The notes under the pieces were generated by a model. It ran no database searches and was not told where the DNA came from. It saw only the letters and a program-made list of their open reading frames with translations. A stretch of DNA of 48,309 bases from Thermoplasmatales archaeon SG8-52-3 (GTDB taxonomy: Archaea > Thermoplasmatota > E2 > DHVEG-1): assembly GCA_001595915.1 (NCBI GenBank), contig LSSG01000084.1:1-48309 (forward strand). Reading direction: 5' to 3'. Below, one piece after another: positions 1 to 48,309 of this stretch (its first letter is position 1; every line of letters begins with the position of its first letter). The position numbers were made by a program, and so were the translations under genes.

Positions 1-69
1 TCCTTATTAACGTTAAAATATAGATAAAAAGTTATGATAAAACATAACATATGTTACAATTGTAACAAA

Positions 70-142
70 GGGCCAGTGGTCTAGTGGTTATGACGTCGCG
101 CTTACAACGCGGAGATCGCCTGTTCAATTCCGGCCTGGCCCA
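70..142 (+). tRNA. tRNA-Val (anticodon TAC)
   Basis: Acceptor stem GGGCCAG/CTGGCCC, T arm GTTCAATTC, anticodon loop CTTACAA gives TAC; discriminator A at 142. Confidence 0.95.
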
Positions 143-187
143 TAATTAAATATTATAATATTTAAAAAAGTTTAAGAGGATGCAAAT

Positions 188-445
188 ATGAGTAAAAAAA
201 TATTGTTTTCTTTAGAGAATTGTATGAAATGTACTCAAACAAAAGAACTATTGTCTAAAAGAGATGATATAAAAATTGTAACCTATCCTCATGAAATAAA
301 TGATTGGATTGATGAAGATTTAAATGAAGCAAAAAATCATGATGTTTTTGAGGATTTACAAAAAACAGCTCCTATATTATGGATTGATGGGGAAAAAAAA
401 ATCGGTTATCTTAGAATTAGAAAATGGTTACAGGATAACAAGTAG
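188..445 (+). CDS. glutaredoxin/thioredoxin-like small protein (CMKC motif)
   Basis: 85 aa, N-terminal CxxC after a beta strand; SD-like GAGG upstream. Confidence 0.75.
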   Translation: MSKKILFSLENCMKCTQTKELLSKRDDIKIVTYPHEINDWIDEDLNEAKNHDVFEDLQKTAPILWIDGEKKIGYLRIRKWLQDNK

Positions 446-805
446 TTAGTCCATTTCTTTTTCAAAATCCTTTAAAATTTTTTTTATATGATTATACCAA
501 TCGTTAATACATGATTTAATTTCTTTTCTAACTTCTTTTGCATTTTTAAATATATAAAGGTGGTAATATCCCCCTTTTTCAATTGTTTTTGTTGTTTTTG
601 TACATAAATTGCAATATGTCAATTTCTGTAAGGATCTGTAGACATTACTGCGTTCCTTACCTAGTTTTTTTGCTAAATCATCTGCCCGCGATTCTTTTTC
701 TTCTTTCAGTTTTTTATATACTTCTAAATCAAGAGAGTTTAAATCAAAGACATATTGCAGTATATCCTTACAACAGATTTTTTCGTAATTTTTATTAAAT
801 TTCAT
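446..805 (-). CDS. HTH (TrmB/MarR-like) transcriptional regulator
   Basis: 119 aa with winged-HTH-like segment RADDLAKKLGKERSNVYRSLQKL. Confidence 0.7.
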   Translation of the reverse strand: MKFNKNYEKICCKDILQYVFDLNSLDLEVYKKLKEEKESRADDLAKKLGKERSNVYRSLQKLTYCNLCTKTTKTIEKGGYYHLYIFKNAKEVRKEIKSCINDWYNHIKKILKDFEKEMD

Positions 806-897
806 TGTTAGCTTAGGATATTTATTACATCTTTATAATGGTTGTGTATAATTTTTGCACAAACGTTATATATGACATTTAATATTATCTAATATAA

Positions 898-1305
898 ATG
901 GATGAACTTGAAGAAATAAAAAAAAGGAAACTTGAACAAATGAAAGAACAATATATGAAAGGAGATAAAAATATGAGTGAAAATCTACCTAATTCGCCGC
1001 TAGAAATTACAGATGCTGATATTGATAATGCAATTAATAAATACGAAACAATTGTAATTGACTGTTGGGCGCCCTGGTGTGGTCCTTGTAGGATGGTTGC
1101 ACCCGTAATTGAAGAACTTGCAAAAGAACTTCATGGAAAGATTGTATTTGGAAAACTTAATGTTGATGAAAATCCTGGTACATCAACTAAACACCAAATA
1201 ATGAGTATACCTACTCTTCTTGTATTTAAAAATGGAAATTTAGTAGATAGACTTGTTGGTGCTTATCCAAAAGAAGAACTTAAAAAGATGCTTGAAAGAT
1301 ATTAA
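898..1305 (+). CDS. thioredoxin (WCGPC active site)
   Basis: WAPWCGPCRMVAPVIEEL; alternative start at 973 preceded by GGAG. Confidence 0.9.
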   Translation: MDELEEIKKRKLEQMKEQYMKGDKNMSENLPNSPLEITDADIDNAINKYETIVIDCWAPWCGPCRMVAPVIEELAKELHGKIVFGKLNVDENPGTSTKHQIMSIPTLLVFKNGNLVDRLVGAYPKEELKKMLERY

Positions 1306-1341
1306 TATTCTAATGTAATTATCATATTTAGGTATTTGATT

Positions 1342-2163
1342 ATGAAAAAAGAATTAATAACGGTATTTTTTTTAATCTTATTATTTTCTTTTTTATCAGG
1401 TTGTTTTGATGCTACTAAAAAATCAAGTCAAAAATCTACTCCATCAATTAATGTTTTTATTTTTGGTTATGTTGATAATATAGAAGGGGAAAATTTAGAA
1501 TTTATTAACATTACAGTTTATAATTCAAAATATAATTGGCAAAATCATACAATCACAAACGAAACTGGTTATTACCGATTAGGATTATTTGCTGGATCTT
1601 TTACTATAACTATAGATCATATAGATTATGAAGAACAATTTATTAATTATGATTTTATAGAAAATGAAAAAATATGGAAAAATATTACTGTAGAAGATGT
1701 AAACAGAGAAGAATTTTATTTTACTAATCTTAAAGGAGATATAGAAAATTTAAATGATTACCGCGGGAAAGTTGTTATTTTAGATTTATGGGCTACATGG
1801 TGTAATCCTTGTCATGCGGTTATGCCAGAACTTAAGAAAATTTATGATCATTATGGCAGAAATGATTTAGAGATTATGTCTGTAAACATTGATTATCGTG
1901 AAAATGTACAATATATACAAAGTTTTATAGATTGGTTTGAGGAACAATATAATATTGAATTAAATTGGATATTTGGGCGTGACGAGGACAGTATTTTAGA
2001 AAAATATATGAATGAGGGTGCGATTCCCACTCTTGCTGTATTTGACCAAAAGGGGAGATTGTATTATAGAAAAGCTGGTGTACATGCTTATAAAGAAATC
2101 CCTGCTGGATTTCCTGAAAGCACACCAACACTTGCCCCTATAATAGAGGAGTTAATCAGCTAA
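1342..2163 (+). CDS. TlpA/ResA-like thioredoxin lipoprotein with N-terminal carboxypeptidase-regulatory-like domain
   Basis: lipobox-like LSGC; LWATWCNPCHAVMPEL motif; ORF extends to TTG at 1336. Confidence 0.8.
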   Translation: MKKELITVFFLILLFSFLSGCFDATKKSSQKSTPSINVFIFGYVDNIEGENLEFINITVYNSKYNWQNHTITNETGYYRLGLFAGSFTITIDHIDYEEQFINYDFIENEKIWKNITVEDVNREEFYFTNLKGDIENLNDYRGKVVILDLWATWCNPCHAVMPELKKIYDHYGRNDLEIMSVNIDYRENVQYIQSFIDWFEEQYNIELNWIFGRDEDSILEKYMNEGAIPTLAVFDQKGRLYYRKAGVHAYKEIPAGFPESTPTLAPIIEELIS

Positions 2164-2181
2164 AGTTGGAGGTATTAGAAT

Positions 2182-2685
2182 ATGAAAAAGATATTAACCG
2201 CCACGATTGTACTATTAGGCTTGTGTTTAGCTAGTGCTGTCGTCAGTGCTGAACCAGTAGTTGAAGATGTAACAATAGTTCCTGCACAACCAAAAGTATT
2301 GGATACAATTACAGTAACTGCAACAATAACTAGTGATGAGGAAATAGATGAAGTAACATTTAGAATAAAAGAATGTGATGAAACTTTGTGCATGCAAACT
2401 GAATCTCATGAAATGGATTTAGTGGATGGGGAATATACTGTAACAGATGAATTAACATTTGAGGGAGCAACTTACTTTGGTTATCAGTTTATTATCACAA
2501 GCAACGGAAATGAAACAGAAACAGATTTTGTAAATGTAACTTTACAACCTGCTGATAATGGAGGAACAAATGGCGGAAATGGTGGAAACGGTGACGATGG
2601 CGGTCTTCCTGGATTTGAACTAATTCCACTATTTGTTGCAACTTTAATTGTGATATTTTATTTGAGAAGAAAGAGATCAGAATGA
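2182..2685 (+). CDS. secreted protein with C-terminal PGF-CTERM-like sorting/anchor segment
   Basis: signal peptide; Gly-rich linker; LPGFELIPLFVATLIVIFYLRRKRSE tail. Confidence 0.65.
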   Translation: MKKILTATIVLLGLCLASAVVSAEPVVEDVTIVPAQPKVLDTITVTATITSDEEIDEVTFRIKECDETLCMQTESHEMDLVDGEYTVTDELTFEGATYFGYQFIITSNGNETETDFVNVTLQPADNGGTNGGNGGNGDDGGLPGFELIPLFVATLIVIFYLRRKRSE

Positions 2686-3491
2686 AATTTCAGTTGAAAC
2701 GTCTCTGGTTTCAAATTCTCACTTTTTTTTCTGTTAACCTAGGAGCCATTGGTCTAAGAACTGGATTTTGTTACCCTTTGTTTTATTGTCATGCATGTCC
2801 TGCGGCAACATCTGCTTGTCCTTTGAGGGCAATGGAAAAAAGTGTTTATAAGGGAAGTTCTGCTCTGGATCAACTTTTATATCCAATTTTAATTTTGGGA
2901 TTTTTTGGAACTGTTACAGGAAGAGCAATTTGTGGATGGGCATGTCCTATTGGTTTACTTCAAAGAGCAACTAGTGGTCCGGCAAGAAAACTAAAGAATT
3001 ATTCAATTGTTAAAAAACTTGGCAGATATAGATTTGAACCTTATTTAAGGTATACAAAATATTTTATGCTTATAGGTTTTGTTTTTATTACTGCGGCATA
3101 TTTTGGATTTATGTTTACAGATATTTGTCCAATAGGTGTTTTGACAGGTACAATTCCTATAATTATTTTAGAACCATATAAATTTGTACCAAGTTCTTTC
3201 TTTTGGCCAGCAATTGCAATATTTATTTTATTTATCATATTGATATTTATTATTGAACGCGGATGGTGTAGGTATTTTTGTCCGATAGGCGCTTTTCTTG
3301 CACCATTTAATAAAGTAAGTATGTTACATATTGATGTTGATCAGGAAAAATGTGTTCATTGTAATCTATGTGCAATAGAGTGTCCAATGGGTATTGATGT
3401 TGCGAATATGTACAGAGATCCTGAATGCATACTTTGTGGAAAATGTGTAAATGTGTGTCCAAGAGATGCAATAGCATATGGGAGGTTTTAA
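2682..3491 (+). CDS. NapH/MauN-like membrane 4Fe-4S protein
   Basis: several TM helices, CGWACP and CRYFCP motifs, C-terminal 2x[4Fe-4S] ferredoxin domain (CVHCNLCAIECP, CILCGKCVNVCP). Confidence 0.85.
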   Translation: MKFQLKRLWFQILTFFSVNLGAIGLRTGFCYPLFYCHACPAATSACPLRAMEKSVYKGSSALDQLLYPILILGFFGTVTGRAICGWACPIGLLQRATSGPARKLKNYSIVKKLGRYRFEPYLRYTKYFMLIGFVFITAAYFGFMFTDICPIGVLTGTIPIIILEPYKFVPSSFFWPAIAIFILFIILIFIIERGWCRYFCPIGAFLAPFNKVSMLHIDVDQEKCVHCNLCAIECPMGIDVANMYRDPECILCGKCVNVCPRDAIAYGRF

Positions 3492-4127
3492 ATGAAAAAA
3501 TTTTTTGCAGTTCAAATGAGCCTTCTAATAATTATTTCTATTTCATTTACTGGAATGCTATATTATACTGATATTTATGAAAAAATACAAGGAGGTATTG
3601 TTGAGGTATTATGTCTAAGCTGTATTAAATTATACCCATTAACATCTGCAGATTTTACTTTTCAAACAGGGACAGGAGAACCTCATCCAGATTTTATTTG
3701 GGAAAGTCTAAAAGATGGACCTATTTTTCTTCATTATAGCGAAGATGCTTGTGCAGCATGTGATGTAATGTTTCCATCAGTTTTAAAATTTTTACAAGTA
3801 GAACCTGAAAAAGATAAATCATATCATAAACTTACATCCTTTAAAGATAAGCCCGTTCATTATTATTATGTTTATTTGGATGACGAAGCAACTTCAGAAG
3901 TATGGTTAAATACTTTTGGAATTTATGATAAAGATCATATTCATGGTCTACCAATGTTCAGTATTGTGACAATTAACTATGCTCATAGTGGAATAATAGA
4001 ACCATATTACACAACTTTATATGGACAATTCAAGGATAACGATGAGCAAAGAATAGAATTTTTTGGTGATTTAATGGATGAAGCATTTGTTTTATATGAT
4101 GAAAACCTACCTGGGTTTATAAAATAA
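3492..4127 (+). CDS. membrane-anchored thioredoxin-fold protein (CAAC motif)
   Basis: N-terminal TM, HYSEDACAACDVMFPSV; start follows the NapH-like stop directly. Confidence 0.7.
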   Translation: MKKFFAVQMSLLIIISISFTGMLYYTDIYEKIQGGIVEVLCLSCIKLYPLTSADFTFQTGTGEPHPDFIWESLKDGPIFLHYSEDACAACDVMFPSVLKFLQVEPEKDKSYHKLTSFKDKPVHYYYVYLDDEATSEVWLNTFGIYDKDHIHGLPMFSIVTINYAHSGIIEPYYTTLYGQFKDNDEQRIEFFGDLMDEAFVLYDENLPGFIK

Positions 4128-4164
4128 GTTAATTTATAAATTAAATTAAAAAAAGAAGAATTAT

Positions 4165-4181
4165 GAAGGAAGAGTTCCTTC
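4165..4181. terminator. hairpin between convergent genes
   Basis: perfect 7-bp inverted repeat GAAGGAA-GAG-TTCCTTC. Confidence 0.5.
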
Positions 4182-4184
4182 TAT

Positions 4185-4349
4185 TTAGAGTTCACCACTT
4201 TTAATCTTTTCTTTTAATACTTCAAATTGCTCTTTTGTTAATGTACAAATATTATCTTTCTCACCAATAATAACCTTATCTTCACGTACATCAACAACTG
4301 GGCATTTGTTAGGTATGCAGAAATCACCAATACATAATGATACTTTCAT
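4185..4349 (-). CDS. 54-aa Cys-containing small protein (not in ORF track)
   Basis: MKVSLCIGDFCIPNKCPVVDVREDKVIIGEKDNICTLTKEQFEVLKEKIKSGEL; GGAGGT SD 9 nt upstream of ATG. Confidence 0.75.
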   Translation of the reverse strand: MKVSLCIGDFCIPNKCPVVDVREDKVIIGEKDNICTLTKEQFEVLKEKIKSGEL

Positions 4350-4465
4350 CTTGTTATACCTCCCATATTATTTCATTTAACATATGTTAACACTTATAGT
4401 CTTAAATAATTTTTGCTAAAATAAGATATTTATTATTAAATATTAAAGTATCTTAGAATTTCCTC

Positions 4466-5848
4466 TTAAGCATATCCTGTTATTTTAAGCTTTTTCATAT
4501 CTAATTTTTGGATAACTCTTGGCTTTTCTCTATCTATTTTTTTCACTTCTTTTGTGATAATTTCTACATTTTTTCCAAGTTTTTCTTTTAAACCTTGTCT
4601 TAATACAGAAAATATCTTTTCAACAGATGGACCAATATTTCTTTGTTTTTCATCAATTACAACCTGTAATTCAATTTTTTTTAATGAGTGTTGAATAATT
4701 ATTGCATCTTTTAATTTATTTGTCTTTAATTCATATAAAACCTTACTAAATATTTCCCCGAAGGAAGCAGGTAGAATTACTCTTCCATCAGGTGAATATA
4801 ATGAAATATCATCTCTACCATATATTCTATCTATCAATTCACCTGATAATCCACAACTACAGGTCTTTTTTGATGGAGCTACAATATCATTAATTGCATC
4901 ATATCTTATAATAGGGGTGCCAATACCATAAAGCTTGGTCAATAATATTTTTCCTGCTTCCCCCGATTCGACAGGTCTTCCTTCTTTTAAATATTCTAAG
5001 TATACTAGATCTGACATAACATGATAATTTCCATTTTTACATTCAAATGCAATTGACCCTGATTCTGTGGAACCATATGATTGAAAAATCGTTGCATCAA
5101 ATGATTTTATCAAAAATTCCTTTAAAGAATTTGTTAAAGGTGAACCCGTTGTGGCAATTACCTTTGGAGAAATGTCTTTTCCAAACCCTTTTTCTTTCAA
5201 AAGGGCTAAATGTCCAAGCATTCCTACATATCCGCCAATAAACACAGGTTTAAATTTATTAATTTGTTCAATTACTTTTTCTGGGGGATCATTTGTATTT
5301 AACCATTGTAAATTTTTAAAAAAAAGTTTAGAACTAAATCTTGGTTGAATACCTTTATGAATATATCCACTTTCAACTGTGTGTGGTGCAAAATCTGCAA
5401 TAATTGTTATTTTATCCTTTCTCCAATCTATACCATGTTCCCGGATAGATCTAACATAACCAAATAAACCAGCAATAATGTCAAACATATCAACATATAT
5501 AGAAAGAGATTTTCCTGTTGTTCCGGAAGTTGTTATTTCAATTAGTTTATTTTTATTTACTTTTGATGAAACAATTCCGTCCGGATAATATTTTTTAAAA
5601 TCATGTTTAGAAATCATTGGGAGCTTATTGATATCACTTATTCCTCTAATATCTTCTGGGTGAACGCCCTCTTTTTTATACTTATCATGGTAAAGTGGCA
5701 CAGTATAAGCAAATTTTACCATTTTTCTAAGTCTTTTATCTTGATATTTCCTCAATTTTTCATCATTTAATCTTCGCAATCTGTTTATTTCAAAAAAATA
5801 ACTTTTTAGAACCTTTAATAGGAAAATTGGATTATTAAACGAATTCAT
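4466..5848 (-). CDS. PaaK/CapK-like adenylate-forming enzyme (phenylacetate-CoA ligase family)
   Basis: ITTSGTTGKSLSIY P-loop-like motif, YGSTESG, IYGRDD. Confidence 0.85.
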   Translation of the reverse strand: MNSFNNPIFLLKVLKSYFFEINRLRRLNDEKLRKYQDKRLRKMVKFAYTVPLYHDKYKKEGVHPEDIRGISDINKLPMISKHDFKKYYPDGIVSSKVNKNKLIEITTSGTTGKSLSIYVDMFDIIAGLFGYVRSIREHGIDWRKDKITIIADFAPHTVESGYIHKGIQPRFSSKLFFKNLQWLNTNDPPEKVIEQINKFKPVFIGGYVGMLGHLALLKEKGFGKDISPKVIATTGSPLTNSLKEFLIKSFDATIFQSYGSTESGSIAFECKNGNYHVMSDLVYLEYLKEGRPVESGEAGKILLTKLYGIGTPIIRYDAINDIVAPSKKTCSCGLSGELIDRIYGRDDISLYSPDGRVILPASFGEIFSKVLYELKTNKLKDAIIIQHSLKKIELQVVIDEKQRNIGPSVEKIFSVLRQGLKEKLGKNVEIITKEVKKIDREKPRVIQKLDMKKLKITGYA

Positions 5849-5918
5849 TTTTACCTCAATTTTGTTTTGTTAATCATGATTACTTATTTATAGGTTCCTT
5901 CTTATATAATGGCCGAAA

Positions 5919-7238
5919 ATGAACATTCTTATAATTGAAAATTTTTGGTTAGGTGGAAGAAAAATTAGACTTACTGAGAAACTATTGCTAAATACATTTT
6001 CAATTCTTCCAACATTATTTGCTCGCCAATTGGCAGCCATTACACCAAAAAAATATTCTGTTGAGGTTGTTGATGAAAGATATAATACTATAAATTTTGA
6101 TGAAAATTATGATATTGTTTTAATAAATTTTAACCTTTCAAGTGTTCCTCGAGCTTATGAACTAACAGATATTTTTAGAAAAAAAGGAATTCCAGTTGTA
6201 CTCAGTGGATGGTACCCTTCTATTATGTCTGAGGAAGCAAAAGAACATGCAGATAGCGTTTTAATAGGTCGGAATGAAGTCAATTGGCTTGATTTATTAA
6301 ATGATTTTGAAAAGGATAAATTAAAACCTTTTTATGGACCTAAAGATTATGATAAATCTTTAAAGATTCCACCAACAAATGTTGAACTTCCTGGAATTGT
6401 TTTAACAGGTGCTATTGAAGCAACAAGGGGATGTCCTTACAAGTGTGAGTTTTGCCCTGAAGCAAATACGATTGGTGGTTCACAATATTTTACAAGACCT
6501 GTTGATGACGTAATAAATGAATTAAAATCCATTCCTCAAAAAACTATAATATTTTATGATAATTCATTAACTATTAATGCAGAATATAGTAAAAATTTGT
6601 TTAGAAAAATGATAGGACTAAATAAAAAATTTTTTTGTAATGGAAATATTGATAAACTAGCAGAAGACGAAGAACTTGTTAGACTTTCTAAAGAGGCAGG
6701 ATGTGTGTCATGGTTAGTTGGATTTGAATCAGTGTCTCAAAAAACAATTGATAAGATTGGGAAGAGTACAAATAAAGTGGAAAAATATTTCAAGGCTGTT
6801 GAAAACATTCATAAGAATAAAATGGCTGTGATCGGTTCCTTTATTTTTGGTTTTGACACAGATACAAAAGATGTTTTTAATGAAACTTTGAAAATGATAA
6901 AGGATTTAAGGATTGATTTAGCTGATTTTTGTATTCTAACACCTTTTCCAGGTACACCTCTTTATGATAGACTTGATAAAGAAGGTAGATTGTTTGAAAA
7001 AAATTGGTCAAAATATACAATGAGAAATGTTGTATTCAAACCAAAAAATTTTACACCTGAAGAATTGATTGATGGTGTAAAAAAGATGTATATTGAATTT
7101 TATTCAACAAAAAATACAATAATTCGGATTTTTAGAAGTCTAAAACTAGGTATATATCCATTTTTTTTATTATTGGCAAGAAACGCAATAGCTAATATGA
7201 ACAGTAAATTTCTATACGTTTCTCAAACAAAAAAATAA
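5919..7238 (+). CDS. B12-binding-domain radical SAM protein
   Basis: EATRGCPYKCEFCPEA (CxxxCxxC), N-terminal cobalamin-binding-like Rossmann segment. Confidence 0.9.
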   Translation: MNILIIENFWLGGRKIRLTEKLLLNTFSILPTLFARQLAAITPKKYSVEVVDERYNTINFDENYDIVLINFNLSSVPRAYELTDIFRKKGIPVVLSGWYPSIMSEEAKEHADSVLIGRNEVNWLDLLNDFEKDKLKPFYGPKDYDKSLKIPPTNVELPGIVLTGAIEATRGCPYKCEFCPEANTIGGSQYFTRPVDDVINELKSIPQKTIIFYDNSLTINAEYSKNLFRKMIGLNKKFFCNGNIDKLAEDEELVRLSKEAGCVSWLVGFESVSQKTIDKIGKSTNKVEKYFKAVENIHKNKMAVIGSFIFGFDTDTKDVFNETLKMIKDLRIDLADFCILTPFPGTPLYDRLDKEGRLFEKNWSKYTMRNVVFKPKNFTPEELIDGVKKMYIEFYSTKNTIIRIFRSLKLGIYPFFLLLARNAIANMNSKFLYVSQTKK

Positions 7239-7244
7239 AAGTTT

Positions 7245-8510
7245 TTAGAAGAAAATTGTAAAGATGTCGATTTCAGCAGAATTTTCTTTTTCTTCTAAAT
7301 CGTATGCGGTAACCTTAATTTTGTGTTTTCGAGGTAATATTTTTCTAAATGACCCTGATTTATCTATGCTATATTCATAAGGTTCTTCATCATCTGTAAA
7401 TATTAATTCATCATCAAAGTAAAAATCAACTTTTTCAACTCCAGTTTCGTCTTCCACTTCCACCTTAATATCTATTTTTCCTATCATAATAGTCTTTTTG
7501 TTTAAAAGCAGTATAAATTTAAATTTAGGTTTACCTTTGATATGTAACAAACCAGATTCTGGTAATGTAATTCCTACAAGAGGTGGGAGATTTCCTCCTT
7601 CTACGACCTCTGTACCAGCAACATTGTCTGCAAAATGGGCATTAAATTCGTGTTTATCTCCATCTCTGTCAAGATCGTCTGGATCTGAGTATCTTTTAAC
7701 TTCTTTTGAATTAAAAACTGCTGCATAAATCATGAGATTTTCTTGGTCTAATTCATCTGTATTTATTGTTATTGTTTCTGAAAAATTTAAAATATTATTT
7801 GAAGCTATTTCTACATTTTCATCAGTAATAAAACTGTGAGAACCAAAATGATATGGTTTTTTACTTGCGTCTAACCAGTTTGTAGAGATAATCTCTGCTA
7901 AATAAATGCGTAAAATCCCTTTATAGGTGCTATCACCGTCATTTTTTATAACACCATTTATACTTACTTCACTGGTATTTTCATCCCATTCAGCACCAAC
8001 ATTTATGTAAACTGATGAAAAGTCTCTTGACATAGCTTCTTTTATGTTTTTTACCATTGTTGATTCTTCTGTTGCACCGCCAAATAGAGTTTTATAACCT
8101 CCATCGATATAAACAGATGGATATGCAAAGTTATTGTAATATTTATCAAGATACTCTCTTGTATCTGTTTGATCGCCAATTAGACTAATATAATAGAATG
8201 GATATTTTCCAGATTCATACAATTTATGTAATAATTTTCCAATTGCAACGCAGGGAACACAATCTTTACCGGTTGCTTCTTCAATAAAAACAAAATGTGT
8301 TGAATCCCATGGAAATTTTTCTCCATTATTATTGCCATTTCCATCATCAGTTTCGTTATCCTCTTCATCAATAATTTCATCAAAACCATCGGTTCTTTTA
8401 ATATCGGGTTTATCTGCACATCTTGGTTCAGATAATAGAGCTACAGATAAAGAGGATATAACTAAAATCAGTACAATAATTATAGCTAAATTTTTTATTA
8501 ATGGCCTCAT
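7245..8510 (-). CDS. secreted thioredoxin-fold (Omp28-like) protein with C-terminal Ig-like domain
   Basis: signal peptide, EEATGKDCVPCVAIGKLLHKLY; C-terminal VEVEDETGVEKVDFYFDDEL Ig-like segment. Confidence 0.7.
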   Translation of the reverse strand: MRPLIKNLAIIIVLILVISSLSVALLSEPRCADKPDIKRTDGFDEIIDEEDNETDDGNGNNNGEKFPWDSTHFVFIEEATGKDCVPCVAIGKLLHKLYESGKYPFYYISLIGDQTDTREYLDKYYNNFAYPSVYIDGGYKTLFGGATEESTMVKNIKEAMSRDFSSVYINVGAEWDENTSEVSINGVIKNDGDSTYKGILRIYLAEIISTNWLDASKKPYHFGSHSFITDENVEIASNNILNFSETITINTDELDQENLMIYAAVFNSKEVKRYSDPDDLDRDGDKHEFNAHFADNVAGTEVVEGGNLPPLVGITLPESGLLHIKGKPKFKFILLLNKKTIMIGKIDIKVEVEDETGVEKVDFYFDDELIFTDDEEPYEYSIDKSGSFRKILPRKHKIKVTAYDLEEKENSAEIDIFTIFF

Positions 8511-8569
8511 ATGATATAATTAGAAGTTATTGAATATTTAAATTTAACTGTTATTAATATAAGTAAAAT

Positions 8570-9448
8570 TTATAATGAGATTTTCTGCCCTTTCTTTAAG
8601 GATTCTACTGATTTGTCAGCAATTTCATCAAGTTTATTTTTATCAAGTACTGCTTTTCGTGCTTTGATATTTTGTTCTTGTATTGCTTTTTTTGCTTCAT
8701 CTCTACGTTTTCTTCTTTCGCCTCTAATTGAGATAATTTTTGATCTCATCTCATATGCTTTATCATGGACTTTTTGAGCTTCAGCTCTAAATTCAATGTA
8801 TTGCTCATGCTTTTTATTTGACTCAGCAATAGATAGAGAAAGCTCATTTACAAGTTTAATAAATTTTTCGTGTTTCTTTTGATTTTCTTTATAATATTTC
8901 TGAACTAAGGTATGTTGTTCATCAGCTTTTTTAAAAAGTTCATCAATTGCATTATCCTTATCAGTTATCTCAATTTCTACGAGTTTCTGTTTTTCCATCA
9001 GTTTTTTTGTTTTCTTATATTCCTCTTTTTTCTCTCGTATCTTTTCGATTAATTCGTTTTCCTCTCCTGAACTCATTGGTACAGTTTCTTGTCTGTATTC
9101 AAGCATCTGTACATCTGCTTTTAGTTCTTCAATACGTAATGGTAGATTTTTAAAAACTTCACCTTTTTTCTTTCTTTTTGATTCAATAAGCTTTTTTGCT
9201 TCCTCTTGAAGCTTATTACGAATCTCTTTATGATACTTCATCTTTGTAACTAGTTCATCCCGCTCCTTTTTGATTATATCTGCCTGGTTTTTTAGGTCTT
9301 TTCTGCTTTCGTTGATCATATCTCGTTCTTCACGAATAGCTTTGGCCATATCATTAAGCTCATTTCTTTTTTCAATGTAAGCCTGATACTTTTTTTCGGC
9401 ATCTTTTAACTGGTCTGCTTCTTTTTTATCAACAGGTTTGTTTGGCAT
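8570..9448 (-). CDS. archaeal coiled-coil protein (COG1340-like)
   Basis: about 290 aa almost entirely K/E-rich coiled coil; MPNKPVDKKEAD start. Confidence 0.75.
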   Translation of the reverse strand: MPNKPVDKKEADQLKDAEKKYQAYIEKRNELNDMAKAIREERDMINESRKDLKNQADIIKKERDELVTKMKYHKEIRNKLQEEAKKLIESKRKKKGEVFKNLPLRIEELKADVQMLEYRQETVPMSSGEENELIEKIREKKEEYKKTKKLMEKQKLVEIEITDKDNAIDELFKKADEQHTLVQKYYKENQKKHEKFIKLVNELSLSIAESNKKHEQYIEFRAEAQKVHDKAYEMRSKIISIRGERRKRRDEAKKAIQEQNIKARKAVLDKNKLDEIADKSVESLKKGQKISL

Positions 9449-9487
9449 AAGAAACACTAGATGTATCTACTAAATTGATACGCTGAA

Positions 9488-12343
9488 TTACTTAACTACT
9501 ATATTAACCTCATTTTTACCTTTTACGGCTATCCAAGGTATCTCAATTTCAGCATATCCTCTACGGGGAATAGTAATATCCTCTACTTTATTCTTTTCCT
9601 CCCCATTTACATATAAAATAATAGAAACATTATTTGCAGATACATTTCCAATATTATTAATTCTAAAAATTGTATTAACTCTATCTCCTTTTCTGAAATA
9701 ATGTGGCCAACTGAATGCGCCTAAAATTTTAAGTTCCAAATTTGCTTCTTTTATAGTTGTAACAGTTGATAACTCAGCTTTCTTCTTTTTATTGATAGGC
9801 TTTACTGTAATTTTTACCTCTGCCCAATCGTCTTTTTTAATATAATCAGTAGTTTTAACAGTCATATCAATAGATTTTGTTTGTCTTGGTTCTAAATTTA
9901 TGGTTTTAGAATCAACTGTGACTTCCCATCTATTAGAAGATGAATTTACTTCTTCTGCATTTATTTCATATGTTTGTTTTAATTTAGTTGGATTTATTAT
10001 ATTTAATTCAAATTCAGCTTTTTCTTCTGGATTAATTTCCTTTATTCTTTCAATACAAACGATTTCTACGTATTTCTTTCTGAGGAAATATATTAGAATT
10101 ATCAAAAATAATAAAATTACAAATAATACAATAAATAATAAGAAGGGAGCGCCATAATCCCCTAGAGATTCGCTCAGACCAATATCTTCTGAAACAGATT
10201 CAAAATAATTATATAATTGTTCTAAAGCATTTGGACCAATAACTGTTGTTATTACCCTTATTGTCCATATTTTTTCTTTATCATGGTCTATACTTTCTAA
10301 TGATGTAATATTTAGTTCTAATATATCAAAACAAAGTTCAGAATCTTCGGGAACAAATACTTTTACATTAAATTTAGTTGTATTTCCATTTTGAACTTCG
10401 ACTGTTTTAGGGTCTATTTCAACCTTCCAGCCATGTTCTGAGATAGCTTCGAATTTATATTTATCATTCCAGAAGCCTGTATTTTTATTTGTAATTTTAA
10501 ATTTATAAATTCCACTTGTTCCATGTTTTATTTCTTTATCAGCAGGAATCCTAATATCGATGTAATAGTCAACTGCATCATCAGATACATCAACATCTGC
10601 TTTTTCACTGACAAAACCAGTTTTTCCAGTAACATTAAAGAAAAGATCTATTTTATCTGTATCATATGCTGATGAAACGTTGTTTGTAGAGTTAACAAAA
10701 ACAAATATTTTCTCACTACTATTTTCTTTTATTTGAATTGTTTTTGGATATTCAATACTCCAATCAGTTAAATCATCTGGATCTTCAGGAGTTACCTCAA
10801 TTTTTAAGTTATCTTCTTTATATCTGCTAAAAATATCTAATTCAAACTTTGCACTTCCCCCTGGAATAACTTTTTTATCCTCCAGCTTATTTATTTGAAT
10901 ATTATCTGTTTCTGAAAACTTGAAGATAAGTGATGATGGAAAGTCTTCCGAATCACATAGAAGTTTAGCATTTCTTAAAGGATAAATTAAAGGTTTACCA
11001 CTTGTTGTAACAATTAATTTTAATTTATGACCATTCCATATCTCTTTATCGCTTAAATCAAACTCAAAAATTGTAGGATTATATGGGCCACCAGATAATA
11101 ACTCAAGCACATTTGTACGAGGAATCTTTTGCTCAACTGAAGCAATAACATTTTCGTCATCATAAATAGATGCATTAACAGTAATCTTCCTAAGAATTGC
11201 GACTTTTGGATAATAAACAAATAATTCTGCTGTGGCATTTTTTATTAATTTATTTCTAGAAAACGCAATATCACCCCATTGCTGAGGATCTGATGATAAT
11301 GTGAATGTTGATTTTGCTTCTCCTTTAGGTTTATCTAAACTAAGAGTATTTTCACCTGTAAGATAATATGTAACTAACGTTTTATCCTCTTCTTCCGGTG
11401 GGACAATATTTAATTGGATATATGCAAGCCATGATGTAAACCATAATAGCCATTCCTCTGAATTAATCTCAGGTTCATAGGGATCTATAGAAAATAATCT
11501 AGTTGGCCATGTGAAAGCACTACCATTGGGTATCTCTTCCTCCATGCTGACTAGACCTTCAGTATCTGAATTTTCTTCATATAAAGCATTATGGAAATAA
11601 AGTTTTAGAGTTTCTTCTGAAGATATTGGAAATGTTACTGAAGATGGATAGTCCTCAGAATTATATACAAATGAAGTAGAAGAAAATGAATTTCCTAAAC
11701 TTCCAAATTCTTCTGGAGTTACACCAAATTCCTCTGCAGTACCTAATATCTGCATTATAACATCACCAAACGCAACTAAATCTTCGTTTGCACTTTTATT
11801 TAAAAAATCTGCAACTTTTTGAGCTCGTGTTAGTAATTTATCTTCATATCTTTTTTCAATAATATTTCCAATAGGTTTACCACTCTGAATTATTTCAACT
11901 GTAAATATTAAAATGTCTCCATAACTTAGATTATATTCTAAGTCTTCTATTGTAACATTGAATTTCTGTACAGTCTCGCCAAATAATTCAGGTACAATAT
12001 TTATAGAAGTATTTTTTATTTTTACTGGTAAAATTAGATTTTCATTATACGAATAAATAGATATCTGTAAATCATCCTTCCATTTTGTCTGCGTTGATAT
12101 AGTTGTGGATAGATAAAGGTCAAATTTTATATCTCCATTAATTTCTAATGATTCATTACCTTTATATGAATACCATCCTGCTGTAGCATATGGATGTAAA
12201 CCTGTTATCAATAAAAGAAGTTCTTCAAAACCTTCTTCATCATCGGCATTTACAGATTCAGTAGATATAATAAAAAGCGATAATGAGCTAGCAATTAACA
12301 TAAATGCTATTAGAGTTGCTCTGAATTTTATGTTAAATTGCAT
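9488..12343 (-). CDS. large membrane-anchored surface protein with Ig-like/NEW3/CARDB-type domains
   Basis: signal peptide, beta-rich repeats, TM FLLFIVLFVILLFLIILIYFL, C-terminal CARDB-like module. Confidence 0.75.
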   Translation of the reverse strand: MQFNIKFRATLIAFMLIASSLSLFIISTESVNADDEEGFEELLLLITGLHPYATAGWYSYKGNESLEINGDIKFDLYLSTTISTQTKWKDDLQISIYSYNENLILPVKIKNTSINIVPELFGETVQKFNVTIEDLEYNLSYGDILIFTVEIIQSGKPIGNIIEKRYEDKLLTRAQKVADFLNKSANEDLVAFGDVIMQILGTAEEFGVTPEEFGSLGNSFSSTSFVYNSEDYPSSVTFPISSEETLKLYFHNALYEENSDTEGLVSMEEEIPNGSAFTWPTRLFSIDPYEPEINSEEWLLWFTSWLAYIQLNIVPPEEEDKTLVTYYLTGENTLSLDKPKGEAKSTFTLSSDPQQWGDIAFSRNKLIKNATAELFVYYPKVAILRKITVNASIYDDENVIASVEQKIPRTNVLELLSGGPYNPTIFEFDLSDKEIWNGHKLKLIVTTSGKPLIYPLRNAKLLCDSEDFPSSLIFKFSETDNIQINKLEDKKVIPGGSAKFELDIFSRYKEDNLKIEVTPEDPDDLTDWSIEYPKTIQIKENSSEKIFVFVNSTNNVSSAYDTDKIDLFFNVTGKTGFVSEKADVDVSDDAVDYYIDIRIPADKEIKHGTSGIYKFKITNKNTGFWNDKYKFEAISEHGWKVEIDPKTVEVQNGNTTKFNVKVFVPEDSELCFDILELNITSLESIDHDKEKIWTIRVITTVIGPNALEQLYNYFESVSEDIGLSESLGDYGAPFLLFIVLFVILLFLIILIYFLRKKYVEIVCIERIKEINPEEKAEFELNIINPTKLKQTYEINAEEVNSSSNRWEVTVDSKTINLEPRQTKSIDMTVKTTDYIKKDDWAEVKITVKPINKKKKAELSTVTTIKEANLELKILGAFSWPHYFRKGDRVNTIFRINNIGNVSANNVSIILYVNGEEKNKVEDITIPRRGYAEIEIPWIAVKGKNEVNIVVK

Positions 12344-12614
12344 TCTATTATCTCACCTTAATACTTAAGTTGGCACTATTTATATATAAATTTTTGTTTA
12401 CAATAGTTACCATTTTTATTCATCAATCCCTTTCTCAACTATTTAAATAATATAATTTGTATTTAATAAATATTTTGATAATTTTTTAATTATAAGTATA
12501 AAAATATGAAGAATTTTATGAAAGATAACAAAAAATATACATTTAAAATAAAACAAACATTTATTATTGAATAATACATCTTAGAAAAAAGCACTCTAAA
12601 TATCTAGGTGGTAA

Positions 12615-13778
12615 ATGAGGAGAAATATCCCCCCAAAAACTAAAATAAACTGTATAAATATCCTTATTACACTTTTATTAATTGTGACAATTAATATAAT
12701 TATGACAGATAATATAAATGCTGCAGAAGGGGAAACATTAGAAATAATTGCACCTGATGAAGTTAATGAAGAAGAATTTTTTTCAATAAGTGTAATGGAT
12801 CCTGAAATTTTGGAAGATTCGCCTTGGCTAATAGATGTTGAGATTGAATTTAACGGACAATTTTATCAAATTAATGATACTGCTGAAGTATTAATTGAAG
12901 CTCCTCAGGTAAATCAAGATACAAATTATATGATAATAGCATCAAAGGAAGGATATAACCCATCAAATAAAACAATACTTATCCTAGATACAGAATTATA
13001 CTCTTTAGTAATTTCTCATGATGATTATGTAGTTGATGCAGGTGAACGATTTTCTATTACTGTAACTAAAAATGATAAAAATGGAGATCCTGTAGAAGGT
13101 GTTATAATTGCAATACAAAGTTTTGGACAATCCTCGTATACTGATGATAATGGACGTGCATGGTTAACTGCTCCTGAAGATAGAGATAAAATTACTATAA
13201 TTGCTTCCAAGGATGGTTATTTAAACGGACTAGTACAAATGGAAGTAAATATACCTCCAACTTTACTTGATTTAATAATTCGGAATAGGTATTTTACAAT
13301 TCTTATAGGAACAATAATTTTGATTTGTGCAATTTTGTTTGTAAATCTTAAGCAAAAACTATCAGTTAATGCTAGAGCAAAAGAAATATCCAAAGAAAAA
13401 AGTGATGAAAAATATAAAGATAAACGAAGTATAGATAAAACAGAAAAAAAGTCTGAGAGTTATTATTATGACAAGGATACAATTAGAATTCAACCAAATA
13501 ATGAGTCAAAGATTGAAGAAATTAGGATTTCAAGGCCTATGAAGGAAAAAGAAGTAGTTCCAGTTGTTGCTGAAGAAGATAAGACTGAAAAAATAATCAA
13601 GAAAAAAGAAATTCAAAAGCGTGACTATGATTGGTTTGAAGGAACAGAAGATATTAGATATGAAATTGATAAATTGACTGGAGAGGTCGATGAAGAAAGA
13701 CTTGATAAATGGTTTGAGGGAGTAGATCATCATAAAGATAAAATATTTAAAAAAATGAAGAAAAAAGATAAAAAATAA
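12615..13778 (+). CDS. single-pass membrane protein with extracellular carboxypeptidase-regulatory-like domain and charged cytoplasmic tail
   Basis: signal peptide, GDPVEGVIIAIQSFGQSSYTDDNGRAWLTAPE, TM FTILIGTIILICAILFV, K/E-rich tail. Confidence 0.65.
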   Translation: MRRNIPPKTKINCINILITLLLIVTINIIMTDNINAAEGETLEIIAPDEVNEEEFFSISVMDPEILEDSPWLIDVEIEFNGQFYQINDTAEVLIEAPQVNQDTNYMIIASKEGYNPSNKTILILDTELYSLVISHDDYVVDAGERFSITVTKNDKNGDPVEGVIIAIQSFGQSSYTDDNGRAWLTAPEDRDKITIIASKDGYLNGLVQMEVNIPPTLLDLIIRNRYFTILIGTIILICAILFVNLKQKLSVNARAKEISKEKSDEKYKDKRSIDKTEKKSESYYYDKDTIRIQPNNESKIEEIRISRPMKEKEVVPVVAEEDKTEKIIKKKEIQKRDYDWFEGTEDIRYEIDKLTGEVDEERLDKWFEGVDHHKDKIFKKMKKKDKK

Positions 13779-13819
13779 ATTTTTTATTTGAGTAGTTTTT
13801 AAATATTGTTTATTAATTA

Positions 13820-14335
13820 ATGGAAAATAGAATGGCAAAGGAAAATAAGTTAATTAAGGAATTTTATGAACTAAAGGTTGATCAATTAATGGATAAAAGA
13901 GTATGGGATCTTCCATTAATTGAGGAAAATGAGGATATTCATCATGTTTTATCAATTCTTGGGGCTAGAAATCATATTTGGGTTATAAAAAATAAAGAAA
14001 ATAAAGAGCTTATTGGTGTTATAACAGAACATGATGTATTATCAATTCTTGCACCAAAACATTTTCCATCTTATGTTTTTGGAATGCCTGATGTTAGATC
14101 AATTCAGCATGGTACTGCAAATACAGCTGGAGAAGTTATGGCAAGTAAGATAATTATGTGTGATCCTAATGAAAAAATAATTGATGCTCTAATGAGAATG
14201 GTAAAATTCAAGCTCCGAAGATTACCTGTTGTAAAAGATAAAATAATTGTTGGTGAACTTACACTTCATCAGTTAATTAGGAAATATTATAGTGCAACAC
14301 AATATCATCCAATTCTGAATGATGGAGAAGGTTGA
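13820..14335 (+). CDS. CBS-domain protein
   Basis: two CBS-like segments (VMASKIIMCDPNEKIIDALMRMVKFKLRRLPVV). Confidence 0.85.
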   Translation: MENRMAKENKLIKEFYELKVDQLMDKRVWDLPLIEENEDIHHVLSILGARNHIWVIKNKENKELIGVITEHDVLSILAPKHFPSYVFGMPDVRSIQHGTANTAGEVMASKIIMCDPNEKIIDALMRMVKFKLRRLPVVKDKIIVGELTLHQLIRKYYSATQYHPILNDGEG

Positions 14336-15573
14336 TAGTTACGGAAGAATTTTTCAATGTATTATTATTGATAGCAATAGCTCTTATTTTTGCTAGAGTC
14401 TTAGGGTATTTATTTCATAAATTTAAGCAGCCTGCTGTAATTGGTGAAATTATTGCTGGAATACTTTTAAGTGGTTTAGGAGTATTTGTTCTTTCAAATC
14501 AAAATTATATTCTTTTTAATTATACAATTTCTATACCAAATATAAATGAACTTTTTAAATCACCACAATTTATATTTTTTGCTGAAATTGGAATTTTATT
14601 TTTGCTATTTATATCTGGACTAGAAACAAGTATATCAAAATTGAAAAAGACAGAAAAGGCATCATTATATGTAGCTATTGGAGGTGTAATATTACCTTTA
14701 TTTTTAGGATTTTTATCAGGAATTTTTTTTGGTTACTCATTTACTGAAAGTGTAATAATAGGTTTGATTCTTACAGCAACATCTGTTGGAGTTACTGTTA
14801 GATCATTAATGGATTTAAATGTTTTAGATACAGAAGTTGGTGCAACTATACTTAGTAGCGCAGTATTTGATGATATCATTGGAATCATACTTCTAACATT
14901 TGCTATGGGAATTGGTTCTTTAATGGATGCTGTATGGATTGGTATAAAAATAGCAATTTTCTTTTTTATTTTTCTTTACATAGGATTAAAAATTATAGAT
15001 AAAATTTTATTACTTGGTGAAAAATTACTGCTTCCTAAATCTTTTCTTAGTATAACAATTGCAATTCTTATATTATATTCTTTTTTTGCTTATGAATCTG
15101 GTATATCTGGAATAATAGGTGCATTTGTTGCCGGTGCTATTATTGGTCAAAATGTTAGGTCAAAAAATATAATTGATGATATAAAGGCTATTGGCTATGG
15201 GTTTTTTATTCCGATTTTCTTTGTTTATGTTGGGGCAAGTTTATGGAATGGTGGAGATATTGAAATATCATCATTTACTTCAATTTTTTTATTTATAATC
15301 ATAATTATTTTTATGAGTATTATTGGAAAGATACTTGGATGTGGAATTGGAGCAAAACTAGCTGGTATGAGCAAAATAGAGTCCTTACAAGTAGGTGTTG
15401 GAATGATTCCTAGAATGGAACTTGCGTTAATAATTGCTACAACAGCACAATCTCATAATATTTTAATAGGTAATGTTGCTCATATAATTTTATTGACTAC
15501 AATAATACTTACTATTGCAACATCACTAATCGCTCCATTTTTGATAAAAGCTACCTTTAAAAATAATGATTAA
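14332..15573 (+). CDS. CPA2/Kef-type cation:proton antiporter
   Basis: multi-TM; QPAVIGEIIAGILLSGLG; TTG start overlapping upstream stop by 4 nt. Confidence 0.9.
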   Translation: MIVTEEFFNVLLLIAIALIFARVLGYLFHKFKQPAVIGEIIAGILLSGLGVFVLSNQNYILFNYTISIPNINELFKSPQFIFFAEIGILFLLFISGLETSISKLKKTEKASLYVAIGGVILPLFLGFLSGIFFGYSFTESVIIGLILTATSVGVTVRSLMDLNVLDTEVGATILSSAVFDDIIGIILLTFAMGIGSLMDAVWIGIKIAIFFFIFLYIGLKIIDKILLLGEKLLLPKSFLSITIAILILYSFFAYESGISGIIGAFVAGAIIGQNVRSKNIIDDIKAIGYGFFIPIFFVYVGASLWNGGDIEISSFTSIFLFIIIIIFMSIIGKILGCGIGAKLAGMSKIESLQVGVGMIPRMELALIIATTAQSHNILIGNVAHIILLTTIILTIATSLIAPFLIKATFKNND

Positions 15574-15585
15574 TTATCAAAAATA

Positions 15586-16593
15586 ATGAAATTTCTATTT
15601 GAATTATCAAAAGAACATAAAACAATTCCAACTGCTGAAATTATCGCATGCTTGAAATCTGAAGATATAAAATATTCAATTTTTGAATCAACTGATGATG
15701 TTTTTATTATTAAAACTCAAGCTGAAAATAAAAAATTAAAAAAAATTACAAATAGGTTATCTTACACATATTATATAGATAGATTTTTATTCTCATGCAG
15801 ACCAAGTAGTAATGAGATAAAAAAACACCCAATTAAAAATAAAATCGAAACAAATGGCTCAATAGCAGTTAGGTGTAAAAATAGATCAAAAAAAATTGAA
15901 TCTCAACAAATAATTAAATCTTTGGCTGAAATATATACTGCTGATAGAAAAGTAGAACTTGATAGTCCAGATATAGAAATTCGTAGTATTATATCTGATT
16001 CTAAAGTTTATGTTGGTCAAAAAATTTTTAAATTGAATAGAAAACAATTTGAAGAAAGAAAAGTTCAATTTCGCCCTTTTTTCTCCCCAATTTCTTTACA
16101 TCCGAAAATTGCACGTGTAATGGTAAATCTTTCTTCAATAAAAAATAATGGTATTTTACTTGATCCATTTTGCGGGACTGGTGGAATACTTATTGAAGCA
16201 GGAATTATTGGAATAAAGATAATTGGTAGTGATATTGAACAGAAAATGATTGATGGATGTAAAAAAAATCTTGAATATTACAACATTAAAAATTATCAAT
16301 TGTATAATTTAGACATTGGAGATATTGGTAAAAAGATCAATAAAGTTGATGCTATCGTTACTGATATGCCTTATGGAAAATCAACAACGACTAAAGGTGA
16401 AAATATTACTATACTTTACGAAAGGGCTTTTAAAAATATTTCAAATTTATTAAAAGAAAATGGAAAAGCTGTAATTGGACTTTCTAATAAAGATTTCATA
16501 ACTATTGGAGAAAAATTTTTATCAATTGTAGAAAAACATGAATTTAGGGCACATAGAAGTCTTACTCGTCATTTTATTGTTTATCAGAAATGA
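15586..16593 (+). CDS. trmG10: THUMP-domain tRNA (guanine10-N2)-methyltransferase-like
   Basis: SAM motif LLDPFCGTGGILIEA and catalytic DMPYGKS; N-terminal THUMP-like region. Confidence 0.88.
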   Translation: MKFLFELSKEHKTIPTAEIIACLKSEDIKYSIFESTDDVFIIKTQAENKKLKKITNRLSYTYYIDRFLFSCRPSSNEIKKHPIKNKIETNGSIAVRCKNRSKKIESQQIIKSLAEIYTADRKVELDSPDIEIRSIISDSKVYVGQKIFKLNRKQFEERKVQFRPFFSPISLHPKIARVMVNLSSIKNNGILLDPFCGTGGILIEAGIIGIKIIGSDIEQKMIDGCKKNLEYYNIKNYQLYNLDIGDIGKKINKVDAIVTDMPYGKSTTTKGENITILYERAFKNISNLLKENGKAVIGLSNKDFITIGEKFLSIVEKHEFRAHRSLTRHFIVYQK

Positions 16594-16631
16594 CCACAAT
16601 GCTTTTACAATAAATTAATATCTCTATTTTA

Positions 16632-17552
16632 ATGACGCAGCTGAAAATTATTTTCCTTGGAACTAGTGGAAGTTGGCCTACAATAAAAAGAAGTGCACCA
16701 GCTATTGCAATAAAAAGAAAAGGTGAGGTCATTCTTTTCGATTGTGGGGAGGGCACCCAGCGTCAACTTCAAAAATCAAAGTTAAGTTATATGCAAATTT
16801 CAAAAATTTTTATCACTCATTTTCATGGTGATCATTTTCTTGGAATACCAGGACTTATTCAAACTATGCAATTAAATGATAGAGAAATTCCATTGCATAT
16901 ATATGGTCCAAAAGGTATGAACAAACTTGTTAGTCAGTTAACCTCCTTAGGATATTTTACACCAAATTATGATATTATTTCTCATGAGATAGATGAAGGA
17001 TCAAATTTGGATTTCAATGATTACTCAATTAATGTTTTAAGAGTAAAACATGGTGTACCAACAATTGCTTATTCACTTGAAGAAAAAATGCGTCCTGGAA
17101 AATTTAATAAACCAAAGGCTCTAAAACTAGGTATTCCAGAAGGACCACTTTTTAGTAAATTACAAAGAGGAGAAACTATAACTCTTGAAAATGGTAAAAA
17201 AATAAAACCAAATATGGTTCTAGGTCCCTCAAGAAAAGGTAGAAAAATTGTAGTATCTGGTGATACACGCCCAGTCGAAAAAATGATTGATTTTGCAAAA
17301 AATGCTGATGTTTTAATTCATGAGGCAACATTTGATTCATCTTTTGAAGATATCTCAAGTGACTATGGACATTCAACTGCAAAACAAGCAGCAATAATTG
17401 CTAAAAAAGCAAATGTAGATAAATTACTTTTAACCCACTTAAGTCCAAGGTATTTAGATAGTAGTTTAATACAAAAAGAAGCAAAAGATGTTTTTAAAAA
17501 TTCATATGCTGTTAAAGATTTTCAAGAAATCGAAGTTAAAATAAAAAATTAA
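16632..17552 (+). CDS. rnz: ribonuclease Z
   Basis: FLGTSGSWPT, THFHGDHFLGIPGL, SGDTRP, HEATFD, LLTHLSPRY. Confidence 0.95.
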   Translation: MTQLKIIFLGTSGSWPTIKRSAPAIAIKRKGEVILFDCGEGTQRQLQKSKLSYMQISKIFITHFHGDHFLGIPGLIQTMQLNDREIPLHIYGPKGMNKLVSQLTSLGYFTPNYDIISHEIDEGSNLDFNDYSINVLRVKHGVPTIAYSLEEKMRPGKFNKPKALKLGIPEGPLFSKLQRGETITLENGKKIKPNMVLGPSRKGRKIVVSGDTRPVEKMIDFAKNADVLIHEATFDSSFEDISSDYGHSTAKQAAIIAKKANVDKLLLTHLSPRYLDSSLIQKEAKDVFKNSYAVKDFQEIEVKIKN

Positions 17553-17564
17553 ATGCCTTAATTT

Positions 17565-17888
17565 TTATTCATCAGGTTCTTTTTTTAAAACTGAACTTAG
17601 ACATTGGCTTAAGCTCTTTTGAGCTTCAAGTTCAAATACCATAGGTGCATCTGATGCCCATCCTCCAAAGGCTTTAATTAATTCTCTAACTTCAACATCT
17701 TTTGCAGAAGCCCAATTATCCTTTTTCATTTGTTCATTGTCAATGTATGCAAATAAGTCATTTTTATTTTCATCATCTTTTGACTTTGTTACAAAAATAT
17801 TAAATGTTGATTGGTTGCCGTCTTCATCTTGTTTATAAAAAATACAACTTTTAGAAGTAGATTGATAAATACCATATTTATGTGACAT
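17565..17888 (-). CDS. hypothetical 107-aa protein
   Basis: SD GGAGGG upstream of ATG; no recognised family. Confidence 0.7.
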   Translation of the reverse strand: MSHKYGIYQSTSKSCIFYKQDEDGNQSTFNIFVTKSKDDENKNDLFAYIDNEQMKKDNWASAKDVEVRELIKAFGGWASDAPMVFELEAQKSLSQCLSSVLKKEPDE

Positions 17889-18024
17889 CTTTTTCCCTCC
17901 ATATTTTTAAAAATTTATTTATGATATCTATTTTATGTTTTTAATAATAGCGATGTAATTTACATTTCATTTTACAAAATCATAATTTTATTAAGTAGTT
18001 CATACTATTATCTTTGGGATTTTT

Positions 18025-18510
18025 ATGGAGAATCGTCCATCTTACGATGAATATTTTATGGAAATGGCTTATGTTGTTTCAAAGAGAAGTACATGTTTGA
18101 GAAGAAAGGTTGGAGCATTGCTTGTAAAAAACAAACATATTCTAAGCACTGGTTATAATGGTGCTCCAAAAGGACTTAGTCATTGTTCAGAAGAAGGATG
18201 TCTAAGGGAAAACATGGATATTCCCTCTGGTGAAAGACATGAGCTTTGCAGGGGTCTTCATGCAGAACAAAATGCAATTATTCAAGCAGCTGTTTTTGGA
18301 GTTTCAATTAAAGATTCAATATTATATTGTACAAATACTCCATGTGTTGTTTGTGTTAAAATGTTAATAAATGCAGGTGTTAAAGAAATAATATATTCAG
18401 GTGATTATCCAGATAGTCTGGCAAAGAAAATGCTTAGTGAAAGTTCAATTATTATTAGAAACTACAATAATAAAAATCTATCTGGAATTGAAAAAATAAG
18501 AAAAATATAA
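18025..18510 (+). CDS. dCMP deaminase / ComEB-like deaminase
   Basis: LHAEQNAI and [16 protein letters not shown] zinc motifs. Confidence 0.93.
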
Positions 18511-18544
18511 ATACTCTCGAATGAATTACAAAGGCGAGGAGAAT

Positions 18545-18925
18545 ATGAAGCGAAAGAACTCGTTTGTATTAGATGAAAAAGATGACAAAGCTGTCCAATT
18601 ATTTTCAGAACTAGGAATGCCAAAAAATCTAGCAAAAACTCTAATGTATATTTCTCAGGTTGATGAATGCAGATCTGCTGATGTAGAGCAAGGTGCTGAT
18701 CTCCGACAACCTGAAGTTAGTGTCGCTATGCAGGAAATGCGAAGAAGAGGTTGGGCAAAAAAGAGGGATCTTAAAAAGAAAGGAAAGGGTCGTCCAGTAC
18801 ACATCTACAAATTGACAAAACCATTACCTGATATACTTAAAAACTTTGAAAATGAAAAAATGAAACAAGTTGAAACAATCAAAAACGATTTATCAGAGTT
18901 GCATAACTTAATCAAAGGATACTAA
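18545..18925 (+). CDS. HTH transcriptional regulator (archaeal ArsR-like)
   Basis: winged HTH ADLRQPEVSVAMQEMRRRGW; SD GAGGAG before ATG 18545 (ORF track start 18521). Confidence 0.8.
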   Translation: MKRKNSFVLDEKDDKAVQLFSELGMPKNLAKTLMYISQVDECRSADVEQGADLRQPEVSVAMQEMRRRGWAKKRDLKKKGKGRPVHIYKLTKPLPDILKNFENEKMKQVETIKNDLSELHNLIKGY

Positions 18926-19011
18926 ATTTCAATTTTTCATCATTTATGGCATTTGTTTAACTTTTCGTTTTTTATTATAGTATATGCTCCCTTTTTTATA
19001 TCGGCGGTGTG

Positions 19012-20106
19012 ATGTTGGAAAAAAGGGTTAAAAAATTATTTGACAATATCAGTAAAAAACCTGAAGTTATCCTTATTAAAAATGATTCGATGCCTTTCAT
19101 AGATGATAATTTCTTTTATTTTACTGGATTAAATCATGGAATATTTGAAGGATCATATGTTATATTATTTCCAGATGGAAAAATTAAACTGATGGTACCT
19201 GAACTTGAAGAAGAAACAGCAAAAAAAACAAATGTAGAAATTAATGTTTATAAAAATCAAACTGAATTTAATGAAATATTAAAAAATTCAGTTTCTTCAT
19301 TTAGTAAAATTGGTTTAAATTTCAATGGGATTTCCTTTAAAAGTTTTTTAAAAATTAAAAGTTTACTCTCAGATAGTGATTTTTTTGATGTTTCACAATC
19401 AATTGATAAGATAAGACTTGTAAAAGATGAAATTGAATTAAGATATTTAAAAGAAGCTTGTAATATTGCAGATATTGTTGCAAATAAAATTCCAGAGATA
19501 GTTAAAGATGGTATGTATGAATATGAACTTGCAGCAGAAATTGATTATCTTTTGCAAAAAAATGGTGCAGATAAATCTGCTTTTGAGACAATTTCGTCTT
19601 TCGGAAAAAATTCTGCTGAACCACATTATACTCATGGAAACATAAAGTTAAAGACAGGAGATTTTGTATTATGTGATTTTGGAGCCTGTTATAAAAAATA
19701 TAATTCTGATATTACAAGAACCTTTATCTTTGATAAGGCAAGTAAAATGCAAAAGGAAATGTATGATGTTGTTTTAGAGGCACAAAGGATTGGTTTTGAT
19801 GCTATAAAATCTGGTGTAAAGGCATCAAAAGTTCATGGTTTGGTTCATTCTTACATACAAACTTCTAAATTTAAAGATCGTTTCATTCATTCAACAGGAC
19901 ATTCTCTGGGTATATCTGTACATGATAGTAATGCAAGGCTTAGTTCAAATAGCGATATCATACTTAAAGAAAATATGGTATTTACAATTGAACCAGGTGT
20001 TTATATTCCAGATTTAGGCGGTGTAAGAATTGAAGATGATGTTCTTGTAAAAAGTAAAGGAGCAGAATTTTTAACCAAATCAACTAGAGATTTTATTGAA
20101 ATATAA
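19012..20106 (+). CDS. pepQ: Xaa-Pro aminopeptidase/dipeptidase (M24)
   Basis: DFGACYKKYNSDITRTF, HSTGHSLGISVHD, FTIEPGVYIPDLGGVRIEDD. Confidence 0.93.
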   Translation: MLEKRVKKLFDNISKKPEVILIKNDSMPFIDDNFFYFTGLNHGIFEGSYVILFPDGKIKLMVPELEEETAKKTNVEINVYKNQTEFNEILKNSVSSFSKIGLNFNGISFKSFLKIKSLLSDSDFFDVSQSIDKIRLVKDEIELRYLKEACNIADIVANKIPEIVKDGMYEYELAAEIDYLLQKNGADKSAFETISSFGKNSAEPHYTHGNIKLKTGDFVLCDFGACYKKYNSDITRTFIFDKASKMQKEMYDVVLEAQRIGFDAIKSGVKASKVHGLVHSYIQTSKFKDRFIHSTGHSLGISVHDSNARLSSNSDIILKENMVFTIEPGVYIPDLGGVRIEDDVLVKSKGAEFLTKSTRDFIEI

Positions 20107-20155
20107 TTTTTTGTATCCATTACCTTTTTATTAGGTTTCTTAATATGGCTTTTGA

Positions 20156-21460
20156 GTGATTCTAATGGGTTGGTATATTGATGTTGAATACATAAGAAAA
20201 CAAGCAAAGATGAATAATGAATTTTTTGCTAGTTCACTTCCAATGATTGCTAGCGAAAATGTTTTATCACCACTTTGCAGAGAAATGCTTCTTACTGATT
20301 TTCATGGTAGGTATGCTGAAGGAACTCCAGGTCATAGATATTATGAAGGATGTAAATTTTTTGATAATGTTGAAGTAAAGGCAATGGAGCTTGCAAAAAA
20401 ACTTTTTAACTGTAGTTATGCAGACGTTCGACCCACTGCTGGAACAACTGCAAATATTGGGATTTTAAAGGCTTTAATAAAACCCGGAGAAACAGCAGTA
20501 GTTCTAGATCTTGCAAATGGTGCTCATATATCATTTGGAAAGTGGGGAGGTGCTGGTGTTAGAGGTATAAATCTGGTCTCTTACCCTTTCAATGATGAAT
20601 TAATGAACATTGATGTTGATGCAGCAGTTAAACTTATAAAAAAAGTAAAACCAAAACTTGCATTAAATGGGCGTTCTGTTTTTTTATTTCCTAGTCCAAT
20701 AAAAGAACTTGCAGAAGCTGTTCATGATTTAGGAATATATCTCGTATATGATGCTGCACATGTTTTGGGACTTATTGCTGGTAAACAATTTCAAGATCCT
20801 TTAAAGGAAGGAGCAGATGTAATGAGTGGAAGTACTCATAAAACTCTACCAGGTCCTCAAGGAGGTATGATTGTTTCTAATCATAAAGGGGATACAGATG
20901 AGGATAAATCATTTTTAAGGAAATTGGGATTTGGGATATTTCCAGGTGTTACTTCTTCTTATCATCTCCATCATGTTGCTGCAAAAGCAATAGCTTTTGC
21001 TGAGCATCTTGAATTTGGTGAAGCATATGCAAAACAAACAATTAAAAATGCACAACGTCTAGCACAATCTTTGTATAATTCAGGATTCAAAGTGTTTGGA
21101 GAAAAACTAGGTTTTACCAAATCTCATCAAATACTTGTTGAGATAGGGCCTGGTAAGGGAAAAGTAGCTTCAAAAAAACTTGAGGATGCGGGTATTGTCA
21201 CAAATATGAATACTATACCTGGTGATACCGATCCGTTAAATCCTTCAGGTCTAAGACTTGGCACACCAGAACTTACTAGAATCGGTATGAAAGAAACAGA
21301 TATGGATAGTATTGCAGAATTTTTTAAAAGAGCATTATTAAAAAATGAGAACGTAAATAAAATAAGGTCAGATATAAAAGATTTCAGGAAGGATTTCCAA
21401 GAGTTACATTACTGTTATAACGAAGGATTTAGAGGTTATGATTATCATAAATTAGTTTAG
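20156..21460 (+). CDS. glyA: serine hydroxymethyltransferase
   Basis: MIASENVLSP, GRYAEGTPGHRYYEGC, STHKTLPGPQGG; true start may be ATG 20165. Confidence 0.95.
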   Translation: MILMGWYIDVEYIRKQAKMNNEFFASSLPMIASENVLSPLCREMLLTDFHGRYAEGTPGHRYYEGCKFFDNVEVKAMELAKKLFNCSYADVRPTAGTTANIGILKALIKPGETAVVLDLANGAHISFGKWGGAGVRGINLVSYPFNDELMNIDVDAAVKLIKKVKPKLALNGRSVFLFPSPIKELAEAVHDLGIYLVYDAAHVLGLIAGKQFQDPLKEGADVMSGSTHKTLPGPQGGMIVSNHKGDTDEDKSFLRKLGFGIFPGVTSSYHLHHVAAKAIAFAEHLEFGEAYAKQTIKNAQRLAQSLYNSGFKVFGEKLGFTKSHQILVEIGPGKGKVASKKLEDAGIVTNMNTIPGDTDPLNPSGLRLGTPELTRIGMKETDMDSIAEFFKRALLKNENVNKIRSDIKDFRKDFQELHYCYNEGFRGYDYHKLV

Positions 21461-21464
21461 AAAT

Positions 21465-22013
21465 ATGATTATTGCTCTGTCTGGAACACCTGGAACTGGA
21501 AAAACTTCTGTTTCTGAAGTACTAAGAAATAGAAATTTAGAGGTAATTGATTTTAACAAAGAAGCAAGGGAAAATAACTTTTTAATTGGAAAGGATATAA
21601 AAAGAGATTCAAATTTTGTTGATATTGAAAAATTCAACAAATATATTATAAAAAATTACAGTGAAAAAAAATTAATTATTATTGAAGGACATCTATCACA
21701 CCTTTTAAAAATTGCAGAAAAAATAATTTTACTAAGGTGTCACCCAAAAATTCTAAAAAATAATTTAACAAAAAAAGGATGGAAAAAAGAAAAAATTAAG
21801 GAAAATATTGAAGCAGAAATTCTTGATATTATACTTTGTGAGGCTACTGAGATTCATGAAGAAAGTAACATCTTTGAAATAGATGTATCAAATAAATCAA
21901 TTATTGAGATTGCAGATGACATTATTGATTTAACTAAAAATAATTTTAAAAACATGAAAAAATTCAAAATAGGAAGAGTTGATTGGTCTGAGGAAATACT
22001 AAAACAATTCTAA
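21465..22013 (+). CDS. adenylate kinase AK6/Fap7-like NTPase
   Basis: P-loop GTPGTGKTS, short LID region typical of AK6. Confidence 0.88.
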   Translation: MIIALSGTPGTGKTSVSEVLRNRNLEVIDFNKEARENNFLIGKDIKRDSNFVDIEKFNKYIIKNYSEKKLIIIEGHLSHLLKIAEKIILLRCHPKILKNNLTKKGWKKEKIKENIEAEILDIILCEATEIHEESNIFEIDVSNKSIIEIADDIIDLTKNNFKNMKKFKIGRVDWSEEILKQF

Positions 22014-22028
22014 AAAGGTTGATCCATA

Positions 22029-22676
22029 ATGGTACTTGATAACCAGAGAAAAAATGTAGATCCAATTCTTAATTCAATTGCAAGACGATTTATTAAAATA
22101 AATCCTAATTCTCTTTCTTGGCTATCCGTTCTTTTTGCTTTTCTTGCTGGTTTATTTTTTTATTTATCTTCACCAAATCTTGAATTAATTAATTTTTATC
22201 TTTATTATGCTGTTATTTTTATCTTTTTAAATGGTTTTTTTGATGCAATCGATGGGAAAGTTGCAAAATTATCAAATAAGACATCCAAGATGGGAGATTT
22301 TCTTGACCATGCATTAGATAGATTTGCCGACGTGTTAATTCTTGGTGGTCTAGCATTAAGTCCTTGGTGTAGATATCCAAGTATTGGACTTCTTGCAATT
22401 GTTGGAATGCTTTTAACAAGTTATATGGGGACTCAGGCTCAGGCAGTTGGTTACAAGCGAAATTATTCAGGCTTGCTTGGAAGAGCTGATAGACTTGTAT
22501 TACTTATGTTTGCTCCAATTATTCAACATATATTGCTTTTTTATTCTGATTTAAAACTACCCTTGGAATTATATCTCTTAGAATGGGTATTGATTTATTT
22601 TGCAGTTATTGGAAATATTACTGCTTTACAAAGATTCTATAGTACACTTAGATATTTTAAAAAATTAAAAAAATAA
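22029..22676 (+). CDS. CDP-alcohol phosphatidyltransferase family protein
   Basis: FFDAIDGKVAKLSNKTSKMGDFLDHALDRFAD motif, multi-TM. Confidence 0.93.
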   Translation: MVLDNQRKNVDPILNSIARRFIKINPNSLSWLSVLFAFLAGLFFYLSSPNLELINFYLYYAVIFIFLNGFFDAIDGKVAKLSNKTSKMGDFLDHALDRFADVLILGGLALSPWCRYPSIGLLAIVGMLLTSYMGTQAQAVGYKRNYSGLLGRADRLVLLMFAPIIQHILLFYSDLKLPLELYLLEWVLIYFAVIGNITALQRFYSTLRYFKKLKK

Positions 22677-22683
22677 TTAATTG

Positions 22684-22734
22684 TGTGGGGGTAAGGAAGG
22701 GAAAATTGGAAAATATTAAACCACCTCCCCCACA
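22684..22734 (+). other. GC-rich stem-loop, possible ncRNA or terminator
   Basis: perfect 8-bp TGTGGGGG/CCCCCACA pairing around a 35-nt loop, just downstream of stop at 22676. Confidence 0.4.
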
Positions 22735-22971
22735 AAATCTCTTAACAATAACTCATGATTTTTTTCCAAGAAATATTAAAATATTTCTTTCATCATCTTA
22801 ACTATACTTCCTAAATTTTATTACTGTGAGTTTTTATATAAAACTTATTTTATTGACTTTGTACAAAATATAATTTTTTCATAAAAAATTCAGTTTATGA
22901 ACAAAAAATATAGATAATAAAAAGGATAGAATATTTTAAAAAAATTGAAAATAATTAATAATTTTTTACAT

Positions 22972-23421
22972 TTAATAGATTAAATATGCATTATCTGCTT
23001 GACATCTTGCAATAATGAAATTATTTTCTACTAGTAATGATTTTCCACCCCAGAATAATATGCCGGTAGCACCGTTTAAGTTGATTTTTATATTTTCCTT
23101 GCCCCACATGAATTTAAAACCACCACCACCTCGTATAATTAGATTTATTGTTTCGTCAATCTCGCCATTTGCATTAATTGTAAAATCCTTTTTGAAAAAA
23201 TTACAATATAATCCAAATTTCCATAGAATTGGACCTGTTACATCATTACATTTCCCAAATATAAGAATAATGCAATCATTAAAACTATCATTATTTTCAG
23301 CATTTATTATTTCTGCTTCTTTGTTGGATACATTATCTCCAATAACTATTTGTATTGTTGAAAGTAATAGTAAAATTATAGTTGCAGTTATTAAAGATCT
23401 ATTTTTTATTGTAACACTCAT
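22972..23421 (-). CDS. hypothetical secreted protein
   Basis: signal peptide; strong SD AGAGGAGGTGAA upstream of ATG. Confidence 0.6.
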   Translation of the reverse strand: MSVTIKNRSLITATIILLLLSTIQIVIGDNVSNKEAEIINAENNDSFNDCIILIFGKCNDVTGPILWKFGLYCNFFKKDFTINANGEIDETINLIIRGGGGFKFMWGKENIKINLNGATGILFWGGKSLLVENNFIIARCQADNAYLIY

Positions 23422-23988
23422 TCTTATTCACCTCCTCTAAAATAATATTATAGCTGATTTTATTTAAATTTTACTGACAAAAATCATTATTTTTTGAATT
23501 TTTTTTTATTTTTATAAAAGTTTCATTCAAATTAGTACTTTTTAGATTATATATGTTTTCAGGTTCAATTGAATCCTCTGACATTTAAAGGTTTTAAATA
23601 TTTATTATATGGATTAGGGTTATTATTTAATTCTTTTATGGATTTTAATTTATTTGAATTAGATACATCAGATTTTAATTCACTTGCTAAATCAATAACT
23701 CTTTCTGTAACTACAAATACTTTTACTATGTTTTCTATTTCAATTAATTCTGCCTTATCTGAAGTTACCCCAACCACATTTATATATATCTATCTCACCT
23801 CCCTTGTGTTTGTTAATTATTAACATGTATATATTTGTCACTCATACTAAATAAACTTTGTGAAATCTTCAAAATTTTTTCTTTATTCTTTAGATTAATC
23901 TAAAAATAGATCTTAATTATGTTAATTTCATATTAACCTATTATTTTTATATCTTTGATTTCTATTCCAAAAAAGGTTTAAACTTAAA

Positions 23989-25257
23989 ATGACCAAAAAG
24001 AATGCGATAATAATATCCTTAAATGAAGATGTCTCAGAAATAATTGATTTAGCTGGTTCTCTAGATTATAAAATTATTAAGACTTATATTCAAAATAGAC
24101 AAATCCCAGATGTAAACAGTTTTATAGGTAGTGGAAAGGTCGAAGAAATTAAGGAATATCTAGATACTTCTGAACAAAAAATAGATTTAATAATAATAGA
24201 TGGCGAGTTAAAACCCTCTCAATGGTTCAATCTTGAAAAAAAAATTGGATTGGATGTATTTGATAGAATAAGACTAATCCTAGCAATCTTTGAAGAGAGA
24301 GCAGATAAAAAAGAAGCAAAACTCCAAGTAAAATTAGCTCAACTTCAATATGAAAGACCTTTTGTAAGAGAAATTATTCATAGAGCAAGATCTGGAGAAC
24401 ATCCTGGTTTTATGGCTGGCGGAGAATATCAAGTTGATGATTATTATGAAATGATTAAAAAACAGATGAAAAAAATAAAGGAACAATTAACAAATATCAG
24501 AAATCAAAGAGAGGTACGTAGAAGACATAGACATGTTGGTGGTTTTTACTTAGTTTCGCTAGCAGGATATACAAATGCAGGTAAAAGTAGTCTATTAAAT
24601 TTGTTATCTGATGAAAAAGTAAAAGTTGAAGGAAGATTGTTTTCTACACTATCTACTACAACAAGAAGAATTAGTAAAAAAAGATTACCAATATTAATTA
24701 CAGATACAGTTGGATTTATTCAAAACTTACCTGCATATATTATAGATGCATTTCATTCAACTTTAGAAGAAATTGAAGAATCTGACGTTGTCTTATTAAT
24801 TATTGATATTAGTGAAAAAAAAGAAATTATTGCAAATAAATTAAAAGTTTCCTTAGATGAATTAATTGAACTTGGTGTAAAATCTCCAGTGATTATTACA
24901 TTAAATAAAATTGATATGATTACTGAAAAGGAAATAAATTCTAGAATTGATTATTTAAAAAATCAGGGATTTTTTGAAAATAAAAAAATTATATCAATTT
25001 CTGTAAAAAACGAAAAGAATATCGATATTCTTTTAAAATTGACTTATGAGTCTCTACCTCAATTAGTTAGATTTAAAATAAAATTACCATTAAATGAGAA
25101 ATCTCAATCTTTCATTTCGTGGATTTATGAAAATGCAAATGTTTTAGAAATTTCTTATGGTAATTATGTTATTCTTAAAATAGAATGTAATTCGGTTATA
25201 CAATCCAGAATAATTACTAAATGTAAAAACCTAGATGGTTTCCAGTTAATTGAATAA
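23989..25257 (+). CDS. hflX: GTPase HflX
   Basis: GYTNAGKSSLLNLL, FSTLSTTTR, DTVGFIQNLP, NKID; N-terminal HflX domain. Confidence 0.95.
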   Translation: MTKKNAIIISLNEDVSEIIDLAGSLDYKIIKTYIQNRQIPDVNSFIGSGKVEEIKEYLDTSEQKIDLIIIDGELKPSQWFNLEKKIGLDVFDRIRLILAIFEERADKKEAKLQVKLAQLQYERPFVREIIHRARSGEHPGFMAGGEYQVDDYYEMIKKQMKKIKEQLTNIRNQREVRRRHRHVGGFYLVSLAGYTNAGKSSLLNLLSDEKVKVEGRLFSTLSTTTRRISKKRLPILITDTVGFIQNLPAYIIDAFHSTLEEIEESDVVLLIIDISEKKEIIANKLKVSLDELIELGVKSPVIITLNKIDMITEKEINSRIDYLKNQGFFENKKIISISVKNEKNIDILLKLTYESLPQLVRFKIKLPLNEKSQSFISWIYENANVLEISYGNYVILKIECNSVIQSRIITKCKNLDGFQLIE

Positions 25258-25460
25258 TTTTATACATTTTGACATTTTAACAAAAAAAGTTAATATACTG
25301 AAAAAATTAAGATTTATATTAAAGAATAACACGACATCTAAACAAATGTAAAAATATCATAAAAAATAATATCAAACAATCATAATCGTGGTTAAAGACC
25401 ACTTGAATATTGAAGGGATGTTACAAATTTCAATTTCTACTAAAGAATCGATAAATATTC

Positions 25461-25485
25461 TAGGGCTCCAATAAATGGAGCCCTA
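25461..25485. repeat. perfect 10-bp inverted repeat/hairpin
   Basis: TAGGGCTCCA-ataaa-TGGAGCCCTA. Confidence 0.75.
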
Positions 25486-25544
25486 ATAGAATGTTCTATA
25501 AATTAAAAAAAATTATATATTTAATAATTGTTTATATAAGATAT

Positions 25545-25970
25545 ATGGAAAAACAAAAAAAGCTATTACTTAGTAGTACAGTAATAATTATTGCTGTAAT
25601 AATTGTAGTTGTTAGTTTATTATCTGGCTGCTCATCAAATAATTCTAATACAAATAGCACAAATGGAAACACAGTAAAATTGGAATTAGTAAATTATTCA
25701 GTTGAAACTCGTTTGGATTTGACAGGAGAAGAATATAAACAAATTACAGGTTTTGTAAAAAATAATGGTAGTAAAACTATTAATGAAATTAAAATTATAA
25801 TAAGGTTCAATGACACTAATGATAATGAACTTTTTAACAAAACTTCTTACATATATGATTTACAAAGTAAAAAAACAAAAGAATTTAGCACTGTATATCA
25901 TTCTTTAACTAAAAATTATTATAAGGTAGATTGGAAGGATGTAGGATTTGATTTAATAGTAATTAAATAA
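25545..25970 (+). CDS. lipoprotein with FxLYD-like domain
   Basis: lipobox LLSGC; ITGFVKNNGSKTINEIKIIIRFND pattern; ORF extends to 25491. Confidence 0.7.
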   Translation: MEKQKKLLLSSTVIIIAVIIVVVSLLSGCSSNNSNTNSTNGNTVKLELVNYSVETRLDLTGEEYKQITGFVKNNGSKTINEIKIIIRFNDTNDNELFNKTSYIYDLQSKKTKEFSTVYHSLTKNYYKVDWKDVGFDLIVIK

Positions 25971-26082
25971 AATGTAAAATAATTCACTTTTTTTTAATTA
26001 TATTATATAATAGTTTTTTACAAACCACAAGGTATAAGTTCTAGTAATTTATTCTTAATTTTAATAGGAAGGATGGAATGTA

Positions 26083-26685
26083 ATGTCTAAAGAAAATAAA
26101 ATTAATTTGAAACTTGAGGTTTTTAAAGATAAAAGCTCTGGTAAATTATCATTAATGGCTCATTTTGATAAATCTGCTCCTAATATTTACAAAGAAAAAG
26201 ATAATTTTCTTTGGGCTCCTACAGTTGAGGAAAAAGATTTTTTATTTGAAGCATTTAATATGATACCGGAGGGATCACCTGCAATACCCACAAAAGAAAA
26301 TAAAACAGATTCAGAGGAGCAGATTGATAATAAAGAAAGGCCTGAAGATAAAAATACTGAAAAAGAGTCAAATACAAATAAAATACCAACAGAAGAAAAA
26401 TCTGAGGAATTATCTTCCATTTCAGAAACGAGTGATGATTACACAAAAGATGAAACTCAAAATGATATCGATGATTCATTGTTAGAAGAACTAAATAAAG
26501 ATGAATTAAAAAATTTAGATGATGAAAAAGATAATGGATTAATTGTTGAGGCAGATGGTGATGCAATTGATGAGGCAATAAAAAAACATGCAAAAGATGA
26601 TGAATCTATTGTGGAAGCAGATGAACAAACAATTATTGATAAAGTTTTAAGTCAAAAGAAAAAAGGGAGATGGAGTAGAAAATAA
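26083..26685 (+). CDS. hypothetical acidic protein
   Basis: 200 aa, globular N-terminus, acidic low-complexity middle, basic C-terminus; in-frame ATG. Confidence 0.65.
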   Translation: MSKENKINLKLEVFKDKSSGKLSLMAHFDKSAPNIYKEKDNFLWAPTVEEKDFLFEAFNMIPEGSPAIPTKENKTDSEEQIDNKERPEDKNTEKESNTNKIPTEEKSEELSSISETSDDYTKDETQNDIDDSLLEELNKDELKNLDDEKDNGLIVEADGDAIDEAIKKHAKDDESIVEADEQTIIDKVLSQKKKGRWSRK

Positions 26686-26700
26686 AATCATTTTTTTTCG

Positions 26701-27093
26701 TTACGATTGACTTTCTTTTATTTCAAATAAATAACCTGAAAAATCCTTAATAAATAGTAGAGTCTTTTCACCTTTTTTCACAAATATTGGTTTTAATCCA
26801 TATGATTTGCATATTTCTATAAACTCTTTTTTATTGTCAATCTCAATACAGATATGTTCAAAGTTATATTTTGTTATAATTTTTGTTATAAAAACCTCAA
26901 AATATGCTTTATCATTGCTATAAACATCTACGATTACTTCTTCGTCTATATTAAAAATTTGATTTGACAAATCTTTTGATAAAGTAAATGTTTTATTGAG
27001 TTTAAGTCCAAGTATTTTATTGAAAAATATTTCTGCTTTTTTTCTATTTGAATATTGTAATGAAACATGTAATGTTTTAACTTCTTTTTTCAT
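26701..27093 (-). CDS. VOC (glyoxalase/dioxygenase) superfamily protein
   Basis: LHVSLQYSNRKKAEIFFNKILGL ... FEHICIEIDN ... LLFIKDFSGYLFEIKE. Confidence 0.75.
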   Translation of the reverse strand: MKKEVKTLHVSLQYSNRKKAEIFFNKILGLKLNKTFTLSKDLSNQIFNIDEEVIVDVYSNDKAYFEVFITKIITKYNFEHICIEIDNKKEFIEICKSYGLKPIFVKKGEKTLLFIKDFSGYLFEIKESQS

Positions 27094-27115
27094 GAAAATT
27101 AAAAAAGGGGTAAAT

Positions 27116-28300
27116 TTAGATAATGTCTAATTGTTTTCCTAGTTTTTCGAATTTTTCAAGTGTAAAGTCTAAATCTTTTTTTGTAAGTCCAGCATTCATC
27201 ATAGTCCTGATTCTTGCTTTGTCTCTTGCAACCATTGGAAATACTATTGGAAGTGCAAATATACCTTCAGTAAATAGTTTATTACTGAGTTCTTTTGCTT
27301 TACTAGATTCTCCAACAATTACTGGAGTTATTGGTGTTTCGCTTTCACCTGTATCAAATCCCATTGATATTAGTTCTTTTTTGAAATAATTAGTGTTATC
27401 CCATAGTTTTTTTACATGTTCAGGTTCTGTTTCTAAAACATCAATTGCTGCTAATTGGGCTCCAGCAACAGCTGGTGGATGTGAACCTGAAAGAAGCCAT
27501 GTTCTGGATTTATTATAAGCAAAATTTGTTAAATTTTGACTACCAGCAATAAGACCACCTACAACTCCATAAGCTTTGCTAAAAGTTCCCATCTCAACAT
27601 CAATTTTTCCTTCAATATTAAAATGAGCACCTATTCCCCGTCCATCTTCTCCAATAACACCTTCTCCATGAGCGTCATCTACATAAGTCATTGCACCAAA
27701 TTCACTTGCAAGTTTTACAATTTTATCCATTGGTGCAATGTCTCCATCCATACTAAATACGCCATCTGTTATAATCAGAATTCTTCTGCTTTTTTTATCA
27801 GCTTCAATCAGAACTTTTTCTAGTTCACCCATATCTCGATGTTTATAAACTGCTCTTTCTGCTTTTGTAAGCCTAACTCCATCGATTATACTTCCATGAT
27901 TTAGCTCATCAGATATTATTATATCCTCCTTTCCAACAAGTTGAGGTATAAGTCCGGCATTTGCAGCAAAGCCGGTTTGATAAATAAGAGATGATTCAGT
28001 TCTTTTGAATTTTGCAAGTCTTTTTTCTACTTCAATATGAAGTTTCATCGTACCAGCAATTGCTCTAACAGATCCAGATCCGGCACCATATTGTTTAGCT
28101 GCATCAATTGCAGCCTTTATGAGTTTAGGATGATTACTTAGACTTAGATAATTATTTGAACAAAGCATGATTACTTTTTTTCCATCAACAATAGAATGTG
28201 GTGTTGAACCAGATTCTAAAATCCTAAGTTTCCAATCAAAGTTCTTTTTGACAAGTTCATCATATTCCTCTTTTAAAAAAGATTTTGAATTTCTGTTCAT
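27116..28300 (-). CDS. kbl: glycine C-acetyltransferase / 7-keto-8-aminopelargonate synthase family
   Basis: NNYLSLSNHPKL, GAGSGSVRAIAGT, DDAHGEGVIG, GTFSKAYGVVGG; SD GGGAGGT before ATG 28300 (ORF extends to 28354). Confidence 0.88.
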   Translation of the reverse strand: MNRNSKSFLKEEYDELVKKNFDWKLRILESGSTPHSIVDGKKVIMLCSNNYLSLSNHPKLIKAAIDAAKQYGAGSGSVRAIAGTMKLHIEVEKRLAKFKRTESSLIYQTGFAANAGLIPQLVGKEDIIISDELNHGSIIDGVRLTKAERAVYKHRDMGELEKVLIEADKKSRRILIITDGVFSMDGDIAPMDKIVKLASEFGAMTYVDDAHGEGVIGEDGRGIGAHFNIEGKIDVEMGTFSKAYGVVGGLIAGSQNLTNFAYNKSRTWLLSGSHPPAVAGAQLAAIDVLETEPEHVKKLWDNTNYFKKELISMGFDTGESETPITPVIVGESSKAKELSNKLFTEGIFALPIVFPMVARDKARIRTMMNAGLTKKDLDFTLEKFEKLGKQLDII

Positions 28301-28405
28301 TAGTAAAAACCTCCCATTGTTTATATTAATTCTTTTAAGATTTCTGGGAATCAAGTAAAAATATTAAAAGTTGTTGGTTAAATTTAATAGAACTTCCTTT
28401 AAAAA

Positions 28406-29545
28406 TTATGTTAATGTTTGAATCTTTACGACTCTACTAAGACGGTATCCAATCACAACCATGATAAACTCTTTTTCAGCAAACATTCTATCTAGTTCTT
28501 CATCTCCCATATCAACACGGATAGCAGGAATTGATGCAAGTTTAGCTGGAGTTGATACAACAATAATATTATCAATACCAATAATTTTTATAATTTCAGG
28601 ACTCAGTTGTAGGTTTCCTCTACCTAAAATAAAACCCTGGGCACCAATTGGACTAAGTAATAATTTTACTTTTAGATATTTCCTTAATAGATTTAATATG
28701 CCTTGCTCGTTAAGATCAGTGCCGATTACTTTTTTATTATATATTGCATCGATACCAAGTAATGAGTTTTTGACTCCAATTTTATTTGCAATATAATCTA
28801 TTGTTCCTCCAGAGCCAAAAAGAAATAAACAATCATTATTTTTTTCGATTTCATCCAAAATATGTTCATAAAGTTCATCTTTAATTTCATTATCTGATAA
28901 AGTTTCGAAAGTTGATTTACCAACTTGAATATAAGTTGGTTCAACAATACCTTTTGCTATACCAAATAATTTAATTTTCCATTCTCCTTTTCTATATTTT
29001 TCTTCATTAAGATCCATAATTTCCGCATCGCCAATTGTAAGGTTATTATTAACAAATTCATTGAGCGTTTTAGCAGATGCAGAAGTACTAATTCCAAACA
29101 CCCCTGAATGCATCTTAACGCCTGATGGAATGCCAAGAATTGGAATTCTTGTTTTAACTATCTCAAAAATATCTCTTGCAGTACCATCTCCACCACAAAA
29201 AAGAATTAAATCTACTTTCTCTTCAATAAATTTTTCAGATGCATTTTTTGTATCCAATTTACTAGTACTATTATATTTTGGTGAATACACTATTTCAAAA
29301 TTTTTTATTCCAGCTTTTTTTAATACATTGCTACCCATTTCACCTTTACATGTAAACCATTTAATTTTATCTTTTTTAGAATTAATAGAAATGAACTTTT
29401 TTACTGTTTCGACTGCTTTTTGAGTTGCAATTGGTTTGGCCCCCAGTTTTATCGCTTTTTTTAAAACTCCGTCAGTACCTTTCAAACCTACTTTACCACC
29501 CATACCTGCAATAGGATTAACTACAAAACCAATCTTTGATATCAT
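28406..29545 (-). CDS. ATP-NAD kinase family protein (COG3199-like)
   Basis: GFVVNPIAGMGGKVGLKGTDG, LFCGGDGTARDI, GIPSGVKMHSGVF. Confidence 0.88.
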   Translation of the reverse strand: MISKIGFVVNPIAGMGGKVGLKGTDGVLKKAIKLGAKPIATQKAVETVKKFISINSKKDKIKWFTCKGEMGSNVLKKAGIKNFEIVYSPKYNSTSKLDTKNASEKFIEEKVDLILFCGGDGTARDIFEIVKTRIPILGIPSGVKMHSGVFGISTSASAKTLNEFVNNNLTIGDAEIMDLNEEKYRKGEWKIKLFGIAKGIVEPTYIQVGKSTFETLSDNEIKDELYEHILDEIEKNNDCLFLFGSGGTIDYIANKIGVKNSLLGIDAIYNKKVIGTDLNEQGILNLLRKYLKVKLLLSPIGAQGFILGRGNLQLSPEIIKIIGIDNIIVVSTPAKLASIPAIRVDMGDEELDRMFAEKEFIMVVIGYRLSRVVKIQTLT

Positions 29546-29605
29546 TGCTCTCTTTTACCTAAAACAAGCTATAATATTAAATATTAATCTATAAAAAATT
29601 AGGTT

Positions 29606-29626
29606 GAGCTGACAAAATGTCAGCTC
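29606..29626 (-). terminator. hairpin terminator downstream of 29640..29825
   Basis: GAGCTGACA-aaa-TGTCAGCTC; U-rich stretch follows on minus strand. Confidence 0.6.
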
Positions 29627-29639
29627 TAAAATAACACAT

Positions 29640-29825
29640 CTATTTTTTCTTCAGATAGGGTAAACCTGTCCTTTTATTTACACCAACTTTGTATCCACTT
29701 GGCAATTCACAAGGAGTACCACTTTTTGGCTTTCTTTTACTAAAGAAATATATAGTTTGGGTTCTTCCACCCTTAAGTTTTACATCACGTGTATACAATG
29801 TCCACCCATCATGCATATACGCCAT
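29640..29825 (-). CDS. conserved-looking small basic protein
   Basis: 61 aa MAYMHDGWTLYTRDVKLKGGRTQTIYFFSKRKPKSGTPCELPSGYKVGVNKRTGLPYLKKK; SD GGAGGT before ATG. Confidence 0.8.
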   Translation of the reverse strand: MAYMHDGWTLYTRDVKLKGGRTQTIYFFSKRKPKSGTPCELPSGYKVGVNKRTGLPYLKKK

Positions 29826-30049
29826 ACTCTCAACCTCCAAGAATGTGAATATTTATCTTTACATTTAAGTCTTGCGTTTATAACAAACTTGTCAATAGAC
29901 ATATATGTCGGCTGATTATTAGGTTATCTGGTGATTTCCGTTTTGAATCATTCTTATTAATACAAAAAAACTAGATATTGTTATTTTTATTGTAAAATTT
30001 AAATATGAAATATAATATTATATTATAGATTAATGGGAGGTAATAACTA

Positions 30050-30553
30050 ATGGTAAAAAAATTTACTATATTTAAAAAGACGCTGGTAATTGGGATAATA
30101 ATTCTATTTTTAGGTTTGGGTATTCAACCTGCAATTGCAACAGTAGAACAAAAAGAAAAAATAAATATTACTGAAACAAAGGAATTATTGTTTAAAAATA
30201 TTGTAGATATTGCTAATAAAGCTGATGATAAAGTATTAAATATTGATTCAGTAGAGATTGCTGATATAGCAATTTTTGATGAAATTGATAAAATAATAAA
30301 AAAAGATGAGAAACTAGCAAATAAAATTACAATAATAAAAGAAATTAATAATAATTTAAATCTTCGTTCATCATTATTCGACAATTTTATTCTACAATTT
30401 ATTGTAATGATATTAGCAATTACAGTGATTACATCATTATCTTTAATTGTAATTATTAATTTGTTGACATCCGGAAAAATTCAATTATTCTATTTATTAG
30501 AGATAGTATTATGGTATATTTATTGGGAATTTATTCATGACCTATTACCTTAA
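30050..30553 (+). CDS. hypothetical membrane/secreted protein
   Basis: signal peptide plus C-terminal TM helices; SD GGGAGGT upstream. Confidence 0.65.
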   Translation: MVKKFTIFKKTLVIGIIILFLGLGIQPAIATVEQKEKINITETKELLFKNIVDIANKADDKVLNIDSVEIADIAIFDEIDKIIKKDEKLANKITIIKEINNNLNLRSSLFDNFILQFIVMILAITVITSLSLIVIINLLTSGKIQLFYLLEIVLWYIYWEFIHDLLP

Positions 30554-30570
30554 TTATTGAAAAAATAATG

Positions 30571-30606
30571 TTAATGATTAAAATATACTGCAATTTTAAT
30601 CATTAA
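30571..30606. terminator. perfect 14-bp inverted repeat at convergent gene ends
   Basis: TTAATGATTAAAAT-atactgca-ATTTTAATCATTAA, overlapping the last codons of radA. Confidence 0.55.
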
Positions 30607-31546
30607 TTCCTTCTTTAGTAATAGTAAAAACAGCTTCACCTTCAGGAAGATGTGGAGAATCAATAAGTCTAGCTATTCTTTTTGGGCCTTTACTTTTTCG
30701 CAAATATACTCTAAAAGTAGCAGTATGACCAACAATATGACCTCCTATAGGTCTTGTTGGATCACCAAAAAAAGCGTCTGGTTTAGCAGCCACTTGATTA
30801 GTTACACAAACAACACCATTATTAAGGTCACTCCATCTTAATAATTCATGCATATGCCTGTTTAATTTTTGTTGCCTATCGGCAAGAGCTCCTCTACCAA
30901 TATATTCAGCACGAAAATGTGCTGTTAGTGAATCAACAATAAGTAATCTACCTGAAACCTCTTTTGAAAGTTCTTTAACCTTGTCTAAAAGGAGCATTTG
31001 ATGACTTGAGTTATAAGCTCTTGCAACATGAATCTTTGAAAGTACCTCATCTGGGTCTAAATCACGAGCCTCAGACATCTGAATAATTCTTTCAGGTCTA
31101 AAAGTATTTTCTGTGTCAATATAAAATGCATGACTCTCTAATCCACCTTGTTCTTTAGGAAGTTGAACCATTACACAAAGTTGATGAGCAATTTGAGTTT
31201 TACCAGAACCAAATTCACCAAATAATTCTATTATTGATTGAGATTCAAAACCTCCCCCCAATAATTCATTTAATGTATTTGATCCACAGGAGATTTTTCC
31301 AATATCCTGACGTTTTTCAAAAAGTTCTTTTCCAGTTTTAAAATCATCTTTATTAACCATTTTTCTAGCTTCTTGTATAATTTTTGAAGCTGTGGTTAAA
31401 CCTAAATCTGCTAAATCAGTTAGTTCTTGAGGGCTAATTACTGCAATATCCATTAGTTCAGTTAATCCGGACTCTCTTAATTTTTCAGCAGTAGCAGGTC
31501 CAACACCAGGTAAATTATCAATTTCATTAGCGCTGTCTTTCTCCAT
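30596..31546 (-). CDS. radA: DNA repair and recombination protein RadA
   Basis: Hh[17 protein letters not shown], Walker [10 protein letters not shown], Walker [13 protein letters not shown]. Confidence 0.97.
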
Positions 31547-31647
31547 CTAACAACCAGATATAAGGTAATTGATATACATTTATAAAATTGTGGGAGAGTG
31601 TATTTAAACTATTTTTAATATTATCATAAATAATCCGAGGAATAAAA

Positions 31648-32217
31648 ATGCCTGATGATTACTACCCGTGGGGTGGAGAATTTATAGTTTGCAACCATAA
31701 AGGATGTGTAGCAGTTGTAATACTTAATTTAGATTATATTCCATCTGAAAATGTAGCAATATATGGCTGGTTAAAAACTGAAAATATTGGAATAGAAAAA
31801 ATTGTTGCAAATGTAATATCAAATCCGAATATTAGATATATTGTAGTTTGTGGTGATGATATAAGAGGTCATCGTTCAGGATTATCACTTATCGCATTAA
31901 ATAAAAATGGAATAGATAGAAATAATAAAATTATTGGAGCTCGAGGAGCTATTCCTTATATAGAAAATTTAAATAATGAAGCAATAAAAAGGTTTCAAAA
32001 TCAAATTGAAATTATTGATTTAATTGGTGTTTCTGATAAAAAAATAATTAAAAGAAAAATAGATGAGTACATAAAAAAATCCCCACCTTCATTTGGAAAA
32101 CCCTATTATGCTATAAAAATTAAACAAAAAAATGAGATTAATTTGGATGATAAAAGAGTGATACATTCAAAAATTAAAATAAATTATTTAGGTAAGATAG
32201 TTAAAAGAGGCGAATAA
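31648..32217 (+). CDS. mtrA: tetrahydromethanopterin S-methyltransferase subunit A-like corrinoid protein (soluble)
   Basis: YPWGGEFIVCNHKGCVAVV, YIVVCGDDIRGHRSGLSL with the candidate cobalt-ligand His (H75); no C-terminal TM. Confidence 0.85.
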   Translation: MPDDYYPWGGEFIVCNHKGCVAVVILNLDYIPSENVAIYGWLKTENIGIEKIVANVISNPNIRYIVVCGDDIRGHRSGLSLIALNKNGIDRNNKIIGARGAIPYIENLNNEAIKRFQNQIEIIDLIGVSDKKIIKRKIDEYIKKSPPSFGKPYYAIKIKQKNEINLDDKRVIHSKIKINYLGKIVKRGE

Positions 32218-33117
32218 ATGTTTTCTTTTACAAAGGACCAAAGAATATTTGAAATTTCAGGAGTTAAAATTGGTGGACAACCAGGAGTTTATCCAACAGT
32301 TCTTATTGGTGGTTTATTTTTTAAAGGTGAACCTGATTTTATTAAAGCAGAAAACCAAATCAAAGATATGCTAGGTTTAACCAAGAAACTAGGAAATCCT
32401 TCAATTCCAGATTTTTTTATTAGAAAGGAACAATACATAGAAAAAATACTGAACTTTATTGATAAAAAAATTCCAAAAAGACAACCTTTTTCAATTGACA
32501 TAATTGAACCTGATTTAAAAATAAAAACTCTTCAATTACTCGATGATAAAGGTTTACTCCAAAGAACAATTTATAATTCAATTCATATTGGAATTACTAA
32601 TGAAGAACGCGATGCATTAAAGAATCATACTCCAAATATGGCAATTATTGTAGCTTTCAATCCAAAGGATAAATCACCGGATGGAAAGATAGAAATTCTA
32701 GAAAATGGGGCAAACTTAATTGATAATGGTCTAATTAATTTAACAAAAAAGTTAGGAGTAAAAAAAATTCTGGTTGATACAGCGGCAATGGCTCCCGGAG
32801 ATTATAGTGGTGCAGCAATTGCAGCAATTCCAGTTATAAAGGAAGAAATGGGACTTCCAACAGGTTGTGCGATACATAATGTTGTTGAAAAATCAAAATG
32901 GCTGGATGATTTTAAATCCATACGTAAACAAGTTGATGCTTCATCAAATATAAATATACCAATGTTTGGAGGAGATTTTACAATATATGGTCCAATTAAT
33001 AATTCAAATACAGTTTTTCCAATGATTGCATGGCAAGATATATTGATTTCAGAGTATGTTGAGAATTATTTTGGGATATCTCCAGATGATTCTCATCCTA
33101 GGAGGAAATTATTTTAA
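32218..33117 (+). CDS. mtrH: tetrahydromethanopterin S-methyltransferase subunit H-like methyltransferase
   Basis: MFSFTKDQRIFEISGVKIGGQPGVYPTVLIGGLFF; VDTAAMAPGDYSGAAIAAIPVIK; TIM-barrel methyltransferase pattern. Confidence 0.9.
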   Translation: MFSFTKDQRIFEISGVKIGGQPGVYPTVLIGGLFFKGEPDFIKAENQIKDMLGLTKKLGNPSIPDFFIRKEQYIEKILNFIDKKIPKRQPFSIDIIEPDLKIKTLQLLDDKGLLQRTIYNSIHIGITNEERDALKNHTPNMAIIVAFNPKDKSPDGKIEILENGANLIDNGLINLTKKLGVKKILVDTAAMAPGDYSGAAIAAIPVIKEEMGLPTGCAIHNVVEKSKWLDDFKSIRKQVDASSNINIPMFGGDFTIYGPINNSNTVFPMIAWQDILISEYVENYFGISPDDSHPRRKLF

Positions 33118-34013
33118 TGAATTTAATTAAAACCTCTGTGATAGGTTCATATCCAATTGATATTGATACAATAAAACATGTAAAAGCATACTTTAAACAA
33201 AAGATTGTGAGTTGGGATAATTATATTAAATCCGCAGTAAAAGATATGTTGAATTCTGGTATTGATATTATTTCTGATGGGCAAACAAGAGATCCATTTG
33301 TAAACATATTTACTAGAAGATTAAAGGGATGCAGAATAAGGGACAGAACGGAAATCATTGATAAAATAGAATATGATGGTCCTATTACTGTAGAAGATCA
33401 AAAATTTATTAAAACTTTTATACCAAAAAATAAGCATTTGATAGGTTTGATAACAGGTCCATACACTCTAACAAATTCCTGTGTTAACCTTTTTTATAAT
33501 AATGATAAAGAACTTTCTTTTGATTTTGCCAAAGCTTTAAATCAAGAGGCAAAAATATTGCAAAAGTATGTGGATTTAATTGGTATTGATGAACCATTTT
33601 TTTCGATGGGAATTCCTGATTATGGGAAAGAATTAATTAATACTATTATAAAAGGCGTTTCTTGTCCTGTTCGACTTCATGTTTGCGGTAATGTTAAAAA
33701 TGTAATACCTGAACTATTGGAAATGCCAGTTGATATTCTTTCACATGAGTTCAAAGCTTTACCAATGCTATTTGATACTTTTAATCAATATGATGTAAAA
33801 AAAGATATTTGTCTTGGTTCTGTTAGATCTGATAAATCAGATATTGAATCTGTTGATGAAATTGTTAATCATATAAAAAAAGGAATTGATATATTTGGAG
33901 ATAGAATTAAACAGATAGCACCCGATTGTGGGCAGAAGATGCTACAAAAAAGTGTAGCCTTCCTAAAATTGAAAAATCTAGTAAAGGCAGGTGAAATCAT
34001 AAATGGTAGATAA
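33117..34013 (+). CDS. MetE C-terminal-type (core) methionine synthase-like
   Basis: 298 aa; SVIGSYP, IISDGQTRDPF, LHVCGNV (HxC) and APDCG zinc-site motifs; no N-terminal folate half. Confidence 0.82.
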   Translation: MNLIKTSVIGSYPIDIDTIKHVKAYFKQKIVSWDNYIKSAVKDMLNSGIDIISDGQTRDPFVNIFTRRLKGCRIRDRTEIIDKIEYDGPITVEDQKFIKTFIPKNKHLIGLITGPYTLTNSCVNLFYNNDKELSFDFAKALNQEAKILQKYVDLIGIDEPFFSMGIPDYGKELINTIIKGVSCPVRLHVCGNVKNVIPELLEMPVDILSHEFKALPMLFDTFNQYDVKKDICLGSVRSDKSDIESVDEIVNHIKKGIDIFGDRIKQIAPDCGQKMLQKSVAFLKLKNLVKAGEIINGR

Positions 34014-34335
34014 AGAAGTTCCACTAATTAAAGCTAAAAAAACACCTCAAAAAGATGTAATACTTGATTCAAATGGTTTTTTTGTAATAGAATTAGATAA
34101 AAATAAAAAAGAAATTCGAGTTGAGTATTATTCAAATGTTTACAAGGAAAATAGAATTGTTACAGGTATTCTTGAAAAGATTTTTACGGGAAATAAAGCA
34201 GACTCTCTATGTGATACAATATTGAAAAATGTACCAAACCTTCTACCATCTCATTATATGTATTTAGGTAGAGAACTTCAAAAGGCACAATATTCACTTG
34301 AGAAAAATACAAAATATGTCCAAGGAGGATGCTAA
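34003..34335 (+). CDS. DUF4346-like small protein
   Basis: DSNGFFVIELDKNKKEIRVEYY ... HYMYLGRELQKAQYSLEKNTKYVQ; overlaps upstream gene. Confidence 0.7.
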   Translation: MVDKEVPLIKAKKTPQKDVILDSNGFFVIELDKNKKEIRVEYYSNVYKENRIVTGILEKIFTGNKADSLCDTILKNVPNLLPSHYMYLGRELQKAQYSLEKNTKYVQGGC

Positions 34336-35102
34336 ACTCTTTCTATAATAGATTTATTTTTTGTATGTATCTCTTTTTTTCCATTTTTCTCTTTGAAATT
34401 AATATTTTTTATGTTTACCTGTTCACCTAATTTGAAATTTTGAATCTCTTTTACCTTTTTGTCCCATAGAGTTATTTGCTCAATACCATTTTTTGTTTCT
34501 ATTTCTACATAGGTTACAAATCCAAACTCGCCATCATCCTTAAAAAAAGCCTTAGTTGGTTCAATTTTAATTATTTTTCCTGTTATTTCGTTTGGATCAG
34601 GTATGTATTCTTCAACTTGCTCTGGTGTATTAGCCGGATTTATCTCGATAAGTCCATACCTTCCAACATTTATCTCAATTCCATTAAATCCATCTTTAAC
34701 ATAGCCATTAATAATTTTTATATTTGTATTATTTTTTATTGATTGTTTTTCAACTAGATCAACATCTTTATCCCATAAAGCTAGACGGCAATTTCCAGTA
34801 CCATCTGATATGTCCAGATTTATCACTCGACCTTGAGTGCCGTTTTTACGATTGAACCTTCTTGATTTATGAATATCAATTACTTTTCCAAAAATCGTGC
34901 ATTCCATTCCATGTTCAAGATCAATAATTTTACAAATATTTTCTTGATTTCTTCCTAATTTGTCAATTATAAAAAGGGCAGCAGTATCATCATCAAAAAG
35001 TTCGTCATTATCTTTTTTTATTTTTGAAATTTCTTCTTCAAACTCATTTTTTGTTTTTAAATCATTTATCTTTTCATATAACTGATCTTTTGTTTTATGC
35101 AT
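34332..35102 (-). CDS. OB-fold nucleic-acid-binding protein (RPA/SSB-like)
   Basis: two OB-like units (CTIFGKVIDIHKSRRF...LDISDGTGNCRLALWD). Confidence 0.85.
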   Translation of the reverse strand: MHKTKDQLYEKINDLKTKNEFEEEISKIKKDNDELFDDDTAALFIIDKLGRNQENICKIIDLEHGMECTIFGKVIDIHKSRRFNRKNGTQGRVINLDISDGTGNCRLALWDKDVDLVEKQSIKNNTNIKIINGYVKDGFNGIEINVGRYGLIEINPANTPEQVEEYIPDPNEITGKIIKIEPTKAFFKDDGEFGFVTYVEIETKNGIEQITLWDKKVKEIQNFKLGEQVNIKNINFKEKNGKKEIHTKNKSIIERV

Positions 35103-35174
35103 CCTTAAAAGATAATGAGTAATTGCTCTTTAAACCTATTGTAAGTTATTAAAAAAAATTAAAATAAAAAAGAG

Positions 35175-35195
35175 AGGGCTAGACATTATAGCCCT
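35175..35195 (-). terminator. hairpin downstream of C25 peptidase gene
   Basis: AGGGCTA-gacatta-TAGCCCT. Confidence 0.5.
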
Positions 35196-35232
35196 ATTTC
35201 TTGGGTTTTATTTATCTTTTCTTGCCTTAAAT

Positions 35233-37602
35233 TTATGCGTATCCACCAAGTTGTAAACTTGGGTCACCAAGTAGTACAAATTGTGTTACTGTTTTTCTGT
35301 CACCAAGATCTCCTAGTCCAATGTTTTGTATATAGCTCTCGATAGCCTGTGAATGGGTTTCTCCAAGTATATCAAATCCATTGCCGTACTGTACAAATAT
35401 TTCAGTTGTTATCCAGTTATCTACTCCGCCAGATGTACACCATTCTCCTAGAATTCCATATCCGTATCCTGTGTTACCCATTGTTGCTATAGCGCCTGTT
35501 TTTGGATATTTTGCAAGAGTCCAAGCCCAACATTCTGGTGTTGGATTACCATATGAATGCATCATATTTTCATTTCTTGTATCAAGCAAGGTTGGAATCA
35601 ATGAAACATTGAACATAGCATTGTGACATCCACCAACGACTACTATTGGGTTTTTGTATGGATTATTTATTTTTCTCATTGGGAAGATTGGTATTCCTAA
35701 ATCCCAAATTTTTAATCCATAAAGATCACCATTTTGTCTGTTACCAGGAATTCCTGGGTAATGGTTTGCCCATACAGCAGGACTTCCATGTCCTGAGAAG
35801 AAAACAAAGCCTTGACCTTCACTCATTGCATTTATTACATCCTTCTGTCCAGTCCATTTACCATTTGAAGACCAAACATATTCTGTATTGATTTGAGGTG
35901 GCATATAGTATGGACCTCCAGCTCTTCCATTTAAGAGTTGGTTACCTGTTGTCCATTCTCCTTCGTAGTACATCTCTACACCATTTCTCCATTGATCAAA
36001 TACAGTTGTACCACCGCTATTGACTATCCATACATGTATATCTGTTGTGTAACCGTATGGTCGTGGGTCATAACACTTTCCATTTATTGTAAGGACTTTA
36101 TTAACGTATCTTATATTTCCCCAGCTAGAAAAGCTGTTACAGTATGCTTCTCTATCAGTTGGTACATAGGTGTAATCCTGTGCACCAAGAACGTCACCAG
36201 GTGAAATTGATACAATCTCTGCAACAGGTTCAAAAGGATATTCCAATCCTGTTGTGAGATGATCATCATGATTGAAGGTGATTTTTGTTGCTTGAGTTTT
36301 TGCTACTGTTATTGGTGTCTCATCTATTGGCCCATAGGTACCATCGTTGTTTCTACTTTGTGCCTTAATTGTATATTCTCCATCTGGTATGGTATTTATA
36401 TTCCACAAGAAGTTAAGTGCAGGTTGATCTAAGAATCCATCACCAGAAACTGATAGCATCTCTTCAAACCAAGAGGGATCACAAATTCCTGTTTCGTATT
36501 CAATAATCTTTCCAACAATGTCCTTTACTTCTTTAGATGATCTACATGGTAGTCTACCTACAGCAACATCAGGATGACAGTCCAAAGGATCTGCATTTTC
36601 AGCATATACATGATTTCCATTGAAATCCCAATCCTCGAAATCTCCACCGCCTTTATAGATATCAGCATAATAAAGATCTGATAGAAATCCTGGTTCATCA
36701 TTATTGTATGCGATATTTGTGTATCTTACTGGTACATACCAGTCCTTTACACCATAATTTTTATGTTCTCTTGGTTCTGCTATCCATTTGCTGTTTAAAC
36801 CACCAACTATTAATACATATTTTGTACCCCAAGTTTCTAATGCATCTTTTATGAATTTCTTAATTTGCTCAGGTTTATCATATCCAGTATAGTCATCATA
36901 TATATCTTCAGTTGTAACTAATGTTGTTGTCATTCCTTTTGATTCTTTATGGTCTACTAAACCTTGAAGAACTCCTGAAAATTTATTTGGTGCGATGATT
37001 ACTAAATCATAAGTTGAATCAATTGGGAATGGATTTGAATTTGGCACTTCATAATCGATTGTGAGTTCAATTGATTTTGCATAACTGATTTCATCCGATG
37101 CTCCAAGGTATCTTATTGGATAAGTTGTGATTGTCAAAAAGGTTTTGTGTTCCATGTTTTTATCAAGTCCAACACCTACAGAATAACTATACCAATCATT
37201 TGGGAATAGCACTTCAGAATTGTAGACTGTTTCGTCTTTTTCAGTTTTAGTTGGTAAACTAACCAAATCTAGTCTAATTCTCTGTGGACCTGGCATTATA
37301 TCTTTTGGTAAAACCATTGTTTCAATTTCATTAACCTCACAATAAACATTACTTACTGTTGCACCAAATGGTAGTACTAAGGTTTCAGTGTATATTGGAA
37401 GTATAGGTTGCCCCTCACGTAAAAGTCTTGAATTAGTACCTTCAACTTCTAATTTAACAGTTTCTTCAACTTCAATAATTGTTGGCTCAAAAAAACTTTT
37501 ACTTACTATCTGTTGATATTCACCAGCCTCTTGACCTACAGTTACTATTGTGATACTGCTTAGTAACAGTAGGCTTACTATGAAATATGGTATGCTTTTC
37601 AT
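35233..37602 (-). CDS. secreted gingipain-like C25 peptidase with propeptide
   Basis: signal peptide, FFSGHGSPAVW (His) and VVVGGCHNAMF (Cys) catalytic motifs. Confidence 0.9.
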   Translation of the reverse strand: MKSIPYFIVSLLLLSSITIVTVGQEAGEYQQIVSKSFFEPTIIEVEETVKLEVEGTNSRLLREGQPILPIYTETLVLPFGATVSNVYCEVNEIETMVLPKDIMPGPQRIRLDLVSLPTKTEKDETVYNSEVLFPNDWYSYSVGVGLDKNMEHKTFLTITTYPIRYLGASDEISYAKSIELTIDYEVPNSNPFPIDSTYDLVIIAPNKFSGVLQGLVDHKESKGMTTTLVTTEDIYDDYTGYDKPEQIKKFIKDALETWGTKYVLIVGGLNSKWIAEPREHKNYGVKDWYVPVRYTNIAYNNDEPGFLSDLYYADIYKGGGDFEDWDFNGNHVYAENADPLDCHPDVAVGRLPCRSSKEVKDIVGKIIEYETGICDPSWFEEMLSVSGDGFLDQPALNFLWNINTIPDGEYTIKAQSRNNDGTYGPIDETPITVAKTQATKITFNHDDHLTTGLEYPFEPVAEIVSISPGDVLGAQDYTYVPTDREAYCNSFSSWGNIRYVNKVLTINGKCYDPRPYGYTTDIHVWIVNSGGTTVFDQWRNGVEMYYEGEWTTGNQLLNGRAGGPYYMPPQINTEYVWSSNGKWTGQKDVINAMSEGQGFVFFSGHGSPAVWANHYPGIPGNRQNGDLYGLKIWDLGIPIFPMRKINNPYKNPIVVVGGCHNAMFNVSLIPTLLDTRNENMMHSYGNPTPECWAWTLAKYPKTGAIATMGNTGYGYGILGEWCTSGGVDNWITTEIFVQYGNGFDILGETHSQAIESYIQNIGLGDLGDRKTVTQFVLLGDPSLQLGGYA

Positions 37603-37738
37603 TTTTGTCTCCCCTAAATTAACTATTGTTAATATATTTCAATTTATTTAAGGTTTTGCATGATATATTTAATATTATTATATTATTTTCGGTAATTTAT
37701 ATAGATTTCTAAAAATTATCTATTATAATAATAAAATT

Positions 37739-37811
37739 CTTGGGTGGGGAAGCAAGAGGGTGGCAAGGAGAGGAGGTGAAGGGATAATAAATAAGGCCTT
37801 CCCCAGCCAAG
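37739..37811. other. GC-rich long stem-loop, possible ncRNA
   Basis: 14-position stem with one mismatch: CTTGGGTGGGGAAG / CTTCCCCAGCCAAG, 45-nt strongly strand-biased loop. Confidence 0.45.
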
Positions 37812-37923
37812 CAATTTCATATAAACATTTTTTTGTTGCTTATGTTTAAAAGGTTTTGTTGTACAACTATTACCCACTATGTTTACAATAATTATCCAAA
37901 AAATTCAATGTCGTTAAAAGGAT

Positions 37924-38472
37924 CTAATTTATATTGTTTATTTTATTTGAGATATTCTTTATTAAAAATTCTTTAATATCTTTTGGTTCTGTAGAATCAA
38001 TTCCAAAATATTCAGGAAAAAGCTTAGTTGTCGTAAGCATCTCTGTTGAACCATGTTTTTTTGTATGAATAAGCTTCATTGTTGTAAGTTCATCAACATG
38101 TTCATATGCTTTTACACCAATCATCCGTCTTAGATTGGATTGTTTTAAGGGTTGATGAAAAGCAATTAGAGTCAATGTTTTTAATAGATTACTATTAATC
38201 TCAGGTTTAGCAATCATAATGGACTTATCCACATACTTTTTCTTTACCTGCATAGTAAATTTTTCTCCAGCTTTTACAATTTCCATTGATGTTTGATCCT
38301 TAAGTTTAACACAATAATCTTCAATTAATTCCTCTAGGATTTTTTTGATTTTATTATGAGTAAGACCAGTATTTTCCTTAATTTCATTAATGCTAACTGG
38401 TTTACCTGCAGAAAAAAGAATAGATTCAACAAGACGCTTTTCATTTTTTCCCATATTCAAACAACTCCTCAA
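37924..38472 (-). CDS. scpB: segregation and condensation protein B
   Basis: winged-HTH pattern; RLVESILFSAGKPVSINEI; 4-nt overlap with scpA. Confidence 0.88.
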   Translation of the reverse strand: MRSCLNMGKNEKRLVESILFSAGKPVSINEIKENTGLTHNKIKKILEELIEDYCVKLKDQTSMEIVKAGEKFTMQVKKKYVDKSIMIAKPEINSNLLKTLTLIAFHQPLKQSNLRRMIGVKAYEHVDELTTMKLIHTKKHGSTEMLTTTKLFPEYFGIDSTEPKDIKEFLIKNISNKINNIN

Positions 38473-39341
38473 CTATAACCTGTGTTTTTTACATATATCT
38501 TTCCAAAAGGAAATCTTTTTTGATAAACTATTATCTTATTATCATATGCAAGAAACAAGACAGACATAAGAACCTTTATTAGCTCTTCCCTTCCATTTCT
38601 TTCGCATAATTCAAAAAGTGAGATTGTTTTTTTAGGAAACTTATTTATTTTATCCCATACAACTTTTACATCTTCTTCTAGATGATCTTCAACTGCTGTT
38701 CCCTTCATTCTTTTTCTTGCAAGTTCAGATAACCTTTCTCTCTCCTCTCTCCTTTGTTTTTCAAGGATTTGATACTCCTCTGATTCCTTTCTTGCTTGAT
38801 CAAATGCCTCGACAAGCTCAATTAGAGTCACCTTTCTATTAGATTCTCTTCTAATTGGCTCGTCTAATGGCGAATTTGGCATATTTATAACTAAATTTGT
38901 ATAGGAATAATCATCTTCCTTACTTAGCCACATCTCAGTTGGAATGTCCCCCCAACCAAAGGGTTCGTATTCTTCTTCCTGTTTTTTCATACTTACAACA
39001 AGATCATCACTTTGTAGTTTCAACACCTTCCAGGCCATATAAATTATTCTACCGGCAGTCATTAAATCTATTTTTTCTTCTTTTGCCCTCTTTAAATACA
39101 ATGTTGAAAAATTCACGAGGTCAATATCCCAAGGGTTAAGATGCTGTTTCATAACAAGTTCAAAAGCTATTGCAATTGATCTATCAAATGGATTATCAAT
39201 TGTGATATATTCTCCTTCATCAGCCTTTTGAAGCATATTTACATAGTAACTTATCCTAGATGCATCGTCTTTTTCATCTATAAGTGATTTATGAAATAAA
39301 AGATGATTTATAACATCATTATCGATTTTAAGCTGCTCCAA
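38469..39341 (-). CDS. scpA: segregation and condensation protein A
   Basis: NPWDIDLVNFSTLYLKRAKEE; overlaps smc. Confidence 0.9.
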   Translation of the reverse strand: MEQLKIDNDVINHLLFHKSLIDEKDDASRISYYVNMLQKADEGEYITIDNPFDRSIAIAFELVMKQHLNPWDIDLVNFSTLYLKRAKEEKIDLMTAGRIIYMAWKVLKLQSDDLVVSMKKQEEEYEPFGWGDIPTEMWLSKEDDYSYTNLVINMPNSPLDEPIRRESNRKVTLIELVEAFDQARKESEEYQILEKQRREERERLSELARKRMKGTAVEDHLEEDVKVVWDKINKFPKKTISLFELCERNGREELIKVLMSVLFLAYDNKIIVYQKRFPFGKIYVKNTGYS

Positions 39342-42300
39342 TAATCTTCCCTCCTTCTCTATTTATTTCACCGCTGGCACCGACTGTAGAAGGATCAATA
39401 TTTCCTATCATCTCAGAAACACCCGTATCCCTCATTGTCACACCATACACATGATTGGCCTCTTTTAATGCAATTTTACGAAGTGTAACCATAATAAATT
39501 GTGAGTCCTGAGCGTTTCTTTTAACCATTCGAGAGACAGTTTCAGCATTTACACCATCAAGAAACATATCTACCTCATCAAGAACATAAAATGGACTTGG
39601 GTCATACTCTTGTATAGCAAAGATAAAGGCAATTGATGCAATACTCTTTTCTCCACCTGATAGCGCAGAAAGAAGAAGTACTTTTTTTCCTCGAGGTCTT
39701 GCTTTAATTGTTAGACCACTATCAAAAATATTTTCCGGATCTTCAAGCTTGAGCTCTGCTTCACCATTTTCTGATAATTGAGAATAGATATTTTTAAAAT
39801 TCCTATTTACTGCATCAAAAACCTCTAAAAATCTTTCTTTTTTCTTTTCAGTTATTTCACTAACAAGTACAATAAGGTTTTTCTTCTGAGTCTTTAAATG
39901 CTTAACATCTTCATCTAGTTTCTTTTTACGCTCTATTTGATGATCATATTCTTCCAAAGCACGCATATTTACAGGTTCTAAATCTCTCATTGATTCTTCA
40001 ATTGCTTTAATTGAATCTTTTAAGGATTCTACATTTGGTAGGTTGGTATCAGTAATTTCTACATTATAAAGCTTCAATTCTTGTTCAAGCTCTTTTATTG
40101 AATCTTCTAATGTTGGTAACCTATATTTTGCTCTAGAAATTAAATCATAATATGATTCAACCCTTGTATTTATTTTGTCAAGTTCGTTTTCTATTGTTAC
40201 TGTTTTTTTATAAATACCATCTCTACTGAGAGTCAGTTCTTTTACTTTTCCAGTCATTTGCTCTTCAACTGTCATTAAAGCTTTTAACTCATCACGATAT
40301 GAAGACCTTGAATTCTTCAGTTCATTTATCGAAGTCTTCAATTTTTCAATTTCTTTGTTTCTATTTTCAATATTACTAGATAACTCATTTTTTCTTTCAT
40401 TAAGAATTTCTATTTTTTTATCAATTGCATCTTTTTCAGATGATAAACCAAGAACCGTCTCCTGAAGCTTTGTAACCTCAACTTCTAAGGATCTTGCTTT
40501 TTGGGCTAACTCTTTTTTTGTTCCCTTTAAAAGTAGTTTTCCTTTTTCTTCTTTAATTTCATCTAACTCTTGAATTCTTTCTTTATATTCATTGACCTTA
40601 GAAATAACCTCTTTTTTCTTTTCATTCAGCTCTTCTTTTTCCTTGATTTTTGATTCTAAGTCTTTATTTAAAATTTCAAGCTTACCAGTAAATTCTTTTT
40701 TTCTTACATCCAAATCCTTTACTTGGATGTCCTTATCTCCCTTTATTCTTATTTCCCCAAGGGTATTTTCAATTTCAATAATATCTTTTTTCAACTCTGC
40801 TAGTTCATTTGAAATATTATCTTGACAATCAATTGCATTTTGTAGTTCCTTAGTAATCTCATCTAATTTACTTCTATCTATTTGCGAAAAAGAAAGATGT
40901 GACTTTGATGTACTTCCTCCAATCATTGCACCACTTGCTTCAATTAGACTACCTTTTATATCAACAAGTCTAACTCCGCCCATTAGACGGCGTGCATCAT
41001 CAAGATTATTAACAACAACTGTATCACCAAAAACATACCAAAATGCACCCTTATACTCCTCCTTGAAATTTACTAAATCAATAGCAAAACCATGAGAATT
41101 TGGATCTTTTACAGTCATCAAAGCCTTACCACGAGGTTTACCAACAATCATTTTATTTAGAGGTAAAAAAGTTGCCCTTCCAAGCTTTTCCTTTTGTAGG
41201 AATTTTATTGCATTTGCAGCATCCTCATCATTATTAACAATAATTGACTGCATACGCATGCCAGCAGCGATTTCAACTGCGGTTTCAAATTTCTTATCAA
41301 CCTGAGCAAGTTCAGCAACTGTTCCATGAATACCCTTTAAAGAACCATTGTTTCTTGCTTTTAATATTTCATTTACAGCAGGATTATATTTATCTTGGAC
41401 AGATTTTAATGCATCATATTCTGCTTGAAGTTTTGATTTTTCTCGTTGCAGTCTAATAATTGCACTTTCAAGGTCTGCTAGTTGCTCTGTCAGTTCTGAC
41501 TCTTTTTTCTTTATTTCAAAATGTTTTTTCTCAAGATCACTTGTTTTTTTGCTTTTTTCTTTGTTATCCTTTTTGAATTCTTCAGACTGCCAATCTATAT
41601 CCTTAAGCTCGAATTCATATGTTGATTTTGTTTCCTGCATCTCAGCTATCTGAAGCTCTAAAGCTTCGATTTTATCTGTAAATCTATTCCGTTTAAGCTT
41701 GAGTTCATGAATCTCTGTGTTTTTGTCATTAAATTCCTCCCTCATTTTTGCTAGTTCATGAGTTAAATCCATTGATTTATCATCAGATTGAGCGATATCA
41801 TCTTTCAAACTGTTTAATTCATTTTCCTGGTCTGTTAATGTTAATTGTTTTTCATCAATATTTTTTATAATTTCTTCTTTTTTGGAAATGTTTTCATCTA
41901 ATTCTTTACATATTGAATCAAGATTTGAATTAAGTCCATTCATTTCGTTTTGTATTTCAAGAATTTCATCATTTGAAAAATTTATTCTTTCGTCAACTTT
42001 TATTTCCTCACTTCTGACAGAATCAATTTTTGACTTGATTTCTTTTACTTCATCTCCGCCTACTTCACCAATATTTTTCTCAATTTCCTGAAGTTCTTTT
42101 TGTGCTTCAGCATATTTATTTTTCAATTCTATGCTTTTTTCATCAAGTTTATTTTTCTCAGATTCATAAGATTCAATCTGATGATTTATTTCTGCCATTT
42201 GTGATTCCACATCTTGTTTCTTTTTAAGAGCAATTTTAGCTTTTGTTTCATAAAGTTTATCTTTTAATTCTTTGTATCTAAAAGCTTCATCCCTATCATT

Positions 42301-42951
42301 TTTTAGTTGTCTGATTTGACTTGAAATTTCGGTAAGAATAATATTAATTCTTTCAAGATTGTTGTCAACTTCATCCCTTTCTTTCTCTGCTTTTTTAATA
42401 TCACTATCAAAATTACTGATACCTGCGATATCATCAATCAACCTTCTACGATCAATAGAACCCATCTCAATTAGACTTGTAACATCACCCTGTTTAACGA
42501 TATTATATCCATCACCTGACATTCTTGCATTAAATAATATATTCTCAAAATCAGTATATGAAGAAGCTCGGTCATTGACATAATAATAACTGTAATAGTT
42601 AGATGGATCATTTTTTAATGGTGCACGTTTTATCATCCTAGTTAGCTCTACTTCATCAGAATCAACAGGCATTTTTCTATTTTTATTATCAAAAACAACT
42701 GAAACCTTGCAAAATTTTGCTGGATTCTTATTTTTTTTCCCTCCATTAAAAATAAGATCTGTTAATCTTCCAGCTCGCATTACTTTTGAGCTTTTTGGCC
42801 CTAATACAAAAAGAATTGCATCAGCAATATTACTTTTTCCAGAACCATTAGGACCAGTTATTGCGGTAAATCCAGGAAAAAAGGGAACTGAAAGCTTTTT
42901 TCCAAATGATTTGAAATTCTCCATTCTAACTTCTTTGATGTACAATGTCAT
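39328..42951 (-). CDS. smc: chromosome segregation protein SMC
   Basis: ITGPNGSGKSNIADAILFVLG, hinge, LSGGEKSIASIAFIFAIQEYDPSPFYVLDEVDMFLD. Confidence 0.98.
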   Translation of the reverse strand: MTLYIKEVRMENFKSFGKKLSVPFFPGFTAITGPNGSGKSNIADAILFVLGPKSSKVMRAGRLTDLIFNGGKKNKNPAKFCKVSVVFDNKNRKMPVDSDEVELTRMIKRAPLKNDPSNYYSYYYVNDRASSYTDFENILFNARMSGDGYNIVKQGDVTSLIEMGSIDRRRLIDDIAGISNFDSDIKKAEKERDEVDNNLERINIILTEISSQIRQLKNDRDEAFRYKELKDKLYETKAKIALKKKQDVESQMAEINHQIESYESEKNKLDEKSIELKNKYAEAQKELQEIEKNIGEVGGDEVKEIKSKIDSVRSEEIKVDERINFSNDEILEIQNEMNGLNSNLDSICKELDENISKKEEIIKNIDEKQLTLTDQENELNSLKDDIAQSDDKSMDLTHELAKMREEFNDKNTEIHELKLKRNRFTDKIEALELQIAEMQETKSTYEFELKDIDWQSEEFKKDNKEKSKKTSDLEKKHFEIKKKESELTEQLADLESAIIRLQREKSKLQAEYDALKSVQDKYNPAVNEILKARNNGSLKGIHGTVAELAQVDKKFETAVEIAAGMRMQSIIVNNDEDAANAIKFLQKEKLGRATFLPLNKMIVGKPRGKALMTVKDPNSHGFAIDLVNFKEEYKGAFWYVFGDTVVVNNLDDARRLMGGVRLVDIKGSLIEASGAMIGGSTSKSHLSFSQIDRSKLDEITKELQNAIDCQDNISNELAELKKDIIEIENTLGEIRIKGDKDIQVKDLDVRKKEFTGKLEILNKDLESKIKEKEELNEKKKEVISKVNEYKERIQELDEIKEEKGKLLLKGTKKELAQKARSLEVEVTKLQETVLGLSSEKDAIDKKIEILNERKNELSSNIENRNKEIEKLKTSINELKNSRSSYRDELKALMTVEEQMTGKVKELTLSRDGIYKKTVTIENELDKINTRVESYYDLISRAKYRLPTLEDSIKELEQELKLYNVEITDTNLPNVESLKDSIKAIEESMRDLEPVNMRALEEYDHQIERKKKLDEDVKHLKTQKKNLIVLVSEITEKKKERFLEVFDAVNRNFKNIYSQLSENGEAELKLEDPENIFDSGLTIKARPRGKKVLLLSALSGGEKSIASIAFIFAIQEYDPSPFYVLDEVDMFLDGVNAETVSRMVKRNAQDSQFIMVTLRKIALKEANHVYGVTMRDTGVSEMIGNIDPSTVGASGEINREGGKIIGAA

Positions 42952-43074
42952 CCCTTCCTATCTTCAAATAACTGGATTTATAGGCTTTTAACTATCTTAG
43001 CATCCCTATTTCTAAATCAAATTTTAAGTATATAAAATTTTTCGGATATTTAATTATATAAAAATAAATAATTA

Positions 43075-43147
43075 TGCCGAGAGTGGGACTTGAACCCACG
43101 ACATCACGGTCTTCAGCCGTGCACTCTCCCAGCTGAGTTACCTCGGC
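43075..43147 (-). tRNA. tRNA-Phe (anticodon GAA)
   Basis: reverse complement GCCGAGGTAACTCAGCTGGGAGAGTGCACGGCTGAAGACCGTGATGTCGTGGGTTCAAGTCCCACTCTCGGCA; loop CTGAAGA. Confidence 0.96.
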
Positions 43148-43169
43148 GTTTAAATAAAATCCCCCAATT

Positions 43170-43490
43170 TTAATCAATTGATTTCTTTATTTCTTCAGCA
43201 ACTTTACTTATCTTATTTAAAGTTGTTTTCAAAAGACTTATTGTTGAATCTACCTTATCTGTAATCACAGCTCCATGAGGCGAGGGTTCAATAAGTCCAT
43301 CTTGTTCAAGTATTCTTAATGAGTATCTTACCATATGTTGAGGATAATCAGTAAGTTCAGCTAATTTAATAATTCCCATTGGTTGATTTTTTTGTAAAGT
43401 TTTTAATACATGAATATGTCTTTTTAGGATATCAAGTTCGGTTTCAATAACACTTGTTAAAACACATCTTTCCTTCTTTTTTTCTACCAT
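43170..43490 (-). CDS. archaeal winged-HTH transcriptional regulator
   Basis: IIKLAELTDYPQHMVRYSLRILEQDGLIEPSPHGAVIT. Confidence 0.8.
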   Translation of the reverse strand: MVEKKKERCVLTSVIETELDILKRHIHVLKTLQKNQPMGIIKLAELTDYPQHMVRYSLRILEQDGLIEPSPHGAVITDKVDSTISLLKTTLNKISKVAEEIKKSID

Positions 43491-43643
43491 TTTTTTATGC
43501 TCCTAAGTGACTTGTTAACACACATAATCTTTTTCGATTATTTAAAAATCTCTATTAAATCATTTTTTTTAGTTTTAACTGTTTGGTTTTTACCTTACAT
43601 TTTCACACTGTTTATATATTCTCCGGTTATATAGTTAAAACTG

Positions 43644-44921
43644 GTGATTTTAATTAAAAAGATTCAAATATTTTCAATAATTGTTATTTGTTTGATAGTT
43701 ACTTCAGGTATTATTTATACTTTATATTCTTTAAATGAAAACTCAAATATTGAAACTTCAAAATTAATACCATTAGCAGATGATACTAATGCAACAGCAG
43801 AAAGTGTTAGTAAGCTTGCTAATTTACTAAATGATTTTTCATTTGATTTTTTCAGAAAAATTGCTAATGTTGAAGAAGGTAATGTTTTCTTTTCACCTTA
43901 TAGTATTTTTACTGCTCTTTCAATGGCTTATGAGGGGGCTAGAGAAAATACGGCAAATGAAATGGAAAATGTTCTAAAAATCCTACAGAATAATTCTCAA
44001 ACACTTGGTTCTTTTGGTAGGATTTATAATTTACTAAATCAAAATCAAGAAGGATATAAAATTAGTACTGCAAATGCGTTTTGGACTCATGAGGATTATG
44101 AATTCTTAAAAAAATATTTGGATTTACTCAAAAATTTCTATATGGCTGAAGCAAATGAACTTGATTTTTCAGATAATATTGAAGCTGCTGAGATAATAAA
44201 CAGCTGGATTGAAGAGCAAACAAATGATAAAATAAAGGATATGATACAACCAGATATGCTTTCAGATTTAACTAAACTAGTCTTAACAAATGCTATATAT
44301 TTCAAAGGACAATGGGACAGTCCCTTTAATCCTAAATTAACTTATGAAACTGATTTTGAACTAACGACCGGTCAGACTGTTAAAGTAAACATGATGAGTG
44401 ACCCAAAAAATTCAGTTTTTAATTATTCAGAAACAGAATTCTTGCAGATTCTTGAAATGGATTATTATGGAAATGATTTGTCAATGTTAGTTATTCTTCC
44501 AAAAGAAAATAACATTACATATGCCGAGTCTAAAATGAATTTTGAAAACCTTTCAAAATGGAAGAATAATTTATATGAAAAAGATATTAATGTTGAAATT
44601 CCAAAATTTAAATTTGAAAAAAAATATTCACTTGATAATATCCTCCAAGATATGGGTATTGTTGATGCATTCTTGCCCGGTGTGGCTGATTTTTCTGGTA
44701 TGGATGGAACAAAGAATCTTTTTATAAGTAGGGCACTTCATCAGGCTTTTGTTGAGGTAAACGAGGAAGGAACTGAAGCCGCTGCTGCAACAACTATTAT
44801 TATGGAACTTACTGCTGTACCAGATAGTTTTATAGCCAATCATCCATTTATTTTTTTAATACAACACAAAGAAACTGGTGCAATTCTTTTTATGGGAAGA
44901 GTTAACGATCCTTCTTTATAA
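43644..44921 (+). CDS. serpin (serine protease inhibitor), exported
   Basis: N-terminal TM/signal; NVFFSPYSIFTALSMAYEGA; hinge VNEEGTEAAAATTIIM; HPFIFLIQHKETGAILFMGRV; GTG start. Confidence 0.93.
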   Translation: MILIKKIQIFSIIVICLIVTSGIIYTLYSLNENSNIETSKLIPLADDTNATAESVSKLANLLNDFSFDFFRKIANVEEGNVFFSPYSIFTALSMAYEGARENTANEMENVLKILQNNSQTLGSFGRIYNLLNQNQEGYKISTANAFWTHEDYEFLKKYLDLLKNFYMAEANELDFSDNIEAAEIINSWIEEQTNDKIKDMIQPDMLSDLTKLVLTNAIYFKGQWDSPFNPKLTYETDFELTTGQTVKVNMMSDPKNSVFNYSETEFLQILEMDYYGNDLSMLVILPKENNITYAESKMNFENLSKWKNNLYEKDINVEIPKFKFEKKYSLDNILQDMGIVDAFLPGVADFSGMDGTKNLFISRALHQAFVEVNEEGTEAAAATTIIMELTAVPDSFIANHPFIFLIQHKETGAILFMGRVNDPSL

Positions 44922-44926
44922 AAAGT

Positions 44927-45583
44927 TTAATTTAAATAGTCGTCAAAAACACTCAATATTTTACTTAGATCTTTTTCTTTAAAAACAAAATCAGCAGCTT
45001 TAATTGTACAATCATCTGATGGATTAAATGCAATACTAAGGGCAGTAATTTCAAGCATTGGTATATCAAAACATGAGTTTCCAACTGATGCAACTTGTTC
45101 AAGTGGGATCATCAAATCTTTTAAAAGAGATTTTACTGCCAAATCCTTATACATTAGCTTTACATTTAAAATTCCTTCTCCAGTTAGACGCCCGTTTTCG
45201 TCAATTTTTATACCATTTGATTTTACATAGTCAATTCCAAGATTCTTCGCAATTTTATTTGCTAGTAGATTAAGACCAGCACTCACAATTGCTGTTTTTA
45301 CATTTTTTTGTTTAAGATTTCTAATACATTTATCTGCACCTTTCATAAGTGGTACATCTGATAAAATCTGATTAAGTCTATCTTGGGTAATTAATTTTCC
45401 ATTTTCTTTCCATAAAGACACATCTCTTTTTATAAATTCCATATCATCGATTTTACCCTTTAGATATTCATCAACAGATCGGTTATTTGAAGTATTGAAA
45501 TAATCATGAATATATTTCCATGAGGAAATAATATCAGTCAGTACTCCATCCATATCAAAAATTACAAGTTTTAATTTGTCCAT
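44927..45583 (-). CDS. HAD-family phosphatase (SerB-like)
   Basis: LVIFDMDGVLTD; ORF extends to 45676 but N-terminal extension looks non-coding. Confidence 0.82.
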   Translation of the reverse strand: MDKLKLVIFDMDGVLTDIISSWKYIHDYFNTSNNRSVDEYLKGKIDDMEFIKRDVSLWKENGKLITQDRLNQILSDVPLMKGADKCIRNLKQKNVKTAIVSAGLNLLANKIAKNLGIDYVKSNGIKIDENGRLTGEGILNVKLMYKDLAVKSLLKDLMIPLEQVASVGNSCFDIPMLEITALSIAFNPSDDCTIKAADFVFKEKDLSKILSVFDDYLN

Positions 45584-45771
45584 TTTTTTTGGTTTGATAT
45601 AATTATTTTCTCTTGTATTCTTATAGCAGTAAAACGTACAATTATTATTTTTCATTTTGAAATTGGCATTGAGCATCTCCTATAAATGTTTTTACGAGCT
45701 TCTTTTATAAGAAAGATTTTTAAAATAATATATAATATAATAATGTAAAATATTGAAATGGGATTGGTATT

Positions 45772-47205
45772 ATGTTTGAAAATATTCACAAAAAAATTAT
45801 TGCTTTTAGTATTGTAATTATCTTTATTTTTTTAACAATCTCACCAATTATTGATGCAAAAGTTTCAAACAATAAAATAAGTGTTATAGTGTATGGAAAT
45901 GATGATAATGATAATTCAGATTTTGACTTACTTATTATTTGTCCAAAAAAATTTTCATTTGCAATGCAGCCACTTGCTAGACATAAAGAAAAGTATAATA
46001 TTTTAACAAAAATTGTTACGTTAAAAAGTATATATTCTCAACATCCTGAAGGAAGAGATGATGCTGAGAAGATTAAATTATTTATTAAAGATGCTTATGA
46101 CAATTCAAATATCTCCTATGTACTTTTAGTGGGGGGTAAAAAGACTCAATTTAATTCTTGGAATTGCCCAGTTAGATATGTTCAAATGTCAGACTCTGGG
46201 TCTTGGGAATCAGAAATTCTAAGTGATCTATATTTTGCTGATTTATATGATTCTGAGGGTAAATTTTCTAGTTGGGACTCTGATGGTGATGGTCATTATG
46301 GTGAATGGGATCAAGGAGAGCAACCAGAAGATAAATATTTAGACCTATATCCAGAAGTTGCAATAGGTAGACTACCTTGTAGAAACAGACTTGAAGTAAG
46401 AATTATGATTAGAAAGATAATAAAATATGAAAAATCAACATACGGAAAATCATGGTTCTGGGATATTGTAGCAATTGCTGGGGATACATATCCTGAATAT
46501 CAAAATGAAAAATGGGTTGGAAATGAAGGAGAATATTATGCAGATTTAGTACTAGAAAACATGTCTGATTTTAATAATGTTACTTATTATACATCAGACG
46601 GGACACTAAAGGGGTGGTATGACATTTACAAAGCAATAAACAAAGGTTGTGGTTTTTTGTATTTCAATGGTCATGCAAGTCCAAGGACTTGGTCTACACA
46701 TTTTCCGAATAGTAAAAATTGGACAAAGGCATTTTCTGTAAACCATATCCGTTTATTACATAATAGAAATAAACTACCAATCTGTGTAGTTGGAGGTTGT
46801 CATACTAATCAGTTTGATGTTTCCATTTTTAAGGTTTTTAATGGAACTCAAAGATGGCGAGGTGAAGCAACCCCTGAATGTTGGAGCTGGCTTTTAACAA
46901 GAAAGTTTGGAGGTGGTTCTATTGCTACTATTGGATGTACTGCTCTTGGATTTACAAAAGAGGATAAAGAGTCTTTTGATGGTGGTGCATGTATTCTTGA
47001 GGTTCAATTCTTCAAGCAGTATGGACAGGATAATGTGGATATAATTGGTGATGCATGGGCTAATGCTGTAAGTTGGTATATTGACACATATCCGGTTGAT
47101 TGGGATAATCCACATCCAAATGATTCATGGATTGATGTTCAAATCGTCCAGACCTGGAATCTATTTGGTGATCCCTCTTTAAAAATGGGTGGATACTCTA
47201 ATTAA
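45772..47205 (+). CDS. secreted gingipain-like C25 peptidase (short form)
   Basis: signal peptide; FLYFNGHASPRTW and VVGGCHTNQF; same LFGDPSLxxGGY ending as 35233..37602. Confidence 0.9.
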   Translation: MFENIHKKIIAFSIVIIFIFLTISPIIDAKVSNNKISVIVYGNDDNDNSDFDLLIICPKKFSFAMQPLARHKEKYNILTKIVTLKSIYSQHPEGRDDAEKIKLFIKDAYDNSNISYVLLVGGKKTQFNSWNCPVRYVQMSDSGSWESEILSDLYFADLYDSEGKFSSWDSDGDGHYGEWDQGEQPEDKYLDLYPEVAIGRLPCRNRLEVRIMIRKIIKYEKSTYGKSWFWDIVAIAGDTYPEYQNEKWVGNEGEYYADLVLENMSDFNNVTYYTSDGTLKGWYDIYKAINKGCGFLYFNGHASPRTWSTHFPNSKNWTKAFSVNHIRLLHNRNKLPICVVGGCHTNQFDVSIFKVFNGTQRWRGEATPECWSWLLTRKFGGGSIATIGCTALGFTKEDKESFDGGACILEVQFFKQYGQDNVDIIGDAWANAVSWYIDTYPVDWDNPHPNDSWIDVQIVQTWNLFGDPSLKMGGYSN

Positions 47206-47239
47206 ATATTTTTTAAAATGTAACCTAAAATATATTTTT

Positions 47240-47404
47240 TTAGGATCTATTTTTGATCCAATTATAATGCCTTATTTTTTTTGTATTACCAAATCCGCAA
47301 GCCGCACATATTCTCTTTTGAATATGAAATGCATGTTTTCCGCATCTTCTGCAGATGGTATGAGTTCTTTTACCACCTTTTTTAGAAGGTGTTCCTTTTG
47401 TCAT
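47240..47404 (-). CDS. rpl37e: 50S ribosomal protein L37e (not in ORF track)
   Basis: MTKGTPSKKGGKRTHTICRRCGKHAFHIQKRICAACGFGNTKKIRHYNWIKNRS; two CxxC; SD GAGGT; next to Lsm gene. Confidence 0.95.
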   Translation of the reverse strand: MTKGTPSKKGGKRTHTICRRCGKHAFHIQKRICAACGFGNTKKIRHYNWIKNRS

Positions 47405-47419
47405 TATTAATTACCTCAA

Positions 47420-47638
47420 TTATGGAGAAACATAGATTATATTGTCTCCTCTAACAATTACAGTGTTATGTTTTCCTATAGATTCACCATTTTCCATTTC
47501 TTCGACATTTTTTAGAACTAGATTCATATGGGGAACATCGTATCCATCAAGTGTTCCATGGTATCCGCGTCCACCACGAAGCTCTACCATTACTCGATTG
47601 GTTAAACTGGCATGTAGTATCTTAAGAGGTTTTTCCAT
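47420..47638 (-). CDS. Sm-like archaeal RNA-binding protein (Lsm)
   Basis: Sm1/Sm2 motifs VMVELRGGRGYHGTLDGYDVPHMNLVL ... NTVIVRGDNIIYV. Confidence 0.95.
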   Translation of the reverse strand: MEKPLKILHASLTNRVMVELRGGRGYHGTLDGYDVPHMNLVLKNVEEMENGESIGKHNTVIVRGDNIIYVSP

Positions 47639-47742
47639 GTTGATTACCTTGGGGACACGGAATAGCTATTTTATTTATAAGGATTTGGGCTTCTTTCTTT
47701 TTAAGACAAAGATTAAAAGATATTTAAAAATGTCTTATTTTC

Positions 47743-48240
47743 ATGTTTGTTAAGATTAAGAATAGACACCGTCTTAAATCAAGGGAAATTAGAAATTATC
47801 AAAATGATTTAAAATCTATTTTTGGTGAAATTTTTTTTGATGAAAAATCATCTGTTGAGACTGGAGATTTAAATGGAAGGATTATTATATTTATAGATAG
47901 TGAACCTTGTTTTATGTTTTATAATGATAAAATTGTTTTCACATTGCATGGACTTAATAAATATAAACCTGCAAAGAATTTTGTAGTTGTTGATATGGGT
48001 GCAGTTAAGTTTGTAACAAATGGAGCAGATGTTATGGCACCAGGAATTGTTGATGCTGATAAAGATATTATTGAAGGAAACCAAGTATGGATTTGTGATG
48101 AGAATCATCATAAACCTCTTGCAATTGGAATTGCTCTTGTAAGTGGGAATGACATGATTTCAAAATCAAAAGGTAAGGTTATTAACACAATTCATTATGT
48201 AGGTGATGAACTTTGGAATTATGTCGCCAAAAGTTTATAA
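47743..48240 (+). CDS. PUA-domain RNA-binding protein (MCT-1-like)
   Basis: VDMGAVKFVTNGADVMAPGIVDADKDI PUA core. Confidence 0.88.
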   Translation: MFVKIKNRHRLKSREIRNYQNDLKSIFGEIFFDEKSSVETGDLNGRIIIFIDSEPCFMFYNDKIVFTLHGLNKYKPAKNFVVVDMGAVKFVTNGADVMAPGIVDADKDIIEGNQVWICDENHHKPLAIGIALVSGNDMISKSKGKVINTIHYVGDELWNYVAKSL

Positions 48241-48289
48241 ACACAATTATATTTTAGAATAAGAGGAAAGTCAGGAGTGGAGAATTATT

Positions 48290-48309
48290 ATGGGAATAGT
48301 CGGTAAAAT
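48290..48309 (+). CDS. 5' end of a truncated gene (MGIVGK...)
   Basis: ATG preceded by GGAGTGGAG; runs off window. Confidence 0.35.

Follow-up and report, generated by a model that had tools for sequence, protein, structure and literature searches.

The window, meaning the whole 48,309-nucleotide stretch of Thermoplasmatales archaeon SG8-52-3 DNA that was analysed, contains a run of four genes encoding a soluble MtrA-like corrinoid protein, an MtrH-like methyltransferase, a MesA-like core methionine synthase and a DUF4346 protein, with spacings of 0, −1 and −11 bases between successive genes (Table 1). Because the flanking genes both lie on the − strand, these four constitute the entire + strand run. 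The original prediction had described four abutting or overlapping + strand genes, the second being mtrH and the fourth coding for a 110-aa DUF4346-like protein; all four open reading frames were found in place, and Pfam searches returned the expected family for each. Elsewhere in the window, protease and protease-inhibitor genes (C25 peptidases and a serpin) adjoin.

Table 1. Genes of the operon and other features of the window
Feature	Position	Strand	Remarks
mtrA-like soluble corrinoid protein	31648-32217	+	189 aa; Pfam PF04208, E=3e-53
mtrH-like methyl-tetrahydropterin:corrinoid-protein methyltransferase	32218-33117	+	299 aa; Pfam PF02007, E=1e-62
mesA-like core methionine synthase	33117-34013	+	298 aa; Meth_synt_2 PF01717, E=3e-32, residues 5-292
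DUF4346 protein (predicted docking or accessory subunit)	34003-34335	+	110 aa; Pfam PF14251, E=8e-22
radA	30596-31546	−	flanks the four-gene run
Replication-protein-A-like gene	34332-35102	−	flanks the four-gene run
Serine hydroxymethyltransferase (SHMT)	20156-21460		precedes the operon by ~10 kb
Pair of C25 peptidase genes (gingipain type) and a nearby serpin gene	35233-37602, 43644-44921, 45772-47205		

Conservation of the gene order

Of 44 relatives in the same family, 37 carry the synthase, and another six Thermoplasmatota genomes gave strong matches. In contigs of sufficient length, the four-gene order was seen again. Named genomes were also scanned, yielding 51 loci: one from Methanococci and 50 of the Thermoplasmatota type. 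The run mtrA-mtrH-mesA-DUF4346 is complete in 42 of the 50 (a few being cut inside a gene by a contig end), which bears out the expectation of a conserved order. Contig ends, one insertion or a split into two operons explain the other eight. Either mtrA or DUF4346 is lost to a contig end at L052, L068, L070, L073 and L100; at L057, an integrase-bearing insert of ~5.6 kb separates mtrA from mtrH; and at L089 and L098 mesA stands apart, with metF-mtrA-mtrH elsewhere in the same genomes. DUF4346 accompanies the separate mesA at L089, and the L098 stretch stops before that point. The two-operon arrangement, metF-mtrA-mtrH and mesA-DUF4346, is seen in two halophile genomes. The insert (L127:1936-7556, on the same contig as L057, G034:C164) encodes a tyrosine integrase (PF00589) and probably represents an integrated archaeal plasmid or virus. 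With regard to individual assemblies, mtrA adjoins radA on an N-gapped scaffold in G001, a contig ends inside mtrH in G012, and mtrA and mesA lie on different contigs in G088, the sole genome that breaks the pattern without an explanation.

The flanking genes vary between lineages, and the four genes therefore persist as a unit; with this order found in dozens of genomes, chance is excluded. Carriers include M9B1D of Ca. Thermoprofundales (MBG-D, DHVEG-1; L063), which puts the window in or close to that group, and the full operon is also present in a record named Methanomassiliicoccales archaeon UBA147 (L087:4476-7225). MtrA was present once per genome in 23 of 23 genomes with the synthase, but in just 1 of the 75 relatives that gave no strong synthase match; that lone exception is a contig ending inside mtrH (Fisher P 1.6e-21, a value that ignores kinship among genomes). 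The operon is judged to be real, conserved and functionally coherent.

Active sites, folds and families of the four proteins

The synthase comprises the catalytic half of MetE only, with no N-terminal folate domain. Using the MetE positions given by Price et al. (PMC7857596), its zinc ligands were assigned as H188, C190, E211 and C271, and its homocysteine-site residues as S11, Q56 and D158. The HxC and DCG motifs that had been noted earlier in this 298-aa protein both align with MetE, together with the fourth ligand, E211; a failure of the zinc-site residues to align, named beforehand as an argument against the assignment, was not observed. All seven residues are invariant in 32 of 32 sampled cluster proteins and in 16 of 16 methanogen MesA proteins, among them the Gln that replaces Glu484 of MetE in MesA and MesC (PMC7857596). 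The predicted structure (pLDDT 95.7) has MetE, specifically its catalytic half, as its best match (TM 0.89).

Family placement was examined with the NCBIfam MesA model, NF002119 (PRK00957), which scored 251 bits for the window protein, 227, 250, 258 and 262 bits for relatives and 470 bits for Methanococci MesA, so that the cluster proteins straddle the curated cut-off of 258 bits. In a tree of moderate support, with a long outgroup, the cluster synthases come out as one group and Methanococci MesA as its sister. The cluster synthase is filed as a MesA-like sister clade and not as MesA proper. The published range of MesA, methanogens only, is not matched, as mcrA was detected in 0 of 23 genomes carrying the synthase gene. 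More distant MesA-like proteins (25-29% identity) were found in G094 (L039:5316-6206) and G083 (L040:5857-6855). Neither genome has MtrA, showing that a MesA-like protein need not come with an MtrA carrier; one of the two proteins has Gly in the column of the Glu zinc ligand.

MtrA had been described as soluble, with a His in RGHRSG and lacking a C-terminal transmembrane helix, and each of these points held. The RGHRSG stretch of this PF04208 protein aligns with a His-containing stretch of the solved methanogen MtrA (PDB 5laa), and a conserved C-terminal extension occupies the place where the membrane anchor would be. No transmembrane helix was found there by Kyte-Doolittle hydropathy, the largest 19-residue mean across residues 141-189 being −0.16. 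MtrH matches both subunit H of Mtr (9qtp) and a methylcorrinoid:tetrahydrofolate methyltransferase (6sj8). Among the four open reading frames of the operon, Pfam searches gave no further mtr genes; the marks of the Mtr complex, a C-terminal membrane anchor on MtrA and subunits MtrB-G, are absent from it.

Soluble mtrAH genes with a C-terminally extended MtrA, much like the present proteins, were reported by Speth and Orphan in a Methanomassiliicoccales genome with a tetrahydrofolate (THF) pathway, and coenzyme M (CoM) was proposed as the acceptor (PMC6147122). Read in this way, MtrAH would be a methyl-THF:CoM methyltransferase serving methyl-CoM metabolism. We consider this very unlikely for the present operon: the genomes lack detectable mcrA as noted above, and the acceptor-side enzyme encoded here is MetE-like, with homocysteine-site residues. 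It is not MtaA-like, since MtaA-type models score below 30 bits on it and, in the fold search, MetE came out well ahead of uroporphyrinogen decarboxylase folds. As UBA147 carries the full operon, the Methanomassiliicoccales mtrAH case deserves a second look.

For the DUF4346 protein, a confident model (pLDDT 91.9) gave no significant match in a fold search of the PDB and of viral models, nor did its sequence match any PDB entry. Kinship with MtrA was considered and dropped after profile comparison gave nothing. The NCBIfam model for long MtrA, NF002128, is matched by MtrA at positions 113-272 and by DUF4346 at 278-368, i.e. both in one chain; in TIGR00284, a model for a dihydropteroate-synthase-like protein, DUF4346 lies at the C-terminal end. 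DUF4346 stays with mesA where mtrAH has moved elsewhere, and NF002128 joins it to MtrA; both observations fit its most likely predicted role, that of docking MtrA and MesA for the hand-over of the methyl group.

Rival enzymes and the source of the methyl group

Presence and absence across genomes rest on family searches, and absences are soft because the metagenome-assembled genomes (MAGs) are incomplete, the SG8-52-3 MAG being ~79% complete. In this MAG, MtrH, MtrA and PF01717 are each represented by a single gene, the last being the operon synthase. A full MetE or MetH elsewhere was sought as the methionine synthase and rejected, there being neither a second PF01717 gene nor a PF02574 (MetH/BHMT-type) gene. 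Nor was mcrA detected in it, and the original prediction that conventional MetE, MetH and mcr would be lacking elsewhere therefore stands for the assembled genome. More widely, 21 of the 23 genomes with the synthase lack PF02574, which occurs in the other 2.

In methylotrophs, pairs of a corrinoid protein and MtrH run catabolically, and methyl groups can pass between corrinoid and pterin in either direction. The operon could by analogy work in the catabolic direction, as was also weighed for a corrinoid protein-MtrH pair in PMC7886697, with a methyl group passing from a methylated substrate via MesA or MtrA to the pterin, followed by oxidation through MetF. The operon, however, contains no substrate methyltransferase, MetE-type chemistry goes toward methionine, and the operon synthase is the only candidate of either synthase family in its own genome, which together make this reading highly improbable.

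With respect to the methyl donor, the Wood-Ljungdahl corrinoid Fe-S protein, predicted to serve MesB and MesC, was considered and rejected, CdhD being essentially absent (1 of 23 genomes, a weak match). A survey of eight MAGs of this archaeal order found no CODH/ACS except for one CdhA (PMC6461988).

The methyl carrier was originally predicted to be methyl-tetrahydromethanopterin (methyl-H4MPT), with the same operon and the same product. MtrA and MtrH are indeed H4MPT enzymes in methanogens, and one of the eight surveyed MAGs has genes for Fmd, Ftr and Mch; H4folate methyl-branch genes, in comparison, are present in all eight and are the only ones in the other seven (PMC6461988). MetF was detected in 25 of 25 genomes tested and FolD in 26 of 27, whereas Mer, the H4MPT enzyme searched for, was found in 0 of 23, and THF-using relatives of MtrH are known (6sj8). 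The position of metF argues in the same direction: it lies directly upstream of mtrA at L083, L090, L094 and L096 and at the split loci L124/L125, and L091 has metV-metF-mtrA-mtrH-mesA-DUF4346 in one run. At L072:4236-4511, a 91-aa metF remnant, its ends joined and its middle deleted, directly precedes mtrA. In SG8-52-3 itself, metF adjoins a gene for a MetV-type protein (PF12225; L120) away from the operon. Methyl-H4MPT as donor is therefore unlikely, and that part of the original prediction is replaced: given the route, we are rather confident that the pterin is probably THF.

Proposed route and relation to known systems

Taking these results together, the operon is judged, with good though not full confidence, to encode a functional counterpart of MetH, namely a corrinoid-dependent methionine synthase whose tasks are divided among separate proteins and which is fed by methyl-THF. 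C1 units from serine or formate would enter as methylene-THF, for which the SHMT of the window is a likely source, and MetF (with MetV in SG8-52-3) would reduce this to methyl-THF. Based on family chemistry, MtrH would then transfer the methyl group to Co(I) of the corrinoid on soluble MtrA, from which MesA, with zinc-activated homocysteine, would take it to form methionine, DUF4346 docking MtrA and MesA for the hand-over. The original prediction, in which MtrA is loaded by MtrH and homocysteine is methylated by a core MetE outside methanogenesis, is thus supported by the conserved order, the aligned zinc residues and, in the assembled genome, the lack of mcrA and of any other PF01717 or PF02574 synthase. 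A broader statement, to which we give about even chances, is that MesA, soluble MtrA, MtrH and DUF4346 make up a single dedicated, folate-linked holoenzyme across Thermoplasmatota, previously undescribed, in which DUF4346 is a new and essential subunit, and that soluble MtrAH in the phylum today serves mainly in this enzyme.

Transfer from MtrA to MesA was predicted by Price et al. in 2021 from distribution evidence only, for a MesA found solely in methanogens (PMC7857596). The cluster synthase resembles methanogen MesA in having the MetE catalytic half only, with the same zinc and homocysteine residues including the Gln, and it is 34-40% identical to the Methanococci proteins of its sister clade. 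In contrast to methanogen MesA, it occurs in genomes without mcrA, and its gene lies together with mtrA, mtrH and DUF4346, none of which was found within 1.5 kb of Methanococci mesA.

The overall reaction and the proposed order of transfer, from methyl-pterin to corrinoid to zinc-bound homocysteine, are those of MetH, to whose pterin domain MtrH is related (PMC4632066). Unlike MetH, the operon encodes separate proteins with MtrA as the corrinoid carrier, its homocysteine domain is MetE-like and not of the PF02574 type, and no AdoMet activation domain was seen in the operon. With the MtrABCDEFGH complex it shares homologues of MtrA and MtrH, and the same methyl-loading step is expected; it differs in its MtrA, which is soluble and diverges at the C terminus, in having no subunits B-G in the operon, and in its predicted acceptor, homocysteine instead of CoM.

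The role of soluble MtrA and MtrH outside methanogens has been called unclear (PMC9635834), and it has been described as uncertain where the methyl group goes (PMC11291895). By linking mtrAH to a methionine synthase, the operon offers a predicted role for these soluble 'orphan' proteins outside methanogenesis, as well as a destination for the methyl branch of H4folate reported from MBG-D archaea that lack CODH/ACS (PMC6461988). It also brings DUF4346 into a pathway and provides a small soluble system for testing MtrA-to-MesA transfer. A literature search, with subscription papers mostly outside its coverage, found no description of the four-gene operon. A related arrangement is that of Ca. Methanomethylicus mesodigestum, in which a corrinoid protein-mtrH-metE cluster was described and an anabolic role mooted (Protze et al., PMC7886697). 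There too an MtrH gene lies beside genes for a corrinoid protein and a MetE homologue, but the corrinoid protein belongs to the methylamine methyltransferase type instead of being an MtrA, and the organism is a putative methanogen.
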